A program made the position numbers and the translations under genes. The notes beneath the pieces are model-generated. The model worked only from the letters and a program-made list of their open reading frames with translations. It was not told the DNA's origin and ran no database searches. This document shows, piece after piece, positions 1-64,000 of a stretch of 64,000 nt of DNA (the stretch's first letter is position 1; each line of letters starts with the position of its first letter). The DNA lies in contig JACTUC010000001.1 in assembly GCA_015660995.1 (NCBI GenBank), positions 1-64,000 of the forward strand, read 5' to 3'. The stretch comes from Candidatus Methanomethylicaceae archaeon. Lineage in GTDB: Archaea; Thermoproteota; Methanomethylicia; Methanomethylicales; Methanomethylicaceae.

Positions 1-434
1 TTGGTGATTACCCTGAGCGCAACGGTGTCCTCGCCGACCCTGAACTCGTAGCCCTTGTACAGGTCTTCCGTGTTCTCCCTGACGAAGAGCATGTCTATGT
101 CGGGTCTCATGGCCTGCAGCCCTGGGTACGACTTTATCGGTCTGAGGTTCGCGTACAGGTCGAAGAGTATCCTGAGCTTGACAATCACGTCTGCTGCGCT
201 CTCCCCCACGGGTCCCTTGAGGCAAGCGTCCGAGTTCCTTATTGTCTCTATCGTATCTGCTGGGAGGGCTTCACCCCTCTTCTTGAGGCACTCGTCGCCA
301 GCCTCAGCCTCCATGAACTCCATCTTGATGCTGGTCTTTTCCTCCAACGCCGACAAGACCCTCAGCGTCGCCGATGTCTGCTCTGGCCCGATGCCATCGC
401 CCGGCATCAGCGCGATCTTGTACGTTTTTGTCAT
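1..434 (-). CDS. leuB: 3-isopropylmalate dehydrogenase-like (LeuB family), N-terminal part
   Basis: This gene is absent from the ORF track because it runs off the left edge. Reading the complement from ATG at 434 gives a protein opening with MTKTYKIALMPGDGIGPE, the nucleotide-binding start of the isocitrate/isopropylmalate dehydrogenase family, followed by a RENTEDLYKG motif near residue 125 that belongs to the same family. The ATG overlaps the leuD stop (ATGA), so it is the last visible gene of a leuC-leuD-leuB operon. Members oxidise 3-isopropylmalate, homoisocitrate or isocitrate. The visible part cannot settle which, and the leuCD context favours leucine synthesis. About 144 residues are visible of an expected 330-340. 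Confidence 0.85.
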   Translation of the reverse strand, partial: MTKTYKIALMPGDGIGPEQTSATLRVLSALEEKTSIKMEFMEAEAGDECLKKRGEALPADTIETIRNSDACLKGPVGESAADVIVKLRILFDLYANLRPIKSYPGLQAMRPDIDMLFVRENTEDLYKGYEFRVGEDTVALRVIT

Positions 435-934
435 TTTATCTTCTCCTTCTCGACTCTCTTCTTCAGATTCTGCAGCAGCCCGCCATCCTTAAGGATATCG
501 AGCAGGAACTGGGGGTACCTCTCCGCCTCCACCGCTTCCCCATTCTTCCTCTCTATCCTGCCATTCTCCAGGTCTACAGCAACGATCTCCCCTTCCTTCA
601 GAACATCCCTAGCCCTCGGCGAGACGACAGCTGGGAGACCGATGTTTATTGCATTCCGATAGAAGATCCTGGAGAAGGACCTCGCCACAACCGCCCCCAC
701 TCCAGCATACTTGAGCGCGAGGGGGGCGTGCTCCCTGCTCGAACCGCATCCGAAGTTCTTCCCTGCAACGATGATATCCCCTATGGCTATCTTCGAGGAG
801 AAGTCTGCCACCAGTCCCTCTAGCGCGTGCTCTGCCAGTTCGTTGGGATCTGTAAGGACCAGGTACTTCCCAGGGAGTACTACATCAGTGTCAACATTGT
901 CACCAAAGAGCCATACTTTACCCTTTAATATCAT
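431..934 (-). CDS. leuD: 3-isopropylmalate dehydratase small subunit
   Basis: The 167-residue protein is the swivel domain of the aconitase-like isomerase that converts 2-isopropylmalate to 3-isopropylmalate. It shows the usual DNVDTD start, the GKNFGCGSSREHAP core near residue 60 and ARSFSRIFYRNAINIG. The substrate loop reads YLVL at residues 24-27. In characterised archaeal enzymes YLV-type loops go with isopropylmalate and YLRT with homoaconitate, so leucine synthesis is the better guess, though a dual role with the nearby LysW pathway is possible. It lies 2 bases after leuC and overlaps leuB by ATGA. Confidence 0.9.
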   Translation of the reverse strand: MILKGKVWLFGDNVDTDVVLPGKYLVLTDPNELAEHALEGLVADFSSKIAIGDIIVAGKNFGCGSSREHAPLALKYAGVGAVVARSFSRIFYRNAINIGLPAVVSPRARDVLKEGEIVAVDLENGRIERKNGEAVEAERYPQFLLDILKDGGLLQNLKKRVEKEKIK

Positions 935-936
935 GC

Positions 937-2193
937 CTATCTGCCCCCAAAGTACTTCCTCGGATCCGCAAGCTTTCCTTCAATCGCAGTTGCAGCAGCG
1001 GTCTCAGGAGACACAAGATAAACCTTGGATGATGTGCTGCCCATCCTACCGATGAAGTTCCTATTTGAAGTGCTCACGCAGTTTTCGCCATCAGCAAGGA
1101 TGCCCATGTGACCACCGAGGCAGGGGCCGCAGTTCGGGTTGCAGACTACGCCGTCAGCATCCATGAATATCTTGATGTATCCTCTGGCCTCGGCCTCGAT
1201 ATAGACCTTCTTGGAAGCTGGTATGACCACCAGCCTCGTCCCTGGGCTTACCTTCCTACCCTTCAGGATCCGCGCCGCAGCTTCAAGGTCCTCAAGCCTC
1301 CCGTTGGTGCAGGAGCCTATGAAGACCTGATCGGCTGTGATCTCCCCTGCCTCGCTTACCAGCTTCACATTGTCGACCGAGTGGGGTATGGCTACCTGGG
1401 GCTCGAGCTCCTCCAAGTCTACTCCAATTACTTTCATGTACTCAGCATCTGAGTCGCTGGCGACTGACGCTGCCTTTACGCCTGTGTAATCCAGCGTCCT
1501 TCTGTCGGGGTTCATTATGCCCGTCTTGCCCCCCATCTCTATTGCCATATTGCAGATAGTGAGCCTTCCGTCCATGCTCATATTGGCTATACCATTGCCT
1601 GTAAACTCTGCGGCGCAGTAGCGGGCTCCATCAACCCCAACGGTCCCGATGATCTTGAGGATCAGGTCCTTGGCGGATACCCCTTTCTCCATCTTCCCGG
1701 TTATCTCGAACTTTATGGTCTCGGGCACCCTGAACCAGAGCTCTCCCGTAATGAAGACTGATGCCATCTCGGTCGACCCTATTCCAGTGGCGAACGCCCC
1801 GAGAGCACCTAAAGAGCAGGTGTGCGAGTCCGCACCAACAACCAGCATGCCCGGCTTCACATAGCTCTCCGCGAGGATCTGGTGGCAGACTCCCTGCCTG
1901 CCGACGTCGTGATAATTCTTCAGGCCGTACTTCTTTGCATACTCCCTGAGCTGCTTGTGCAATGCAGCCGTGACAGTGGAGTTCGCCGGGACCTGGTGGT
2001 CTAGTATGATCACTACACGGTCCGTGTCCCAAGGCCTGTCGTACCCAACCTCCTTCAGCACGTTGAGGGTGAGGGGGCCCGTCAGGTCATGTATCATGGC
2101 GAGGTCTATCTTTCCCACCACGTACTCGCCCGGCTCGACCCGATCCCTTCCTGACGCTCTGGCCAAGATCTTTTCGGAGATAGTCATTGCCAT
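937..2193 (-). CDS. leuC: 3-isopropylmalate dehydratase large subunit
   Basis: This is the Fe-S dehydratase large subunit that pairs with LeuD. The expected [4Fe-4S] ligands are visible as Cys in GSCTNGR (about residue 295) and in the CNPNCGPC stretch (about 355 and 358), and GADSHTCS is present. The ORF track starts 38 codons upstream, but that extension covers the TATA region. ATG at 2193 (MAMTISEK) or 2187 gives 416-418 residues, the normal length for archaeal subunits. It heads the leuC-leuD-leuB operon and is transcribed away from the PadR gene, which may therefore be regulated jointly. Confidence 0.9.
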   Translation of the reverse strand: MAMTISEKILARASGRDRVEPGEYVVGKIDLAMIHDLTGPLTLNVLKEVGYDRPWDTDRVVIILDHQVPANSTVTAALHKQLREYAKKYGLKNYHDVGRQGVCHQILAESYVKPGMLVVGADSHTCSLGALGAFATGIGSTEMASVFITGELWFRVPETIKFEITGKMEKGVSAKDLILKIIGTVGVDGARYCAAEFTGNGIANMSMDGRLTICNMAIEMGGKTGIMNPDRRTLDYTGVKAASVASDSDAEYMKVIGVDLEELEPQVAIPHSVDNVKLVSEAGEITADQVFIGSCTNGRLEDLEAAARILKGRKVSPGTRLVVIPASKKVYIEAEARGYIKIFMDADGVVCNPNCGPCLGGHMGILADGENCVSTSNRNFIGRMGSTSSKVYLVSPETAAATAIEGKLADPRKYFGGR

Positions 2194-2228
2194 TAAAAAT
2201 CGCCGACCCTCGCATATCTGTGTGGTTA

Positions 2229-2259
2229 GATTTAAAAATTTCCTATACAAGGAATAGGA
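2229..2259 (-). promoter_or_regulatory. leuC promoter with adjoining dyad
   Basis: On the minus strand an A/T-rich TATA-like box (AATTTTTAAATC, about 2229-2240) sits roughly 40 bases before the chosen leuC ATG. Directly upstream is TTCCT-ATACA-AGGAA (2240-2254), which overlaps a second dyad TCCTAT/ATAGGA (2241-2259). The dyad covers the place where the BRE and an activator or repressor would bind. The regulator is unknown. The PadR gene next door is the obvious candidate. Confidence 0.45.
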
Positions 2260-2318
2260 TGAGAGACCGACCAACTCAACTATCGTTGCCTTTTTCTGAA
2301 CGTGCATTTAACGCAAGA

Positions 2319-2344
2319 TTCATATATCGGAGTCAAATATATCG
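2319..2344 (+). promoter_or_regulatory. padR promoter, tandem ATATATCG
   Basis: The octamer ATATATCG occurs at 2322-2329 and again at 2337-2344. The first copy lies at the right distance to be the TATA box for a start at 2359. The second would overlap the transcription start, a plausible place for autorepression. The promoter and repeat are seen directly. The regulatory role is inferred. Confidence 0.4.
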
Positions 2345-2358
2345 AAATACGTAAGCCT

Positions 2359-2904
2359 ATGTACTGCGATCCTGTCTCAAAGAGCCTCGAGTGGAGCAGG
2401 AAGGGCTACATGGGCATGGCCCTGTTATTGATGATCAACGAAAAGTCAATGACTGGGTATGACATCATGCGGCTAATGAGCGAGATTACTGAAGGGCACT
2501 GGAAGCCAACCCCAGGAGGCGTGTACCCCGTCCTGAAGAGGCTGGAGGGCGGGGGTCTCGTCCATGGCGAGTGGTCGGCAAAAAAGGGGAGGCGCAGGAA
2601 GGCCTACGTGATCACAGATGAAGGCAGGAAGAGCCTAGACAGGGTCCTCCTAAGGCAGAGCGAGATTGCCTTTGGCATTAACAGGCTCTTTGACAGCTTT
2701 CTGAAGGACATATTTGAGCTCTCCACCCCGCAGGTGTCCCCGCCAAGCATCTTCACAATGGTATTCCAAGAGGAGATGCCAGACAAAGCCAAGGATATGG
2801 AGGAGCGGCGCGAGATGATAATTAGCCTCATTCAATCCCTGCAGCAGACATTAGGCATTCTTGACGAAAGGCTAAAAGCCGCTAAGAAAAAGTCTACTTT
2901 TTAG
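2359..2904 (+). CDS. PadR-family transcriptional regulator
   Basis: The protein has 181 residues from ATG at 2359 (MYCDPVSKSLEW). The longer ORF of the track would begin inside the promoter. The N-terminal half is a PadR winged helix: ALLLMINEKSMTGYDIMRLM, then PGGVYPVLKRLEGGGLV and the basic wing GRRRKAYVITDEGRK. The C-terminal half is helical, as expected for the dimerisation arm. PadR proteins are usually repressors that respond to small ligands or stress. The target cannot be read from sequence; leuC and the gene itself are nearest. Its tail overlaps the convergent lysX gene by 11 bases. Confidence 0.85.
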   Translation: MYCDPVSKSLEWSRKGYMGMALLLMINEKSMTGYDIMRLMSEITEGHWKPTPGGVYPVLKRLEGGGLVHGEWSAKKGRRRKAYVITDEGRKSLDRVLLRQSEIAFGINRLFDSFLKDIFELSTPQVSPPSIFTMVFQEEMPDKAKDMEERREMIISLIQSLQQTLGILDERLKAAKKKSTF

Positions 2905-3757
2905 CAAGGTTCAGAGCATACTCCACGATCTTCCCAGGTATGTCCACCTCTGATACCGACATCGCCCCCTTGAATTCCACGGTGCTGTTGACCTCGTGTA
3001 TTACCTCACCACTCTTTGTTTCCATCGCGTCGACCCCAAGCACGCCTCCGCCTACGGCGCTGGCTGCCTTCAGGATCATCTCCCTCAGCCTCTCGTTAAG
3101 CGAGCAGACCTCAGCCCTACCGCCTCTGGCGATGTTGGTTCTCCAGTCGTCAGGCGCTGAATACCGGTATATCGAGGCAACGATCTCGTCTCCAACGACG
3201 ACAGTTCTGATGTCCCTCGGCGGCCTATCTACCATCTCCTGAAGATAGTATATCTGGTAGAGGGGGTTGCCCATGTCTTCTCTATGCTCCATTATTGCTT
3301 GGGCTGTCTCGCGGTCCTTCAGCGGCGCTATGAGCCTCCCCCAGCTCCCGAAGACTGGCTTGATCACGGCTGGGTAACCCATCTCTTCAAGTGCCCTCAT
3401 CGCCTCCTCTGTTGTGAACGCCACGACGGTCTTTGGGGTAGGTATGCCACATTTCGCGAGCATTATGCTCGACAGGAGCTTATTGCCGCAGAGGCTCGCA
3501 ACGCTGTACCTGTTGATGACCCTGACGCCCTTGCTCTCGAGGATGGCAGTTATGTGGAGCCCCCTGAAATAGCTCACGCACCTCTCCAGCGCCACATCCC
3601 CGAAGATGTCGCCTTCACTTGATGGATCAGTGATCGTGAGATGCAGGTCTTTCGCGTCTATGCTTCTAAGATAAATACCCCTCTTCTCAGCCGCGTTGAT
3701 AAGTTCCTTCTCTTCAGTCCTTATCCTGTCGTAAATAAGAGAGAGGGAGGGGCACAC
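2894..3757 (-). CDS. lysX: LysW-dependent ATP-grasp ligase (LysX/ArgX)
   Basis: This 287-residue RimK-like ATP-grasp enzyme joins the terminal Glu of LysW to the amino group of alpha-aminoadipate (lysine route) or glutamate (arginine route). Visible features are the GYPAVIKPVFGSWGR nucleotide-binding segment (about residue 130) and the metal-site EVNSTVEF near residue 258. Translation starts at GTG 3757 behind GGGGAGAG, which lies in the end of lysW, so the two genes are coupled. Whether it acts on aminoadipate, glutamate or both cannot be decided here. The remaining lysYZJK genes are not in the window. Confidence 0.88.
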   Translation of the reverse strand: MCPSLSLIYDRIRTEEKELINAAEKRGIYLRSIDAKDLHLTITDPSSEGDIFGDVALERCVSYFRGLHITAILESKGVRVINRYSVASLCGNKLLSSIMLAKCGIPTPKTVVAFTTEEAMRALEEMGYPAVIKPVFGSWGRLIAPLKDRETAQAIMEHREDMGNPLYQIYYLQEMVDRPPRDIRTVVVGDEIVASIYRYSAPDDWRTNIARGGRAEVCSLNERLREMILKAASAVGGGVLGVDAMETKSGEVIHEVNSTVEFKGAMSVSEVDIPGKIVEYALNLAKK

Positions 3758-3760
3758 GTT

Positions 3761-3931
3761 TTACTCTCCCCAGTCTTCCCCTTCAGACTCTGCCACCTTA
3801 AGCTCAAAATTGCCATTCTTGTCCTTCGAGGCCTCGAGCTCGGCACCGCAATCCTTGCAGCTTATGATCTCGCCCTCGATGACTTCCTTGACTTCAATAT
3901 CTCCATCGCATTCTGGACATTTAAGTTTCAA
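3761..3931 (-). CDS. lysW: Amino-group carrier protein LysW
   Basis: This small acidic carrier protects the amino group of biosynthetic intermediates. A zinc ribbon formed by CPECDG and CKDCGA is followed by the diagnostic EDWGE C-terminus, whose last Glu is the attachment point. The track starts at TTG 3946, but a GGAGG at 3940-3944 lies inside that extension and is 8 bases before a second in-frame TTG at 3931. Starting there gives 56 residues, close to the 54 of known LysW proteins. lysX follows after 3 bases. Confidence 0.9.
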   Translation of the reverse strand: MKLKCPECDGDIEVKEVIEGEIISCKDCGAELEASKDKNGNFELKVAESEGEDWGE

Positions 3932-3964
3932 TGCCTTTTCCTCCAAATGATTGTTTCCACACTA

Positions 3965-3994
3965 ACAGAAATTTATGTTTATAAAACTTTCTGT
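3965..3994 (-). promoter_or_regulatory. lysW promoter with inverted repeat around the TATA box
   Basis: A perfect 7-bp inverted repeat, ACAGAAA at 3965-3971 and TTTCTGT at 3988-3994, encloses the sequence TTTATAAACAT (read here on either strand), which is at the right distance to be the TATA box of lysW. The arrangement would let a dimeric regulator block TBP/TFB access. Lrp-family LysM controls lysW in Sulfolobus, but no such gene is in this window. Confidence 0.5.
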
Positions 3995-4025
3995 AAATTA
4001 TTCTAGCTAGATATTGGCTTCCCAT

Positions 4026-4997
4026 TCAATAATCCGCAGTCTTCTGCTTCAGCTGCTCCGAGACCGCGCTGTCAAGTTCCTGTACAAACTGCTGGAACTT
4101 ACCCTTCGGGACCCTCGCGCCAGCGGCCATCGGGTGCCCCCCACCGCTCCCGCCGACCCTCTCTGCTACTTGGCTTAGCGCTTTGTTCAGGTCGATAGCT
4201 TCTGAGTGGGTCCTCAGGCTCATGTCAACGAAGTCCTTCCTGGTCTCCGCTCCGATCCCCACAAGTGTGCCAGCTGAAGCCTTGGAATATATTGCGCTCT
4301 TGCTCAGCGACCAATCGATGTCCCGTACGTAGGCGACGTTGCCCTGCACCTTAACCAAGTCCTTCATCTTCTTCCTCATCCACTCCTCGTTTATGCTCTC
4401 TTGGACCGCTCTCGTCACCAATCTCTCATCGGAGCTTGGGAGTTTGTTGCTCGCTAGGCTAAGGGCGATCTCCCTCTTGAAGTCATGGTTCCTTCCTATG
4501 GTGTCAATCGCCTGGATCAGCATCCCGCTCTCGAGGTAGAGAAGGCTCTTGTCCCAGTCCCACATCCACTTCTGCACATTATAGGTGTCGTCGAGGTAGT
4601 CGCCGATTGCACCATAGATTGCGACCCTGTTCATGTCGGACGGTATCATGGCCTGGTATTTCAGGAACGTGAGCTCCGAGACGCTTGCGCGCAGCACGTT
4701 CACGTACTCTCCCGGAAATGATCCCTGGTCGAAACCTGGCGGAATGGGATGGTGATCGATATAAAGCACGCTGGCGCCAAGGTCCCTTATCCTTCTGAGC
4801 TCCTCAATCGCCTCCTTCAGGCCTTGGGCGGGCAGGGCTATGTCGCAGACAGTCAGGTCGCCGTCCACCTGCTTCAGGTCCTCTGCAAGACCTGTGGGGT
4901 GAGTGAAGAAGAGCTTCGCCCCCTTGATTGCCGCGAGCGCTATCGCTCCAGAGCATATCCCGTCGGTATCGCCGTGGGCTAGAATCCAGTGAACCAT
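4026..4997 (-). CDS. DHH/DHHA1 family phosphoesterase
   Basis: The 323-residue protein starts at ATG 4997, close behind a TATA-like TTTTTTATC, so the mRNA is probably leaderless. The N-terminal DHH domain shows HGDTDGICSGAI, an Asp-containing CDIA segment and the YIDHHP signature near residue 100. The C-terminal DHHA1 domain ends with GGSGGGHPMAAG. The family holds Mn-dependent RecJ-type exonucleases, nanoRNases and pAp phosphatases. This short form is not the replisome GAN/Cdc45 version, which is longer. The substrate is unknown. It lies between lysW and the cdv genes in the same direction but has its own promoter. Confidence 0.8.
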   Translation of the reverse strand: MVHWILAHGDTDGICSGAIALAAIKGAKLFFTHPTGLAEDLKQVDGDLTVCDIALPAQGLKEAIEELRRIRDLGASVLYIDHHPIPPGFDQGSFPGEYVNVLRASVSELTFLKYQAMIPSDMNRVAIYGAIGDYLDDTYNVQKWMWDWDKSLLYLESGMLIQAIDTIGRNHDFKREIALSLASNKLPSSDERLVTRAVQESINEEWMRKKMKDLVKVQGNVAYVRDIDWSLSKSAIYSKASAGTLVGIGAETRKDFVDMSLRTHSEAIDLNKALSQVAERVGGSGGGHPMAAGARVPKGKFQQFVQELDSAVSEQLKQKTADY

Positions 4998-5089
4998 GGT
5001 TAACAATTAGCGTAAATGAGATAAAAAAGAGATCGAAAGCGCGGAAAGGAAACGAACAAAATGGAAAGAAAGGTCGAGAGGCTTGCCGC

Positions 5090-6310
5090 TCAGCAGGCCC
5101 TGAAGTTCTCTTCCCACATCTCGTATGCCTTTATCATGTCCGCGGTCACGCTGGGTCTCCTGCGGGTGAAAATGTCCTTGAAGTCATCTATGGTTATCGG
5201 CCTTGGCTTCGAGTTTGCATCATGGATCAGCCCCGACTCGAAGAGCTCGCCTACGACCTTTAGCTGGACTGCCTGGCAGATATCCCTCACGTCGCTGCCG
5301 GAGAATCCCTCACTTATTGTGGCAACCTCCCTTATATCCACCCCTTGGAGGTTCAGCTTTTGGGTGTAAAGCTCGAACATCTTGAGCCTAGTATCGTAAT
5401 CGGGAACTGGGACGTGAATCCTCTTCTGGAAACGGCGGATGAACCCCCAGTCCAGAGCCCACGGCTTGTTCGTGGCGCCCACGACGTAGACAGACCAGCT
5501 CTTTCCCTTGTCTATCACGCCATCCATCTCCTTGAGGAACTGGTTCCTGACCCTTATCTCGCCACCCACTTCGTTGGAGTGGAGGCCTAGCAGCGAATCT
5601 ATCTCGTCGATGAATATGATCGACGCCTCCTTGTTGGAGGCCCTCTCCCTCGCTGACCGGAAGAGCTTTGCTACATTCTTCTCAGCCTCCCCCAGCCACT
5701 TGGACATTATCGATGCCGCGTCAACCGAGTAAAACGAGGCGTCTATCTCTGTCGCAACGGCCGCAGCGGCGAGCGTCTTGCCGCAGCCAGGTGGACCGAA
5801 AAGGAGTATTCCCCTCGGCCAGCCCAGAGGAAAAAGGTCAGGCCTCTTCGCTGGGTAGACAATTGCTTCCTTTAGTGATCTCTTGACGTCTTCCAGCCCA
5901 GAGACGTCGTCCCACCTGACGCACGGCTTCTCCACAACCAGGAGGTCCTCGTATCCCGACTTCTTAGACGGCGTTGCAGTCTCAGCTGGCCTCCCTTGGG
6001 GGGACTGGGGGGCAGTAGGCTGCCTGTTCATTGGCTGCAGCTCTGGGGCGCCATAATCCTCGTCTGCCGTCTCGGCAGCAGATCCGACCTGGAGGATCTT
6101 TATCCTCTCCTGGTACATCATTGCCCTCTGGACATAGACCTTGTTGAGTTCGTAACTGGGATAGAGGTTGACCATCTTCAGGAAGGCGTCTATTGCCTTC
6201 TGGTAGTAAGTTATCGCCAGCCCCTTTGAGCCCTGCTGGTCGAGCCTTGTCGCCTCCTTGGCGTACCTTATCGCAGCATTTTCTAGTTCATTCGCCGCTA
6301 TTGCTGACAC
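5090..6310 (-). CDS. cdvC: CdvC/Vps4-like AAA ATPase
   Basis: This AAA+ ATPase remodels ESCRT-III filaments in archaeal cell division. Residues 1-75 form a helical MIT domain that binds ESCRT-III tails, followed by a Pro/Gln-rich linker (about 85-118). The AAA domain has Walker A GPPGCGKT (172-179), Walker B IIFIDEID (231-238), sensor GATNKPW and the FIRRFQKRI arginine-finger region. The C-terminal helix is as in Vps4. The start is GTG 6310 with GGAG seven bases upstream. It is 12 bases downstream of cdvB, so the two form an operon. Confidence 0.93.
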   Translation of the reverse strand: MSAIAANELENAAIRYAKEATRLDQQGSKGLAITYYQKAIDAFLKMVNLYPSYELNKVYVQRAMMYQERIKILQVGSAAETADEDYGAPELQPMNRQPTAPQSPQGRPAETATPSKKSGYEDLLVVEKPCVRWDDVSGLEDVKRSLKEAIVYPAKRPDLFPLGWPRGILLFGPPGCGKTLAAAAVATEIDASFYSVDAASIMSKWLGEAEKNVAKLFRSARERASNKEASIIFIDEIDSLLGLHSNEVGGEIRVRNQFLKEMDGVIDKGKSWSVYVVGATNKPWALDWGFIRRFQKRIHVPVPDYDTRLKMFELYTQKLNLQGVDIREVATISEGFSGSDVRDICQAVQLKVVGELFESGLIHDANSKPRPITIDDFKDIFTRRRPSVTADMIKAYEMWEENFRAC

Positions 6311-6322
6311 TTGAGATCTCCT

Positions 6323-7132
6323 CTAAACCGTCATTATCTTGATCAGGCCCTTCCTCGAGAGCCCCTCGATTATGGTGGGGATTTCGTCCTCGGGCACATT
6401 GCAGCTACTGCTGCACTCCCCCATGTCGAACTCGCCCCCATTGGCCCTAAGGTAAACCAGCACAGCGCCCTCGTTTCCGCCCATATTCTCCGTAATGTTT
6501 GTCACGACTTTTGGCACTGGCATCTCTACGAGTTCCTCCTCCCCGCCTATCATGATGGCGGGCGCGCGCCTCTCAGCGATGGGCGGGACCGGGATCTCAT
6601 CCTCTATCCTGTCCCTTAGCAAGTTTGAAGCCTCTTCAATTATCTGGTCATTAAGCAGCGATTCAGGAATCCTGAGTGCCATCTCGTTGCATGGCTCGAT
6701 GCTCATCCCAACCATTGCCTCGTCCAGGACGCTGCCTATGCTGGAGAGCTCGTTTGAGACCTCCGGCATAACCTCAGCCAGCTGACCGGAGATCTGCTTC
6801 ACTACCTCGAGGGTCGGCTGAAGCTGCGCAAAGGTGGAGCCGATCTCCTTCAGGGTCTCCATCCTTAATATGAGCTGCTCAAGGAGCAGCATGCCATTGT
6901 TAACGGTCTTGCTGACCTTCTTCACCTCAGTCAGCTCGTTGGCAAATATCCTTGCCTTCTCTGAATCCTTCCTCACCAAGGCTTGGGTACAGGACTCGTA
7001 GAGTGTCCTCTCCCTGCCCTTGATCTTATTGCTCAATAGCTCGAGCTTCTTCCTCTGCTTGTTGAGCTTGATAATCGTGTCATCTAGCGTGTCCTTAAGA
7101 GGTGGAGAACGCCGGAAGAAGTTCTTGAACAT
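6323..7132 (-). CDS. cdvB: CdvB, ESCRT-III-like protein with winged-helix tail
   Basis: This 269-residue protein is a filament-forming division protein. Residues about 15-165 are the charged helical Snf7 core, beginning with a basic N-terminus (FKNFFRRSPP). A proline motif EIPVPPI (about 179-185) resembles the MIM2 element that docks on the MIT domain of CdvC. The last 48 residues form a small winged helix (YLRANGGEFDMGE to GLIKI), which in Sulfolobus CdvB contacts CdvA. No cdvA is visible nearby. The ATG at 7132 has AGGTGGAG upstream. Confidence 0.92.
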   Translation of the reverse strand: MFKNFFRRSPPLKDTLDDTIIKLNKQRKKLELLSNKIKGRERTLYESCTQALVRKDSEKARIFANELTEVKKVSKTVNNGMLLLEQLILRMETLKEIGSTFAQLQPTLEVVKQISGQLAEVMPEVSNELSSIGSVLDEAMVGMSIEPCNEMALRIPESLLNDQIIEEASNLLRDRIEDEIPVPPIAERRAPAIMIGGEEELVEMPVPKVVTNITENMGGNEGAVLVYLRANGGEFDMGECSSSCNVPEDEIPTIIEGLSRKGLIKIMTV

Positions 7133-7216
7133 TTCTCTCCACCTCTTAGGACTACGCGGTTTGGGGAATTGGGGTTTTTCTTAAGCTTGATACCTCTGAA
7201 TAGTGATTTTTGTAGA

Positions 7217-7226
7217 CAAAAAAAAG
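7217..7226 (-). terminator. oligo-T terminator after the cdvB paralog
   Basis: A run of eight A (T on the transcribed strand) preceded by CCCC lies 30 bases past the stop of the cdvB paralog. This is the usual archaeal U-tract termination signal and separates that gene from cdvB-cdvC. Confidence 0.5.
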
Positions 7227-7256
7227 GGGATTGGGAGTAGCCAATCTTTTGCTCTC

Positions 7257-7895
7257 CTAGAATCCTGTCTTCTCCGTTGTTCCTACGCCTGCAGGAAGCT
7301 CTGGGAATTTCTCGCGTACCTTCTGCTCTGCGACAGTTGACGCCTCGTTGAGGATCTTCATCGCATCCTCATTAGCGCTGTCGAAGTTCAGGCTCAGTCC
7401 GCTGCTTTGTCCCGCATCGACGAGTATGCTGCTCAGTGTAGTGCTTATGTCGCCAAGTTCCCTCTCCGCCTCTGGCAGGAGCGTAGATATTCCTGTCCTG
7501 ACGTTCCTGATTACGCCCATGGCGGGGGCGAGGGTTACGACTATATCGCCGAGCTCTGTGACTGTGTTCAGCCTCATGACTATCTGTTCTAAAGCCATCT
7601 TGGCCTGCATCAGCATCTTTGACATCTTGCGGATCTCTGCCAGTTCATTGGCGTAGATCTTCGCATGGTCCATGTCATGCTTGGAGTAGGCATCGACGAC
7701 TTTGCTGAACATCATCCTGTCTCTCTCGTTGAACCTCTGGTTGGCGATTTCTAGCTTCTGTGTCTGGAGTTGTATGGATCGAACGGCAGCGTCAAGCCTC
7801 GGCTTCAGCGGGCCTGCTGGCCTTATTGAGTCCTTGATGCTTGTGCTGATTCCCGTTGTCTCCTTCCTCTCCCATCTATCCACGAATTTGCTCAC
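7257..7895 (-). CDS. ESCRT-III-like CdvB paralog (CdvB1/B2 type)
   Basis: The 212 residues form a Snf7-like helical core (from about residue 35) without the winged-helix tail or an obvious MIM2 motif, as in the short CdvB paralogs that act during late constriction. It opens with MSKFVDRWERKE, a possible membrane-binding helix. The core shares the pattern A(K/R)I(Y/F)ANEL with the neighbouring CdvB, showing common descent. The start is GTG 7895 with GGTGACC upstream and TATA TTATAAAC at about 7931-7938. It is transcribed as a separate unit upstream of cdvB-cdvC. Confidence 0.9.
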   Translation of the reverse strand: MSKFVDRWERKETTGISTSIKDSIRPAGPLKPRLDAAVRSIQLQTQKLEIANQRFNERDRMMFSKVVDAYSKHDMDHAKIYANELAEIRKMSKMLMQAKMALEQIVMRLNTVTELGDIVVTLAPAMGVIRNVRTGISTLLPEAERELGDISTTLSSILVDAGQSSGLSLNFDSANEDAMKILNEASTVAEQKVREKFPELPAGVGTTEKTGF

Positions 7896-7899
7896 TTTC

Positions 7900-7950
7900 G
7901 GTCACCACTCTCAGGTTCCTTTGCTTAAAGTTTATAAGACTCTTGTGACC
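7900..7950. promoter_or_regulatory. Divergent promoter with GGTCAC/GTGACC repeat around TATA
   Basis: GGTCAC at 7900-7905 and GTGACC at 7945-7950 form an inverted repeat enclosing TTTATAAG (7931-7938), the TATA box of the cdvB paralog. The region also separates it from the TrmB-like regulator on the other strand. Part of the left arm doubles as the ribosome site, so the symmetry may be coincidence. Confidence 0.35.
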
Positions 7951-7994
7951 AGAGAGGTGTGTAACCGCAGGGTCTGTCTCCTCGGTGACAAATA

Positions 7995-9344
7995 TTGGAG
8001 TTACAGGTTAAGCCTCTTGCCCAGGCTCTGACCAAGTTTGGGCTTACCGATTACGAGTCAAATGTTTACCTAGCCTTGATGAAAAATGGTCCCTGTGGGA
8101 TAAAGGATATCACCGCATGTAGCGGGGTGCCGAGGACAAAGGTTTATCCAGTTCTAAAAAACCTAGAGAAGAGAAAGCTAGTTAGCTTCTACCCCGATAA
8201 GCCAATAAAGGTTAGAGGCCTGGCACCGGACTCGTCGCTTACAAACCCCATAAAAAATATGGAACAGGATATTAAAGTTATGAAGCGGGCCATTCAAGAG
8301 CTGAGGAAGATCCACGAGAGTTCCTCTGCCAATGACCCGCTTGAGAAGAAGGAATACTGGATAACCCGCAACAAGGAGGAGGCACTCAAGCGGCTAAACG
8401 ATATTATCAATAACGCTTCAGAGGAGATCCTACTTTTCGTCAACCACGAAGGTCTGGACATCGTATCCAGCAGCTGCTACGATCAGATTAACCAGGCATC
8501 AAAGAATGATATTCAGGTGAAGATCTTGCTTAATGCAACTAAGCGCGACACCATCCTGCTGAACCGCTTCCTCGATCTTGTTACGATCAAGTACGTGCCA
8601 TTCTCGCCGGAGAACAATTTGATGTTGGTAGATGGGAAGGAGTTGCTAATATTCAAGAAGCTTTCTCTGAAAGATATAAAGAGCGTCACAATTGTAGCCG
8701 AGTATTATACTGGAGCAGACGTCTGTGACTTTTTGCAGGCGACCATGGCAGGCTTGGATATGAACACAGGGAAAGACTTGAGCATACTGATGCCTGTGAT
8801 CGAAAACTCGTGGCTTCCAGACAGCTACCTCAAGGATCCGAAAGTCAACCAGATACCTCCAATCTTCTACTACCACCTCATGGATAACCTGTCCACCCGG
8901 TTGGGTTCAAAGCTTAACCTGACACTGACAGACTTGGGCAGAAAGACCCTAGATTCGATCAAGAAAACAACTGTCCCATTCATCCCGGGCACCCTCCAAG
9001 AGGCCTTAAACCTCCTGAGTTCCCTCTACTTACTCAACGATGGTGTGGAATGCAAGTTCATCTACGACGAACCCCTGAACCTGCTAACCTGTGAGCTCAC
9101 AGGCGAGCTTACTCAATACTACAAGTCAGCGTCGGAGAGGGGCTTCCTGATACCGCCGTCCGTCTGGGGCTTCTTCCTGCTGGGGCTGTTGGACATATTC
9201 GGGTTCGATGCCTCGCCAATAGAGAACTCTTTCAACACAAATGAGAACATCTGGTACCTCCAGTACAAGCTCATAAGCAGAGCACCAGTGAAGACGGAGA
9301 AGCTCGGCGCAGACGAGAAGGAAGTCCTGCCAAAAATTACCTAA
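7995..9344 (+). CDS. TrmB-family regulator with extra C-terminal domain
   Basis: The protein has 449 residues from TTG 7995 behind GGTGA. Residues about 10-65 are the TrmB winged helix (FGLTDYESNVYLALM, then CSGVPRTKVYPVLKNLEKRKLV). A coiled linker leads to a phospholipase-D-like sensor domain (about 110-255) typical of the TrmB family. The remaining 190 residues are not part of ordinary sugar-sensing TrmB proteins. They look like a mixed alpha/beta ligand domain with a hydrophobic patch (WGFFLLGLLDIFGF), and I do not recognise them. It is divergent from the ESCRT-III genes, so it may regulate cell division or simply itself. Confidence 0.75.
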   Translation: MELQVKPLAQALTKFGLTDYESNVYLALMKNGPCGIKDITACSGVPRTKVYPVLKNLEKRKLVSFYPDKPIKVRGLAPDSSLTNPIKNMEQDIKVMKRAIQELRKIHESSSANDPLEKKEYWITRNKEEALKRLNDIINNASEEILLFVNHEGLDIVSSSCYDQINQASKNDIQVKILLNATKRDTILLNRFLDLVTIKYVPFSPENNLMLVDGKELLIFKKLSLKDIKSVTIVAEYYTGADVCDFLQATMAGLDMNTGKDLSILMPVIENSWLPDSYLKDPKVNQIPPIFYYHLMDNLSTRLGSKLNLTLTDLGRKTLDSIKKTTVPFIPGTLQEALNLLSSLYLLNDGVECKFIYDEPLNLLTCELTGELTQYYKSASERGFLIPPSVWGFFLLGLLDIFGFDASPIENSFNTNENIWYLQYKLISRAPVKTEKLGADEKEVLPKIT

Positions 9345-9402
9345 GCAGCGTCCGGGACAATTTTATAAGACGAGCTTGCAGTTATTATGATGGTGAATAT
9401 TT

Positions 9403-9732
9403 TTGCCAAGCGTAAAAGTGGCCAAGATTAGTGAAATCCCGTCTGGCGGCAAGAAGAGCGTGAGGGCGTCGAAAACTAGAGTGTTAGTAGTAAATGTCGA
9501 TGGGAAGTTCTACTGCATACAGTCCGTATGCACGCACCACGCCAATCCCCTTTTCACTGGAAAACTCAAGGGCAAGGTCCTCTGGTGCGACAACCACTAT
9601 GCAAGCTTTGACGTCACAACTGGAAAGGTCGCAGACCCGCCAGTGGGAAGTGAATATCTTAAACTGGACCCGCTCAAGACCTACCCAGTGAAAATAGATG
9701 GTGACGACATTATAGTTGAAGTGCAAGAATAA
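9403..9732 (+). CDS. Rieske-type ferredoxin
   Basis: The 109-residue protein is a single soluble Rieske domain. The two [2Fe-2S] ligand pairs are in CTHHANPL and CDNHYASFD, matching the CxH and Cx2H spacing. The usual CP(x)HG is replaced by CDNHY, so the cluster surroundings differ from the common form. It probably carries electrons to an oxygenase or reductase not visible here. It has its own promoter (TTTTATAAGA at 9361) and starts at TTG 9403 behind GGTGA. A T-rich terminator follows at 9734-9752. Confidence 0.85.
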   Translation: MPSVKVAKISEIPSGGKKSVRASKTRVLVVNVDGKFYCIQSVCTHHANPLFTGKLKGKVLWCDNHYASFDVTTGKVADPPVGSEYLKLDPLKTYPVKIDGDDIIVEVQE

Positions 9733-9857
9733 TCCTTTTTCTTATCTTTTTTATGATAATACCCTTTTGCCTGCCCCCTCCCTCCTGGCAAAACGGACAA
9801 TCTTTTTATAACAAGGTCAATTAGAGCAGAATGAAATTGATTCATTAAGTGATTGAA

Positions 9858-10496
9858 TTGGCAGGCTGTCCTCCTTACCAAAGCGCCCTATCAAAGAATT
9901 TTTGTAGGTGCCACCAGTTTACAGGCACCGCAATTATACGCTTGAATCACCTACCCAGGATAAACACTCTGGGCAGGATAAAAGCCAAGCCAAACGCAAC
10001 AGGAAACCTGCAGCCTAAAAAAATAAACCCTGTGAAGTATTTCCTGTTGCCAATCTTAATCGTTGTTGCAGTTATAGTGATATTTTATGGATTAGAGATC
10101 TTAACCCAAGTGGAGATCGAGCCTTCAACGCTTTGTGCCTATGACATCAGAGTGGGGTCAAATGTAAGCAACTATACCGTGGTGTTCGCATTGGAAGATC
10201 AGAAAGGCAATATCGGTCCCACAAATGGATATGTGTACTTCAAGATATTCAGCAGCAATGACTCTCTCCTTTACACAACATCCTTTAGGGTGAAGTCGAA
10301 CGAATTCCAGTATTACATGGATCCAGTCCTTGGCTACAGCATTCTTAGCTACTCCTGGGTAGTTCCCTCATCAGACGTTACGCCTGTACCGGTCTCCGAC
10401 AACAGTTCAGGGCATGCGGAGTTGACCTTCCTCTCGATGGCTGGGCACTTCGTTTCGGGGTCTTTCCAGGGCCTAGAACTGCCGCACTATCCGTAA
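9858..10496 (+). CDS. Membrane-anchored extracytoplasmic protein, unknown function
   Basis: I do not recognise this protein. One transmembrane helix (YFLLPILIVVAVIVIFYGLEI, about residues 60-80) is followed by about 130 residues that look extracellular: beta-rich, with many N-x-S/T glycosylation sequons. The N-terminal 55 residues are basic and contain three Cys in a short stretch (FCRCH), unusual for a simple anchor. The ORF track begins at GTG 9849, but AGTGAT there is more likely the ribosome site for TTG 9858. TATA-like CTTTTTATAAC is at about 9791. The true start is uncertain. Confidence 0.6.
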   Translation: MAGCPPYQSALSKNFCRCHQFTGTAIIRLNHLPRINTLGRIKAKPNATGNLQPKKINPVKYFLLPILIVVAVIVIFYGLEILTQVEIEPSTLCAYDIRVGSNVSNYTVVFALEDQKGNIGPTNGYVYFKIFSSNDSLLYTTSFRVKSNEFQYYMDPVLGYSILSYSWVVPSSDVTPVPVSDNSSGHAELTFLSMAGHFVSGSFQGLELPHYP

Positions 10497-10554
10497 TAAT
10501 AAAGAATGCGGGGCTGATCGAAAGATCCACAGTCAATAGCATTAACGAAAACAA

Positions 10555-10577
10555 TAAAATAAAAAAAAATAAAAAAA
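10555..10577 (-). terminator. U-tract terminator for the small membrane protein gene
   Basis: A 23-base A-rich run (T-rich on the transcribed strand) lies just downstream of the stop at 10586. Confidence 0.6.
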
Positions 10578-10585
10578 GCGGGCCT

Positions 10586-10792
10586 CTAACTCTTGGAGGT
10601 GTAAGACCAAATTAGGAGCAAGATTACCATAATTATAGCTCCTAAGAGGCCAGCAATTACCCAGCCCGTCTGTGCCAATATGGGGAGCACCTTCTCCAGA
10701 TATGGGTACCCAAAGAGGCCCAGCCAGTATAATCCTATACCTAGGAAAAATCCTACTACGGCAAATGCCAATATTATTCCAGTTCTTCCCAT
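10586..10792 (-). CDS. Small two-helix membrane protein
   Basis: The protein has 68 residues from ATG 10792 (MGRTGIILAF), which has GGAGATC upstream and a TATA element ACATTTATATCC at about 10831-10843. The track start at 10831 lies inside this promoter. Two hydrophobic segments (about 4-26 and 37-62) are joined by a short loop, with a positive C-terminus. No family is recognised. It is divergent from sufS. Confidence 0.6.
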   Translation of the reverse strand: MGRTGIILAFAVVGFFLGIGLYWLGLFGYPYLEKVLPILAQTGWVIAGLLGAIIMVILLLIWSYTSKS

Positions 10793-10938
10793 TTTTTGAG
10801 ATCTCCTAATTAATCCAAATCTGCTGCCCATTGGATATAAATGTTGCTAAACAGGGAAACGCCAATAAAAATACGCTTTTCACCATAGATTTAAATCGAA
10901 AGTGCTCCCTATTCTTATCGTTGAAAATTGGTGATTGG

Positions 10939-12144
10939 ATGCTCGATGTCGAGCTTGTTCGAAAAGATTTTCCATTCCTGAAACAAGGGCGCATTTACCT
11001 CGACTCGACAGCAACTTCCCTCACGCCGGAGCCAGTACTCAACAAAATGCTCGAATACTACAGGGAGTATCGGGCGAACGTCGGAAGGGGAATATATAAA
11101 GCGTCTCAAATTGCGACAGAGGAGTTCGAGAAAGCACGAAATGAGGTTTCGCGGTTAATAAACGCAAAGCCAGAGGAAATGGTCCTTCTCCGCAACACCT
11201 CCGAGGGGATCAATCTTGTAGCAAGTGGGATCAAGCTGAAGAAGGGGGATAAGATCGTGACAACGACTCTAGAGCACCACTCCGACTTCATTGTCTGGCA
11301 GAGGGCCAGCAAGAGGTCTGGGGCTGCGCTGAAGGTGGTCGGGGCAGACAGCGAAGGCTTCATGAATCTTGCTGATTTTGAAAAAGCGATCGACGACAGC
11401 ACAAAGATCGTTGCTGTGAGCCAGGTCTCGAATGTCTTGGGCGTGAAGCCGCCGGTCAAAGAGATCGCGAAAATCGCCCATGAACATGGTGCCCTTGTTC
11501 TGATCGACGGTGCACAGTCCGTGCCGCACTCAAAAGTAGACGTGAAAGCCATCGGGTGCGACTTTTTAGCTTTTTCGGGGCACAAGATGTGTGGTCCGAC
11601 CGGCGCTGGTGGGCTCTACATGCGCGAGCTCCTCCTCGAGGAAGTCGAGCCACTCTGCATAGGCGGGGGGACCATAGAGGATGTAGGCTTGGACTATTAC
11701 AGGCTAAAAAAGGGCGCCGCAAAGTTCGAGGCAGGGACCCCGGCAATCGCCGAAGTAATAGGCATGGGTGCCGCCGCCTCTTACCTGATGAAGCTGGGTA
11801 TGCTTGAGATCGAATCACATGAACAGAAGCTCACAAAAAGGGTGGTAAAGGGGCTAGAGGAGATACCTAACCTAACGCTTTATGGGCCCAAAGAACCAGC
11901 GAAGAGGGCTGGCATATTCTCCTTCAACGTTGGCCGGCTGCACCCCCACGATTTAGCGATGACGCTGGATGTGACAGCGGGGGTCATGGTCCGCTCAGGC
12001 CACCACTGTGCCCTCCCGGTCATCAAGGAGGTAATCAAGGCTCCTAATGGCACGGTAAGAGCTTCGGTCTACATATACAACAACAACCAGGACATCGACA
12101 CATTCCTCGCTACACTCGAGGAGATATCGAGGACAATGGCGTGA
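10939..12144 (+). CDS. sufS: Cysteine desulfurase, SufS type
   Basis: This PLP enzyme releases sulfur from cysteine for Fe-S clusters or other sulfur transfer. The 401-residue protein shows the LEHHSDFIVW segment, the PLP lysine in SGHKMCGPTG and the catalytic cysteine in RSGHHCALP near residue 355, typical of SufS/CsdA. The track adds 36 codons, but a palindromic TATA (GATTTAAATC, 10888-10897) and GGTGAT before ATG 10939 fix the start. No sufE, sufU or sufBCD is adjacent. Two Cys-containing proteins follow in the same transcript. Confidence 0.92.
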   Translation: MLDVELVRKDFPFLKQGRIYLDSTATSLTPEPVLNKMLEYYREYRANVGRGIYKASQIATEEFEKARNEVSRLINAKPEEMVLLRNTSEGINLVASGIKLKKGDKIVTTTLEHHSDFIVWQRASKRSGAALKVVGADSEGFMNLADFEKAIDDSTKIVAVSQVSNVLGVKPPVKEIAKIAHEHGALVLIDGAQSVPHSKVDVKAIGCDFLAFSGHKMCGPTGAGGLYMRELLLEEVEPLCIGGGTIEDVGLDYYRLKKGAAKFEAGTPAIAEVIGMGAAASYLMKLGMLEIESHEQKLTKRVVKGLEEIPNLTLYGPKEPAKRAGIFSFNVGRLHPHDLAMTLDVTAGVMVRSGHHCALPVIKEVIKAPNGTVRASVYIYNNNQDIDTFLATLEEISRTMA

Positions 12145-12145
12145 G

Positions 12146-12661
12146 GTGATCAATATTAAGAGCTTTTACGATAATTACCTGAACTTCCCTAAGACTGATT
12201 GCGGCTACTGCGGCTGCACTTCATGCGTCGCGCTACTCAGGAGGCATTATGCAGGCGAGGCTTCTCTCTCTGACTGTATCTACTTTGAAGCAAGAGGCTA
12301 CTGCAAGGAGGACTTCGTGTCCCCTAAGCATTTCACAAACACCAAGACGGAGCCATCGGTCTCGTACGTCAGTCCTTGCCCAAGTGATGCTGAACGAGTG
12401 ACTGTTGAGGTCAACCTCGCATCGGATCTGCACTCAAAATACGGATACTTCGACATGATCAGTGCCGAGAAGCTCTTCGGGCAGTCGCTGCCAGAGATGA
12501 AGATCGCGCCATCCCTTGGGCTAGCAAGGCTCGAATCAGATGGGGAGGCAGTGATGGGCTTCGCCGAGGGGCGCATCCTCATTAGACGAGCGCTCAACGA
12601 GAACGATGCGTTCTGGCAGCTAAGCAGGTTCATACGCTGGCTCTGGGGAGCGGTCAACTGA
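12146..12661 (+). CDS. FeS-domain protein linked to SufS
   Basis: The 171-residue protein has an N-terminal Cys cluster (DCGYCGCTSC, then a Cys about 17 residues later) matching the four-Cys 4Fe-4S domain found in RnfB and the corrinoid Fe-S protein. A second Cys pair follows (GYCKED). The C-terminal half is an uncharacterised alpha/beta region. It begins one base after the sufS stop. GTG 12146 is used here, but GAGGTGATC could also be a ribosome site for the unusual ATT at 12155. It may accept sulfur or electrons for the neighbouring desulfurase (inference). Confidence 0.65.
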   Translation: MINIKSFYDNYLNFPKTDCGYCGCTSCVALLRRHYAGEASLSDCIYFEARGYCKEDFVSPKHFTNTKTEPSVSYVSPCPSDAERVTVEVNLASDLHSKYGYFDMISAEKLFGQSLPEMKIAPSLGLARLESDGEAVMGFAEGRILIRRALNENDAFWQLSRFIRWLWGAVN

Positions 12662-12665
12662 TACT

Positions 12666-13196
12666 GTGGTATCAGGCCGAATCTGCCCAGAGAGCGGATC
12701 ACCAACCATCGAATGCATTGCCAATTGCAGCAGAAGAAGATGCCTGGTATCAATTCCGGATGCCTTCATAAGCCCAAGATTAAAAGATCTTCAGCGGGAC
12801 GCTGAGTACATCCCACTTGTGCTGCCAGCTTCTTTCGAGTATGCTGAAGCTATCAACAATAATGGCATTGTGCGCGATAGGCTTCTCAGAATAAAGCCGG
12901 AGACAGACTATAAAACGGCCATCAAATACCTTTCGGAAGCCAGTATGGCTCTCTACCTCTTAAGGTCCCAGCATGGAATACTCCAGAGCGGATCAAAGGA
13001 TCTAATTCCTGCTTATGACAAGGTTCTAAGCAGAGGCTTCGATGAATCCTTGGGGGAGGAGCTCGAGGAGGTAGTATCTGGCATCAGGGAATCACCCAAG
13101 GATAAAACGAGCGTAGAGGCTCAGGCCCAGAGGGCAAAGGCAGCATTCTGTCTGCTGATGGCTGCCAAATTGGAAAAACTGTGTGTTTCCGTCTGA
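12666..13196 (+). CDS. Cys-rich-headed helical protein, unknown
   Basis: The 176 residues start at GTG 12666, four bases after the preceding gene. The first 30 residues hold four Cys (RICPE, then ECIANCSRRRC), a possible metal site. The rest is helical with conserved-looking patches (YIPLVLPASFEYAEA). No family is recognised. Its position third in the sufS transcript suggests a function linked to the Fe-S protein before it. Confidence 0.5.
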   Translation: MVSGRICPESGSPTIECIANCSRRRCLVSIPDAFISPRLKDLQRDAEYIPLVLPASFEYAEAINNNGIVRDRLLRIKPETDYKTAIKYLSEASMALYLLRSQHGILQSGSKDLIPAYDKVLSRGFDESLGEELEEVVSGIRESPKDKTSVEAQAQRAKAAFCLLMAAKLEKLCVSV

Positions 13197-13246
13197 ATAG
13201 TCTGCATTTCAAATAGCATTATTTATCTCGATCGATTTTCAAGTCA

Positions 13247-14347
13247 ATGGGCATGAAATATTCGGTTTCAGTCGTGGAGGCCAATGACGACATTAAACGT
13301 GCGGTAGCTGATTCTCTAGGTCTCATAGGATGGTTCCCATCGAGAGGGGAGAAAATGCTTGTGAAGCCTAACATGATCACCGCAAAAACGTCGGAGCAAG
13401 GCGTCACAACTGATCCAAGGATTGTAAAAGCACTAGTTGAACTGTTGAAAGAGAACGGCGCCATTCCATCTGTAGGAGACTCACCTGGAAGCGCTTACTC
13501 TGGGAGAGCATCAGAGGTCTTCGAGAAGACAGGTATGCTTCAGGTTGTAAGGGAATCTGGAGCAGAATTCGTCCAGTTCGAGTCCGTTCCACCAAAACTT
13601 GTTGCTTTCGAAGGCAAGCTGATCGACTCGATTGGGCTTGCAGGCCCAATTTTTACCTCAAAACTAATCAACGTTCCAAAACTTAAGACACATGCCCAGA
13701 CCGTAATGACGGGGGCTATCAAGAACCTTGCCTTCGGGTGCATTCCAGGTGCGGGGAAAAGCAAATTGCATGCCATAGGCACATCGTCGGACCGAATGGC
13801 AAAGGTAATGATCGATGTTTATTCAGTCATTCGCCCCTTGGTCACAGTAAACATCATGGACGCAGTGATTTGTATGGATGGGAATGGCCCGAGCGCTGGT
13901 AGGGTAAGGAAAGTGGGTAAGATTCTTGCCAGCACCGACGCCCTCGCCCTCGATATAATCTCGTTTAAGATGGTCGGGGTGACGCCTAGGAACGTACCAT
14001 ACGTTAGAGAGGCAATGGAACGCGGCTTGGGGCCATCCAGCCCGGACGAGATAGAGATAGTAGGGGAATTGCCCAAGAACTTGAAATTCAAGCTCCCTTG
14101 GACAATAATCTCGGCCTTGACTTTGCGTGCTGGAAGTTTGGTCCCATCGATAAGCCCAACCGTTTCCACTATACCGTCCAAATGCACACGATGCGGTACC
14201 TGCATCAAGGCTTGCCCAGTCTTTGCAATAGATATGGAAAAGCTCTCTGCCAAGATTAACACATCCCAATGCATAAGGTGCTACGTCTGTTATGAGGTCT
14301 GTGAATATGATGCGATAAAGGTGAACCGTTCTCTCCTAGGACGCTGA
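13247..14347 (+). CDS. DUF362 protein with two [4Fe-4S] clusters
   Basis: In the 366 residues, residues 1-300 are a DUF362 domain (LVKPNMIT, VGDSPGS, NVPKLKTHAQTVMTGAIKN), and the C-terminal 60 residues are a dicluster ferredoxin with CTRCGTCIKACP and CIRCYVCYEVCE. DUF362 proteins are widespread in anaerobes, and their reaction is largely unassigned. The architecture suggests an Fe-S dependent redox enzyme. A TATA box TTATTTATC at 13219 lies about 28 bases before ATG 13247, so the mRNA is probably leaderless. Confidence 0.85.
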   Translation: MGMKYSVSVVEANDDIKRAVADSLGLIGWFPSRGEKMLVKPNMITAKTSEQGVTTDPRIVKALVELLKENGAIPSVGDSPGSAYSGRASEVFEKTGMLQVVRESGAEFVQFESVPPKLVAFEGKLIDSIGLAGPIFTSKLINVPKLKTHAQTVMTGAIKNLAFGCIPGAGKSKLHAIGTSSDRMAKVMIDVYSVIRPLVTVNIMDAVICMDGNGPSAGRVRKVGKILASTDALALDIISFKMVGVTPRNVPYVREAMERGLGPSSPDEIEIVGELPKNLKFKLPWTIISALTLRAGSLVPSISPTVSTIPSKCTRCGTCIKACPVFAIDMEKLSAKINTSQCIRCYVCYEVCEYDAIKVNRSLLGR

Positions 14348-14494
14348 AAGATCTCTTGTATGAATGTTCAAGGCGAAGCTTTTCTCAAGACCAATCTCTT
14401 TTTTTAAAGGTTCGAAGCTTTCATCTCCGGACGAAAGCTTAAACAAGATAAAGGCGCGATCTGATCCTATATGCTTATTCGGTTGGTGTGAAAA

Positions 14495-15361
14495 TTGAAG
14501 GTTGGTTTCATAGGTCTGGGAATAATGGGTCTGCCCATGGCCAAAAACATGGTTAAATCAGGCTTCAACTTGGTAGTTTATAACAGAAGCATGAAACCTG
14601 TCAAAGAGCTTAACGCCATTGGAGTGGAAGCTGGAAGCTCGCCCCGCGATGTTGCCATGAAGTGCGATATCTTGATCACAATGCTACCCGATTCGCCAGA
14701 CGTACAAGAGGTCGTTTTGGGGAAGGGGGGCGTGATTGAAGGGGTCAAGCCCGGGATGATTCTCATCGACATGAGCACAATATCGCCTAAGGTCAGCGTT
14801 GAGATCTCTGAAGTCCTCGCAGAAAGTGGTGTCGAGATGCTTGATGCGCCAGTCAGCGGTGGGCAGAAGGGCGCAATCGAAGGCTCTCTCTCGATAATGG
14901 TTGGAGGGAAGAAGAAAATCTTCGAGAAGTGCATGCCTGTATTCAAATCCATAGGAAAGACGATAGTGCTCGTCGGCGGCAACGGAGCCGGAGAGACCGT
15001 TAAGCTCTGCAACCAGGTGATATGCGCAATAAACATAGTCTCAATGTGCGAAGGAATGTCACTCTGTCGAAGGGCTGGGGTCGACGTTGAGAAGATGATA
15101 GAAGTCGTCAATGGGGGTTTGGGCGCATCGAATATAATTGCTAACCTAGCGCCAAAGATTCTTGAGGGGGACATGGCGCCAGGTTTCAAGCTTCGTCTGC
15201 AGCAGAAGGACCTTAGGCTCGCGCTGCAGCTAGCAGAGGAGCTAAATTTTTCCATGCCAGTTACTGGCCTGACCAATCAGATCTTCAGAATAGCTGAAGG
15301 GAAGGGGTTAGGTGAAAAAGGAACACAGGCCTTGATTGAAGCCTACAACCTTTTGGGGTAG
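14495..15361 (+). CDS. Beta-hydroxyacid dehydrogenase (3-hydroxyisobutyrate/tartronate semialdehyde type)
   Basis: The 288-residue protein starts with the Rossmann motif GFIGLGIMGLPMAKN, followed by the family substrate site DAPVSGGQKGA (about residue 120) and the catalytic Lys region GAGETVKLCNQ (about 170). It uses NAD(P) to interconvert a 3-hydroxyacid and its semialdehyde; the exact substrate is not readable. The start is TTG 14495 with GGTG upstream. It stands alone between DUF362 and the peptide transporter. Confidence 0.85.
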   Translation: MKVGFIGLGIMGLPMAKNMVKSGFNLVVYNRSMKPVKELNAIGVEAGSSPRDVAMKCDILITMLPDSPDVQEVVLGKGGVIEGVKPGMILIDMSTISPKVSVEISEVLAESGVEMLDAPVSGGQKGAIEGSLSIMVGGKKKIFEKCMPVFKSIGKTIVLVGGNGAGETVKLCNQVICAINIVSMCEGMSLCRRAGVDVEKMIEVVNGGLGASNIIANLAPKILEGDMAPGFKLRLQQKDLRLALQLAEELNFSMPVTGLTNQIFRIAEGKGLGEKGTQALIEAYNLLG

Positions 15362-15646
15362 TGGGAGTTGTAGATCATTTAAGGAATAAGCTATCATCCT
15401 TTCCATTTTGTTAAGCACCTCTATCAAGTACGATCAACTCTGTCGCCATCCCTCCTTTTTGGAGCCATCCTCATTGTTATATCAGCCCTACAGCATAGAA
15501 TTTTTGGAGGGATCTGTAGACCTAGAATGGCCTTAGCAGAATCCAAGTTAATAAATAAGAGAAAGGGTTATGAGAAAACATATTAATGTGTTAAACAACC
15601 GTCTAAAAAGTTGATGTCTATCTAGTCATGTTCGGGTAGATGACAC
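15362..15646 (+). promoter_or_regulatory. Intergenic upstream of the peptide ABC operon
   Basis: This stretch holds no gene I can support. It contains an 8-bp perfect inverted repeat, ATCCCTCC (15448-15455) and GGAGGGAT (15506-15513), which may form a long-looped stem after the dehydrogenase gene. A TATA-like GTTAATAAATAAG lies near 15548, followed by about 85 bases of leader before dppB. Confidence 0.4.
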
Positions 15647-16627
15647 ATGGGGTTAGCCAAGTACGTAGCACGTCGTCTAATTTACATGATACCCCTTATT
15701 TTAGGGATCTCTCTAGTAAGCTTCCTTGTAATGTACTCGGCTGGTGACCCTATTACAATTGCAACTATGGGCAACCCGATGATAACCGAGACAGAAAAGC
15801 AGTTTCTCAGGCACTATTACGGCCTTGACCTGCCTATACCTGTTCAATATTTCAGGTGGCTCACAAATTTCCTTACGGGTAATTTTGGTAATTCTATTTA
15901 CGGAAATAAACCCGTAAATCAGCTGATCGCCTCCCTTTCCTGGGAAACAGTTAAGCTGCAGTTAGTCTCGATAATCATTTCCTTCCTCATCGCCATACCC
16001 GCAGGTATCTACGCCGCCGTGAAGCAGCGATCCGCCACTGACTATACAGTGTCAAGCATTTCCATAATGGGCATATCGTTGCCAGTGTTCTTCACAGCGG
16101 TAGTCTTCATACTTGTCTTTTCCTATGACTTGGGATGGTTCCCTTCAGCTGGAGCTCATGGAGCGCCTACACTATGGCCCGTCTTTGGAATTCGGAATCC
16201 AATCTTAGACGAAATAGCGCATCTAGTGTTGCCTGCATTGGTATTGACTTTGGCAAGTGTTGCCTACAATGTTAGACTATTACGTGCTGGGATGCTTGAA
16301 GTTCTGAGGCAGGATTATATTATGGCAGCAAAGGCAAGTGGCATCCAAGAAAGGACTATCCTGTACAAATATGCTCTTAAGAATGCTATTACACCACTTC
16401 TAACATTGCTCGGCTTATCCATCGGAGGTGCCATAGGCGGCGCACCAATGACTGAGACCGTCTTTAGTTGGCCTGGTCTGGGTTACCAATTTGTACTTGC
16501 AGCTGGAAGGCTTGACTTCCCAGTTGTAATGGGCATCACTATGCTGATCACGATATTCATTCTTTTGGCGAATCTAATTACTGACCTTGCCTACGCATGG
16601 GTGGATCCGCGGGTGACAATTGAATAG
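15647..16627 (+). CDS. Peptide ABC transporter permease DppB/OppB type
   Basis: This is the first membrane subunit of a dipeptide/oligopeptide-type importer. The 326 residues have six predicted helices, a long extracellular loop after helix 1 and the EAA-type cytoplasmic motif (MAAKASGIQERTILYKYALKNA, about residue 225). The N-terminal MGLAKYVARRLIYMIP is typical for DppB. The ATG at 15647 has GGTAGATGA upstream. It is followed by the DppC, DppD, DppF and binding-protein genes. Confidence 0.92.
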   Translation: MGLAKYVARRLIYMIPLILGISLVSFLVMYSAGDPITIATMGNPMITETEKQFLRHYYGLDLPIPVQYFRWLTNFLTGNFGNSIYGNKPVNQLIASLSWETVKLQLVSIIISFLIAIPAGIYAAVKQRSATDYTVSSISIMGISLPVFFTAVVFILVFSYDLGWFPSAGAHGAPTLWPVFGIRNPILDEIAHLVLPALVLTLASVAYNVRLLRAGMLEVLRQDYIMAAKASGIQERTILYKYALKNAITPLLTLLGLSIGGAIGGAPMTETVFSWPGLGYQFVLAAGRLDFPVVMGITMLITIFILLANLITDLAYAWVDPRVTIE

Positions 16628-16639
16628 TGGGGGCATCAA

Positions 16640-17575
16640 ATGTCTTCATCTAGCAAAAATGATGTCTCGAAGCGAAGAGGGGCTGGCCAGTGGGCAGTAG
16701 CGTGGAGAAGGTTCAAGAAGCACAAGTCAGGCCTCTTTGGCTTGGGAATGATAATTGTGCTTTTGTTTGTGGCGGCATTTCATAATTACATCGCCCCCTA
16801 TCCTGCTGGTTCCCTAGCGCCGCTCTATCAAGGAGACGCAGGACAGCCTCCATCTTTGAAGTACCTATTTGGCACATCCGTAGGCGGCAGCGATGTATAC
16901 AGCGAAGTTCTTCATGGTGCGATATATACCGTGTATGTTGCCTTCTCTGGCACTATCATTACCATGGTGATCTGCATTGCTGTAGGTATTGTAGCAGGCT
17001 ATATGGGGAAATATATCGACGAGGTTCTCATGAGAATCACCGAAATCTTTCTTGTCTTTCCATCCTTGATGTTAATTCTAGTATTCGCGAGGATATTCCA
17101 ATTGCGAAACAGTAACCCTTACTGGAATTTACTGGGGATACAGATACCGATTGGGTTGACAATGGTAATACTCATTGTGTCCGTATTTGCATGGTCACCA
17201 TATGCGAGAGTCATAAGGGGTGAGGTTCTGAGGTTAAAAGAGGCAGAGTTCATTCAGGCGTCTAAGGGGATTGGCGCCAACTCGCGATGGATAATGATTA
17301 GACACATATTGCCAAACGTGCTTCCCCAGATCGTAGTTCTTGCAACGCTGACCATGGCTGGGATTGTCCTCACCGAGGCAGGTGTAAGCTTTCTTGGGTT
17401 TGGCGACCCGAATACGATAACCTGGGGGAGACTTATGGAGGAATCATTCCCCTTTATGAGTACTGCATGGTGGGCAGAGGTCTTCCCCGGCTTGGCTGTC
17501 TTCCTTACTATCCTTGCGTTCAACTTACTTGGTGACGGGCTATCAGATGCTCTAAACCCAAGGCTCAGGGAGTAA
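16640..17575 (+). CDS. Peptide ABC transporter permease DppC/OppC type
   Basis: The 311-residue partner of DppB has the N-terminal W-R-F-K-K-H-K-S-G-L pattern, the loop YLFGTSVGGSDVYSEVLHG (normally GTDxxGRD), and the EAA loop FIQASKGIGANSRWIMIRHILPN. The second residue of the GTDxxGRD motif differs (GTSVGGSD), a small departure from the family. It starts 12 bases after dppB. Confidence 0.92.
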   Translation: MSSSSKNDVSKRRGAGQWAVAWRRFKKHKSGLFGLGMIIVLLFVAAFHNYIAPYPAGSLAPLYQGDAGQPPSLKYLFGTSVGGSDVYSEVLHGAIYTVYVAFSGTIITMVICIAVGIVAGYMGKYIDEVLMRITEIFLVFPSLMLILVFARIFQLRNSNPYWNLLGIQIPIGLTMVILIVSVFAWSPYARVIRGEVLRLKEAEFIQASKGIGANSRWIMIRHILPNVLPQIVVLATLTMAGIVLTEAGVSFLGFGDPNTITWGRLMEESFPFMSTAWWAEVFPGLAVFLTILAFNLLGDGLSDALNPRLRE

Positions 17576-17580
17576 ATAAA

Positions 17581-18552
17581 ATGCATATCCTTGAAGTCGA
17601 AAATCTAAAAACATACTTTTTCACAGAAGCTGGCATTGTCAAGGCGCTTGACGGAGCAACTTTTAATCTTGAAAAGGGCACTACCCTAGGTCTTGTGGGC
17701 GAGAGCGGTAGTGGCAAATCCGTCACCTCACAATCTGTGCTCCGAATAGTACCAAAACCTGGGAAGATAGTCTCGGGGAAGATTCTATTTGAGGGTGAAG
17801 ATATCCTTGCGAAGAGTGAGAATGAGATGCGTAACTACAGAGGGAAGAAGATCTCACTTATATTTCAAGATCCGACAAGTTCGCTGAATCCTTTATTCAC
17901 CATAGGTAGCCAGCTCACAGAGATAGTGACGCAACACGAGAAGATGAAAAAGACGGAAGCGCTTGAGCACGTGATCAAGACTCTTAAACTAGCAAGGCTT
18001 CCGGATCCCGAGGAAGAGATATACCGTTATCCGCACCAGTTCAGTGGTGGGATGAAGCAAAGGATTTGTATCGCAAGGGCTCTCCTTTTAAACCCTCAGC
18101 TTCTCTTTGCTGATGAACCTACGACGAACCTCGATGTTACAATCCAGGCTCAAATACTGACCCTCCTGAAGGATCTTCAAAGGGAGGTTGGTATGACGCT
18201 GGTTATGATAACCCATGATATGGGCATAGTAGCAGACATGTGCAAATATGTCGTAGTACTCTATGGCGGAAACGTCATGGAAACTGGGATGATTGAGACC
18301 ATATTTGAGAAGCCTCACCCCTACACCGAGGCCTTGCTTAAGGCAGTGCCCAGGCTTGACCAGACAAAAGAGCTTGTCTCTATTCCGGGAAATATCCCCA
18401 ACCTCATAGAGCTTCCCTCGGGCTGTGTTTTCCACCCCAGGTGCAGATATGCCGTAGATGCATGTAAGGGCAATAAACCTCCATTAGAGGAGGTAGAGGC
18501 AGATCATTCAATAGCATGTATAAGATGGCGCGAGTTGAATGGGGGTCGTTAA
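17581..18552 (+). CDS. Peptide ABC transporter ATPase DppD/OppD type
   Basis: This is the first nucleotide-binding subunit (323 residues), with Walker A GESGSGKS, signature FSGGMKQR, Walker B LLFADEPTTNLD and the C-terminal oligopeptide domain FHPRC...C, whose Cys residues bind an Fe-S cluster in some relatives. It lies five bases after dppC and powers uptake together with the next gene. Confidence 0.93.
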   Translation: MHILEVENLKTYFFTEAGIVKALDGATFNLEKGTTLGLVGESGSGKSVTSQSVLRIVPKPGKIVSGKILFEGEDILAKSENEMRNYRGKKISLIFQDPTSSLNPLFTIGSQLTEIVTQHEKMKKTEALEHVIKTLKLARLPDPEEEIYRYPHQFSGGMKQRICIARALLLNPQLLFADEPTTNLDVTIQAQILTLLKDLQREVGMTLVMITHDMGIVADMCKYVVVLYGGNVMETGMIETIFEKPHPYTEALLKAVPRLDQTKELVSIPGNIPNLIELPSGCVFHPRCRYAVDACKGNKPPLEEVEADHSIACIRWRELNGGR

Positions 18553-18554
18553 CT

Positions 18555-19547
18555 ATGGAGCCACTGGTCGACGTTAAAGATCTTGTCAAGTATTACCCCG
18601 TATACTCGAGGGGGATATTGACCAGAAAGGTCATTGGCCAGGTACATGCAGTAGATCATGTTAGCCTTGAAGTCAATCATGGGGAAACTGTAGGCCTCGT
18701 CGGCGAGAGTGGGTGCGGTAAGACAACCACCGGGAAGCTGATCCTCAACCTCGAGACTCCAACATCTGGTAAGGTTTACTTCGATGGAGCTCCCGTGATT
18801 CAAACGCTGACAAAGGGTACCAAAGAGGAGAAACTCAAGTTACGCAGATCCATGCAAATGGTTTTCCAGAACCCATATTCCTCATTGGATCCGAGAATGA
18901 CCGTTTTTGATATCATCAGTGAGCCATTCAGGGTGCATAAAAATATACCGACAAGCGAATACAAAGATAGACTCTACGAGCTCCTCTCGCTTGTAGGTTT
19001 GGAGCCTTACCATGCAGAGCGGTATCCTCATGAGTTTAGCGGAGGCCAACGGCAGAGGATATGCATCGCAAGAGCATTAGCTGTTGACCCTAAATTCATA
19101 GTCGCTGATGAACCTGTATCCTCCCTAGATGTGTCCGTACGCGCGCAAATATTAAATCTGATAATGGATCTGCAAAAAAGGCTTGGAATATCCTATCTTT
19201 ACATATCGCACGATCTGAGCTCCGTCCGACAGATATCAAAACGAGTCCTCGTCATGTACCTTGGGGAGATCGTAGAGAGCGCTCTGACCTCGGAATTATT
19301 CGACCACCCCATACACCCGTACACGAAGGCGCTAATGTCCGCTGTGCCCATACCAGATCCTAAGAGGAAGATGAAAATAATATTGCTGCCAGGAGAGGTT
19401 CCGAGCCCAGTGAACCCGCCATCGGGATGTAGATTCCACCCAAGGTGCGAGTATGCCACATCTAAATGTTCCGAGGAAATACCAGAAATGGTCCAAATCG
19501 ATTCCGATCACTTCGTCTCATGCCATTATTTCGAAAAATTCTTGTGA
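18555..19547 (+). CDS. Peptide ABC transporter ATPase DppF/OppF type
   Basis: This is the second ATPase (330 residues), with Walker A GESGCGKT, signature FSGGQRQR, Walker B FIVADEPVSSLD and the C-terminal FHPRCEYATSKC cysteines. The track begins 13 codons earlier inside dppD. GGGGGT followed by ATG 18555 is the better start and lies two bases after the dppD stop. Confidence 0.93.
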   Translation: MEPLVDVKDLVKYYPVYSRGILTRKVIGQVHAVDHVSLEVNHGETVGLVGESGCGKTTTGKLILNLETPTSGKVYFDGAPVIQTLTKGTKEEKLKLRRSMQMVFQNPYSSLDPRMTVFDIISEPFRVHKNIPTSEYKDRLYELLSLVGLEPYHAERYPHEFSGGQRQRICIARALAVDPKFIVADEPVSSLDVSVRAQILNLIMDLQKRLGISYLYISHDLSSVRQISKRVLVMYLGEIVESALTSELFDHPIHPYTKALMSAVPIPDPKRKMKIILLPGEVPSPVNPPSGCRFHPRCEYATSKCSEEIPEMVQIDSDHFVSCHYFEKFL

Positions 19548-19771
19548 TTTGCAGATCATGCTCAACATTGCAAAAACAAGTCGCATATTCTGTCAAATAA
19601 TAATGAATATAAAATTTATTAGTTTTTTATTATAACCAGACTAACAAACTGTTTTAGTAAGCATTTATTCATTTAGACGTTTTGACTTTTCCATAATAGT
19701 AGTTCTTAAATACATTCTATGGCATTATCAGTAATTACTAAACACGAATAGTGTGGTTTGGTGAATCTAGA
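19548..19771 (+). promoter_or_regulatory. Gap between dppF and the binding-protein gene: terminator and promoter
   Basis: This gap is AT-rich. A T-run at 19623-19629 can end the dppBCDF transcript, and TTCTTAAATACATT (about 19704-19717) looks like the TATA region of the binding-protein gene, letting it be made in excess over the membrane complex. Confidence 0.45.
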
Positions 19772-22270
19772 ATGAAAAAGGAAATTATCTGTATGGCAAT
19801 GCTAGCGATACTTTTGACATCAATGTTTACGATGATATCGGTGCCAGCTGTTCAGTCATCGGTACAGAATCCATTGTTTAAGATAACAATGATTGCACCA
19901 GGAAATGCGAACCTGCTACGACGTCAATGGGCCCTCATTATCCAAAATTCGTTTGAATCGGTAGGGATCGACGCAAGGGTTGTCTTCTTGGGCTCAGATG
20001 TGATGTATGCCAGGGCTCTTACACCTCCAGCGAGCATGGTAGGCAAGACTTACGACGAAGGTGGCTTTGATGCATTATTCATTGGCTGGACGCCGAGCGC
20101 ACCTAATGTTGGATTCGGTGGATCCTACCAGATTTACTATAGCAAGAACCTACCTCCGAGCGGAAGTAACTACATGCTCTGGAACAACAGTCAAAGCGAC
20201 TACTACCTAGGACTGATGATGACTGAAGGCTACACTGCTGCGGGCATTCAAGCCTACCAAAATTGGGAGGCGGTACAGTACAATGAAGTACCTGGTTCGC
20301 AGATCATGTACACAACGGCAATTCTCTCTACCGCCCAGAACGTTAATCTCAATGGCTATGCGTGGCAATGGGGTAACACCGGTCCTGTACCTCAATTCGC
20401 CTCAAACGTAACCAGCATAGCTTTGGCCTGCACAGGTCAGCCGCTCAATGTACTTCCGGCACTTTCCAACTGGTGGTACGATACGCTTGTCTACGCCCCA
20501 ATATATGATGGTCTATACTATCTAGACGCAAACAATAATATCGTTCCAGGACTCGCAGTCGCTGCCCCGACAGTGACAAACAATAATTCAAGTTTCATTT
20601 ATACACTTAGGGACGCGAACTTCAGTGACGGAGTGCCAGTCACTGCTGACGATGTACTCTTTTCATGGCTTGCATACCTTAACGCAGCTGATGGCTCACA
20701 ATTAGCTACCTATTTAGCTGGCTATATCGGTGACGATGTCACCTTCAATTGGCTCAATGGCACATCGACCCGATTGGTGCTTAACCTTGCAGACAGCACT
20801 ACCTATTATCCAGCACTCCCTAACGAAACCTCCGCAACAGTGAATGGAGCGGCTGGTATCGGAGTGGGAATCATAACAGCCATTGACGAACACACAGTGA
20901 ACGTTACGATACCCAACTTCCCAGGTTTGGGTGCACCTGCAGCAATCTTCCACCCTGAAGGGGAAGTCCCCTACATAATGCCTATGCATATCCTTGATCA
21001 GATACCTTTCTCTGATTATGCAACAAGTGCTTTTGACACGATGACCGGGTCTTTCACGGTCAATGTAAACGGAGCAAACGAAACAATCACAGGTCCAGTC
21101 GGTTCAGGTCCTTACCAATTCGTATCCTACAATCCTACGACCCAACTCATCACATTGCAAAAGTTTAATGGCTACTGGAATGCAACCAACCTAGAAAGTG
21201 CTGGCTTATTCGGCGTCCAAAACTACTATGTTAGATACATAACTGACAAAGATGGCGCAGTGGCTGCCCTCAAGAACGGCGAGGTCCAGGTCTTGGATCC
21301 AAACTACCAACTCCAGTTGGACTTTGCAGCTGGTAACCTTAATTTCGCCAACAACTACCAACTACCAGGATCAGGAATCCAGCAGCTTGGCTACAACAAT
21401 AGATCGCCAATTTGGGGAACTGGCACAGCTACGCCATTGGGTCAATCGGATCCTTCAAAAGCAGCAGAAGCAGCACGCGACGTGCGAGTAGCCTTTGATT
21501 ATCTTATACCAAGACAGCTCATCATAAACAGTCTTGAAAGCGGGATAGGCATAGCCGCTGCGGTGCATGTGAACCCAGTCTGTCCATATAATAACCAATC
21601 CATAGTTGCTAGAGACTACAACCCGACCTTGGCAAAACAGTATCTGGAAATGGCTGGATATACGGTCGCAGGGGGAGTGACTCCACCACCAACACCTCCA
21701 ATCTCGACAACCACTGGTTCACTAGTTGCCTTCACTGGCGCCTTTACAATCGATCCTACGGTGGCTTCCCAACAGGACGGCATGATTGTAGTCCTCCAAA
21801 ATAGCACTGATGGTAACACATGGCAGTCAATCGCTACCGGTAACACAAATCCCCAAGGCAACTTCTACATGACCTACTATGTGCCGAGCAGCACTCCTGC
21901 CCAATATTATCGGGTAGTTCAGACTGGAATAGGAGTCCACACTGCCGCTGCGAATAACCTGACGCAAACCCAGCTTTTCAACTTCAATACACTGAATACT
22001 AAATACTTCTCGCTACCAACCGATATCTTGCCGACATCGCCAATAACCAACATATTCCCCATCGACAGCTATGTGGCTCCGTACGTCAGCCAAATTAACA
22101 CCCAAAGCGCGCAGATAAGCAGCATGAATTCTACTATCGCAGCTCAGAGTGCGCAAATATCAACTCTCAATTCATCGCTTAATAATGCAACTAACATTGG
22201 CTATGCTGGTGTCGGAATAGCTATCATTGCATTAATCGCCGCTGTTGTGTTAGGCATGAGGAAGAAATAG
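19772..22270 (+). CDS. Peptide-binding protein (SBP family 5), apparently circularly permuted, membrane anchored
   Basis: The protein has 832 residues from ATG 19772 (GGTGAA upstream). After a signal peptide comes a segment (38-200) that looks like the usual C-terminal lobe of family-5 binding proteins (RRQWALIIQNSFESVGID, YDEGGFDALFIGW). Only then comes the usual N-terminal lobe (from PLNVLPALSNWWYD, YDGLYYLD, IVPGLA) up to LAKQYLEMAGYTV near 630. A beta-rich Ig-like domain (about 645-725), a heptad-like coil (NTQSAQISSMNSTIAAQSAQ) and a C-terminal helix (810-828) with RKK follow. It is the receptor for the adjacent ABC importer. There is no lipobox. Confidence 0.85.
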   Translation: MKKEIICMAMLAILLTSMFTMISVPAVQSSVQNPLFKITMIAPGNANLLRRQWALIIQNSFESVGIDARVVFLGSDVMYARALTPPASMVGKTYDEGGFDALFIGWTPSAPNVGFGGSYQIYYSKNLPPSGSNYMLWNNSQSDYYLGLMMTEGYTAAGIQAYQNWEAVQYNEVPGSQIMYTTAILSTAQNVNLNGYAWQWGNTGPVPQFASNVTSIALACTGQPLNVLPALSNWWYDTLVYAPIYDGLYYLDANNNIVPGLAVAAPTVTNNNSSFIYTLRDANFSDGVPVTADDVLFSWLAYLNAADGSQLATYLAGYIGDDVTFNWLNGTSTRLVLNLADSTTYYPALPNETSATVNGAAGIGVGIITAIDEHTVNVTIPNFPGLGAPAAIFHPEGEVPYIMPMHILDQIPFSDYATSAFDTMTGSFTVNVNGANETITGPVGSGPYQFVSYNPTTQLITLQKFNGYWNATNLESAGLFGVQNYYVRYITDKDGAVAALKNGEVQVLDPNYQLQLDFAAGNLNFANNYQLPGSGIQQLGYNNRSPIWGTGTATPLGQSDPSKAAEAARDVRVAFDYLIPRQLIINSLESGIGIAAAVHVNPVCPYNNQSIVARDYNPTLAKQYLEMAGYTVAGGVTPPPTPPISTTTGSLVAFTGAFTIDPTVASQQDGMIVVLQNSTDGNTWQSIATGNTNPQGNFYMTYYVPSSTPAQYYRVVQTGIGVHTAAANNLTQTQLFNFNTLNTKYFSLPTDILPTSPITNIFPIDSYVAPYVSQINTQSAQISSMNSTIAAQSAQISTLNSSLNNATNIGYAGVGIAIIALIAAVVLGMRKK

Positions 22271-22285
22271 CTTCCTCCAACTTCC

Positions 22286-22302
22286 CTTTTTTTATTTTTA
22301 TT
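22286..22302 (+). terminator. U-tract terminator of the binding-protein gene
   Basis: CTTTTTTTATTTTTATT begins 15 bases after the stop codon, between convergent genes. Confidence 0.6.
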
Positions 22303-22328
22303 ATATTGCAGTTCATGAGTTTCTTATT

Positions 22329-22703
22329 TCAAATCAAAGTCGAGAGAAGCCCCAAAATAAATGATTCGATCAATACTGCAAATCCTAAAATGACCAACCT
22401 TTTTCCCCTCTGTATCCTTTCCTTTAACAATTTTCCTTCTTTCTCTTTCCCTGCTTCATCTTTCTCTGATGTCTGCATCTCCAACTTTGCATCCCTACGG
22501 CGAAAAAACCTCTCAAGGACAGGGAAAGAAACACTCGAGAGAAGAAATCCAATCGATCCACCCAAGATCAGAAAGATGGCACTAAGTACCATCAACACAA
22601 CTAGAAAAGAGATGAAAAAATCCCTGCCAGCTAGATACAAGAGCAATGACACGGCGAGAGAAGCAAGGTTCAGAAGCAGGACATCCCTAAGAAATAATTT
22701 CAA
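22329..22703 (-). CDS. Membrane protein with cytoplasmic charged loop, unknown
   Basis: The protein has 124 residues from TTG 22703. The track starts at TTG 22718, but GGAGG lies within that extension, 8 bases before the downstream TTG, the same layout as in lysW. Helices are predicted at about 10-25, 28-55 and 98-122. Between them is a highly charged stretch rich in Lys and Glu (KDEAGKEKEGKLLKERIQRGKR). No family is recognised. It is convergent with the binding protein and divergent from the next surface protein. Confidence 0.6.
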   Translation of the reverse strand: MKLFLRDVLLLNLASLAVSLLLYLAGRDFFISFLVVLMVLSAIFLILGGSIGFLLSSVSFPVLERFFRRRDAKLEMQTSEKDEAGKEKEGKLLKERIQRGKRLVILGFAVLIESFILGLLSTLI

Positions 22704-22823
22704 AGTAGGTTCCTCCAAATCGAAACGAACGCCTGTGATCTAAATCCTTTACTACCTCGGCACATCAAGATAAAAAACTTAATAGACTGATTTATTCTTA
22801 TTGCTAGTACCTCTGGTGATTGA

Positions 22824-23714
22824 GTGCCAAAAGAGAGAAGCCAGTCGTTATCCAATAGAACGAAGATCCTGTTTGCCATAATAATCGTTGTGTTGATGGT
22901 ATCCTACGGCTTGGCCATGATCTACCCTCAACACCCGAGCTTGGCAACTCCATCGCCTTCCTCCTTCACTCCTTCGGACTGGATGTCATTTATCCCTTCG
23001 AATGTGACATACTTCCGCTTTTTGAACGTCTCATTTCTGGCCCAATACCCGCTCCTATTTGAGGATCCTCTCATCCTCTCATTCAGTCCGAATCTATTCA
23101 ATATTACAGTTGCCAATGTTACCTACGGAGTCGACTTACAGGCAAATAATGCGATTAATGTCACTATTATTGGACTAAATGATCAATCACTGACATTTGT
23201 ATCAAATGCGTTAGCCAGTGCTAATCTAACCTCAACAGTCTACAATAATGTGACATTATACAGACTTGAACAAAATCCGACTGGCGTTGATGGTCCTGCT
23301 TGGGTATGCATTGTTCGCGGGGTGATGGTGCTAGGTCAAGGAGATCTTCTAGCAGAGCAAGCGCTGCAATCAATAATTGATGCTTCCCCTGCAACATTCT
23401 TCAATAACGACCAACTCAAGGTGGGATACCTTCTAACTTGGGGCGGTGAAAAAACCTTCGCCTTTTCTTATTACCAATCGGGCGATAACAACTATTCCGT
23501 GGATTGGGAAATGCATAGTGCCACCAACGGTTCAGTTATTACCGATCGATATTCTTACCATTTCCCTTCTGCAGAAGTGCTGAGCAACAAATATGATGAT
23601 GCGAAGAAAAACCTCTTCTTCGACGCCAAAGCAGTGTACACCAGCGGTAGTTTCATGGTGGGGGATTTTAGTTTCCTGCAATCCGAGGTGCGAACTGCTC
23701 TTGGAATAATTTGA
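22824..23714 (+). CDS. Anchored surface protein, tandem paralog 1
   Basis: The 296 residues begin at GTG 22824 (GGTGATTGA upstream). A signal anchor (ILFAIIIVVLMVSYGLAMI, about 15-33) is followed by a Ser/Pro-rich stretch and a glycosylation-rich extracellular domain with DWMSFIPSNVTYFRFLNVS. The next gene is a clear paralog with the same landmarks (EWMSFVPS, YRFLN-like, VDLE, NVTLYRL, VDWEMxSA). No known family is recognised. They may assist the peptide receptor or form part of the envelope (inference). Confidence 0.65.
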   Translation: MPKERSQSLSNRTKILFAIIIVVLMVSYGLAMIYPQHPSLATPSPSSFTPSDWMSFIPSNVTYFRFLNVSFLAQYPLLFEDPLILSFSPNLFNITVANVTYGVDLQANNAINVTIIGLNDQSLTFVSNALASANLTSTVYNNVTLYRLEQNPTGVDGPAWVCIVRGVMVLGQGDLLAEQALQSIIDASPATFFNNDQLKVGYLLTWGGEKTFAFSYYQSGDNNYSVDWEMHSATNGSVITDRYSYHFPSAEVLSNKYDDAKKNLFFDAKAVYTSGSFMVGDFSFLQSEVRTALGII

Positions 23715-23865
23715 ACCAATAATTGATGTTCTTGAGATTTTTAGAGACCGCTGACCTTTCCATTAGCCCGAATTGGGTAAAATTTGTTCTTCCATGACAT
23801 TCATAAAGATTTTAATAGTTGTTTCATAATTCTAAAGCCATCGCTTTTTTAGCAAGGGTGATGTC

Positions 23866-24753
23866 ATGCCGCAGAAAAAGAGACAGGGGCCATCGAGGAA
23901 GCTTCAGATCGGAATAATCTTCATAGCGTTCATACTGGTCTTCTCCTACGTTATAGTGATATTCTCGCCTTACCTCAATACACGCCAGTTACCATCCCCC
24001 TCAACATTTACATCTGAGGAATGGATGTCATTCGTTCCCTCCCAGACATATTTGTTCCGATACCTCAACATCTCCGTACTTCAGGACTTCCCCCTCCTTT
24101 TCCAGAGTTCTGTGCTGTTCTCAATCCAAGATCCCGCTATGAACATCAGCATCTCGGATGTCACGTACGACGTTGATCTGGAGACGAGCAATGGCACCGG
24201 CGTCAGTATAATGGCGATGAATAGCTCAAGCCTTTCGAATTATTCATTCATCTTGGCGGGTGGCAATCTAAACTCCTCCGTCTACGATAATGTGACACTT
24301 TACAGGCTGGCTCAGGATCCATTCAACGGGTCGGCTGGTGCTTGGATCTGCGTGAGTCCGAAGGCTGTAATCCTCAGCTCGGGCGATGCTCCTGCTCTAA
24401 GCGCCCTCAAGTCTGTGCTGGACACCTCGTCTAATGCCTTCTTCACAAACGACGAGTTCAAAGTAGGTTACCAGCTTACAACTGGAGGCAAAGACTATCT
24501 GCTCTTCACATATTCCGAAGCAGGCAACAATTCCTACAATGTTGACTGGGAGATGCGTAGCGCATTTAATGGCTCAACGATTGGTGTGACATATATTTTC
24601 CACTTTCCGACCACTGCTGTCCTCAATGGAAACTACGCTAATCTGAAGACACTGCTGACCACTGCGACTAGCACCTACTCCATTGACAAATTCGGAGTCT
24701 TTGACTTCTCCTACTCGCAAGGGGATATAAGATACGCAATATTAGGCGGCTAG
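23866..24753 (+). CDS. Anchored surface protein, tandem paralog 2
   Basis: This 295-residue paralog of the preceding gene has the same signal anchor, the same domain order and shared motifs such as NVTLYRLAQDP, FFTNDEFKVGYQLT and YNVDWEMRSAFNGS. It has its own intergenic space of 150 bases with ATTTTAATAG near 23811 as a possible TATA box, and ATG 23866 behind GGTGATG. The function is unknown. Confidence 0.65.
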   Translation: MPQKKRQGPSRKLQIGIIFIAFILVFSYVIVIFSPYLNTRQLPSPSTFTSEEWMSFVPSQTYLFRYLNISVLQDFPLLFQSSVLFSIQDPAMNISISDVTYDVDLETSNGTGVSIMAMNSSSLSNYSFILAGGNLNSSVYDNVTLYRLAQDPFNGSAGAWICVSPKAVILSSGDAPALSALKSVLDTSSNAFFTNDEFKVGYQLTTGGKDYLLFTYSEAGNNSYNVDWEMRSAFNGSTIGVTYIFHFPTTAVLNGNYANLKTLLTTATSTYSIDKFGVFDFSYSQGDIRYAILGG

Positions 24754-24892
24754 ATTATTCGTCTGATCTCCGAAAAAACGCAATAAGCACAAACTATCCG
24801 AGCCTAAATGATAAATTAATGCTAGCTATACCCGCCAAGCTTATGGTAAAAACTTAATATCCCAATCCAAGGATTGATACTGGGTGCTTTCA

Positions 24893-25231
24893 TTGCACAT
24901 TACTTGGTTCGAGTCGGAAGATGGCGCTTCGGTGAACAAGAAGGACGCAAAAATGATAGAGAAATGGATTGTGAAGAACGCTGGTAACATACATGAGATA
25001 TTCCACCTTATCCAGGAGCATGAGATGGAGGCAGTGAAGATCATCGAAGGGACTCAGGAGAAGGAAAAAGGCAGAACGAAGATCAATTCATATGATATCT
25101 TATTCATCTCCAATATCATATTAATCGTTAGCTGCGAGGAGACGCAGGACGTGGAAGGCAGCGGGCTGACTAGAAAAATCAACTACCTTGGCTTAATAGA
25201 AATCCCCTGCGGAGAGGAGGAAGAGCGATGA
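24893..25231 (+). CDS. Small soluble protein, unknown
   Basis: The protein has 112 residues from TTG 24893 with GGGTG upstream; the track start at GTG 24884 is that ribosome site. The protein is rich in Lys and Glu and ends in GEEEER. The segment SYDILFISNIILIVSCEE is a buried strand pair rather than a clear membrane helix. No family is recognised. Its stop overlaps the next ORF start (ATGA), so the two were translationally coupled. Confidence 0.55.
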   Translation: MHITWFESEDGASVNKKDAKMIEKWIVKNAGNIHEIFHLIQEHEMEAVKIIEGTQEKEKGRTKINSYDILFISNIILIVSCEETQDVEGSGLTRKINYLGLIEIPCGEEEER

Positions 25232-25629
25232 GCGACATGAAGAGACCGCTGGGAATCATGCTTCTTGCGCTTTTGCTGGCGCTCAACGGCATATAATTGA
25301 TAGCATCGCTTTTCTTTCCTAGTATGCTTGGTGACGAGGCGTGGCTTCTATGGGCATTCGTCGCGATGGGCTTTGGCTATATTATTGCCGCTGTCGGGCT
25401 CTTCATAGGCTTCAACTGGTCCTGGTACCTAACACTGGGCCTCTCGTTCATCGCCATTGCCATCTCGATCACCTATCTAGATGTTCTCGATCTCATCTTC
25501 GATGGCATTGTGATCTTCTACATTACCCAGTCCAATGCAAGGTCATTCTTATTCGGGAAGAGAACGCACTCTGTTATTTCGTCCGGCTCTAGCCCCGGAG
25601 GGAGTGTGCCGCCGCCGCCTCCCCCTTGA
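25228..25629 (+). pseudogene. Membrane protein gene interrupted by an in-frame TAA
   Basis: ATG 25228 opens MSDMKRPLGIMLLALLLALNGI, then TAA at 25294-25296, then the same frame continues without further stops for 110 codons (LIASLFFPSMLG onward). The combined 133-residue product would have four hydrophobic helices and a short cytoplasmic tail ending in six prolines. The ATGA overlap with the upstream gene shows the early ATG is the native start. This is either a recent nonsense mutation or a base-call error, or a restart at TTG 25297 directly after the stop. Confidence 0.6.
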
Positions 25630-25718
25630 ATTTGGACGTACAAGAAAAAATAGCAAATCTCTGAAAACATTATCCGCACAGTGTAGTGATGATTGTCTTC
25701 AGAAAGCCAATCCCAAGG

Positions 25719-26402
25719 CTAATCAATGAGCGGGAAAATTTCTTCTTTTATGTAGTTCAGGAACTCTGCGGGCTGGATCCCACTGAATGCGGTGACCACC
25801 GCGCTCCTGGTCACTCCTGCCACAATCCCATACCTTCTGGACTTGAAGACCATGTACCATATCGCCCCGTGGGATGAGTACTCGCTATAGAGTGAGGTGT
25901 CAGCGAGTCCGGATCCGTAGAGCGAGAGCTTGCTGATGTTTGGGATGTCCACTCCGTCGAAAAACATGACCTTCGTATCCTCAAGGTTTGATTCATGGTA
26001 CTTCTTCAAGGTCTCAGGAGAGATCTTCGCTTCTACTACGCTCCCGGCAGCAATGAAGAGGACCTTGCTCATCTGGTTGGCTATATTATTGGCTATCCTC
26101 TTCTTCTCGAGCACTATCAGTAGGATACGGTCGCCATCCTTGCTGAATTGGAAGGGGGCTTCCATTGTCTTGACAACAAGCCTCTCGCCATCCCTGTGCG
26201 AGACAGTGAATGCAATATCCTGTGAGAACAACCCCTCCAGCGAATCCGAAGTAAGCTGCAACTTGCTGATCTCGGTGACCAAGGGGACGGTCTGATCTCC
26301 AAAAGTGAACTCTTCTTCGTGTTTGTATCCCTTCAGTTTCGCCGAGATCGTCGCCAGGTCGATGTCTTCCTTAACTTTGAAGACCTTACCCGCAAGAACC
26401 AT
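25719..26402 (-). CDS. Conserved-looking soluble protein, unknown
   Basis: The protein has 227 residues from ATG 26402 (MVLAGKVFKVKED) with GGTGTTATGG upstream and TATA TTTTTATATGA at about 26434-26444. The longer track ORF would start before the TATA box. Two similar halves of alpha/beta type are suggested, with a PH-like or roadblock-like feel at the C-terminus (YGIVAGVTRSAVVTAFSGIQPAEFLNYIKEEIF). I cannot assign a family. It follows topoisomerase IB in the same direction. Confidence 0.55.
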   Translation of the reverse strand: MVLAGKVFKVKEDIDLATISAKLKGYKHEEEFTFGDQTVPLVTEISKLQLTSDSLEGLFSQDIAFTVSHRDGERLVVKTMEAPFQFSKDGDRILLIVLEKKRIANNIANQMSKVLFIAAGSVVEAKISPETLKKYHESNLEDTKVMFFDGVDIPNISKLSLYGSGLADTSLYSEYSSHGAIWYMVFKSRRYGIVAGVTRSAVVTAFSGIQPAEFLNYIKEEIFPLID

Positions 26403-26433
26403 CCATAACACCACGTCTTGTTGGTGAATGGTG

Positions 26434-27984
26434 TCATATAAAAAGTTGACCGCTTTCGATTTGGGCTTGCTGATCCTTATCCACCCAGGCGAATCTTCTC
26501 TGCAGGGACTTCGAATAGTAAAGTTTCCAATCAAAATCTATCCTCCTTCCCCAGTCTGCATACACCCTCGGGTCGATATAGTTCCTCAGCGACGTGTTGA
26601 GGTTGTAGTCCTTCGTCGCTTGCATGGACTTCACCTTAAGGTCCAGTTCCTTTATCTTCTCAGCCTTTGCCTTCTTCTCTCTCAGAACCTTAAGGCGCTC
26701 TTTCTTCTTATTGAGGCTCTCCTCCCATGTCTTGGGGAGCTTACGCTTATGGTTGCATACCTTGGCTGCTTCTAGGTTCGCCATCGTGGCGCAGTATTTC
26801 TTGATGTACTTCGGGCTCCTCTTGCTCACCTCTGCCCTCCCAAGGGCTTCCTTGGTAGTCGTGGATGCATGATAAGTCCTGAAGACCTTCGCAGTCAGCC
26901 CTGGCATCACCTCTGAGAGGTATGCGTTTACTTTCTGCGATCTCACGCCATTGAATATCGTCTCGTTGCCCTCGGCCATGAACTCCTTTAGGTTGCGGAC
27001 GATGATCTCAGGTGGCTTTATGGTGCTCACCCACCTGACGCAGTCTTTCCCTAGAAAGTCCAGCGTGATTGAGCCGTCTGGCTGGAATGTAATGTGCTCT
27101 GTGCGCAAGGTCGTCGCACCCACTGTGTCTGCCTCATCTTCCCCCTTCTCGTCGCCCACCCTCATCTTGAGGTTATCAATGAGGTAGCAGACGGTGGCAA
27201 CCTTTCTCTCAAGCTGGTCGTGGGATTCTAGCCCCCTTGCTATGTGGACCCTGACCTTCTCGATCTTCTTCTGAAGCTCCCACGCCTTCTGGTACTTCTC
27301 CATGTCCCTGACCTGCTTGACGTACGCAGTATCGGAGAGCCAGACGTACTTCATTTTATCCCTAAGCTTATCCCTCCAGCTGGCAATCCAGAGATATGAA
27401 GGATCAAAAACAATGCATTTCCATGATCCCCCTAATGGGGGTTTAGGAACGGGTGCATCGGGTGACAGGTTAAGTGTTATCTCCTCCCCCCTTATTCCCG
27501 ATTTCCAGCTTCCCCTGAGGGGATGGTCGCCCCTGCCAACAAAAATTGATGCAGGCTCAACCATGTAGTTGCCTATTTCCATGGGGATCCCGTTTACCAT
27601 TGCAATACCGTACTTCTGCCTATTCTCTTCCCTAAGCCTCTTCCTGTACGCTGCAAGTGTCTTCTTCTTCTCCTTACCCATCCCTTCCTTCCTCGCCCTC
27701 TCTGATTCGACCCAATTCGATACAGCAGAGAAGTCGAAGTCCTCCGGTCCAACCTTCCCTTTTATGCCAAGCGCACCGCCGAAATCCCTGAAGAAATTCT
27801 TCACAAAGACCTCGTCCTTCGGGTAGTCAGTTATGAGTTTCCTGACCCAGGCGACAGCCATCTCCTCCTGCTCCGGGGTGAGCGGAAGCTCCCTGCCTCG
27901 GAACCTTATCTTAAATCCAACAGGATTGTAAACAGGGATGAGCACTCCATTATGGCTCAGTCGCCTTACCTCGAACTTTTCCAT
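26434..27984 (-). CDS. topA: DNA topoisomerase IB (eukaryote type)
   Basis: This enzyme relaxes positive and negative supercoils by a 3'-phosphotyrosine intermediate. The protein has 516 residues from ATG 27984 (GTGGAG upstream). The N-terminal core has FNFFRD-like and VSNWVESER motifs, the catalytic core has LKMRVGDEKGEDEADTVG, LDFLGKDCVRW and KVFRTYHAS, a Lys-rich linker follows (about 400-445), and the C-terminus carries the active Tyr in SLRNYIDPRV (about 469). Type IB enzymes of this form are a hallmark of Nitrososphaeria and relatives. It is divergent from the SMC operon. Confidence 0.95.
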   Translation of the reverse strand: MEKFEVRRLSHNGVLIPVYNPVGFKIRFRGRELPLTPEQEEMAVAWVRKLITDYPKDEVFVKNFFRDFGGALGIKGKVGPEDFDFSAVSNWVESERARKEGMGKEKKKTLAAYRKRLREENRQKYGIAMVNGIPMEIGNYMVEPASIFVGRGDHPLRGSWKSGIRGEEITLNLSPDAPVPKPPLGGSWKCIVFDPSYLWIASWRDKLRDKMKYVWLSDTAYVKQVRDMEKYQKAWELQKKIEKVRVHIARGLESHDQLERKVATVCYLIDNLKMRVGDEKGEDEADTVGATTLRTEHITFQPDGSITLDFLGKDCVRWVSTIKPPEIIVRNLKEFMAEGNETIFNGVRSQKVNAYLSEVMPGLTAKVFRTYHASTTTKEALGRAEVSKRSPKYIKKYCATMANLEAAKVCNHKRKLPKTWEESLNKKKERLKVLREKKAKAEKIKELDLKVKSMQATKDYNLNTSLRNYIDPRVYADWGRRIDFDWKLYYSKSLQRRFAWVDKDQQAQIESGQLFI

Positions 27985-28138
27985 CCGATTCTCCACGGTT
28001 AGTAATTTGAAATTAGCTTATTACATAAGCTTTACCCATAGAAATTTGAAAGGATCGCCATCACTGTGGCTGACCTAATGGCTCCCCGCCGGAGGCAGGG
28101 CAACGCTACAGACATATTTATAAGAAGCTCGAAAAGAA
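27985..28138. promoter_or_regulatory. Divergent topoisomerase IB / SMC intergenic with GC-rich hairpin
   Basis: TATA-like CATATTTATAAG (28113-28124) precedes the SMC start by about 20 bases, implying a leaderless mRNA. Between the two promoters is a GC-rich block with two small dyads, GCCA-TCACTG-TGGC (about 28050-28064) and CCCCGCC-GGA-GGCAGGG (about 28084-28100, one mismatch), standing out from the AT-rich surroundings. No coding potential is seen there. Confidence 0.4.
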
Positions 28139-29932
28139 TTGAAAAAGCTCAAAGGGGGGCATGCTACGTCGAAGCTCACCATTCTTGAGGTCATTCTAGA
28201 GAACTTCATGTCCTATGAGTACGCTAGAGTGAACCTTAGGCGGGGGCTTAACCTTATCTCCGGCCCCAACGGTGCCGGAAAATCCTCTATCCTCTTGGCA
28301 ATATCAGTTGCAACAGGTCAAAGCTACACCGAGCGATCGCGGAAGCTCGCAGATCTCATCCGGAGGGGGAAGGAGACCGCCAGGGTGACCCTCGTCCTCA
28401 ACAACAAGGTCGAAGACGGGAAGAGGCCTGCCCCGCTCATAAACAGCGATCTCCTATCGGTCTCTAGGTACCTGAAGAAGGACGGGACGTACTGGTTCGA
28501 GATCAACGGCAGGGAGGTCAGCAAGTTCGATGTGAACCGCCTCTTCAAGAGCGTCGGCATGAACCCCGACAACATGCTTATCATAATGCACCAGAACATG
28601 ATCGAGGAGTTTGCAATCACATCACCGGAGGAGAAGCTGAAGATGGTCGAGGAGGCCGTTGGCTTCTCCCAGTACCGCAAGGCGATATACGAGGCTGAAG
28701 ATAAGCTCAACCGCATACTGGGCGAGGAGGAGGCGACTTCTCAGCTCTTGGCAAGCGCCGAGCAGACCCTTGCCTATTGGAAGGAGCTGAATGACAAGTA
28801 CAATGAGAAGAGAGCCCTCCTCGACCGCAAGGCATACCTCGAGAGGGAGCTGATCTGGGCGCAGATCATCAAGAATGAGCGGTCCGTCACTCAGATACAG
28901 GAGAAGATTCTTCTCAAAAGCTCCCAGCTGGAAGACCTCGATAAGGGAACTACGCTGAAAGAGAGGGAGGGAAAAGGCCTATGGGAGTCCTACCTCGGGC
29001 TCAAGGAGAAGTTCCGACTTCTGCTCATGGAACAGCGGAAGCAGGACGAGGAAACGCTCAAGGAACTCGGTGCAATAGACGAGCGGCTCGATGCCACGGT
29101 CCAGAACTATGTCGATGTCAAGGTTAGAGAAGCGATAGATCGATACCGCATCAGGGAGCTGGAGAAGGACCTCAAGGAGCTGAGGTCGTCACTCGCCGAA
29201 GCTCAAGCCCTCTTGGAGGAGTCAAGCAGGCTTATCGACAAGGCTGGGGAGCGGCTCGAGACACCAAGATCGATACAGGACATATCCGACGAAGCGAAGT
29301 ATGTGAACGCCCATCTACTCTCGCTGGGTGAGGTGCCAGACGACTCACCTTCAATGTACCAGACGTACCTAAAGACCTACGGCGAGCTTAAACAGAAGGC
29401 GGACGTGGTAGGCGAGAACCGCAAAAGGACGATTGAGGAGCTGGACGACAGGAAGAAGATCTGGAAAGGAGTCATGGAGCGCCTCATAGTCGAGATCAAC
29501 CCGACGTACAGCGACGTCTTAGGCAAGGTCGCCGGCATTGGCACGGTCCGCCTTTCCAACATGGACGACGCCGACCGTTCAGGAATCGAGGTCACCGTTG
29601 GCTTCAAAGGATCTTCCCCTGTTATATTAGACGCATACGCCCAGAGTGGAGGGGAGAGGGCTGTCGCAACGATGGCCTTCCTGCTCGCACTTCAGCACAA
29701 CCTCAAATCGCCAGTCCGGGCTGTCGACGAGTTTGACGTCCATATGGATCCGCACAACAGGGAATCCATGATGAAGATGCTTTTCTCCTTCATGAATGAG
29801 AACGAAGACGTCCAGTTCATTGTCATTACACCCAGCCAGCTTAGTGCGGTTGGCGAGTTCGCCAACATCATCTTTGTACAGAATGTCCACGGTAGGTCGG
29901 AGGTGGCGAAGGCTGCCACAGCAACAGCGTAA
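28139..29932 (+). CDS. Compact Smc5/6-like SMC ATPase
   Basis: The 597-residue ATPase has a full SMC head pair: Walker A GPNGAGKSS (42-50), Q-loop region MHQNMIEEFAITSPEE (150-165), signature QSGGERAV (502-509), Walker B VRAVDEFDVHMD (526-536) and ITPSQL (563-568). DEFDVxMD is the Smc6 form of Walker B, while EFAxxSPEE and the WKGVMERLIVEINPTYSDVLGKVAGIG segment resemble Smc5. Only about 275 residues of coil separate the heads (full SMCs have about 800), and I see no hinge. The start is TTG 28139. It heads an operon with a kleisin-like and an Nse3-like gene. Rad50/SbcC is less likely: there is no zinc hook CxxC. Confidence 0.85.
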   Translation: MKKLKGGHATSKLTILEVILENFMSYEYARVNLRRGLNLISGPNGAGKSSILLAISVATGQSYTERSRKLADLIRRGKETARVTLVLNNKVEDGKRPAPLINSDLLSVSRYLKKDGTYWFEINGREVSKFDVNRLFKSVGMNPDNMLIIMHQNMIEEFAITSPEEKLKMVEEAVGFSQYRKAIYEAEDKLNRILGEEEATSQLLASAEQTLAYWKELNDKYNEKRALLDRKAYLERELIWAQIIKNERSVTQIQEKILLKSSQLEDLDKGTTLKEREGKGLWESYLGLKEKFRLLLMEQRKQDEETLKELGAIDERLDATVQNYVDVKVREAIDRYRIRELEKDLKELRSSLAEAQALLEESSRLIDKAGERLETPRSIQDISDEAKYVNAHLLSLGEVPDDSPSMYQTYLKTYGELKQKADVVGENRKRTIEELDDRKKIWKGVMERLIVEINPTYSDVLGKVAGIGTVRLSNMDDADRSGIEVTVGFKGSSPVILDAYAQSGGERAVATMAFLLALQHNLKSPVRAVDEFDVHMDPHNRESMMKMLFSFMNENEDVQFIVITPSQLSAVGEFANIIFVQNVHGRSEVAKAATATA

Positions 29933-30719
29933 AGAGGAATATTACGAGGAGCTCGCGAGAATAATCAACCTTTGCCAGAGCATAAGGACTAAGAGCGACG
30001 ACCCCTTTCTGGTCGATGTTCCCCAGAAGCTCATGATCCTAAAGAAGATCCTACCCAATTGGAAGGCGTTAGACGATCTGCTCATGGATGCTGAAGCGCT
30101 AAAAGAGATTTCCCTGATGGTCAAGCTTCAGAGCGACTGGGTGAAGCGTCGAGCGTCGGGTCTATTCATAGACCCGTTCCTCGTTGAGGTCAAAATAAAG
30201 CTGCTAAGCAAGGAGTCCCTGAGCTCCGCACTCCTCTCATCATGGCACCCACTTGTCTCCTCGGAACAGCTCACGCCGAAGCGCCTCTCAGAGTCAATGG
30301 ACTACTGGAACATTCTTCTGCCTCTTTCGCAGAGGATGAAAGAGCTGGAAGCAGCTAGGGAGATAGAAGAGAAGGTCCTCACAGTCTCCGATCTGATCCG
30401 CTTGAAATTCCTCTCAGATAGAGTCTTCAACGATGAGGTCACGCGCCTTCAGACAGAGCTGGCGGAGACCACGAAGAGTGGGCCCGTTGATTACTGGGGG
30501 TTCATAGTCCGGGACACATACGAGGATACGGTAATGCGAGCCTACGCGCTAAGCTTCCTTATATCCAATGGTACCGCCAATCTTGTGATAAACCCAGTTG
30601 AGGAGACCATGATGGTCGAGGTTATATCCGGCGCAATCCCAAGGAAGCTCGGGCGGTCTATCCCCATATCAGTATCATATCAGAAATGGAAGGAGATTCG
30701 AGGTCAAAAAGATGAGTGA
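29886..30719 (+). CDS. Putative kleisin subunit of the SMC complex
   Basis: The protein has about 277 residues and overlaps the SMC end. ATG 29886 is used, but an unusual start nearer 29916 behind GGAGG cannot be excluded. It is almost all helical. The middle part (ALKEISLMVKLQSDWVKRRASGLFIDPFLVEVK) recalls the scaffold helices of ScpA. The end (EDTVMRAYALSFLISNGTANLVINPVEETMMVEV) has the helix-turn-strand rhythm of the kleisin C-terminal winged helix. Similarity is weak, and the call depends on position between an SMC and a KITE-like gene. Confidence 0.5.
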   Translation, partial: STVGRRWRRLPQQQRKEEYYEELARIINLCQSIRTKSDDPFLVDVPQKLMILKKILPNWKALDDLLMDAEALKEISLMVKLQSDWVKRRASGLFIDPFLVEVKIKLLSKESLSSALLSSWHPLVSSEQLTPKRLSESMDYWNILLPLSQRMKELEAAREIEEKVLTVSDLIRLKFLSDRVFNDEVTRLQTELAETTKSGPVDYWGFIVRDTYEDTVMRAYALSFLISNGTANLVINPVEETMMVEVISGAIPRKLGRSIPISVSYQKWKEIRGQKDE

Positions 30720-31281
30720 AGACGCCACGATTTCCAAAAAGCTAAAAAAGGCTTCCCAGTTGTTGCTCTACCAACACCACAGACTACCCGGGGCAAAGGG
30801 GTGGGAGCTGAAGAAGTTCGTCGGCAAGGACTACATGAAAGTCGTGAAGCTGCTTGAGAGGAGGCTTGACGATCTTGGCCTTGAAGTGAAGTTGGTTTAT
30901 GAGGACGGTCTCGATCACCCCAGCCCAATAGAGGACGATCTCGAGCAAGCGAGATTCTACATATTGTCAAAATCCCCGATACAGAGCGGCGAGGCGTCTC
31001 TCTCCGGCTGGAGAATAGATACATTAGCTGTCTTGGCTGCCGCGCTGGCTTTCATAACCTCGAAACAGGGAAGAGCAACTAGGAGCGAAGTGGAAGATCT
31101 CCTGAATGAGAAATTCCCTTACTGGAAAGTTGATCAGGACCTAAACCGCTTCATCAGGAGGGGCTACCTCGATGAGGACGAGGAGAGCAACCTCTTTGTT
31201 GGTTGGCGGACAAGAGCGGAAATTGACAGAAAGATCCTTCTTGGCATCATTGCAGGCTCGTCGCCAGAGGTATTGCAGTAG
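30712..31281 (+). CDS. Nse3/MAGE-like KITE protein
   Basis: The 189 residues overlap the previous gene by 8 bases. Two winged helices are suggested. WH-A (about 10-90) ends in LERRLDDLGLEVKLV and ARFYILSK, like the LxxxFGLxLxEV and YxLV pattern of MAGE domains. WH-B (100-185) runs LAVLAAALAFITSKQGRATRSEVEDLL to LFVGWRTRAEIDRKILLGII, matching the MAGE run of LIFMNGNRASEEE and [20 protein letters not shown] in order and spacing. In Smc5/6, Nse3 binds the kleisin Nse4 and DNA. ScpB is the bacterial equivalent. Confidence 0.65.
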   Translation: MSEDATISKKLKKASQLLLYQHHRLPGAKGWELKKFVGKDYMKVVKLLERRLDDLGLEVKLVYEDGLDHPSPIEDDLEQARFYILSKSPIQSGEASLSGWRIDTLAVLAAALAFITSKQGRATRSEVEDLLNEKFPYWKVDQDLNRFIRRGYLDEDEESNLFVGWRTRAEIDRKILLGIIAGSSPEVLQ

Positions 31282-31584
31282 TACCTTAACAGCGACTGCT
31301 GACAGTCTGTCCATCGCTTTGGAAGCGCATTAATACGATAATTGTTGAACAGTTGATAAGATAAGCATTAATGAGTTAAGTGTGTTCTCTGTTGCACAGT
31401 TAGGTAAATAATAGAATTCTATTTTATATAGGTAAATGTTGAACACTTTAACGCTTTAACAATAAATTTTTGGAATCCACTGTTGTTCAACAATTCCATG
31501 GTACTTTACAATTTTCACGAACGATTACCCATCAGTCTTAGATGCCATTTGTTTATGTAAATTGGAGCGATACTGGGCATAAAG
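31282..31584. repeat. AT-rich convergent intergenic with iterated TTGTTGAACA
   Basis: These 303 bases have no gene and lie between convergent transcription units. The decamer TTGTTGAACA (31342-31351) recurs as TGTTGAACA (31437-31445) and exactly inverted as TGTTCAACAA (31494-31503). GCATTAAT occurs twice (31327-31334, 31365-31372) and CTTTAAC twice in tandem (31447-31460 area). The density of short repeats is above the surroundings. A protein-binding locus is possible. There is no ORB-type origin motif and no cdc6 gene nearby. Confidence 0.5.
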
Positions 31585-33054
31585 CTATGCGCTGCTGAGC
31601 CATCTCGTTCCGGTCATCTCTGACAGCTCCTTTTTCATGGAAACAAGGTCCTCAATACACAATTTTCTTACATCATCCTTTCCTACTATCCTCGTTATGT
31701 TGGCGATCTCTTCTGTTGAAATTCTGATGAAATTAGAGAGCCTCCTTATCCCCAGCTCGATGCTGAGGTTCCTAGTCAATGATGGCTTATGGGACGTCAC
31801 CCCGGTGGGGCATAAGCCCGTATGGCAGATCCTGTACTGCTCACAGTTGATCGCTACCAGGGCTGCGGTTGCAATGTAGACAGCGTCCGCTCCGAGAGCG
31901 AGGCATTTCGCGAAGTCCGCTGAAGTTCTCAGCCCGCCACCTGCGATGAGAGTCACTCTCTCTTCCGCACCGACCTCCTTCAGATACCTAGAAGCGCGAG
32001 GCAGAGCAGCGATTATTGGTATGCCGACGTTATCCCTCACATATTGCTCCGTAGCGCCTGTCCCGCCTCCGAACCCATCCAAGGCGATGAAGTCAACCCC
32101 AGAATCAACGAGTATCTCCATGTCCCGCTCAACATTCCCACAGCCTATTTTTGCGCCGATGGGTACCATATCCGAATTTTCCCTTAGCCATGCCATCTTG
32201 TCCTTGAGCTCCTTTGGATTGTTCATGTCAAAATGGTGGGCAGGGGAGCTTGACTGCTCGTAGCCTTTCAACCCCTTAACCTTTGCAACCTCTTCGTTGA
32301 CGATCTTGCCTTCGGGCACATAGCTCCCCTTACCGGGGTATGCTCCTTGGCCAAAGCGAATCTCGACAGCGGCTAGCCTCTTCAGAATGCTCATCTCTAC
32401 GGCCTCCCTGTCTGTGGCATACTGCCCTATGAGGTGCTTGGGCGCTTCAGCCATCTCCTCCTCAAGTATTCCTCCCTCGCCAGAGTTGTAGGCTATACCA
32501 AGCTCCTTTGCGACGCGCGATATGACGAGCCTCAAATTTCTTGAGGTGGCTCCAAGACTCATTCCGGAAATGAGTATCGGGGACGTTACAACAAGGGGCT
32601 TTTTGGCACGTGGTCCTATCGTAATCTCAGTATTTACCTTGTCCTCCCTCTCCCGAGGCATTTTGTACACCTGCGCAGGTATAAAGTGGATATCACTGAA
32701 CGAGAATGGTAGCTGTTCCTGCGAGCCCATGGAGCAGATTATGCTCTTCCCAGTCTTGGCCAGCTCCTTGATCTCAACTACATCTTGGTAGACATCTTCC
32801 GCCTCTCCAGCGCGCCTCTTCCTCATCATCGCTTTCCCCGAGCCAACCTTTACTTTATCGCAGAAATAGAGGCCTGCAAGCATATTCTCAATATAGACCG
32901 CGCATGCTCCGCATATGCACCCCGCTACTGGAATTTCACATTGGCTGGCACTTCTTGCGCAGTAAAGGATCTCACTAGTGCACCCTTCGGGATAACTGGG
33001 GCACTTCTGGCAGATACATTTTTTCACGTTATCAGGGGTATCTTTGACTGGCAT
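31585..33054 (-). CDS. Glutamate synthase-domain protein (archaeal GltB2-like)
   Basis: In the 489 residues, the C-terminal two thirds are the FMN-binding glutamate synthase TIM barrel: GGGTGATEQYVRDNVGIP, IAGGGLRTSADFAKCLALGADAV and the Fe-S type CHTGLCPTGV segment. The N-terminal 60 residues form a small Cys-rich domain (CICQKCPSYPEGC, then CICGACAVYIE) seen on archaeal versions. No glutaminase domain is present, so it either uses ammonia or a partner, or has another substrate. It is convergent with the SMC operon and downstream of Lhr. Confidence 0.85.
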   Translation of the reverse strand: MPVKDTPDNVKKCICQKCPSYPEGCTSEILYCARSASQCEIPVAGCICGACAVYIENMLAGLYFCDKVKVGSGKAMMRKRRAGEAEDVYQDVVEIKELAKTGKSIICSMGSQEQLPFSFSDIHFIPAQVYKMPREREDKVNTEITIGPRAKKPLVVTSPILISGMSLGATSRNLRLVISRVAKELGIAYNSGEGGILEEEMAEAPKHLIGQYATDREAVEMSILKRLAAVEIRFGQGAYPGKGSYVPEGKIVNEEVAKVKGLKGYEQSSSPAHHFDMNNPKELKDKMAWLRENSDMVPIGAKIGCGNVERDMEILVDSGVDFIALDGFGGGTGATEQYVRDNVGIPIIAALPRASRYLKEVGAEERVTLIAGGGLRTSADFAKCLALGADAVYIATAALVAINCEQYRICHTGLCPTGVTSHKPSLTRNLSIELGIRRLSNFIRISTEEIANITRIVGKDDVRKLCIEDLVSMKKELSEMTGTRWLSSA

Positions 33055-33122
33055 AACCCGCCCTTCAGTCTAAAATGCTTCAGGGCGATAATAAGTTCAC
33101 TGCTCAAGGCATCGATGCGCGA

Positions 33123-36026
33123 TCACGATGCTTGCCTAGCTGCCTTCAGCTCGTGATCAGACCTTGATCTGTACCTGCTCTTCAGAGCCGCCCTCTCCTC
33201 CTTAAGTATGAGGTCGACGAAATAGTCCAGATCCTTGATCTCTGATGTCGCAAGCGTGATCATTATTGGCTTCGGAAGCCCCTTTGCTACCAGCGCAAGC
33301 ACTGCCGGCAGCCCGTAGAGGCTCACCAGTTCGCCCCCCTCGAGGGCTGACTTGTACATCAGCTTGAACCTCTCAGACACTTTATCTGTCTCGCTCTTCT
33401 CAGCCGCCATCTGCGCGACCTCCAGCGGATCGTCGCTCAGGAGACCTATCTTGCTCGAGCCGCATTCAGGGCACCTGACCTTTCCAAGGAATTTTTTGGC
33501 CTTCACATTCTCCACGTACCTGAAGCAGTTGACGCAGACCGCTACCCTTGCCTCATTGAGGAGCCTCGCCTTCCCGGACTCGATGAGTAGCCTCCTCAGC
33601 CTGTCAGCAGGCACAAGATCCGTCTTCCAACTGAGCTCCTTTATTCCGACTCTTGAAATTGGCGAGAGTGGCAGGTCTCCTGGCATTACGCTGATCTCAA
33701 ACCGTCCCTCCCTAATCCCGTGAACCACCCTTATTGTCCCGCTGACATCTAGGTCCTTGAGCAGGACCTCCTTCATCGCCTCCTTCCAGACAACCGTGCC
33801 CTTGAGTCCCTCCACGAGCTGCGTCATGCCCACGTCGCTGACGTCCGCGTCCTTCTCAATCACGCCAAACCTCTTCGCGACGTGGAGGAGGCGCCTCTTG
33901 AACAAGCCGGTCCTCTCCACAGCGACCTCGGCCATATGCTCTGCCTTATCGGGCTCGATCGCCCTTAGCGCCTCCGCGACGACGTGCGGATCTAGGGTCG
34001 TCTTCAGGAAGATCCTGTAGGCGTCCTGCGAGGTTCCCACTCCGCTCCCCGTCCTCATCGTTAGGAGGTACCCGAGTAGCCTCGAGAGGGTCTTGTTGAT
34101 GTTGAGGCCGAATGCACAGCTGACTATCACGTACCCCTCCCAACCCTCCACGGTCACAACCCTGTCCGTTGGCACCTCCCACCGCCCCTCCGCCTGTTCC
34201 TTGAGCTCCTTCAGCGACTTCGCGTACAGTTCGTGCGAAACAGGGTAATCCTGCTCGAGCCCCCCTATAATCCCCTCAATCTTCAAGCCTGCCCTGATAC
34301 CGGAGGAAACCCTCCCCCTTATCACCCCAACCTCTTGGGCGACCTCGAACGGCACAGGGATCTCGTCACCAATCCAGTTAGGGATTGCCCCTGTGGGGTC
34401 CTGCTCACTCCTGACATACACCTTGTCCTTGAAGACCTGTATGATCTTCCACGGGGTACCTCTCTCGATGAACTTCACACCTGGCTCGCCGTACTCTGCA
34501 ACGAATGCCTCATCCAGCATCCCCACCGGCTCTTCCTTTGCTTCATCGATAACGATATAGTGTCTCTCCTCCGGTATCATGGAAAGGTTCTCGAAGTAGT
34601 ACTTGTAAATGCTCTCTGAAGGTCTGGGTTTGAGGACGATCCCCTCCTCAGGTATGTAGAACGCTAGCCTTGGTCTCCTTCCGCTCATGTAATCAAGGAC
34701 CTCCTCCACATCCTTCTCAGCCAGGTCAGCGAACGGGTAGGCCTTCCTTGCGAGATCAAGGATCTCGCCAACTGTCGTCCTGCCGTACTCAAGCAGCAGC
34801 CCAGCAATCTGGTGCGACAGGACATCAAGCGGTTTCTTGACTATCTCCACCTCCTCCAGCTCCTCCCTCAGGCTTCGCTTGACTATTACAGCTGACTCGA
34901 GGGCGTCGTCAGAATCCATTGTAACCACAACCCCCTTTGATGTGCCGCCAACCCAGTGCCCTGCCCTCCCCACCCGCTGAAGCAGCCTAGTGGCCTGCCT
35001 CGGCGAGTTGTATTGGACCACAAGATCGATATTGCCAATGTCTATCCCGAGCTCAAGGGACGATGTGCAAACGACTCCCCTTAGCTCCCCCTTCTTCAAG
35101 CTAGACTCGACATCGACCCTTGCCGACTTCGCGAGACTCCCGTGGTGGATGCTCACTGGCATGTCTATGTCCCAGATCCTGAATCTGCTGGCCAAGATCT
35201 CCGACTCGGACCTCGTGTTGGTGAATATTAGCGTAGTTCTGTTCTGGTCTATCAGCTCCTTGATCTTCCTGAGCCTGGCTGCCACTTCTGGGAACGTGGC
35301 CAGCCTCTCTGCGAGATCCACATCCTTGGGGCTAGCTTCCGGAAGCATTACGTCGAGCTTCGTGTCCTTTGCAACCGAGACCCTAACTATCTCACACTTC
35401 CTGCTCGTGCCCACCAGAAACTTTGCCACCTCCTCCGGTGAACCTATTGTAGCCGAGAGCCCGATGACCTGAGGCTCCACGGCAGTTATCCGCCTCAGCC
35501 TCTCCAGTGCAATGGTAAGCTGGCTGCCCCTCTTGTCGTTGGTGAGCTCATGGACCTCGTCAACTATGACCCACTTGACCCGCGAGAGATGCTTCCTCAT
35601 GGTTCTGCCGGGTAGTATGGCTTGGAGGGTCTCGGGTGTCGTAATCATGATGTCGGGCGGAGCCATCGCCTGCTTCCCTCTCTCCCTCGTCTCGGTATCT
35701 CCGTGCCTAACTGACACCTTGAGGTCGAGCCTTCCGCACCACCACTGGAGCCTGTCAAGAAGGTCCCTGTTGAGAGCCCTTAGCGGGGAAATGTAGAGGA
35801 CCTTTATGCCCCCTCTTGAGTCCTCCTTTATCAAGCGATCGAGTATGGGCAGAAAAGCCGCCTCAGTCTTTCCGGTGCCGGTCGGCGCAATAACAAGGAC
35901 ATTCTTCCCCTCAACTATGAGGGGGATCGCCCTCTTCTGGGGCTCTGTGAGTATCCCAAACCCCCTCTCGCCAACTATCCTCTGTATAGGTTTAGAAAAA
36001 TTGGACAGGATCTCGTCCATAACCAT
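33123..36026 (-). CDS. lhr: Lhr-like superfamily 2 helicase
   Basis: This large ATP-dependent helicase (about 967 residues) has motif I APTGTGKTEAA, DEVH box IVDEVHEL, SAT motif LSATIG, motif V ELGIDIGNIDLVVQYNSPRQ and motif VI QRVGRAGH. A winged helix and the Lhr-specific beta-barrel domain follow, and near the C-terminus is a zinc ribbon (CVNCFRY ... CPECGSS). Archaeal Lhr proteins work on branched DNA or RNA:DNA hybrids in repair. The start is ATG 36026 or 36020; the TTG at 36029 is less likely. Confidence 0.92.
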   Translation of the reverse strand: MVMDEILSNFSKPIQRIVGERGFGILTEPQKRAIPLIVEGKNVLVIAPTGTGKTEAAFLPILDRLIKEDSRGGIKVLYISPLRALNRDLLDRLQWWCGRLDLKVSVRHGDTETRERGKQAMAPPDIMITTPETLQAILPGRTMRKHLSRVKWVIVDEVHELTNDKRGSQLTIALERLRRITAVEPQVIGLSATIGSPEEVAKFLVGTSRKCEIVRVSVAKDTKLDVMLPEASPKDVDLAERLATFPEVAARLRKIKELIDQNRTTLIFTNTRSESEILASRFRIWDIDMPVSIHHGSLAKSARVDVESSLKKGELRGVVCTSSLELGIDIGNIDLVVQYNSPRQATRLLQRVGRAGHWVGGTSKGVVVTMDSDDALESAVIVKRSLREELEEVEIVKKPLDVLSHQIAGLLLEYGRTTVGEILDLARKAYPFADLAEKDVEEVLDYMSGRRPRLAFYIPEEGIVLKPRPSESIYKYYFENLSMIPEERHYIVIDEAKEEPVGMLDEAFVAEYGEPGVKFIERGTPWKIIQVFKDKVYVRSEQDPTGAIPNWIGDEIPVPFEVAQEVGVIRGRVSSGIRAGLKIEGIIGGLEQDYPVSHELYAKSLKELKEQAEGRWEVPTDRVVTVEGWEGYVIVSCAFGLNINKTLSRLLGYLLTMRTGSGVGTSQDAYRIFLKTTLDPHVVAEALRAIEPDKAEHMAEVAVERTGLFKRRLLHVAKRFGVIEKDADVSDVGMTQLVEGLKGTVVWKEAMKEVLLKDLDVSGTIRVVHGIREGRFEISVMPGDLPLSPISRVGIKELSWKTDLVPADRLRRLLIESGKARLLNEARVAVCVNCFRYVENVKAKKFLGKVRCPECGSSKIGLLSDDPLEVAQMAAEKSETDKVSERFKLMYKSALEGGELVSLYGLPAVLALVAKGLPKPIMITLATSEIKDLDYFVDLILKEERAALKSRYRSRSDHELKAARQAS

Positions 36027-36083
36027 CAAAGCGACTAACGCAAACCCCCCTAATATCTCTGTTTTCCATGGATTGCGCTTGAC

Positions 36084-36098
36084 TGGAAGCAGCTTCCA
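36084..36098. promoter_or_regulatory. Perfect palindrome in the lhr / LOG-family divergent promoter
   Basis: TGGAAGC-A-GCTTCCA is a 7-bp perfect dyad with a one-base centre, 58 bases before lhr and 80 before the divergent gene, whose TATA (TTTAATATATC) is at about 36147. It fits an operator for a dimeric regulator. Which gene it serves is unknown. Confidence 0.35.
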
Positions 36099-36178
36099 CC
36101 AGCAGATCTTTTTGCAGAGGGAGCATTTGCCTCAAAAATGCTTCAATTTAATATATCTCAAAATACAAGGGAAACTTC

Positions 36179-36724
36179 ATGGTCCAGATAGGCGTCCTTA
36201 CAACTTACGACCAGGTCCCAGACGAGGTCACAGAGAAGGTAAGGGTCCTTGGCAAGGCCCTTGCTGAGAGGGGATGCATTGTAGTAACGGGTGCCAATGG
36301 AGGGCTGATGACAGTGGTTTCAGAGGCGGCCACGATGGCAGGCGGTATAACCGTTGGAATAATGGCGCAGGAGCTTGAGAACATCGACCCCAAGCACAAA
36401 TGGTACAACCCCTACAACACCATAACCATAAAGACCGGACAGACGTTCACTGCTAGAAGCTCCACCGTTGTAAGGAGCAGCGATGCGGTCATCATTGTTG
36501 CTGGAGGGGTGGGATCTCTTACCGAGGTCGCGATCGCCTACAACCTGCGCAAACCTATAATCGCGCTAAAAGGGTCGGGCATGATGGCAGATAAGCTGGC
36601 CGAGATGTTCCCTGATGGCTATATTGATCACAGATGCCTTTCTAAGATCCATTTTGTTGAGGATCCTGTCGAAGCAGTCGAATTGGCGTGCAGGCTTGTA
36701 AAAGAGGGTTCTAGCCGAGCCTAG
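36179..36724 (+). CDS. LOG/SLOG-family nucleotide-binding protein (TIGR00725-like)
   Basis: The 181-residue Rossmann protein has GANGGLMTVVSEAATMAGG (about 38-57) and GGVGSLTEVAIAYNLRKPIIAL (about 109-130), matching the GG and PGGxGTxxE motifs of the lysine-decarboxylase-like LOG superfamily. Some relatives bind the molybdenum cofactor, others cleave nucleotide sugars. The catalytic PGGxGT is altered to AGGVGS here, so cytokinin-type LOG activity is not assured. It ends next to the convergent thioredoxin reductase gene. Confidence 0.75.
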   Translation: MVQIGVLTTYDQVPDEVTEKVRVLGKALAERGCIVVTGANGGLMTVVSEAATMAGGITVGIMAQELENIDPKHKWYNPYNTITIKTGQTFTARSSTVVRSSDAVIIVAGGVGSLTEVAIAYNLRKPIIALKGSGMMADKLAEMFPDGYIDHRCLSKIHFVEDPVEAVELACRLVKEGSSRA

Positions 36725-37642
36725 TCATCCTTTCTCTTTGAGGTAGTCATAGGCCGATAGTGCGGCAACCGCGCCATCACCGGCAGCGATGATTGCCTGC
36801 CTGTACATTAAGTCAGTGATGTCGCCAGCGGCGAAGAGCCCCTCGCAACTGGTCCTCTGGTTTCGGTCGACAACGATCTGCCCTGTCTGATTTGTCTTTA
36901 CGAGATGCCTTACATAACCAAGATTCGTCTCCCTGCCGATCTCAACAAAGACCATCTGGACGTTCAGTTCCTTCACGACGCCAGTTCTGGTGTCCCTGTA
37001 CTCGATCGACTCGACCTTGCTACCACCCTTTATTTCGGTCACCAAAGCATAAAGGGCAAGCTCTACGTTTGGAAGCTTCCTCACCCTATCTATTAGCATC
37101 TCGTCCGCCCTGAAACCCTCCCTCCTGTGCAGGACGTACACTTTGCTGGCATACTTGCACAGGAGCTCTGCGCTCTGGAACGCAGCGTTCCCGCCGCCGA
37201 TTACCGCTACCGTCCTGTTCCTCGCAAATGGTGCGTCGCAGGTAGCGCATGTGCTGACGCCATGCCCAAAAAACCTATCCTCCCCTGGCACGTTGAGCCT
37301 CCTGTAGGAGCTACCTCCAGTCACCATTACAGCCCTGGCCCAGAAAGTGCCAGCGCTGCTCTTTACATTGAAGATCCCTCCATCCTTGTCGATCCTCTCG
37401 ACCTCCGCGGTTAGGATCTCAGTCTCAAACTCCTTCACTTGCTGCTCGAATATCTCTGCGAGATTTAGGCCTGATCTGCCAAGGTACCCCAAGTAGTTCT
37501 CGATGTTGGCAGTGAGCAGGATCTGCCCGCCGATATCTTTGGTTATCACGATTGTCCTGAGGAGCTTTCTCCTACAGTAGACCGCTGCCGTCATTCCTGC
37601 TGGCCCACCGCCGACGATCACAACATCATAAAAGTTATCCAT
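36725..37642 (-). CDS. trxB: Thioredoxin-disulfide reductase-like
   Basis: This FAD enzyme reduces thioredoxin-type proteins. The 305 residues start at ATG 37642 behind GGTGGGC, and the track adds 15 codons covering the promoter. Visible features are the FAD motif VVIVGGGPAGMTAA, the redox-active CATC (about 133-136), the second dinucleotide motif VIGGGNAAFQSAELL and the FAAGDITD end motif. The usual HRR signature is VYVLHRREGFRAD. The NADPH or NADH preference is not evident. Confidence 0.9.
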   Translation of the reverse strand: MDNFYDVVIVGGGPAGMTAAVYCRRKLLRTIVITKDIGGQILLTANIENYLGYLGRSGLNLAEIFEQQVKEFETEILTAEVERIDKDGGIFNVKSSAGTFWARAVMVTGGSSYRRLNVPGEDRFFGHGVSTCATCDAPFARNRTVAVIGGGNAAFQSAELLCKYASKVYVLHRREGFRADEMLIDRVRKLPNVELALYALVTEIKGGSKVESIEYRDTRTGVVKELNVQMVFVEIGRETNLGYVRHLVKTNQTGQIVVDRNQRTSCEGLFAAGDITDLMYRQAIIAAGDGAVAALSAYDYLKEKG

Positions 37643-37848
37643 ATTGCCCACCAAGGACCCTTTTAGGTCAGATAAAGAGTGTTCCATATAATTTATAACT
37701 TTATACCCATGCAGCGGGAAGCGCTCGCGGAGGATTCAACGGTGGGAGCGGTGGAATAAAGTAATTAAATCGCTCCTTCCAATTTTCTTTACAAGGAATC
37801 GACAAGTGATTATATTAGCTCTTCAAATAATTTTACTGTGGTCTATAG

Positions 37849-39255
37849 ATGCGCGAATTTGATCTTATCGTGATCGGCAGTGGTTCGGGCCTCGACGTTG
37901 CAGTCGCCGCAGCGAATTCGGGTTTGCATGTAGCTGTTGTCGAGAAAGGGCCGCTCGGGGGGACCTGCCTGAACAGGGGCTGCATACCATCCAAGATGCT
38001 CATTCATAGCGCCGATGTGGTTGAGACAATAAAGAATGCGGGCAACTTTGGAATAAGGGTCACTGGGTACGAGGTCGACTTCCCATCAATTGTAAAGCAT
38101 GTGACAGAGACCGTCGACAGGGAGTCCATGGATATAGAAAGGAGCTTTGGCGGATCAGCTAACCCTGTGCTGTTCAAGGGAGAATGCCATTTTGTGGCTG
38201 AAAAGACCCTGCAAGTAGGTACCGAGACCATAAAGGCGGGCAAGTTGCTCATCGCTACAGGTACCCGCGCCCGCATTCCAGAAGTGAGCGGTCTTCGGGA
38301 ATCCGGCTTCATGACGAGCGACGAGGCGCTTCGACTAATGCAGCAACCTAAGGTGCTTACTATACTAGGAGGGGGGTACATTGCAGCAGAGCTGGCGCAC
38401 TTCTTTGGCACCTTGGGCACGCAGGTAAACATAGTCCAGAGGGGGAGATACCTTCTGGCCAATGAGGACGAGGAGGTGGCTGCAATCTTCACTCATCTCG
38501 CCTCGGAAAAATACAACGTTTTTCTTGGCTACGAGCCCATATTGGTAGCCAAGGACGGGGGGTCATTCAACGTCACCCTCCAAAGCATGGAAAACAGGGA
38601 CGAAACCCGGATTCTGGCTTCCGATCAACTGCTCGTTGCCGTGGGCAGAACACCCAACTCTGATACCCTCGACCTCGAAAAGACTGGGGTGAAGACTGAC
38701 CCTAAGGGATACATCTTGGCCGACAATTACTTGGAGACTACAACAAAGGGGATATTCACCCTTGGTGATGCTTTGGGCAGGTACCCATTCAAGCACGTCG
38801 CGAACCATGAGGCGGCTGTCGCTTACAAAAATATAATGGATCCCGAGAACAAAGTTGAGGTCGACTACACCGCGATGCCCCACGCCATCTTCACGTCCCC
38901 ACAAATTGCTGGGGTCGGCAAGACCGAACAGCAGCTCAAAGCTGAGAATGCGGGCTACTTCGTCGGCAGGTGGAACTATGCAGAAACGGCAATGGGTGAG
39001 ACAATCCAGGACGCCACCGGGTTCGTAAAGTTCCTTATTGATCGTTCGACGCTGAAGATCTTAGGCTGTCATATTATGGGCACAGAAGCCTCCACGCTTA
39101 TTCATGAAGTCCTTGTGGCTATGAAGTCTGGCGACGGCACAATAAACAGTATATCACAAGTTGTACATGTGCACCCCGCACTTCCCGAGGTTGTGATTAG
39201 AGCTGCGGAATACATCATAGACCCTACGCACCACCACGAGCACGCCAATCCGTGA
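37849..39255 (+). CDS. Dihydrolipoamide dehydrogenase-family flavoprotein
   Basis: The 468-residue class I disulfide oxidoreductase has the redox pair in GGTCLNRGCIPSKML (about 38-52), NAD motif ILGGGYIAAELAHFF, the end motif FTLGDALGR and the C-terminal active-site HVHPALPE. The HP-E arrangement is retained. No E2 or glycine-cleavage gene is adjacent, so it may act on lipoyl proteins elsewhere or on a low-molecular-weight thiol. It has its own promoter with GATTATATTAG near 37810. The C-terminus is His-rich (HHHEH). Confidence 0.85.
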   Translation: MREFDLIVIGSGSGLDVAVAAANSGLHVAVVEKGPLGGTCLNRGCIPSKMLIHSADVVETIKNAGNFGIRVTGYEVDFPSIVKHVTETVDRESMDIERSFGGSANPVLFKGECHFVAEKTLQVGTETIKAGKLLIATGTRARIPEVSGLRESGFMTSDEALRLMQQPKVLTILGGGYIAAELAHFFGTLGTQVNIVQRGRYLLANEDEEVAAIFTHLASEKYNVFLGYEPILVAKDGGSFNVTLQSMENRDETRILASDQLLVAVGRTPNSDTLDLEKTGVKTDPKGYILADNYLETTTKGIFTLGDALGRYPFKHVANHEAAVAYKNIMDPENKVEVDYTAMPHAIFTSPQIAGVGKTEQQLKAENAGYFVGRWNYAETAMGETIQDATGFVKFLIDRSTLKILGCHIMGTEASTLIHEVLVAMKSGDGTINSISQVVHVHPALPEVVIRAAEYIIDPTHHHEHANP

Positions 39256-39296
39256 TCAAGCTCAAAAAGCTTGTGAGCAAAAATGAGGAAAGGTTC

Positions 39297-40064
39297 CTAA
39301 CTACTCATCTTCATAAATGCAAAAGTCCCAATTGCTATAAAGACGGCCATGAATCCCAAAGCAATCCCCGCATCCAACCAGGGGGAGAACTGGTAAATGC
39401 CTAACAGCGCGCCCCTCATGCCGTCCACAATATATGTCAGGGGGTTCAGCCTTGTGACGGTCATCAACCAACCTGGCAGGTTCGTTAGTGGGAAGAGTGC
39501 CCCAGAGAGGAAATACAGAGGTAGTACGACAAAACTCTGCACAAGGCCGAAGCCCTCAAAGCTCGTCATCTGAGACCCAATCGCTAGCCCGAGGCTGACA
39601 GTGCCCGCTGCCATGCAGAGAACGAAGAAAATTGTAATCGGAAGCGAGGTGATCGTGTAGCTAATGCCAAAGAACACGCCAAGGATCAGCAATATAGCTG
39701 CTTGTAGCAGTGAGTCCGTACATCCACCCATCATCTTGCCACTGAAGAGGGTCAGTCTTGAGAGGGGCGCCACTAAAACCTCCTTGAAGAAATCGACCTT
39801 CTTATCCCAGACAATGTAAAGGCCAAAGAAGATCGACGTGAAGAGCACAGTCAACATTAACACACCAGGGAAGATGAATGCTTGGTAACTCACTCCGTAG
39901 AAGGCTTGGGAACCTCCTCCGCCGACAATAGACCCGAGGCCGCCGCCAAATGCGACCAGCCAAATGAGTGGAGTGACTAGCGAGGATATTATCCTCGACC
40001 TCTCCCTTAGAAAGACCTTGACCTCCCTGTACCACAGGGCATAGAAGCCAGAAAGTTCGCTCAT
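39297..40064 (-). CDS. ABC-2 type exporter permease
   Basis: The 255 residues hold six helices, with the family loop around FFKEVLVAPLSRLTLFSGKM and the motif PLYFLSGALFPLTNLPGW before the last helix, as in DrrB/NodJ exporters. It overlaps the ATPase stop by ATGA. The substrate is unknown; drug or lipid-like export is the usual guess. Confidence 0.85.
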   Translation of the reverse strand: MSELSGFYALWYREVKVFLRERSRIISSLVTPLIWLVAFGGGLGSIVGGGGSQAFYGVSYQAFIFPGVLMLTVLFTSIFFGLYIVWDKKVDFFKEVLVAPLSRLTLFSGKMMGGCTDSLLQAAILLILGVFFGISYTITSLPITIFFVLCMAAGTVSLGLAIGSQMTSFEGFGLVQSFVVLPLYFLSGALFPLTNLPGWLMTVTRLNPLTYIVDGMRGALLGIYQFSPWLDAGIALGFMAVFIAIGTFAFMKMSS

Positions 40065-41020
40065 GCATTATACCCCTTCGCATACTGCTCTTCTATGGTT
40101 TCAGCCGACGCCGACCTGATCTCCTTCCCTGTCAATTGCAGGAAGACGTCATTAAGTGTAGGCTCCCTCAACTCCACATAAGAAGCATTGCCGAGGTTGC
40201 ATAATACCTCCTGGATGTGGTTGCCTGCCTCGGAAAGATGGATGGTGACCTCACCATCCTTCGACTCGACCTTATTGACGTACGGCAGGGCCTTTATCAA
40301 ATCGAGGTTTGGGTTCTCCACCCTCGCTTTTATCATGCTCTTCCCCAAATTCATCTTGAGGTTTGCTGGCGAATCAAGCGCAATTATCTTTCCGTGGTCG
40401 ATAACGGCAACCCTGTCACAGAGGGAGTCCGCCTCCTCCATGTAATGCGTGGTTATCAGTATTGTAACCTTCTCTTCCTTGGAGAGCCTCTCGATATACT
40501 CCCAGATATGCTCCCTAGTCTGTGGATCAAGGCCGAGCGTCGGCTCGTCAAGGAAAAGGATCTTTGGCTTGTGTAGCAGACCTCTTGCGAGCTCAAGCCT
40601 TCGCCTCATGCCTCCTGAGTATGTCTTTACACGCTCATTCGCCCTATCCTTAAGGTCGACAAGCTGGAGGACCTCGTCTATGCGCTGCCTCCGCAAGTCT
40701 TTTGGGACACCAAACATTAGTGCGTGGAGGTAGAGGTTCTCCCACCCGGTAAGTATCTCGTCTGAGCTCGGGGCCTGGAAGACCATCCCGATGGATTTTC
40801 TAACTGAACTAGGCTTCTGCCTGACATCGAAACCGTTAACCTGAGCCGCACCCTCCGTGAGCGGCAATAGCGTCGCCAGCATGGATAGAAGGGTTGTCTT
40901 GCCTGCTCCGTTAGGACCCAGCAGCCCAAAGATCTCCCCCTCGTCAATCGAGAGATCAATATGATCGACAGCCACCAAATCTTTGAACTTTTTGGTGATG
41001 CCTTCCGTCTTTATTATCAA
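40061..41020 (-). CDS. ABC exporter ATPase, DrrA type
   Basis: The protein has about 319 residues. Walker A GPNGAGKTT, signature YSGGMRRRLELARGL, Walker B ILFLDEPTLGLDP and the DrrA-type C-terminal domain ending in EPTLNDVFLQLTGKE are present. GGGGTG six bases before TTG 41020 fixes a start 16 codons inside the track ORF. The TATA is AATATATATATT at about 41071. It works with the following permease. Confidence 0.9.
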   Translation of the reverse strand: MIIKTEGITKKFKDLVAVDHIDLSIDEGEIFGLLGPNGAGKTTLLSMLATLLPLTEGAAQVNGFDVRQKPSSVRKSIGMVFQAPSSDEILTGWENLYLHALMFGVPKDLRRQRIDEVLQLVDLKDRANERVKTYSGGMRRRLELARGLLHKPKILFLDEPTLGLDPQTREHIWEYIERLSKEEKVTILITTHYMEEADSLCDRVAVIDHGKIIALDSPANLKMNLGKSMIKARVENPNLDLIKALPYVNKVESKDGEVTIHLSEAGNHIQEVLCNLGNASYVELREPTLNDVFLQLTGKEIRSASAETIEEQYAKGYNA

Positions 41021-41175
41021 CAAAAACACCCCTTTTATTGGCAGATTACACAACTCAACAATTCTCAAATATATATATTGACTAGGTCATCGCCAATTCT
41101 CTCCCTTGAGCTAGTCCGAAAAAAGCGAAATAACTCTTATTAAAATGGGGCAAGAAGAGTGACTCGTGGCCTGCC

Positions 41176-41637
41176 ATGAAGAAGAAGAGCTGGACTGAGA
41201 AGCTTAATGACAAAAAAGATTTTCCCAAGGTGGAGCCAATCACCGACAAGATGAGCAAGAGGTGGGGGAAAGGCACCATCGTAATACCCGCCCCAATGGA
41301 GGTATACGATCTGATGGCACGAGTTCCGGAGGGTAGGGTTGTCACAATAAACGACATTCGCTCTGCTCTGGCGAAAAGACATGGAGCGACCATAGGCTGC
41401 CCAATATGCACTGGCATATTCGCAAGGATCGCCGCAAGTGCTTCCGTGGAGGGCAAAGGGATCAAGAAGATCCCTTACTGGAGAATCCTAAAGGTCGGGG
41501 GAGTAATCAATGAAAAGTACCCTGGCGGCGCTGAGGTGCAGAAGAAATTGCTTGAAATTGAAGGGCATACAGTCAGGAAGAGGGGCAGCAGGTACGTCGT
41601 CCAAGATTACTCTGAGAGACTTGCGAAATTCGGTTAG
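41176..41637 (+). CDS. MGMT-fold DNA-binding protein (alkyltransferase-like)
   Basis: The 153 residues share the long motif set of a family of alkyltransferase-like proteins: TDKMSKRWGKGTIVIPAP, VPEGRVVTINDIR (helix-turn-helix) and PYWRILKVGGVINEKYPGG. The PCHR active site of O6-methylguanine methyltransferase is not present. The equivalent region reads GCPICTGIF, which does contain a Cys. It may bind or flag alkylated DNA rather than repair it, or act through that Cys (inference). Confidence 0.7.
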   Translation: MKKKSWTEKLNDKKDFPKVEPITDKMSKRWGKGTIVIPAPMEVYDLMARVPEGRVVTINDIRSALAKRHGATIGCPICTGIFARIAASASVEGKGIKKIPYWRILKVGGVINEKYPGGAEVQKKLLEIEGHTVRKRGSRYVVQDYSERLAKFG

Positions 41638-41717
41638 TTTGATATCGCTAGAACCATTTAAACCATATTAGGGTATACGTTAAGTATCGTGCCATGATCG
41701 ATCTTGCTGGTGATGAT

Positions 41718-42713
41718 ATGAAGGTTCTTGTCACAGGCGCGTCGGGATTTGTGGGGGGGTATTTAGTTGAGGAGCTTGCGCGGTGGGGCCACAGCGTTAC
41801 TGGGATGGTCCGAAAGAATAGCGACAGGAGTTTTCTCGAAGAGCTCGGGGTAAAGCTAGTTGTGGGCGATCTTGCTGACCCAGATAGTCTGACAAAAGCT
41901 ACCAAAGGGGTGGACGCAGTTGTTCACCTTGCCGCGTATTATACGTTCAGCGGCAAGAAAGAGGTCTACGAGAGCGTGAATGTGGGTGGGACGCGCTCCC
42001 TCCTTGAGGCGTCGCTTAAAAACCGCGTCATACGCTTCGTATACTGCAGCACCACTGAGGCAATAGGGCCGGTGGAGAAACCACCCGGTGACGAGAACTC
42101 GCCTACCAACCCGCAGTACGACTACGGCAGGTCGAAGGTCAAGGCTGAGGGCGTAGTGAAAGACTATGCCTCAAAGGGGCTTGACTATACCATAGTAAGA
42201 CCCTCAGGGATATATGGTCCTAGGAACGTCGACGATGTGTCATATTGGTTCATCACCTCGGTCTTTAAGAATTCAATCTCGACGCGCTTCATCGTGGGGA
42301 GCGGGGAGAGCCTGGTCCAGTTCACCCACATCTCCGATGTTGTCCAAGGGTTTGCTCTTGTGCTTGAGAAGCTCGAGGTGTCAAAGAACCAGGTCTACAT
42401 AATCAGCGAGGACGGCGCGCATACATACAACGAGACATACAAGATTTTGTGCGACATAAGCGGGAGAAAGCCTCCGCGGATTCACGTCAACCCCTGGCTT
42501 GCAAAGGCAATGATTACCCCTGTTGAAGGAATAAACAGAGTTACAGGTCGCGAGAACTTCATGTGGCATACCAAGACCGTAGATTCGGTGACAACTAACA
42601 GGTGGTACAGCATTGAGAAGGCAAAGAAGGAGCTCGGGTTCACCCCGAAATATGACCTAAAAACTGGGCTAATGGAGACTGTGAATTGGTACAAGCGGAA
42701 TGGCTACCTTTAA
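41718..42713 (+). CDS. NAD-dependent epimerase/dehydratase (extended SDR)
   Basis: The protein has 331 residues from ATG 41718, with GGTGATGAT before it, so the eight extra codons of the track are leader. Rossmann motif VTGASGFVGGYLVEEL, a DLADP segment, the catalytic YDYGRSKVKAE (YxxxK) and RPSGIYGPR are all present. These enzymes modify nucleotide sugars or act on hydroxysteroid/flavonoid-like ketones. No sugar cluster is next to it. Confidence 0.85.
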   Translation: MKVLVTGASGFVGGYLVEELARWGHSVTGMVRKNSDRSFLEELGVKLVVGDLADPDSLTKATKGVDAVVHLAAYYTFSGKKEVYESVNVGGTRSLLEASLKNRVIRFVYCSTTEAIGPVEKPPGDENSPTNPQYDYGRSKVKAEGVVKDYASKGLDYTIVRPSGIYGPRNVDDVSYWFITSVFKNSISTRFIVGSGESLVQFTHISDVVQGFALVLEKLEVSKNQVYIISEDGAHTYNETYKILCDISGRKPPRIHVNPWLAKAMITPVEGINRVTGRENFMWHTKTVDSVTTNRWYSIEKAKKELGFTPKYDLKTGLMETVNWYKRNGYL

Positions 42714-42781
42714 TCGATGATCTTGGTCTTCGACCAAATCGTTATATTCGCCATGGGCATATTGGATAACGGTGGCACTGC

Positions 42782-43066
42782 ATGAAGATCGAAAAAGTTG
42801 CTGGTACCAATAATAAGCATAAAGTCTTTGTCTATGCCTTGAGCACCTGCGCTTGGTGCAAGAAGACCAAGAAGTACCTTCAAGACAAGGGAATAGAGTT
42901 TGAGTTCGTCGACGTCGATTTATGTGACAAGGAGGACTTGGAACAGGTAAAGAAGGATATATCGAAGCAAGGCTTGGGCATGAGCTTTCCTATAATTATC
43001 GTCGATGACAAAAACCATATCGTAGGGTTCAGGGAGGACAAGCTCGACGAGGCGTTCATGGATTGA
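42782..43066 (+). CDS. Glutaredoxin-like protein
   Basis: The 94-residue thioredoxin-fold protein has CAWC at about residues 22-25 and the SFPIIIVDD cis-Pro region, followed by VGFRED. A glutathione-binding role is unlikely in archaea. It overlaps the next gene, a ferredoxin:thioredoxin reductase catalytic subunit, and is therefore its likely electron acceptor. The start is ATG 42782 after GGTGGCA. Confidence 0.88.
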   Translation: MKIEKVAGTNNKHKVFVYALSTCAWCKKTKKYLQDKGIEFEFVDVDLCDKEDLEQVKKDISKQGLGMSFPIIIVDDKNHIVGFREDKLDEAFMD

Positions 43067-43671
43067 CAACACTTGATTATGTGAGGCAGAGAGCTGAGAG
43101 CGACGCGAGGTCGCGTGGCTACAGGCTGAATAGCGACGCCTCCTTTCTGAATGATCTGCTCGAAGGCCTGAAGAAGAACGAGGAGAGATACGGTTACCCG
43201 TCCTGTCCCTGCAGGATTGCCACAGGAAAACTGGATCTCGACAGGGACATCATATGCCCCTGCGACTACAGGGATCCGGATGTGGCAGAGTTCGGAGCGT
43301 GCTACTGTGCGCTTTACATTCGGGGCGATATTGCAGCAGGCACTCTGCGGGTACAGCCCGTAGCGGAGCGCAGACCGCTTGAGAAGCAGTCAGCTGCTCT
43401 CGTAGAACTCTTAGGGACCGAAGTTCAGCCGGCGGCAGCGCCAGAGCCTCCGTCTATGGAAGCACCTAAAGCAGTCTCGGCTGGAAAAGAGATGGTGGCT
43501 TTAGCTTCTGATACAAAGCGCCCGGAGATGGGGGGGAAACTAAAGCTATGGTACTGCAAGCAGTGCGGTTACACAGTATTCAGGGAAGAGCCGCCGTACA
43601 TCTGCCCGATTTGCAAAGCCAAAAAGGAACTGTTTGCCGAGATTTCAATCGAAATAGCTGAGAAGATCTGA
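43063..43671 (+). CDS. Ferredoxin:thioredoxin reductase catalytic subunit fused to rubredoxin-like domain
   Basis: In the 202 residues, residues about 1-105 are the FTR-beta domain with the three pairs CPCR, CPCD and CYC that hold the [4Fe-4S] cluster and redox disulfide (the last pair is usually CHC). A Pro/Ala linker leads to a C-terminal rubredoxin-like iron or zinc knuckle (WYCKQCGYTVF ... YICPICKA). The fusion would deliver electrons internally to the disulfide. TTG 43063 overlaps the glutaredoxin stop. Confidence 0.88.
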   Translation: MTTLDYVRQRAESDARSRGYRLNSDASFLNDLLEGLKKNEERYGYPSCPCRIATGKLDLDRDIICPCDYRDPDVAEFGACYCALYIRGDIAAGTLRVQPVAERRPLEKQSAALVELLGTEVQPAAAPEPPSMEAPKAVSAGKEMVALASDTKRPEMGGKLKLWYCKQCGYTVFREEPPYICPICKAKKELFAEISIEIAEKI

Positions 43672-43994
43672 AAGGATGGGGGCATTCTTTCCTAAGGTTT
43701 AGCGTTCCTTAAACCCCCATAAAGACATATTCTATTCGGCATAAAATTGGCTTCTTTTCCTCTTTTTCTCATCATAAAAACATCATTCTCAACATGATGA
43801 CTGCACAGAAGATCGATACACGGCATCATGTACCCATATCCACCGCATGAACTCCCCATTAAGCCCTCAAAGGTTGACAAAAAAATTACACCCCTGATGT
43901 ATGATCCAGGAAAAGAAATGCTTAATAAAAAGCTCCATCGTAATGGTGAGGGTAGTGATTAGTGAATGAGGAGCGCTGCTGGTGGATGCCTTCT
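43672..43994 (+). promoter_or_regulatory. ilv upstream region: hairpins, promoter, long leader start
   Basis: A stem formed by AAGGTTTA and TTAAACC within GGGGG...CCCCC (43677-43727) can terminate the FTR transcript. CATCAT-TCTCAAC-ATGATG (about 43780-43800) is another perfect hairpin. CTTAATAAAAAG (43921-43932) is the best TATA candidate and would give a leader of roughly 145 bases before ilvB, long for an archaeon. Confidence 0.5.
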
Positions 43995-44060
43995 ATGAAG
44001 TGTTTATCCCACTGTTGGCTATTAATTGGTTCTTGCCAACTACGCATTCTTGTGGTCTAA
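43995..44060 (+). CDS. Candidate Ile/Leu/Val-rich leader peptide upstream of ilvB
   Basis: A 21-codon ORF (MKCLSHCWLLIGSCQLRILVV) begins at ATG 43995, nine bases after GGTGG, and stops 40 bases before ilvB. Nine of 21 residues are Leu, Ile or Val, ending in ILVV. A perfect stem GTTGGC (44014-44019) / GCCAAC (44035-44040) lies inside it. This is the arrangement of a bacterial ilv attenuator. It may be chance in an archaeon and needs conservation to be believed. An in-frame ATG also exists at 43986. Confidence 0.35.
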   Translation: MKCLSHCWLLIGSCQLRILVV

Positions 44061-44100
44061 ACGATTCACCATTACATAATACTAAATGGGGGATCTTATT

Positions 44101-45786
44101 GTGAGATTGTCCGGGGCTAAGGCGATAGTAGAGTCTTTGAAGAGCGAGAAGGTAGAGGTCATATTCGGCATACCTGGCGGAATGACCATTCCGCTGTACG
44201 ACGCGTTCTATGATAGCGACCTGAGGCACATACTGACCAGACACGAGCAGTGCGCTGCCCACATGGCTGATGGCTATGCACGCGTAAAAGGCGTACCTGG
44301 TGTATGCACAGCGACTAGCGGACCTGGCGCCACAAACCTCGTCACTGGGATTGCGGTCGCATATATGGACAGTTCACCCATAGTCGCAATAACGGGTCAA
44401 GTACCGAGGGCAATGATAGGCAAGGACGCTTTCCAGGAAGCTGACATAGTCGGAATAACGAACCCTATAACTAAGTACTCATTCCAGATCACTTCGGCAT
44501 CCCAGATACCCGATACTGTTAAGACGGCGTTCCTATTAGCCTCGACAAATAGGAGGGGTCCGGTTCTCATAGACGTCCCCAAAGACGTCTTTTCAGAAGA
44601 GGTCGATCTGGATTCCGCTGAGAAGCTCAACATAAAAGGGTATACCGTGAGGTCTGGAGAACCGCACCCCTACTCGATAAAGAAAGCGCTCGGCCTAATA
44701 ATGGGCTCTGAGCGGCCAGTGATAATCGCGGGTGGTGGCGTGATAACATCGAATGGAAGTGCAGAGCTCGTGAAGTTCGCTGAACTCATCATGGCCCCTG
44801 TCGCAACAACGCTCATGGGAAAGGGGGCGATACCCGAGACGCACCCTCTATCTATCGGCATGCTGGGCATGCACGGGAAGGGTGAGTGCAACATGACCGT
44901 CGAGTCTGCTGATCTCATAATCGCCATAGGCATGAGGTTCAGCGACAGGTCCACAGGCAACCTCGAGAACTTTGGCGAGAGCGCAAAAGTCATCCACATT
45001 GACATCGACCCAGCAGAGATCGGGAAGAACGTGAGGGTAGATGTTCCGATAGTTGCCGACGCGAAGAAGACGCTCGCGATCCTCGTCTCGAAGCTCTCCG
45101 AGGTCGGATCGAAGAGGGGAGAGAACGAGTGGACAAAGAAGCTGCGCGAGCTTAAGGCGCACTACTCTTCAAACTACAGGGAAGCAGACGGCGGGCTCAG
45201 ACCAGCAAAGCTCATGAAGCTGCTCAGGGATGCGATACCTGGCAGCGCAATCGTAACGACCGGCGTTGGGCAGAATCAGATGTGGGCAGCACTGCACTTC
45301 CAGGTACTGGAGCCGAAGACGTTCATAACCTCCGGCGGACTCGGCGCTATGGGCTTCGGCCTTCCAGCGTCGATAGGCGCTAAGGTAGCATCCCCAGAGC
45401 GCCCTGTATTCAATATTGATGGCGATGGGGGCTTCATCATGACTGAGCAGGACCTAGCCACCGCTGTGATGGAGGACATTCCCACAGTATCGATAATAAT
45501 GAATAACAGGGTGTTGGGGATGGTGAGGCAGTGGCAGTGCATGTTCTGCAACAAGCGGTATTCTGAGACCGACCTCGGCAAGGTGCCTGACTTCGTCAAG
45601 CTAGCAGAGGCTTACGGGGCAGAGGGTATCCGCATTGAGTCCTACAAAGACTTCGAGACCGCGGTCAAGAGGAGCTTGAAGGCAGAGGTGCCAGTTGTAA
45701 TCGACGTTCCCATATCCGCTGATGAGAAGGTGCTGCCGATGGTTCCACCAGGCAAGAGGCTAAAAGAGGTTATTTGGTATGGATGA
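44101..45786 (+). CDS. ilvB: Acetolactate synthase large subunit
   Basis: This ThDP enzyme makes acetolactate and acetohydroxybutyrate for Val/Leu/Ile. Visible features are the catalytic Glu in RHEQCAAHMADGYAR, the TSGPGATN motif and the ThDP-Mg motif NIDGDGGFIMTEQDL ... IIMNN. The track start at ATG 44086 gives MGDLIV; GGGGGATC then GTG 44101 gives MRLSGAKAIVESL, which matches the usual MKLSGAxA start, so GTG is preferred (561 residues). It overlaps ilvN by 8 bases. Confidence 0.93.
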   Translation: MRLSGAKAIVESLKSEKVEVIFGIPGGMTIPLYDAFYDSDLRHILTRHEQCAAHMADGYARVKGVPGVCTATSGPGATNLVTGIAVAYMDSSPIVAITGQVPRAMIGKDAFQEADIVGITNPITKYSFQITSASQIPDTVKTAFLLASTNRRGPVLIDVPKDVFSEEVDLDSAEKLNIKGYTVRSGEPHPYSIKKALGLIMGSERPVIIAGGGVITSNGSAELVKFAELIMAPVATTLMGKGAIPETHPLSIGMLGMHGKGECNMTVESADLIIAIGMRFSDRSTGNLENFGESAKVIHIDIDPAEIGKNVRVDVPIVADAKKTLAILVSKLSEVGSKRGENEWTKKLRELKAHYSSNYREADGGLRPAKLMKLLRDAIPGSAIVTTGVGQNQMWAALHFQVLEPKTFITSGGLGAMGFGLPASIGAKVASPERPVFNIDGDGGFIMTEQDLATAVMEDIPTVSIIMNNRVLGMVRQWQCMFCNKRYSETDLGKVPDFVKLAEAYGAEGIRIESYKDFETAVKRSLKAEVPVVIDVPISADEKVLPMVPPGKRLKEVIWYG

Positions 45787-46282
45787 GGGTCTGCATATAA
45801 TATCGGCAATAGTAGAGGACCGCCCAGGCGTTCTCTTCAAAGTCACCTCCCTGATAAGGAGGCGAGGCTTCAACATCGCGACCATAACAGTGGGGAGCAC
45901 AGAGAAGGAAAAGGTCTCGAGGATCACCATGACCATGGGAGGCGATGTCAGGATAGTCGAGCAGCTCATCAAGCAACTGAGCAAGATCCCGGATGTAGTG
46001 AAGATCACTGAGCTTACTCCCACAGAGTCGGTCTACAGGGAGCTAGCAATAGTGAAGGTCTCTGCACAGGATCAGGCAAAGCGATCGGACATCCTTAACT
46101 ATATTACCATATTCCGTGGCAGAGTGATCGACGCTTCCAAGGATTCGCTGATAATAGAGATCGTTGGCAGCCCAAACAAGATTAACGCATTTCTAGACCT
46201 CATGAAAAGCTTCGGGATAGCGGAGCTTGCACGAACAGGAATGGTGGCACTGGCGAGGGGCACGAAGTCTATGGACGACTGA
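45779..46282 (+). CDS. ilvN: Acetolactate synthase small (regulatory) subunit
   Basis: In the 167 residues, an N-terminal ACT domain (ISAIVEDRPGVLFKVTSLIRRRGFNIATITVG) is followed by a C-terminal ALS-type domain. The subunit activates IlvB and confers valine feedback inhibition. It overlaps ilvB by 8 bases, indicating coupling. Confidence 0.93.
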   Translation: MDEGLHIISAIVEDRPGVLFKVTSLIRRRGFNIATITVGSTEKEKVSRITMTMGGDVRIVEQLIKQLSKIPDVVKITELTPTESVYRELAIVKVSAQDQAKRSDILNYITIFRGRVIDASKDSLIIEIVGSPNKINAFLDLMKSFGIAELARTGMVALARGTKSMDD

Positions 46283-46285
46283 GAC

Positions 46286-46294
46286 TTTTTTTTT
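46286..46294 (+). terminator. Oligo-T terminator after ilvN
   Basis: Nine T follow the ilvN stop. A new TATA box (TTTTATAAAG, 46307-46316) precedes ilvC, so ilvC probably has a separate transcript as well. Confidence 0.5.
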
Positions 46295-46349
46295 GACTAT
46301 CGGTGTTTTTATAAAGCGGTTAGCATCTATCTGATGGAAGGTATTAGCT

Positions 46350-47339
46350 ATGGCGGTCATTTATAAAGACAAAGACGCTGACCTGTCTGCCCTAAAGGGC
46401 AAGACAGTAGCTGTTCTTGGCTACGGAAGCCAAGGAAGGCATCAGGCCCTTAATATGAAGGACAGTGGGTTGAAGGTCATAATTGGCCTCAGGAAGGGGA
46501 GCAAATCCTGTAATACTGCAGAGTGCGAAGGATTCGAGGTCTATGATATTGCTGAGGCATCGAAGAGAGCAGACTTCATAATAATGCTCATACCGGATGT
46601 CAACCAGGCGGCAGTCTATAAGGCTGATATCGCACCCTACCTCACTAAAGGCAAGATCCTGGGCGTGTCCCACGGGTTCAATATCCAATTCGGTCTTGTG
46701 AAGCCGCCCAAGGATGTCGACGTCATCATGGTGGCTCCCAAGAGCCCGGGCGTGAAGGTGAGGGAAGAGTTCCTGAAGGGATATGGCGTCCCCTCGCTCG
46801 TGGCAGTATACCAAGATGCATCCAAGAAGGGCATGAAGGAAGTCCTCGCATGGGCCAAGGCAATAGGCTCAACGAGGCCTGGCGTCATCGAAACGACATT
46901 TAAGGAGGAGACCGAGACTGACATTTTTGGTGAACAGTGTGTCCTAGTGGGAGGGCTCATGGAGCTCATCAAGACCGGCTTTGAGGTCCTCACTGAGAAG
47001 GGCTACCAGCCTGAGGTCGCGTACTTTGAGGTATGCAACGAGGCCAAGCTCATAATGGATCTCATCTTCGAGGGAGGCTTGGAAAAGATGCTTAAGGGCG
47101 TCAGCGACACAGCGAAGTATGGTGGTCTCGCATACGGCCCAAAGGTAATCGACGAGGAGACCAAGGCAAAGATGTTCCTTGTGCTGGACAACATTACCAA
47201 TGGCAATTTCGCTGAGGAGTGGATGAGCGACCCAGAGGCCAGCAACAGAAACCTTAAGGCGCTCATGGAAGAGACTGCGAAACACCCTATCGAGAAGACT
47301 GGCAAGCAGGTAAGGAAGCTGATGGGGCAGGAGAGATAA
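46350..47339 (+). CDS. ilvC: Ketol-acid reductoisomerase
   Basis: This class I KARI of 329 residues converts acetolactate to dihydroxyisovalerate. The Rossmann motif is VAVLGYGSQGRHQALN, where the usual GHAHALN is changed to GRHQALN. The loop GLRKGSKSC that sets NADPH preference has Arg and two Ser, consistent with NADPH. Metal-site residues are seen in DIFGEQCVL and EVCNEAKLIMDLI. Confidence 0.94.
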   Translation: MAVIYKDKDADLSALKGKTVAVLGYGSQGRHQALNMKDSGLKVIIGLRKGSKSCNTAECEGFEVYDIAEASKRADFIIMLIPDVNQAAVYKADIAPYLTKGKILGVSHGFNIQFGLVKPPKDVDVIMVAPKSPGVKVREEFLKGYGVPSLVAVYQDASKKGMKEVLAWAKAIGSTRPGVIETTFKEETETDIFGEQCVLVGGLMELIKTGFEVLTEKGYQPEVAYFEVCNEAKLIMDLIFEGGLEKMLKGVSDTAKYGGLAYGPKVIDEETKAKMFLVLDNITNGNFAEEWMSDPEASNRNLKALMEETAKHPIEKTGKQVRKLMGQER

Positions 47340-47444
47340 CATTCTCTTTTCCTTTCTTTTTTGATTTTCAAGTTTCAACTTCCGCCTTCGCCTTTTTCCG
47401 AGAAAGATAATTACCTCCTAGTACTGAGATTTTACCGAGGATTC

Positions 47445-48644
47445 ATGCCCATTGCAGTCTCGAAGGACGCAGTTAGAAGCTTCCTTATCAGAAGGCAGAA
47501 ATTCCTGAAGGGAGTCGGAAAAGAAGGCACTCTACAGGCAGTAAGAAACTTGGAGTGCGTGCAAATGGATCCCGTGAGAATAGTCGAAAGAAACCACCAC
47601 CTAGTGCTCCGCAATAGGGTTGGGGACTATAGGCTCTCCTTCATGGAAGAGCTGCTCTACAGGGACAGGCGGCTCTTCGAATACTGGTGTAATTTGAAAT
47701 CGATAATACCGATCGAGGACTTTCCTTACTTCAGGTACAGGATGCGGAACCCCTCTGAGTACCCGTCCCCCTTCCTTGGACACATCAAAGAAAAGATGGC
47801 CGAACTGAAGGAGGAGATGGTGTACATACTCTCCGAGGTGAAGAAGGACGGTCCACTCTCTGCATCATGCCTGAAGAAGAAGGGGAAGATCAGCGAAAAA
47901 CTTGCCAATGACGTCCTCCGCCTGCTATGGGACTGCGGCGAGCTTATGGTGCACCATGCTAAGGGCAACGAACGCTATTACGACCTTACGGAACGTCTCC
48001 TTCCTCCTGGAATAAAGCTCGAGCCGATAAGCCGGGAAGACTACAATGATTTCATGGTGAGGAAGTATCTCTGGGCTTACGGATTGGCCGACACAAGAGA
48101 CTGGAAGTTCGGCTGGATACCAATGAAGAGCTCCCAGAGGAGAGAGATCGTCAAAGAGATGGTTCAATTGGGTGAGCTCCATCAGATAGAGGTAGAAGGT
48201 CTGAGGAGCAGGTACTATATACTTGAGAAAGACCTTGCACTCTTAGAAAAAACTGAAAGCGCTGTCGGTAACGACATCCTTTTGATCGCGCCTCTGGACA
48301 ACCTCATCTGGAGCCGCCGCCTAATCTCGGAAGTATTTGACTTTAATTACTCTTGGGAGATGTTCACAGTACCCAAGAAGAGGGTATTTGGCTGCTACGC
48401 GATGCCGATTCTGCAGGGAACCCGTTTCATAGGAAGGCTGGATCCGAAGCTCGATCGCAAGAACGGAACCATGATCTTCAACTCGATCTGGATGGAGGAT
48501 GGGCCAGAGGAAATACCCATCGAATCCCTTGCCGGAGCCCTTCATGGATTTCAGGTCTTTCATGGCGCATCAAAGATCGAAATAAATAGGACAGAGCCAA
48601 CTTTTTTAAAGGAAGAATTGATTGGATACCAAAAAAGTTATTAG
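47445..48644 (+). CDS. AlkX/YcaQ-like winged-helix DNA glycosylase (HTH_42)
   Basis: The protein has about 399 residues from ATG 47445 with GAGG upstream; the track extension of 28 codons is not conserved-looking. The family motif QMD appears in ECVQMDPVRIVERNHHLVLRNR, equivalent to the QxD active site of E. coli YcaQ, which unhooks interstrand crosslinks. Further HTH_42 landmarks are FEYWC, LLIAPLDNLIWSRR and GCYAMPILQGTRFIGRLDPKLDR. It is probably a repair enzyme for bulky or crosslinked bases. Confidence 0.8.
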   Translation: MPIAVSKDAVRSFLIRRQKFLKGVGKEGTLQAVRNLECVQMDPVRIVERNHHLVLRNRVGDYRLSFMEELLYRDRRLFEYWCNLKSIIPIEDFPYFRYRMRNPSEYPSPFLGHIKEKMAELKEEMVYILSEVKKDGPLSASCLKKKGKISEKLANDVLRLLWDCGELMVHHAKGNERYYDLTERLLPPGIKLEPISREDYNDFMVRKYLWAYGLADTRDWKFGWIPMKSSQRREIVKEMVQLGELHQIEVEGLRSRYYILEKDLALLEKTESAVGNDILLIAPLDNLIWSRRLISEVFDFNYSWEMFTVPKKRVFGCYAMPILQGTRFIGRLDPKLDRKNGTMIFNSIWMEDGPEEIPIESLAGALHGFQVFHGASKIEINRTEPTFLKEELIGYQKSY

Positions 48645-48854
48645 CTCTAAAGGCTATCCATGACTATTATCGAGGGGTAATTAATGGGGGATTACCAAAT
48701 CGAATTTTACGTAGACTGATGACCTCGGGTCCTTCACGATTTCGCAGTGCCTATTTTTTTGCTGCTTTGGAGGAACTATATGATAATAACCTTTAACGTA
48801 TAGTAAACTTCCCTTGGGCGCTTTTATGCCGAAAGATTAAGCGGGGAACGTTAA
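48645..48854 (+). other. AT-rich spacer with a degenerate copy of the repeat core
   Basis: No gene is supported here. ACCTTTAACGTATAGT (48789-48804) matches the core of the dispersed repeat found at 49.9-55.3 kb (ACCTTTATCGTATAGT) with one change, and lies 50 bases before the next gene, so it may serve as its promoter. Confidence 0.35.
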
Positions 48855-49292
48855 GTGAGCTGGTCCCGACGCGAGATTTTAATTCTCCTGCTTGTCATTA
48901 TTGTATCAATCTCTGGAGTAATAGTCAGTCTGACATTCAGTCCTTTTTTTACGGGGAGTAGTAATGACGCAACATGGCAACCAACATTATATTTAGCTAA
49001 TGCAACCATTGATAGCTCTACACAGATAACCGCTTATGTTGTGGGATTCGGCAAGACATACAATGTCACTTCGGTTTACGTGGATGGCGTTATACAAAGC
49101 ATGATGCCCGTTTATGCTGTCCTTGACCCAAATCAATATCAAGGATTTGTTCTAATTGGCAGCAATACGAATTGGGCGGACGGTTTATCGCATAATATAA
49201 CTTTCGTGGCATCTAACGGATACAGTACAACCATTGTTAGCATAAGTTCTGGACACCCATATCAGCAAATTGATTTACCCCCTTTTTCATGA
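48855..49292 (+). CDS. Small membrane-anchored extracellular protein, unknown
   Basis: The 145 residues start at GTG 48855. An N-terminal anchor (ILILLLVIIVSISGVIVSLTF) is preceded by SWSRRE, and the outside part is Ser/Thr/Asn-rich with several glycosylation sequons and a beta pattern. No pilin-type cleavage motif is present. It is the first gene of the accessory patch. Confidence 0.55.
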   Translation: MSWSRREILILLLVIIVSISGVIVSLTFSPFFTGSSNDATWQPTLYLANATIDSSTQITAYVVGFGKTYNVTSVYVDGVIQSMMPVYAVLDPNQYQGFVLIGSNTNWADGLSHNITFVASNGYSTTIVSISSGHPYQQIDLPPFS

Positions 49293-49363
49293 ATGAACGA
49301 GCAAAACGAAATGTAGATTCTTTTGTGCATGAGATGCCTGAGAAATAAATTGGTCGAAGGCGT

Positions 49364-49753
49364 TCAGGTCGGTCTTATACCCATAACCTGATTGTATGCC
49401 TCGGCGGTCTTGTACGCATTGTACATCCCATATATCCAGAGAGCAAGATAAAGAAAGATACCGATTATGAACAACTCCAAGATACCGCAGACTATGGCTC
49501 CAAGAATCATGAGAATCCCCTTATCGGTCTCCCCATTGTATATTTGGCCTAACCCCGGGAGTAGGAAAGAGAGAATCAACGCCAGTGCTGGATTCTTCCC
49601 TTTTTCATAGACAGGTGATGGAGGCGTTGGAGGAGGTGGAGGCGCGACACGTACACCACATTTGGGACAGATCTCCGCTCGTATGTCAATCTCCGCCCCA
49701 CAGAACTGGCAGAACTTTGTCTTTCTCGCATCAGTGGAAGGCTGGGTACTCAT
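49364..49753 (-). CDS. Zinc-ribbon TM2-domain protein
   Basis: In the 129 residues, an N-terminal zinc ribbon (CQFCGAEIDIRAEICPKCG, about 15-33), a proline-rich linker (PPPPPTPPSP) and a TM2 pair of helices (LALILSFLLPGLGQIYNGETDKG, then LGAIVCGILELF) are visible. TM2 proteins are widespread and poorly understood. ATG 49753 has GGTGG upstream. Confidence 0.8.
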   Translation of the reverse strand: MSTQPSTDARKTKFCQFCGAEIDIRAEICPKCGVRVAPPPPPTPPSPVYEKGKNPALALILSFLLPGLGQIYNGETDKGILMILGAIVCGILELFIIGIFLYLALWIYGMYNAYKTAEAYNQVMGIRPT

Positions 49754-49891
49754 TCACATCCACCAATAATTGTTTGCCTCAGCAAAGCTATAAGAATTCT
49801 CTAGATGCCCAAGAAACTACTAAAAAAAGAGAAATAGACCTCGTAAAGAACAAGCGGTAAATCCTTTTATGTCGTAGATGTTTGGGCAATC

Positions 49892-50006
49892 CAAGGGCAA
49901 AGACCTGGCCCAGAAGACCTTTATCGTTGACTGCAAGTCACAAAGTCCAGATGTCTAATTTACGACAAAGTGAAGTAAGACTAACTGCCCCCACTCGTCA
50001 CCGCCA
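49892..50006 (+). repeat. Dispersed repeat copy A plus duplicated tail
   Basis: Consensus GGGCAAAGACATGGCCCAGAAGACCTTTATCG is seen at 49895-49926. The following 80 bases, including the last codons of the minus-strand secreted-protein gene, are duplicated at 54.5 kb. The 49754-49891 stretch before it is AT-rich and without a supported gene. Confidence 0.7.
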
Positions 50007-50680
50007 ACGACGGTGTAAATTCCAGTTTGAAAATTGGAAAACGTTGCGTTTACCCCCGCATAATCTAATGGATAGTTATCTGTCCAGTATCCGCTCGCCG
50101 TTACCTCGTAGGTCATTGGCAGGCTGGAGCTCCAATTTGGAGCCTCATTCACGCTCGCCACAGCACTCAAGGGCTGGAAGGTAAAGGAGGTTGCAAAGAA
50201 ACCAGCGGGGCAATAATAATAAATGCCGGGTTGGTAAAGATCCAGAGACTCGGCGGTAGAAATGTTTGAGTATAGATAATATCCCTTGAAAATTGCGAGC
50301 CCCACGGGATAGCCGAAGGTGCAGGGACCGAGGTTTAATGATGAAAGCTGCCAATTGCCGGAAGCATTAACGGTATTTGTTGTGTTTAGGGTATTTGTCT
50401 CGCTGATGACAATATCGATACCCTGCCCAGATTGAAGGGATGTTGTGTTCATTGCCACCCTGAGGTTCAAGCCTATTGGCTCGTTGGTCATGGATATGCT
50501 CTGGGATGCGTTTAGTCCAGCCAGTTCATTATATTTTTGATTGAGATTGTAAAAGCTCTGATTCAGGTTGTTGAAGGAAGAGCTTAGTTGCTGGTTGCTC
50601 GCATAAAAAGAATAATCTAGAACGAGGGAGGTACCTAGGGCAACTATTAGAACTACAACTACTACCTCAATCGTCTTCAT
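49955..50680 (-). CDS. Membrane-anchored secreted protein with coiled stalk, unknown
   Basis: The protein has about 241 residues from ATG 50680 (MKTIEVVVVVLIVALG). The track starts at TTG 50746, which lies at or before a TATA-like TTGTTTATTG. One N-terminal helix is followed by a repetitive stalk (SFNNLNQSFYNLNQKYNEL), then a beta-rich, sequon-rich domain ending in GGDEWGQLVLLHFVVN. That end is duplicated at 54.5 kb. The function is unknown. Confidence 0.55.
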   Translation of the reverse strand: MKTIEVVVVVLIVALGTSLVLDYSFYASNQQLSSSFNNLNQSFYNLNQKYNELAGLNASQSISMTNEPIGLNLRVAMNTTSLQSGQGIDIVISETNTLNTTNTVNASGNWQLSSLNLGPCTFGYPVGLAIFKGYYLYSNISTAESLDLYQPGIYYYCPAGFFATSFTFQPLSAVASVNEAPNWSSSLPMTYEVTASGYWTDNYPLDYAGVNATFSNFQTGIYTVVGGDEWGQLVLLHFVVN

Positions 50681-50773
50681 TGGTCTCAGCCAAAACTTAC
50701 TTGAGTTCTGCTTATACTGCTTGCCCTGTTCTAGGATTTCGAACAATAAACAATCAATAGGTTCTTCCTGAGA

Positions 50774-50816
50774 AGGGCAAAAACATGGTTCAGAAGACCT
50801 TTAACAGATAGTTGGC
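50774..50816 (+). repeat. Dispersed repeat copy B
   Basis: GGGCAAAAACATGGTTCAGAAGACCTTTAACAGATAGTTGGC. It is degenerate at the right arm of the GGGC/GCCC dyad and lies upstream (outside) of the 49955-50680 gene. Confidence 0.65.
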
Positions 50817-50851
50817 ACGGGCCACAGAGGAGTCAGGGTAGTTGGTGCTTG

Positions 50852-51058
50852 TTAAGTTGTAGAGTAAAGCGCATCATTGTCTTCTTCGTATCTATATTCT
50901 ATCCTCCTCGCATGATATTGGATAGCGAGGCCCGCAATTAGCATAATTAATGAGCCCCAAATATTGATGAATGCTGAGAAAATACAAAGAATAACAAGGA
51001 TAATGCCAACAGCCATGAGGATATTTTTTCTTCTTAATTTCAACTCGTCAATTGGCAT
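50852..51058 (-). CDS. Small two-helix membrane protein, unknown
   Basis: The 68 residues start at ATG 51058 with GGTAGAA upstream. A short charged head (PIDELKLRRKN), two hydrophobic segments (about 13-32, 34-48) and a charged tail rich in Arg, Glu and Tyr are seen. No family is recognised. Confidence 0.5.
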   Translation of the reverse strand: MPIDELKLRRKNILMAVGIILVILCIFSAFINIWGSLIMLIAGLAIQYHARRIEYRYEEDNDALYSTT

Positions 51059-51082
51059 TTCTACCAGTATTAATTTGCTCGA

Positions 51083-51319
51083 TTGAGCTTATACATTCTA
51101 CTCCCAAAGGCCACAGGGGGTCCCCACGGGCTACAGGGCATAAGCAGCCGCAACAGGAGGGTTGTTGAGGAAAGCGATGAGCTGTGGACTTTCTGGACAG
51201 GTGAGGTTTCGGGGTCGGGCACCTTGGACATAGTCCACATATCCCAGGGCTCAGGCAAACCATTGCGGTTCTTCGCTGTGAAGGACGACAAAACAGAAGA
51301 ACAAAAAACCATATCATAA
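51083..51319 (+). other. Possible gene remnant of higher GC
   Basis: The frame from about 51120 reads like genuine protein (RVVEESDELWTFWTGEVSGSGTLDIVHISQ, then KPLRFFAVKDDK), and the DNA is richer in G+C than the flanks, but there is no promoter, ribosome site or recognisable start. It may be the end of a gene that was truncated. The rest of 51320-51418 shows nothing. Confidence 0.3.
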
Positions 51320-51418
51320 TTTTTTTAAAGTTCAATAAATCAAGTTTGATGAGGTCTCCAACTCAGTGCAAGTGCTCCCCCTGCATCTAGTATCGTCCTA
51401 TGGTCTGCGCTTTTTCTC

Positions 51419-51985
51419 TTAGATTTTATGAAGAATCAGTTTCTGCACAAACCGGTGCATTTGCGGATCCAAACTTGATAGGGGCATTCCGAGAACTTCA
51501 TCGAAGGAAAACCATTGGACGCGCTTAAACTCGGTTGGATCAAAACGCAACTCCTCGTTTACGCTCCCTTTAAGTAAGTACCACAAGCTCACGTCGGTGT
51601 GCCCGGCCGTCAGTCCCACTGTTCGAGTTACTGTGATGAAGAACGGCAATTCGTTGTTGAGGAACGCCGCGTCAATTCCAAGTTCTTCTCGGGCTTCCCG
51701 TTTTACCGTCTCACGCGGGTCCTCGCTGACGTCCACGTGCCCGCCCGTAGGAAGCCATAACTGCGCTTTGATGTGGTCGACTAAAAGCAGAAATTGTTTT
51801 TCCTTGTCAATGAGAACGAAATAGGAAACCAAGTGTTTTGGAGGATTGTCCGGTTTTTCTATCCTGAATATTTCCACTCCGCTAGAAATCCAACCTTTCA
51901 CATCCGAAATGTGCTCTTTTTCCAGTGCGTCAAGAGGCGTTATAATTTCCACTTCACGCAAGATGAGGGAACGGATTGCGTCCAT
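51419..51985 (-). CDS. NUDIX hydrolase
   Basis: The 188 residues contain a perfect Nudix box, GGHVDVSEDPRETVKREAREELGI (about residues 81-104), which coordinates Mg for hydrolysis of nucleoside diphosphate derivatives. About 50 extra N-terminal residues precede the domain (AIRSLILREVEIITPLDALEKEHI), a feature of a subgroup whose substrate is not assigned. ATG 51985 is used. Confidence 0.88.
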   Translation of the reverse strand: MDAIRSLILREVEIITPLDALEKEHISDVKGWISSGVEIFRIEKPDNPPKHLVSYFVLIDKEKQFLLLVDHIKAQLWLPTGGHVDVSEDPRETVKREAREELGIDAAFLNNELPFFITVTRTVGLTAGHTDVSLWYLLKGSVNEELRFDPTEFKRVQWFSFDEVLGMPLSSLDPQMHRFVQKLILHKI

Positions 51986-52065
51986 GTCTCTATTCAGGGT
52001 TTACAGGTTAAAGAAAGTACCCCACAGCCCTCAGGTAGTTAATCTGAATTGTTTTAAAACCGGGT

Positions 52066-52106
52066 AAACACACGGCTCCAAAGACCTTTATCGGATAGTT
52101 GACTAA
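52066..52106 (+). repeat. Dispersed repeat copy C
   Basis: AAACACACGGCTCCAAAGACCTTTATCGGATAGTTGACTAAC. The left half is diverged and the right half is close to consensus. It lies just outside the Nudix gene. Confidence 0.6.
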
Positions 52107-52181
52107 CAATTTATAACACTCTACCTATTGAGTAAATTAATGTAAAATTTGACTCGGTTAACATCAAAAAACTCAATTTTG

Positions 52182-52245
52182 ATGGTGACCCATGGTGACT
52201 CAGAAATCACTATCAAATGGTGATTTGATCAGTCGGAAAACTGAT
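52182..52245. other. Cluster of ATGGTGAY repeats and two adjacent hairpins
   Basis: ATGGTGAC occurs at 52182-52189 and 52192-52199 (10-bp spacing) and ATGGTGAT at 52217. AAATCAC (52204-52210) pairs with GTGATTT (52220-52226), and immediately after it ATCAGT (52228-52233) pairs with ACTGAT (52240-52245). It is in a 380-base gene-free stretch between divergent genes. An RNA structure or operator array is possible. Confidence 0.4.
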
Positions 52246-52367
52246 GATCTCACGTGATAAATTCTAAACCTGCCCCCATTTTTAGCCTAAGTCCTAATGC
52301 ATTCTCTTTATAAGTTGTGCAGAGCGTAACAACGCATTATACAATCCGCGCCGAGGTGGTGAATAAG

Positions 52368-52499
52368 ATGCCAAAATGTTCTAAATGTGGGAAAATGATT
52401 CATACTGAGGGAAGAGGCAGAGAGAATGCACTGACTTTTCACGAGAAGCACTGCAAAGGTAAAGAGGAAAAGCCAAAAGGGGAGCCCAAAGGGCAGTAG
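52368..52499 (+). CDS. Tiny zinc-finger protein
   Basis: The protein has 43 residues from ATG 52368 with GGTGGTGA upstream and TATA CTCTTTATAAG at about 52309. A single Cys2-His-Cys finger (CSKCGKMIHT ... FHEKHC) is followed by a Lys/Glu/Pro tail. The track ORF begins 17 codons earlier, in the leader. Such mini zinc fingers are common in Nitrososphaeria-like archaea; the role is probably nucleic-acid binding. Confidence 0.6.
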   Translation: MPKCSKCGKMIHTEGRGRENALTFHEKHCKGKEEKPKGEPKGQ

Positions 52500-52628
52500 T
52501 CGGAATCGGAGGAGCAGAAAAGATTAGTACGAACAAGTCCCAGAACGATCAATATGGCGGGACCCACGAGGAATTTCGCGCGGGCGCTATTCCAGTCCAC
52601 TTTTCCATCTCCGCCCTCTTCGCTTCAA

Positions 52629-53378
52629 CTACTTCCATTTTGTTAGTATTTCCTCCCTCTGGAATGTAGCCCTGCTGACAAAGAAGACAACAAAATCTAC
52701 CACTAAGATAACACCTGCCAAAATCAGCAGATTCGAGTCATTGAATGCAAAAAATCCAAATTCAGACGCAAAGTATAGTCCAAAGAAGGGAAGTGCAGAC
52801 AGCATTCCCATTTGTTGTGCCGTTCGCACATCGTTTATTCTGGATGAGATAATGATATTTAGTTCAACACTGAAGAGACATATCAATGGCGCCACAAGCA
52901 AAATCGCCCCAATATGCCAATTAGGATAGTAAAGATAACCCAGTTTGCTGTGCGTCACCAAATCCATGAGGACCATGAATATCGCCGAGCCAGCGTAGAT
53001 CGCCGCCAAAGGTACGACGAGCCCTGAAATAGTTTTGCCCAACAGGATTTCACCGTCGGTCATTGGCGTTGCCAGAAGCGGTTCCAAGCTTTTCTGGATC
53101 TTCTCTCCTACTAAACTGTAGGAGGCTATAGCGGCGGGAATTATGGCTGCTCCTATGAGAAACCATACCGAGAACGCGTCCATGAGCCCTGTAATGCTTA
53201 AGCCGCCTACTAAGTGGCTTTTGGCATTATACAGTGCATATTGCACAATCAATGGGAACGCAATTCCTACAGCAAGAGGAAAAGCAATGGTTATGTAGAT
53301 GATTTGACTCTTCCGTTTGAAGATCTTGAAGTCTTTTGCGGCAACTGCCCAAGCGCTTTGCAAATCCATTTTTTTCAT
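52629..53378 (-). CDS. ABC-2 family exporter permease
   Basis: The 249 residues have six helices. YSLVGEKIQKSLEPLLATPMTDGEILLGKT is the typical NatB/ABC-2 cytoplasmic motif, and the C-terminus is FQREEILTKWK. It overlaps the ATPase gene by ATGA. A truncated relative with the same C-terminus lies at 54.6-55.0 kb on the other strand. Confidence 0.85.
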   Translation of the reverse strand: MKKMDLQSAWAVAAKDFKIFKRKSQIIYITIAFPLAVGIAFPLIVQYALYNAKSHLVGGLSITGLMDAFSVWFLIGAAIIPAAIASYSLVGEKIQKSLEPLLATPMTDGEILLGKTISGLVVPLAAIYAGSAIFMVLMDLVTHSKLGYLYYPNWHIGAILLVAPLICLFSVELNIIISSRINDVRTAQQMGMLSALPFFGLYFASEFGFFAFNDSNLLILAGVILVVDFVVFFVSRATFQREEILTKWK

Positions 53379-54289
53379 CCCCTCACGAGCTTGAGGTACA
53401 CATCTTCTAGAGTTGAGCCGGTCTCTGTTATGAATTGCACGTATCCGCCTGCAGCTTCAATCGCCTTCAAAATTGCTTGATTCTCTTTCTCAGGGTCATT
53501 GACATCAATAACTAGGCCATTATTAGTTATCTCTGAAACTTGGAAGCCGATTTTCTTGATCGCTTCCACGATTACATCATCAACACGCTGAAGCTGAACC
53601 TTTATCTTCCTGCCGGATAGCGAACGCCTTAACTCTTGCGGGGTGCCTATTGCGATTAGTCGAGTTTTTAGTATCGCAACCCGGTCACAGACCTTTTCAG
53701 CCTCATCCAGAAGATGCGTGTTTAGGAAGATTGTTCTTTTCTGCTTTTTCAACTCGAGGATGAAGTCTCTAACCGTCTTAGCGGCTTCCGGATCTAGGTT
53801 TGCAGTTGGCTCATCCAAGAATAGGACTTGTGGATCATGGATGAGGGCGCGGGCTATGGCGAGTTTTTGCTTCATCCCCTTGGAAAAGGTTCCTGCCGCT
53901 TCGTTTCTTCTTTCCCACAGCCCCAGCATCTTGAGAAGGTATTCTATTTGCTCTTTCCTTTTCTGTTCATCCATCCTGTAAAATCGACCATAAAAATCGA
54001 GATTGTCATAGGCGCTTAGTTCCTCATAGAGCCCGACATTTTCAGTCAGCAGGCCGACCATCCGTCTTATCTTCTGTTGATCAGCTCTGTTTCCGACCTC
54101 GTAATTTCCTATCCTCGCAGTGCCGCTTGTCTTTGATATTAGACAGCAGAGCATTCTCACAGTGGTGGTTTTTCCTGCGCCGTTTGGTCCTAGAAAACCG
54201 AAAACTTCTCCATCATTAACTCGGAGGGTAACGTTGTCTACAACAATCAGGTCGCCGAATTTTTTTGTTAGATTCTCAGTTTCAATCAA
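53375..54289 (-). CDS. ABC exporter ATPase, NatA/DrrA type
   Basis: The protein has about 304 residues from TTG 54289 (MIETENLTKKFGDL), preferred over the track GTG 54298 because GGTGAT precedes it. Walker A GPNGAGKTTT, signature FSKGMKQKLAIARAL, Walker B VLFLDEPTANLDP and C-terminal GSTLEDVYLKLVRG are present. It pairs with the following permease. Confidence 0.9.
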   Translation of the reverse strand: MIETENLTKKFGDLIVVDNVTLRVNDGEVFGFLGPNGAGKTTTVRMLCCLISKTSGTARIGNYEVGNRADQQKIRRMVGLLTENVGLYEELSAYDNLDFYGRFYRMDEQKRKEQIEYLLKMLGLWERRNEAAGTFSKGMKQKLAIARALIHDPQVLFLDEPTANLDPEAAKTVRDFILELKKQKRTIFLNTHLLDEAEKVCDRVAILKTRLIAIGTPQELRRSLSGRKIKVQLQRVDDVIVEAIKKIGFQVSEITNNGLVIDVNDPEKENQAILKAIEAAGGYVQFITETGSTLEDVYLKLVRG

Positions 54290-54446
54290 ACCAATCACCG
54301 AGTCGGAGAGTAATTACACTACTGCTGAAGAATTATTTAATGCATTCCTAGACAAATGAGTTCATAATTATCTGGTGATTTTCTGACATAATTAAGAATT
54401 ATATTATGGTGTGTGTGGGGGTTAAATATTAGCCCCAACCCAAGTC

Positions 54447-54564
54447 CGAGCAAAAGACATGGCCCAGAAGACCTTTACCGTAGGGTTGACTGCCAGTGTT
54501 CCAAGTCTAGACATCTAATTTACGATAAAGTGGAGTAAGACTAACTGCCCCCACTCGTCGCCGC
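54447..54564 (+). repeat. Dispersed repeat copy D with copied gene tail
   Basis: The 44-bp repeat (CAAAAGACATGGCCCAGAAGACCTTTACCG) is followed by a diverged copy of the sequence at 49922-50006. On the minus strand 54515-54564 still encodes GGDEWGQLVLLHFIVN and stop, the end of the secreted protein at 49955. The copy breaks exactly where permease homology begins. Confidence 0.7.
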
Positions 54565-55006
54565 CCCTCTTACTGACGGAGAGATTTTGCTTGGCAAAGC
54601 AATTTCTGCAATATTGCCAACTATAATTGCGATGTATGCTGGAGCGGCAGTCTTTATGGTTGGCATAGATGCAGCAACTTTCGGTAAGCTTGGCTATAAT
54701 TATTTTCCGAATTGGACTTTGGGCGTATTACTAATAGTTGTTGTTCCTACCGCCGTTGCTATGAGTGTACTCTACAGTATTATAGTTTCATCGAGAGTCA
54801 ACGACGTGCGCAGCTCTAGTAGTTATGGGATACTAATTTTTCTTCCATTTTTAGCAATTTATTTTGCTAGCGAAATACACATAATAAGTCCAGACATAAA
54901 TGGGCTTCTCATAATCGCAGGTATTCTTTCCGCAATTGATATAGCTCTTTATTTCGTAAGTACAGCAGCTTTTCAACGAGAGGAAATACTAACAAAGTGG
55001 AAGTAG
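54563..55006 (+). pseudogene. 5'-truncated ABC-2 permease
   Basis: The frame from 54563 reads APLTDGEILLGKAISAILPTIIAMYAGAA and continues to FQREEILTKWK, aligning with the C-terminal 147 residues of the permease at 52629-53378. The first 100 residues, including three helices, are missing, and the only start would be an internal TTG. Divergence from the intact copy is substantial, so it derives from an older paralog or a transferred copy, not a fresh duplication. Confidence 0.75.
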
Positions 55007-55074
55007 CAAAATTGGAAGCAACGATAGAGGAGGTGCAAAAATGGACCCGAATCTACACCGGTGGAGTTACTTTG

Positions 55075-55185
55075 TCATTTTTTGCGGTTCCACCTACGGT
55101 TCCCCGGAGGTCCGATAACTATCGCTCCGATCACCATGATCACAACGGTTACAACAATGATGACAATTAGTGTTGTTTCGTCCAT
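55075..55185 (-). CDS. 36-residue single-helix membrane protein
   Basis: This gene is too short for the track. ATG 55185 follows GGTGATATGG and a TATA element CTTTATTAAATAACC (55219-55232). The product MDETTLIVIIVVTVVIMVIGAIVIG is one hydrophobic helix with an acidic head, followed by a basic tail PPGNRRWNRKK. Promoter, ribosome site and topology agree, so this is probably a real small protein. The partner is unknown. Confidence 0.5.
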   Translation of the reverse strand: MDETTLIVIIVVTVVIMVIGAIVIGPPGNRRWNRKK

Positions 55186-55299
55186 CCATATCACCTATTT
55201 GCTAAGAAGGAAACTGGTTATTTAATAAAGTTTACCCTGTTCACAAGGGAATTTTTATCATAAACTTTAGGCAAAAGCAGTTTGCGGATTTGATCTGGA

Positions 55300-55346
55300 A
55301 GGGCAAAGACATGGCCCAGAACACCTTTATCGTATAGTTGACTATC
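55300..55346 (+). repeat. Dispersed repeat copy E
   Basis: GGGCAAAGACATGGCCCAGAACACCTTTATCGTATAGTTGACT is the best-preserved copy. It keeps the GGGC/GCCC dyad and lies about 85 bases before the ferredoxin-like gene at 55430. Confidence 0.7.
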
Positions 55347-55429
55347 GAGTGATACCCATTGAAATATGAAGCGAACGAAGCATCTTATAAAAAAGCTTTG
55401 GCATCAATAGGATACTGAGGTAGCTGTTT

Positions 55430-55771
55430 ATGGTTAGGGGAAATGACCTAGGGAAATTCAAGAGAGTTGTCGTGGACCAGTTCTTATGCATAGAATGTCA
55501 TGCCTGTGTTGTTGTGTGCCCGTTCGAGGCTTGGGAACTCGACGAGAACAACAAAGCCAGGCTCATTTGGGATAAGTGCCAAGATGATTTTAGTTGCATA
55601 ACTAACTGCCCTGTGAGCTGCATCTGGAGACCAGAGGATGCGCCTCCGGAGACAAAGGCAAAGAGTGGCTGGCTAAGATTCAGCAGGGTTCTCGAAAGCG
55701 GTGAGCTAGAGTTCTTCGAGGTATGGTCTAAGAAGTACGGTTTGGCCGTCAAGGCGGTCAATAAATGCTGA
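55430..55771 (+). CDS. 4Fe-4S ferredoxin-like protein
   Basis: The 113 residues carry a cysteine set CIECHACVVVCP and a second, widely spaced set (KCQDDFSCITNCPVSCI), consistent with two clusters of ferredoxin type, the second irregular. The last 45 residues are a separate extension ending in Cys. The TATA is CTTATAAAAAAGC (55384-55396), and ATG 55430 has GAGGTAG upstream. The redox partner is unknown. Confidence 0.8.
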   Translation: MVRGNDLGKFKRVVVDQFLCIECHACVVVCPFEAWELDENNKARLIWDKCQDDFSCITNCPVSCIWRPEDAPPETKAKSGWLRFSRVLESGELEFFEVWSKKYGLAVKAVNKC

Positions 55772-55777
55772 AACATA

Positions 55778-55894
55778 CTAGGCAGAGGCAATTCTATCCA
55801 AAATCGATGAAAGCTTCTCGGGTTCAGTTATCATTGCATCGTGTCCTGTATCCAAGTCGAAGACGGTTACTCCTTTAGAGCTAAACCTTATTTG
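55778..55894 (-). pseudogene. C-terminal remnant of an alpha/beta hydrolase
   Basis: The minus frame IRFSSKGVTVFDLDTGHDAMITEPEKLSSIL ends in a natural stop at 55778 and carries the GHD catalytic-His region and PEKLxxIL end typical of esterase-type alpha/beta hydrolases. A stop lies directly upstream, and no further coding sequence precedes it, so only about 38 residues remain. Confidence 0.6.
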
Positions 55895-55940
55895 CTACCT
55901 GCCCTATGTTACAATACTGTTTTAGGCTGATGGTGTGCTG

Positions 55941-57575
55941 ATGGTAGAAAAAGAGCCAAAAGGCTGTGAATCTAAAGTTTATTCCGACCACAGCATCGTA
56001 AAATCGAATTTCGTTGAAATATACGACACTACCCTGCGCGACGGCGCGCAGTCAAAAGATGTGATCTTCTCCCTCCAAGACAAACTGAGGATAACCGCCA
56101 AGCTAGATGAATTTGGCATAGCTTACGTGGAGGGTGGTTGGCCCGGATCCAACCCTAAAGACAAAGAGTACTTCAGGCGCGTGAGGGAAATTCCCCTCAA
56201 GAACGCGGAGATTGTCGCCTTTGGGAGCACTAGGAGGAGCGGAATAAAGAGCTCGGCTGATCCGAACCTTAACGCTCTGATAGACAGCGGCATGAGGACC
56301 GCTACGATATTCGGAAAGTCGTGGGAACTGCACGTCGAGCAGGTCCTCAAGACCACGCTCGAATCCAACAACGAGATGGTCTACGACTCTGTAAGATATC
56401 TGAAGGATCACGGCATGAGAGTCATCTTCGATGCCGAGCACTTCTACGATGGCTATAAGAACTGCAAAGATTATGCGATGCGCATCATCAAGACCGCAGC
56501 GGAGGCGGGAGCAGTTCGCATAGTCTTGTGCGACACGAACGGAGGCACCCTTCCGCAGGAGTTCGTCGAGATTACGAAGGAGATTGTCTCGAAGGCCAAG
56601 GTGCCGGTTGGCATACACTGCCACAATGACTCCGGCACAGGCGTAGCCAACTCAATAATGGGGGTGCTGGCTGGTGCAGAGCATGTCCAGGGAACCATAA
56701 ACGGGATAGGCGAGAGGTGTGGCAATGCAGACCTCTGCCAGATAATTCCCGCCCTAGAACTGAAGATGGGGATCCCCACATCCAAGTTGCCAAAGGAGCG
56801 GTTAAAAGGTCTCCGCTCGCTATCGCTTTATGTCTACGAGATGCTGCAGATGCGTCCCAATTACTATCAGCCCTACGTTGGCGAGAACGCATTTGCTCAT
56901 AAGGGCGGGGTGCACGTTGACGCGATCATGAAGAACTGCGCGGCCTACGAGCACATCGACCCTTCAAAAGTGGGAAATCTGAGGCTGATCTCAGTGTCCG
57001 AGCTCTCGGGGAGTGCAAACATCCTGGCAAAGGCGAAAGAGTTCGGTCTGAGGATAGAGAAAGGCGACCCCGTTGTGGCAAAGCTGCTCGAGAGGATCAA
57101 GGAAATGGAGTATCTGGGCTACCAACTTGAGGGTGCAGACGGCTCGCTCTACCTGCTAATGGCGAAGGAGTTGGGCAAGCACCGAAAGCTCTTCGAAGTC
57201 TCGCAATGGAGAACCATAAGCGAGTCTAGGGATCACAGCTTCGCAGCGGAGAGCTCCCTGAAGGTGAAGGTGGACGGCAAGGAAAAATACGTCATCTCAG
57301 AGGGCAATGGCCCAGTAAATGCGCAGGATAAGGCGCTCCGAAAGGCGATGGCCGAGTTCTTCCCCCAGATAGATAAAATCCAGCTTGTCAACTATAAAGT
57401 ATCGATAGCGGAAGCCGCCGAGGGCACGGCATCATCCGTTAGGTCGTTCATCGAGTTCTCCGACGGCAAGTCAAACTGGATAACAGTGGGCGTCTCCACA
57501 AATATACTTGAAGCCAGCAAGGTGGCCCTGATAGATGGCTACGACTACTACCTCCAAAGAAAAAACCAATCATAA
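55941..57575 (+). CDS. cimA: Citramalate synthase
   Basis: In the 544 residues, the N-terminal DRE-TIM barrel has YDTTLRDGAQSKDV, the metal-site GIHCHNDSGTGVANS and GTINGIGERCGNADL. The C-terminal LeuA-type regulatory domain starts near 400. Length and motifs match the TIGR00977 type that condenses pyruvate and acetyl-CoA to citramalate for isoleucine, rather than 2-isopropylmalate synthase. The start is ATG 55941 after GGTGTG. It complements ilvBCN and leuBCD in this window. Confidence 0.88.
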   Translation: MVEKEPKGCESKVYSDHSIVKSNFVEIYDTTLRDGAQSKDVIFSLQDKLRITAKLDEFGIAYVEGGWPGSNPKDKEYFRRVREIPLKNAEIVAFGSTRRSGIKSSADPNLNALIDSGMRTATIFGKSWELHVEQVLKTTLESNNEMVYDSVRYLKDHGMRVIFDAEHFYDGYKNCKDYAMRIIKTAAEAGAVRIVLCDTNGGTLPQEFVEITKEIVSKAKVPVGIHCHNDSGTGVANSIMGVLAGAEHVQGTINGIGERCGNADLCQIIPALELKMGIPTSKLPKERLKGLRSLSLYVYEMLQMRPNYYQPYVGENAFAHKGGVHVDAIMKNCAAYEHIDPSKVGNLRLISVSELSGSANILAKAKEFGLRIEKGDPVVAKLLERIKEMEYLGYQLEGADGSLYLLMAKELGKHRKLFEVSQWRTISESRDHSFAAESSLKVKVDGKEKYVISEGNGPVNAQDKALRKAMAEFFPQIDKIQLVNYKVSIAEAAEGTASSVRSFIEFSDGKSNWITVGVSTNILEASKVALIDGYDYYLQRKNQS

Positions 57576-57649
57576 AAGGACAGACTGAGAGTACCAAAAA
57601 ACAGAGACGAGTGAGGCGCTCACTTTGTCCTGCCATTAAGCTGCCCTCC

Positions 57650-59287
57650 TCATTCAAGAGCATGCTTGTAAAGCTCTTTGATTGAACCCTTTGCTAAGCG
57701 GTACAGCAAAATGGCTGCGACCATAGCGATTGCAACAGTAGATCCCAATGCCACGAATTTGCTGAATCCGATGGAAAGTGCAAGGCTCTTCCACAAGATA
57801 TAGAAAACAATGGGCGAGACGCAGGCTGCGCTTATCAATACAACTCCTAAAAGGCCGATAAACATCCCAGTCCCCCTCACGTAAGCGTTCCTGGGCTTCT
57901 CCTCGAAATCCGCATACTTTGGGCTGATGTAGCTTCCAAAGAGCACTGCCAAAATGGTGACAACCAGCCCAACAATCATCAACGACGACGCATAGAGAGC
58001 ATTGAAGCCCATTACAACCGAGATTACGGTGGGGAGAAGAACAGCAGGAACCAGCGATATGAGCAGCGGTGCCATCAACTTGGCCCTGAAGAGCGACTCT
58101 GCATCCAGCGGGGAGGAGAGGATGTGCCAGACCGCTGGTCCCTCTTGGCCAAGGCTTATGATAGACATGAAGAGCCCAAACATGCCCTCCCCCATCAGGC
58201 AGATCATCACCGCTGCATAGAAATCCCCAGTGGCGTCCCCTGAGCCAATGGTGAAAAGCAGGGGCACCATTATTATGATTGGAACTGCGAGGAAGCGTAC
58301 CATCTCCTTCCGCCTGAAGAGCGATCTTGTGTCCTTCCTTATCATTGCTACCTCCCCCTGTGTGAACCCGAGCCTGCTCAGCATTCCAGTTCCCTGATAG
58401 GTGCCCGCCTTTGATGTGCCAAGCTTAATGGTTACCGGGAGAGGAACCCAGTACCTCTCCCGCAGCAGTACTGCGGCTCCCATCAATCCAAAACCCAGCG
58501 CTAGGGTCAGCCCGGTGAAGATAGCTGCCATGTTCACCATGCCTGCTACGCTGTACATCACCGAGAGTGAGGGCCAGAAGACGGGCACAAACCAAAGGGC
58601 TTGCATCTGCGGGGCTAAAAACTGTATTACTTTGTAAAGCAGATTGACGTTGAACAGGAGCTGAAATACCGCCAGCACCAGCACGATCAGGACAGCTCTG
58701 CTGATTATTGCAGACCTTCCGCCGCGCTTGGAGAAGCTCGACGAAACTCTGTTCACTAGCGCCCTTATTATCTCGGATATGAACCCACCCACAATCATGA
58801 AAAAGGTGGCCATAACCGCAGACAGTGCCCAAACGTCCAAGTATCCTAAAGGGAGGGCGATCCCGAGGGATATGCCGAGCGCAGCCGTGAGAATGAAGAG
58901 GTACATCATCACAGTCGATAGCGATGAGCCCAAGACGTACTCAGTTGAAGTGATCGGCATGTAGTTTATCATCTCGCTTGATGTGTACTGAGCCGACTCC
59001 CCGATCACGAAGAGTATGCCATATATCACCACTATCGCAATGATGACAAGCGGTATCATGGAAAGTAGCTGGACAGCGATGGGCAGGATCACCCCAAGGT
59101 CTACGCCAGTGACAACCTGTGTCATTATCACGTAGACGAGGGCAAATGTCGCCATAAAAACTGCCGCATTGATCACTGTCAGTCCGCGGTACGTCCTGTA
59201 CCACGACTGGCGGGGCCCCTGCCTAGTCAGCCTCAGCTGGGCGAAAAGCAGTATTGTGGAGATGATCCTGACATTCTGCAGCCTCAT
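57650..59287 (-). CDS. Large ABC exporter membrane protein
   Basis: The 545 residues hold about 12 predicted helices in two halves, the second beginning near GFTQGEVAMIRKDTRSLFRRKEM. It overlaps the ATPase gene by ATGA. It is longer than standard ABC-2 permeases and probably acts as a fused dimer of six-helix units. The substrate is unknown. Confidence 0.8.
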   Translation of the reverse strand: MRLQNVRIISTILLFAQLRLTRQGPRQSWYRTYRGLTVINAAVFMATFALVYVIMTQVVTGVDLGVILPIAVQLLSMIPLVIIAIVVIYGILFVIGESAQYTSSEMINYMPITSTEYVLGSSLSTVMMYLFILTAALGISLGIALPLGYLDVWALSAVMATFFMIVGGFISEIIRALVNRVSSSFSKRGGRSAIISRAVLIVLVLAVFQLLFNVNLLYKVIQFLAPQMQALWFVPVFWPSLSVMYSVAGMVNMAAIFTGLTLALGFGLMGAAVLLRERYWVPLPVTIKLGTSKAGTYQGTGMLSRLGFTQGEVAMIRKDTRSLFRRKEMVRFLAVPIIIMVPLLFTIGSGDATGDFYAAVMICLMGEGMFGLFMSIISLGQEGPAVWHILSSPLDAESLFRAKLMAPLLISLVPAVLLPTVISVVMGFNALYASSLMIVGLVVTILAVLFGSYISPKYADFEEKPRNAYVRGTGMFIGLLGVVLISAACVSPIVFYILWKSLALSIGFSKFVALGSTVAIAMVAAILLYRLAKGSIKELYKHALE

Positions 59288-60057
59288 CTAGCGAGCTCCT
59301 CCACGACCGCCCTGACGTCGTCGATGCCAGTGAGCTTCAGGAACACGTCCTCAAGGCTAGAGCCTGGCATCCCGGCCATCTTCTTGAGGTCATTGACATT
59401 TCCCTCGGAGAGCAGTGCGCCCTTGTACATTATCGCAACTCTGTCGCAGATAGCTTGGGCAATCTCTAGGACATGGGTGCTGAAGATCGTGGTGACCCCC
59501 TCACCAGCGAGCTTGTGAAGCAGATCTTTGACGATCTTCGCCGATCTTGGGTCTAGGCCATTCAGAGGCTCATCCATGATCAAGAGCTTGGGGCGGTGTA
59601 TCAGGGCGCCCGTTATAATCACCTTCTGCTTCATCCCTTGGGAGAAGCCGCCGAGCATCTCGTCTTCCCTCCCCTTCAGCTCAAAGGCTTCGAGGAAGTG
59701 CTCGATCCTCTCCTTCTTCTGCTCGAGCGGTATGCCATACAGGTCCCCGACGAAGTCGAGGTACTCCCTTGCGGTAAGGAAGTCGTACAGGCGGGGCGAT
59801 TCAGGGACGTAACCCACCATCTTCCTCACTCCGGTTGGGTCGGACTGAGGGTCCTTCCCGAAGATCTGCACACTGCCCGAGGTGGGTCTAACGAGGCCAA
59901 TCATTATCTTCATGAGCGTGCTTTTGCCAGAGCCATTGGGTCCGAGGAGGCCGAAGACCTGCCCCTCATCAACGCTCAGCGTCAGGTCGTTTATCGCCTT
60001 GACATTCCCGAAGTCCTTCACCAGTGATGTGATTTCAAATGCTTTGGGCAACTGCAA
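59284..60057 (-). CDS. ABC exporter ATPase
   Basis: The 257 residues have Walker A GPNGSGKST, signature FSQGMKQKVIITGAL (with IITG in place of the common IARA), Walker B LLIMDEPLNGLDP and C-terminal GSSLEDVFLKLTG. The start is TTG 60057 or TTG 60051; TATA CTTTATAGG at about 60074 makes a leaderless or near-leaderless mRNA likely. It pairs with the following 545-residue membrane protein. Confidence 0.88.
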   Translation of the reverse strand: MQLPKAFEITSLVKDFGNVKAINDLTLSVDEGQVFGLLGPNGSGKSTLMKIMIGLVRPTSGSVQIFGKDPQSDPTGVRKMVGYVPESPRLYDFLTAREYLDFVGDLYGIPLEQKKERIEHFLEAFELKGREDEMLGGFSQGMKQKVIITGALIHRPKLLIMDEPLNGLDPRSAKIVKDLLHKLAGEGVTTIFSTHVLEIAQAICDRVAIMYKGALLSEGNVNDLKKMAGMPGSSLEDVFLKLTGIDDVRAVVEELAR

Positions 60058-60133
60058 TCCCCGATATGCCTATAAAGACAATCAAATGCGAGATATAATT
60101 CTAACTACAAAAAAAATCAGGGGCAGCTGTCTT

Positions 60134-60481
60134 TCAGGGATTGGCTGTCGGGTCAAGAGGGTTGAAGTCAAGCCTCCTGAACCTGTTTGCGCCATAAGGG
60201 ACTACGCTTATCCTCCCCTTATCCGCTAAGTGCCTAACCTTGGGATTGACGTAGAACTCCACACCTTCCTTCTTCATGTAGAACTCGTAGCCCTCCTCTG
60301 AACCCTTCTCCTTGATGTCCAGCTCAACCGTCTCCTGGTTCATTATGCAGCCGCAGTCCATTATGAGCAGAACGGGCTTCGCTATGCCTGCCTTCTTTGC
60401 CTCCTCCTTGATGAAATCAATCACTCCATTGTCCAGTGAAATCAAAATTTCATACCAGCAGTCGATGTTTTCCTTTATCAA
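60134..60481 (-). CDS. HesB/IscA-like small protein with CGC motif
   Basis: In the 115 residues, the order of elements (EILISLDNGVIDFIKEEA, MDCGCIMN, then GVEFYVNPKVRHLA and ISVVPYGANRFRRLDF) resembles small HesB-fold proteins with a CC motif, here CGC. That places it near Fe-S or selenium-related scaffold proteins, but the match is from memory and weak. The start is TTG 60481 with CAAATATTAAG as TATA at about 60503. Confidence 0.45.
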   Translation of the reverse strand: MIKENIDCWYEILISLDNGVIDFIKEEAKKAGIAKPVLLIMDCGCIMNQETVELDIKEKGSEEGYEFYMKKEGVEFYVNPKVRHLADKGRISVVPYGANRFRRLDFNPLDPTANP

Positions 60482-60519
60482 ATTGTTTATTGGTGGCGCT
60501 TCTTAATATTTGACCTGCC

Positions 60520-60707
60520 CTTTTGATGGTCGTCTCTCCAAGCTGATCCTCTTGCATTTCGCGGCGTGAACCGCCGCCAGACAGCGCTGGGAACCTGTGC
60601 TTTGTGCACCACTTCTTACCACAACAACACGATAATTGAAGCCGACATCTACATTGTTTGCCAAAAATAAGCCGGGAAAAGGCTATTTCTTAACGCGTAG
60701 CGATCAT
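60520..60707. other. Gene-free stretch
   Basis: I see no supported gene or RNA here. A GC-rich piece (GCGGCGTGAACCGCCGCCAG, about 60560) folds into a short GGCG/CGCC hairpin. Short plus-strand ORFs here lack ribosome sites. Confidence 0.4.
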
Positions 60708-60723
60708 AAAAAAATAAAAAAAA
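60708..60723 (-). terminator. U-tract terminator of the small Cys-rich gene
   Basis: An A-rich run on the plus strand gives TTTTTTTTATTTTTTT on the transcribed strand, ten bases after the stop at 60733. Confidence 0.6.
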
Positions 60724-60732
60724 GGTTGAGAC

Positions 60733-60900
60733 CTATTTCTTCTTTGGCACGACTTTTGCTGGTGCCTTCGCAGGCGCCTTCTTTACTTTCTTCATTGGCT
60801 TATCGCAGCAGACAACATCGCACGTTGTGCATCCGCATTCGTCTTCAACGACCAAAACCAGGCCGCATTCATCGCATTTGTATTTATCGCCTTTTGCCAT
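60733..60900 (-). CDS. Desulforedoxin-like small metalloprotein with basic tail
   Basis: The protein has 55 residues from ATG 60900, with GGGGAATC upstream and TATA ACTTAAATAG at about 60933. YKCDECGLVLVVEDECGCTTCDVVCCDKPM carries CxxC and CC-xKPM elements like the iron site of desulforedoxin, plus an extra CGC. The tail is a Lys/Ala/Pro repeat (KKAPAKAPAKVVPKKK), suggesting contact with nucleic acid or acidic partners. Confidence 0.65.
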   Translation of the reverse strand: MAKGDKYKCDECGLVLVVEDECGCTTCDVVCCDKPMKKVKKAPAKAPAKVVPKKK

Positions 60901-61018
60901 AATGATTCCCCACATATTATCTCCCACGCTGTCTATTTAAGTTCCAAGCGATCAGCTGGTGCTTAATTGGTTGATCCTTTTTAAGCATCTTTTCCAATAG
61001 GAACTGCAGTGATGTCTG

Positions 61019-62557
61019 ATGGAAGAAATCCTTCCTGAAGAGGCAAGGGCTATTGACGAGAACGCTGAATTCTTGGGCGTTACAAGACTCCAGCTCATGG
61101 AGAACGCTGGCAGGGCCATTGTCGAGAGCATTCTGAGAAAGACTGGCAGCATCCAAGGTAAGAATGTGCTTATCCTTGCATACGTAGGGAACAAGGGCGG
61201 CGATGGCTTCGTCGCCGCTAGACATTTTGCGTCAATGGGCGTCCCGGTGTCCCTTGTCCTTCTCTCAAAACCTGATCAGATCTCCACTGCGGAAGCGAGG
61301 GCAAACTTTTCCGCGGTCCAGAAAATGGGCTCCTCCGTGGAGCTGATAGTTGCCCCGACGGTATCAGACCTGGCATCGCTGAACACTTCTATCAAGGACG
61401 CATCGATTCTCGTGGATGCGATGCTCGGCACGGGCGCAAAAGGAGATCTGCAGGGGCTGCTGAGGACTGCAGTGGAACTATGCAACTTCTCAAATGCGTA
61501 CAGGGTGGCGATAGATGTTCCCACAGGCGTCGATCCGGCTACCGGCAAGTTATCAGAGATCGCGTTCAAGGCGGATCTAACGGTCACTTACCATAGACCG
61601 AAGACTGGCCTCTTGGCCAAAACTGCCAAGAACCATGTGGGCGACTTGGAGGTCGTAAGCATCGGGATACCGCCCGAGGCGGAGCTCTTCGTCGGTCCTG
61701 GCGACCTACGCTTAGCGCTCAAGCCCCGGGAGATGTTTTCCCACAAGGGACAGAACGGACGTCTCCTCATAGTGGGCGGTTCATCGAGGTACGTTGGGGC
61801 ACCCTCACTTGCGGCGCTCGCTGCGCTGAGGGTTGGTGTTGACCTTGTCACAGTGGCTGTGCCCTCATCCATCGTCCCCTCGGTGAGGGCTTTCTCCCCA
61901 GACCTCATTGTGGTTCCTCTACCTACCGAGGGTAAGCTCGACCTGAAGTGTATCCCCTCGATAATGAGAGAGGCAGAGAATGCCGATGCCGTAGTAATGG
62001 GCATGGGTATGGGGATCGAGCAGAGCGTGAAAGAAGGGGTGGTTGAGCTCGTCGATCAGCTCAATGCCGTTGGGAAGGCAATGGTGATCGATGCGGACGC
62101 GCTCAAAGCTCTTGGGGAGCTGCGGAAGTATCCGCAGTTTAACTGTGCAGTCCTAACGCCACACGCAAAGGAATTCTTTGACCTGACGGGCGAAAAGCTC
62201 CGCGACGAGCATTCGGCGGGCTGGCAGGGGCGTGTTGATACAGTGACACGATGGGCTTCAAGGCTGAACGTCACAATCCTCCTCAAGTCAAGGTTCGATA
62301 TCATCGCTGACGGCAAGAAGTATAAGGTCAAGACCATAGGCAATGCAGGCATGACCGCTGGGGGCACTGGCGACGTCTTGGCAGGGGCGGTAGGTGCCAT
62401 CCTCTGTAGGGGCAGGAACCCATTCAGGTCTGCAGCTGCCGCTTCATTCCTGAACTCTTACGCAGGTGACCTTCTTGCTGCAAAGTACGGGCATCACTTT
62501 ACGGCGCGTGACTTGGTGGATTCCATACCGCTTGCGCTGAAGGAACTCAACATATAA
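61019..62557 (+). CDS. nnr: Bifunctional NAD(P)HX epimerase/dehydratase
   Basis: The 512-residue metabolite-repair enzyme restores hydrated NADH/NADPH. The N-terminal epimerase (about 1-215) has MENAGRAIVE and GNKGGDGFVAARH. The C-terminal ADP-dependent dehydratase (about 220-512) has HKGQNGRLLIVGGS and NAGMTAGGTGDVLAG. The fused two-domain form is the normal archaeal and bacterial arrangement. ATG 61019 follows GTGATG. Confidence 0.93.
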   Translation: MEEILPEEARAIDENAEFLGVTRLQLMENAGRAIVESILRKTGSIQGKNVLILAYVGNKGGDGFVAARHFASMGVPVSLVLLSKPDQISTAEARANFSAVQKMGSSVELIVAPTVSDLASLNTSIKDASILVDAMLGTGAKGDLQGLLRTAVELCNFSNAYRVAIDVPTGVDPATGKLSEIAFKADLTVTYHRPKTGLLAKTAKNHVGDLEVVSIGIPPEAELFVGPGDLRLALKPREMFSHKGQNGRLLIVGGSSRYVGAPSLAALAALRVGVDLVTVAVPSSIVPSVRAFSPDLIVVPLPTEGKLDLKCIPSIMREAENADAVVMGMGMGIEQSVKEGVVELVDQLNAVGKAMVIDADALKALGELRKYPQFNCAVLTPHAKEFFDLTGEKLRDEHSAGWQGRVDTVTRWASRLNVTILLKSRFDIIADGKKYKVKTIGNAGMTAGGTGDVLAGAVGAILCRGRNPFRSAAAASFLNSYAGDLLAAKYGHHFTARDLVDSIPLALKELNI

Positions 62558-62649
62558 CTCACCCTAATGCGTACGCCAATAAGAGAATCCTTTTTTATGA
62601 GCGTGAGCGGAGAGTAGATCGAGGAAATATTGTAATAATGGTGATTTTT

Positions 62650-64000
62650 GTGGTAGATGCTTTACCTCTTGACAAATATCGCAGGGTATCCGACCCGGAC
62701 AAGCTTGAATGTGACTCCACTAGCGAGCTGAAACCGCTTGAGGAGATAGTGGGCCAGGAAAGGGCACTAAAAGCCCTCAAGTTCGGCCTTGAGATAAAGG
62801 ACCCTGGCTTTAACGTCTACGTCGCTGGGATGCCCGGCACGGGAAGGAGGACCACCGTCGGCAGTTTTTTGGATGAGCTGGCGAAGACGAAGCCGAAGGC
62901 GGACGACTGGATCTACGTGAACAATTTCGACAGCAAGGAGTACGAACCAAACGCGATTAGGCTGCCTGCAGGAATGGCCAACCAGTTCAAGGACGACATG
63001 GATTCCCTAATCACTGATGCACGCAGGGCAATTCCCAAGGTCTTCGAGAGCGATGACTATGCAGCTCAGAAGGCTGCCACCACAAAGTCCATAGAAGATG
63101 AGAAAGCGAAACTCTTCTTACAGATAAACGCTAGCGCTCAGCAGCAGGGGTTCGTTATCCAGACCAGCCCAGTGGGGCTTGTCACCATACCAGTAATCAA
63201 TGGCAAGCCGCTCCGCGAGCAGGACTTCCTAGCTCTGCCTATGAAGACGCAGCAGGATATTGCGATCAAGAGAGAGAAACTCAACGCAGATTTGAGGAGC
63301 GCCTTCCGCCAGCTCAAAGACTTGGACTCCAAAGGCGCGGAGGAGGTGGACAAGCTCAACCGCCAGGTCTCGCTCTACGCCATCGATCACCTGATCGCCG
63401 ACCTCAAGACAAAGTATAAGGACGTACCCGAGATCTCGGAGTTCATCGACACCGTACAGAGCGACATTCTCGACAACCTGGACTTGTTCGTGGGTGAGCC
63501 GCAGCAGCAGCTCCCGCCCCAGCTAGTAATGCCCTTCCTAAAGGAACTGCCCTTCAAGAAGTACGAGGTTAACGTAATAGTTGATAACTCCGACCTGAAG
63601 GGTGCCCCTGTCATAGTAGAACAGAACCCGTCGTACCAGAACCTCGTGGGCAGGATCGAGAAGGACGTACAGTACGGTATCGTCACCTCGGACTTCATGA
63701 ATATCCGTGCAGGAACGCTGCATAAGGCAAACGGCGGATACATTGTCCTTCCCGTCGAGGACCTCTTCAGGAACCCGCTGTCGTGGGACATCCTGAAAAC
63801 GACGCTAAAGACTGGGAAGATAACGATCGAGGAGCCAGCGGAACGGATGGGTCTGATAACTGCAAAGGGGATCAGGCCCGAGCCCATACCCCTCGACACT
63901 AAGGTCGTGCTCATCGGCACACCCATGATCTATGAGACACTCTATAGCCTCGATCCTGACTTCAAGGAACTCTTCAAGGTCAAGGCCGAATTCGATACCT
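62650..64000 (+). CDS. Lon-related AAA_32 protease, N-terminal part
   Basis: This gene runs off the right edge and is missing from the track. GTG 62650 follows GGTGATT, and an in-frame ATG exists at 62638. The 450 visible residues open with LDKYRRVSDPDKL, then LEEIVGQERALKALKFGLEI and a P-loop region GMPGTGRRTTVGSFL. A helical insertion (about 100-290) and KANGGYIVLPVEDL follow. This matches the Lon-related family with an AAA_32 domain; the protease domain with Ser-Lys dyad should lie beyond 64000. The P-loop has GRR in place of GKS. Confidence 0.85.
   Translation, partial: MVDALPLDKYRRVSDPDKLECDSTSELKPLEEIVGQERALKALKFGLEIKDPGFNVYVAGMPGTGRRTTVGSFLDELAKTKPKADDWIYVNNFDSKEYEPNAIRLPAGMANQFKDDMDSLITDARRAIPKVFESDDYAAQKAATTKSIEDEKAKLFLQINASAQQQGFVIQTSPVGLVTIPVINGKPLREQDFLALPMKTQQDIAIKREKLNADLRSAFRQLKDLDSKGAEEVDKLNRQVSLYAIDHLIADLKTKYKDVPEISEFIDTVQSDILDNLDLFVGEPQQQLPPQLVMPFLKELPFKKYEVNVIVDNSDLKGAPVIVEQNPSYQNLVGRIEKDVQYGIVTSDFMNIRAGTLHKANGGYIVLPVEDLFRNPLSWDILKTTLKTGKITIEEPAERMGLITAKGIRPEPIPLDTKVVLIGTPMIYETLYSLDPDFKELFKVKAEFDT

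Follow-up and report, generated by a model that had tools for sequence, protein, structure and literature searches.

The window, the 64,000-nucleotide stretch of DNA analysed here, carries a plus-strand operon of three translationally overlapping genes, which encode an SMC ATPase, a kleisin and, as the third gene, a KITE protein. These genes and their conserved neighbours are as follows.

25719..26399, minus strand: conserved 226-aa protein (alignment A6), no significant Pfam match
26434..27996, minus strand: eukaryote-type topoisomerase IB, divergent neighbour
28139..29932, plus strand: SMC ATPase, predicted Smc5/6 type, 597 aa, short arms
29883..30719, plus strand: Nse4-like kleisin, 278 aa
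30712..31281, plus strand: KITE protein, tandem winged helix, Nse3/MAGE- and Nse1-like, 189 aa
33123..36029, minus strand: helicase, Lhr-like by inspection, neighbour in 32 of 100 loci

The KITE reading frame is real: it begins with ATG, its stop codon ends at position 31281, and it is a conserved gene rather than a chance frame, since 38 of 61 relatives carry homologues with 41-90% identity and the family profile matches 125 of 300 genomes of the phylum Thermoproteota, over the full length and with E-values from 1e-93 to 5e-48. Homologues with a named source belong to Methanomethylicia (Verstraetearchaeota), Bathyarchaeota, Nitrososphaeria/Thaumarchaeota and Hecatellales. This puts the window within Methanomethylicia of the Thermoproteota or close to it, and its closest relatives (L029, for example) are labelled Candidatus Methanomethylicota. 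The KITE start overlaps the kleisin stop (ATGAGTGA), and the kleisin start in turn overlaps the 3' end of the SMC gene. For the kleisin, ATG at 29883 was deduced from the starts of its homologues and preferred to CTG at 29913, which it replaced; a start at 29796 was dropped, as the homologues do not reach that far. The SMC start, TTG at 28139, is uncertain; by eye, there is a TATA-like TTTATAA some 20 nt before it.

Conservation of the operon extends across Thermoproteota. Searches with a profile for each family showed the kleisin adjoining the KITE gene in 109 of 110 loci, which are not all independent, some being duplicates of one genome. SMC, kleisin and KITE are all present in order in 96 of the 110, and several of the loci without all three are cut by contig ends. 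At one locus (L022, genome G044) the operon is rearranged, with the SMC gene on the other strand, a few kilobases from the kleisin-KITE pair. A search for mobile carriage of the operon found none.

The first-pass annotation had proposed that the KITE gene encodes an Nse3/MAGE-like protein in an archaeon, citing the peptides SKQGRATRSEVEDLL, LFVGWRTRAEIDRKILLGII, LGLEVKLV and YIL. All four are present in the 189-aa reading frame, and the MAGE-type GWR..AE turn is conserved in 97 homologues, in which W165, R166 and E170 are invariant and A169 and D172 are kept in at least 90%. An AlphaFold2 model built with 26 relatives (pLDDT 86, pTM 0.75) consists of two tandem winged-helix-like halves. When this model was compared with the PDB using Foldseek, MAGE-G1/NSE3 came first and second (5hvq_D, 2.2e-6; 7dg2_C, 1.4e-5), with alignments that span the full length, and NSE1 chains came third and fourth (5hvq_C and 7dg2_A), followed by yeast Smc5/6 subunits; MAGE-A4 was seventh, MukE ninth, ScpB tenth and the JetABC KITE eleventh. 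The fold search thus ranks MAGE/Nse3 ahead of MukE and ScpB, in line with the check set by the first-pass annotation, a preference for MAGE/Nse3 over ScpB, TrmB and generic winged helices; the TM-scores to Nse3 are modest, at 0.37-0.57. The human and 7dg2 chains were identified with human query sequences, which matched the PDB chains completely.

Profile searches point in the same direction. MAGE is the Pfam family most often matched by the KITE relatives (11 of 97, best 2.7e-4) and Nse1 is matched by three, and the 25 Pfam families listed for these 97 relatives include neither ScpB nor MukE; the KITE of the window itself matches no Pfam family. Over 250 genomes, the 13 best matches of the MAGE model (E ≤ 0.003) all fall on the KITE gene, mostly at profile positions 118-206, which correspond to the C-terminal winged helix. 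The curated cut-off of this model (PF01454) is crossed in one of the 250 genomes, at the KITE gene, and the other best matches are sub-threshold. Scores of the archaeal KITE profile are marginal: 11.9 bits for NSE1 and 7.4 for NSE3, against 7.8 for the best of 352 decoys and at most 1.9 for ScpB. The profile matched no PDB sequence, and its alignment by hhalign to small NSE3/MAGE, NSE1 and ScpB sets gave nothing; these sets held few vertebrate sequences, the ScpB set included a wrong reading frame, and NSE3 failed to match NSE1 as well, so the comparison has no power at this sample size. The protein has no cysteine in its 189 residues and hence no RING, so that a C-terminal RING-like domain of the Nse1 type is absent. 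Taken together, the model and the profiles support the proposed likeness, with Nse1 nearly as close as Nse3: the predicted structure is a tandem winged-helix protein nearest to Nse3 and Nse1 by fold. Since Nse1 is nearly as close, the KITE may derive from before the split of Nse1 and Nse3. The MAGE assignment is made much stronger by the two genes upstream, an SMC and an Nse4-like kleisin.

Nse4_C (PF08743) was matched by 59 of 65 members of the kleisin family at E ≤ 1 (best 5.8e-7) and exceeds its curated cut-off in ten of 250 genomes; the kleisin of the window falls below it (14.5 against 26 bits). Of the Nse4_C matches at E ≤ 0.01, 57 of 60 lie within 1 kb of a KITE gene. Strong Nse4_C matches (6e-7 to 7e-7) at G113:C19:19680 and G204:C1:339166 lie about 2 kb from the KITE gene without adjoining it, and each of these two genomes has a second, weaker kleisin match elsewhere. 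Against PDB sequences, the kleisin profile ranked yeast Nse4 (3.2e-5) and human EID3/NSE4B (8.8e-5) above ScpA (0.04). The AlphaFold model, for which the 268-aa version starting at 29913 was used, is of low confidence overall (pTM 0.38); with it, Foldseek placed Nse4 first over the full length (7qcd_F, 8.9e-5) and ScpA third, the C-terminal domain superposing on the ScpA winged helix at 2.4 Å. Both profile and model thus predict an N-terminal helical part followed by a C-terminal winged helix of the Nse4/ScpA type.

The SMC protein contains a Walker A motif GPNGAGKSS, the signature QSGGER and a Walker B region RAVDEFDVHMD. Its family profile matched Smc6 (5e-64) and Smc5 (1e-63) in the PDB more strongly than the best canonical SMC (5e-48). 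In a comparison of the two head parts, for which canonical SMCs were taken from the same phylum, yeast Smc6/Smc5 scored 96/94 bits with this family against 50/54 with canonical SMCs for the N-terminal part, and 87/115 against 32/76 for the C-terminal part. A maximum-likelihood tree of the heads grouped the family with Smc5/Smc6 (UFBoot 99), excluding canonical SMC and Rad50, a grouping to be taken with caution as Smc5 and Smc6 came from yeast only and the branches are long. Judged by sequence, the heads are nearer to Smc5/Smc6 than to canonical SMC. With 565-686 aa (median 650), the family is about half as long as the canonical SMCs, at about 1190 aa; no hinge domain was detected, and a CxxC zinc hook was found in the arm region of none of 80 sequences.

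The source genome is 98% complete and contains one SMC of the Smc5/6-like type and one KITE. The SMC_N model exceeds its cut-off at the operon and at one further locus, on contig C2 (40.4 bits against 40), a 266-aa frame whose size suggests a short ABC-type ATPase; among the long SMC-family genes, the next one is a Rad50, which carries a zinc hook. SMC_hinge has no match in the genome, so a hinge-type SMC is absent at this completeness. ScpA gave no match above its cut-off, with one sub-threshold match away from the operon, and for the Nse2 zf-Nse model the sole match is no better than chance and contains an internal stop. From these model searches, the Smc5/6-like operon appears to be the only SMC complex of the cell. 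Among about 250 genomes, in slightly different samples for the two genes, the KITE gene occurs in 112 and a hinge-type SMC in 97, with both in 44, the KITE alone in 68 and the hinge-type SMC alone in 53. Where both occur they can be close: on one 13-kb contig (L166, G225:C29), a canonical SMC (532-4059, plus) and ScpB (about 4752-5192, plus) lie in opposite orientation to an Smc5/6-like operon whose KITE is at 10536-11063 (minus), and canonical SMC/ScpB are similarly near the operon in G094 and G053. Five genomes of the same class as the source (G023, G026, G030, G032 and G039, each more than 90% complete) apparently have neither the KITE operon nor a hinge-type SMC; SMC loss has thus reached different stages within this class.

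The surroundings of the operon are also partly conserved. The gene for the 226-aa protein usually lies immediately next to the SMC gene, in divergent orientation, and is found in 31 of 100 loci from several classes, with about 41-79% identity across loci; the topoisomerase IB gene stands between the two only in the 11 loci of the Methanomethylicia type. The 226-aa protein is a candidate for a further component or functional partner of the complex. Together with the helicase and the topoisomerase IB, it hints that the complex acts in DNA topology or repair.

Tandem winged helices are common to all KITEs, and the MAGE likeness could therefore reflect a shared fold, with the protein being an ordinary KITE of the ScpB type within a divergent Smc-ScpAB complex. 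MukE and ScpB do appear lower in the Foldseek list, and among the kleisin's matches the C-terminal winged helix of ScpA ranks third. We consider this improbable. The ScpB model finds nothing in the genome even at E ≤ 10, yet it is sensitive enough in this phylum, as it recovers genuine ScpB (about 1e-35) from relatives that have a canonical SMC, often alongside the Smc5/6-like operon. Moreover, each of the three subunits, taken independently, has an Smc5/6 subunit as its top match, and it is Nse proteins, not ScpB, that approach the KITE profile, albeit weakly.

An SMC-based system directed against plasmids or viruses, such as Wadjet, Lamassu or MADS, is another candidate, as Wadjet is likewise an SMC-kleisin-KITE assembly and the SMC here matches the PADLOC models for MADS mad3 and the LmuB ATPase. 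The operon, however, has no nuclease gene, and neither the KITE nor the kleisin matches any PADLOC model, which leaves a defence function very improbable. That the KITE is a transcription regulator merely located beside SMC genes can hardly be correct: winged helices are common in regulators and some of the 97 family members weakly match PaaX or HTH models, but the position after the kleisin is kept in all but one of the loci, and the whole-length structural matches are to Nse3 and Nse1 rather than to regulators.

Our preferred reading, which we regard as very probable from the sequences and predicted models, is that the operon encodes a homodimeric, short-armed archaeal SMC-kleisin-KITE complex of the Smc5/6 type. 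In the structures of Smc5/6, Nse4 is the link between the SMC subunits, DNA and the KITEs; DNA lying above the engaged heads is held in place by Nse3 (PMC9191643). With a single gene for each in the genome, SMC and KITE would both act as homodimers. The kleisin would form the bridge from neck to cap between two ATP-engaged heads and carry the KITE pair, which would close the clamp over DNA atop the heads, as Nse3 does in Smc5/6; overall, an ATP-driven DNA clamp would be assembled from a pair of identical SMC heads, a single kleisin and two KITEs. Given the lack of a recognizable hinge domain, the SMC protomers would have to pair through the tips of their coiled coils or through the heads and the kleisin. 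The dimer forms, the pairing of hinge-less arms and any loop extrusion are what we infer by analogy. The complex probably serves chromosome organization and the repair of topological or recombination problems in an organism without a canonical SMC.

The operon bears on whether the Nse subunits of Smc5/6, the MAGE family among them, arose in prokaryotes. In a broader reading, on which our judgement is evenly divided, it is a living prokaryotic form of the Smc5/6 ancestor, with a homodimeric SMC and one KITE, from which eukaryotes derived Smc5 and Smc6 and, by duplication, Nse1 and Nse3; the MAGE family would then have an archaeal root, and short-armed, hinge-less SMCs could be the sole SMC complex of a cell. 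An archaeal complex of this kind, with three genes, would place the SMC-Nse4-KITE module before eukaryotes, provide a minimal system for Smc5/6 chemistry and imply that a cell can live with a single short-armed SMC complex. It would also contradict the report, from a study of archaeal Smc-ScpA, that archaeal SMC complexes are generally without a KITE (PMC7055376).

Several known systems can be compared with this operon. The archaea-specific SMC-related proteins (ASRPs), which include coalescin and Sph, for the most part carry a zinc hook and lack conserved neighbours (PMC9389158). The present SMC is likewise a short archaeal SMC-family ATPase, but it lacks the CxxC motif, belongs to a fixed operon and scores 57 bits with the ASRP model against a cut-off of 300. 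With Smc-ScpAB and the archaeal Smc-ScpA (PMC7055376) the operon shares the SMC-kleisin architecture and the ScpA-like C-terminal winged helix, although its proteins go unrecognized by the ScpB and ScpA models. Archaeal 'SMC5/6-related' SMCs are already known (Yoshinaga and Inagaki 2021, cited in PMC9389158); that work, as cited there, concerns SMC proteins and makes the same grouping with SMC5/6, and going by this description the present SMC may belong to the same clade. In the open-access literature, which our search covered, Nse4- or Nse3-like partners in archaea are not described, and descriptions of the kleisin and clamp subunits of Smc5/6 come from eukaryotes only; the priority of the archaeal partners as new is uncertain. 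From eukaryotic Smc5/6 (Smc5, Smc6, Nse4 and Nse1/Nse3) the archaeal system differs in its single operon with one SMC and one KITE in place of SMC and Nse1-Nse3 heterodimers, in its SMC of 565-686 aa with neither long arms nor a detected hinge, and in having no RING and no match to Nse2. What it has in common with that complex are SMC heads nearest to those of Smc5/6, with a Walker B/D-loop sequence, DEFDVxMD, that resembles Smc6, a kleisin of the Nse4 type and a KITE whose predicted fold is nearest to Nse3 and Nse1.
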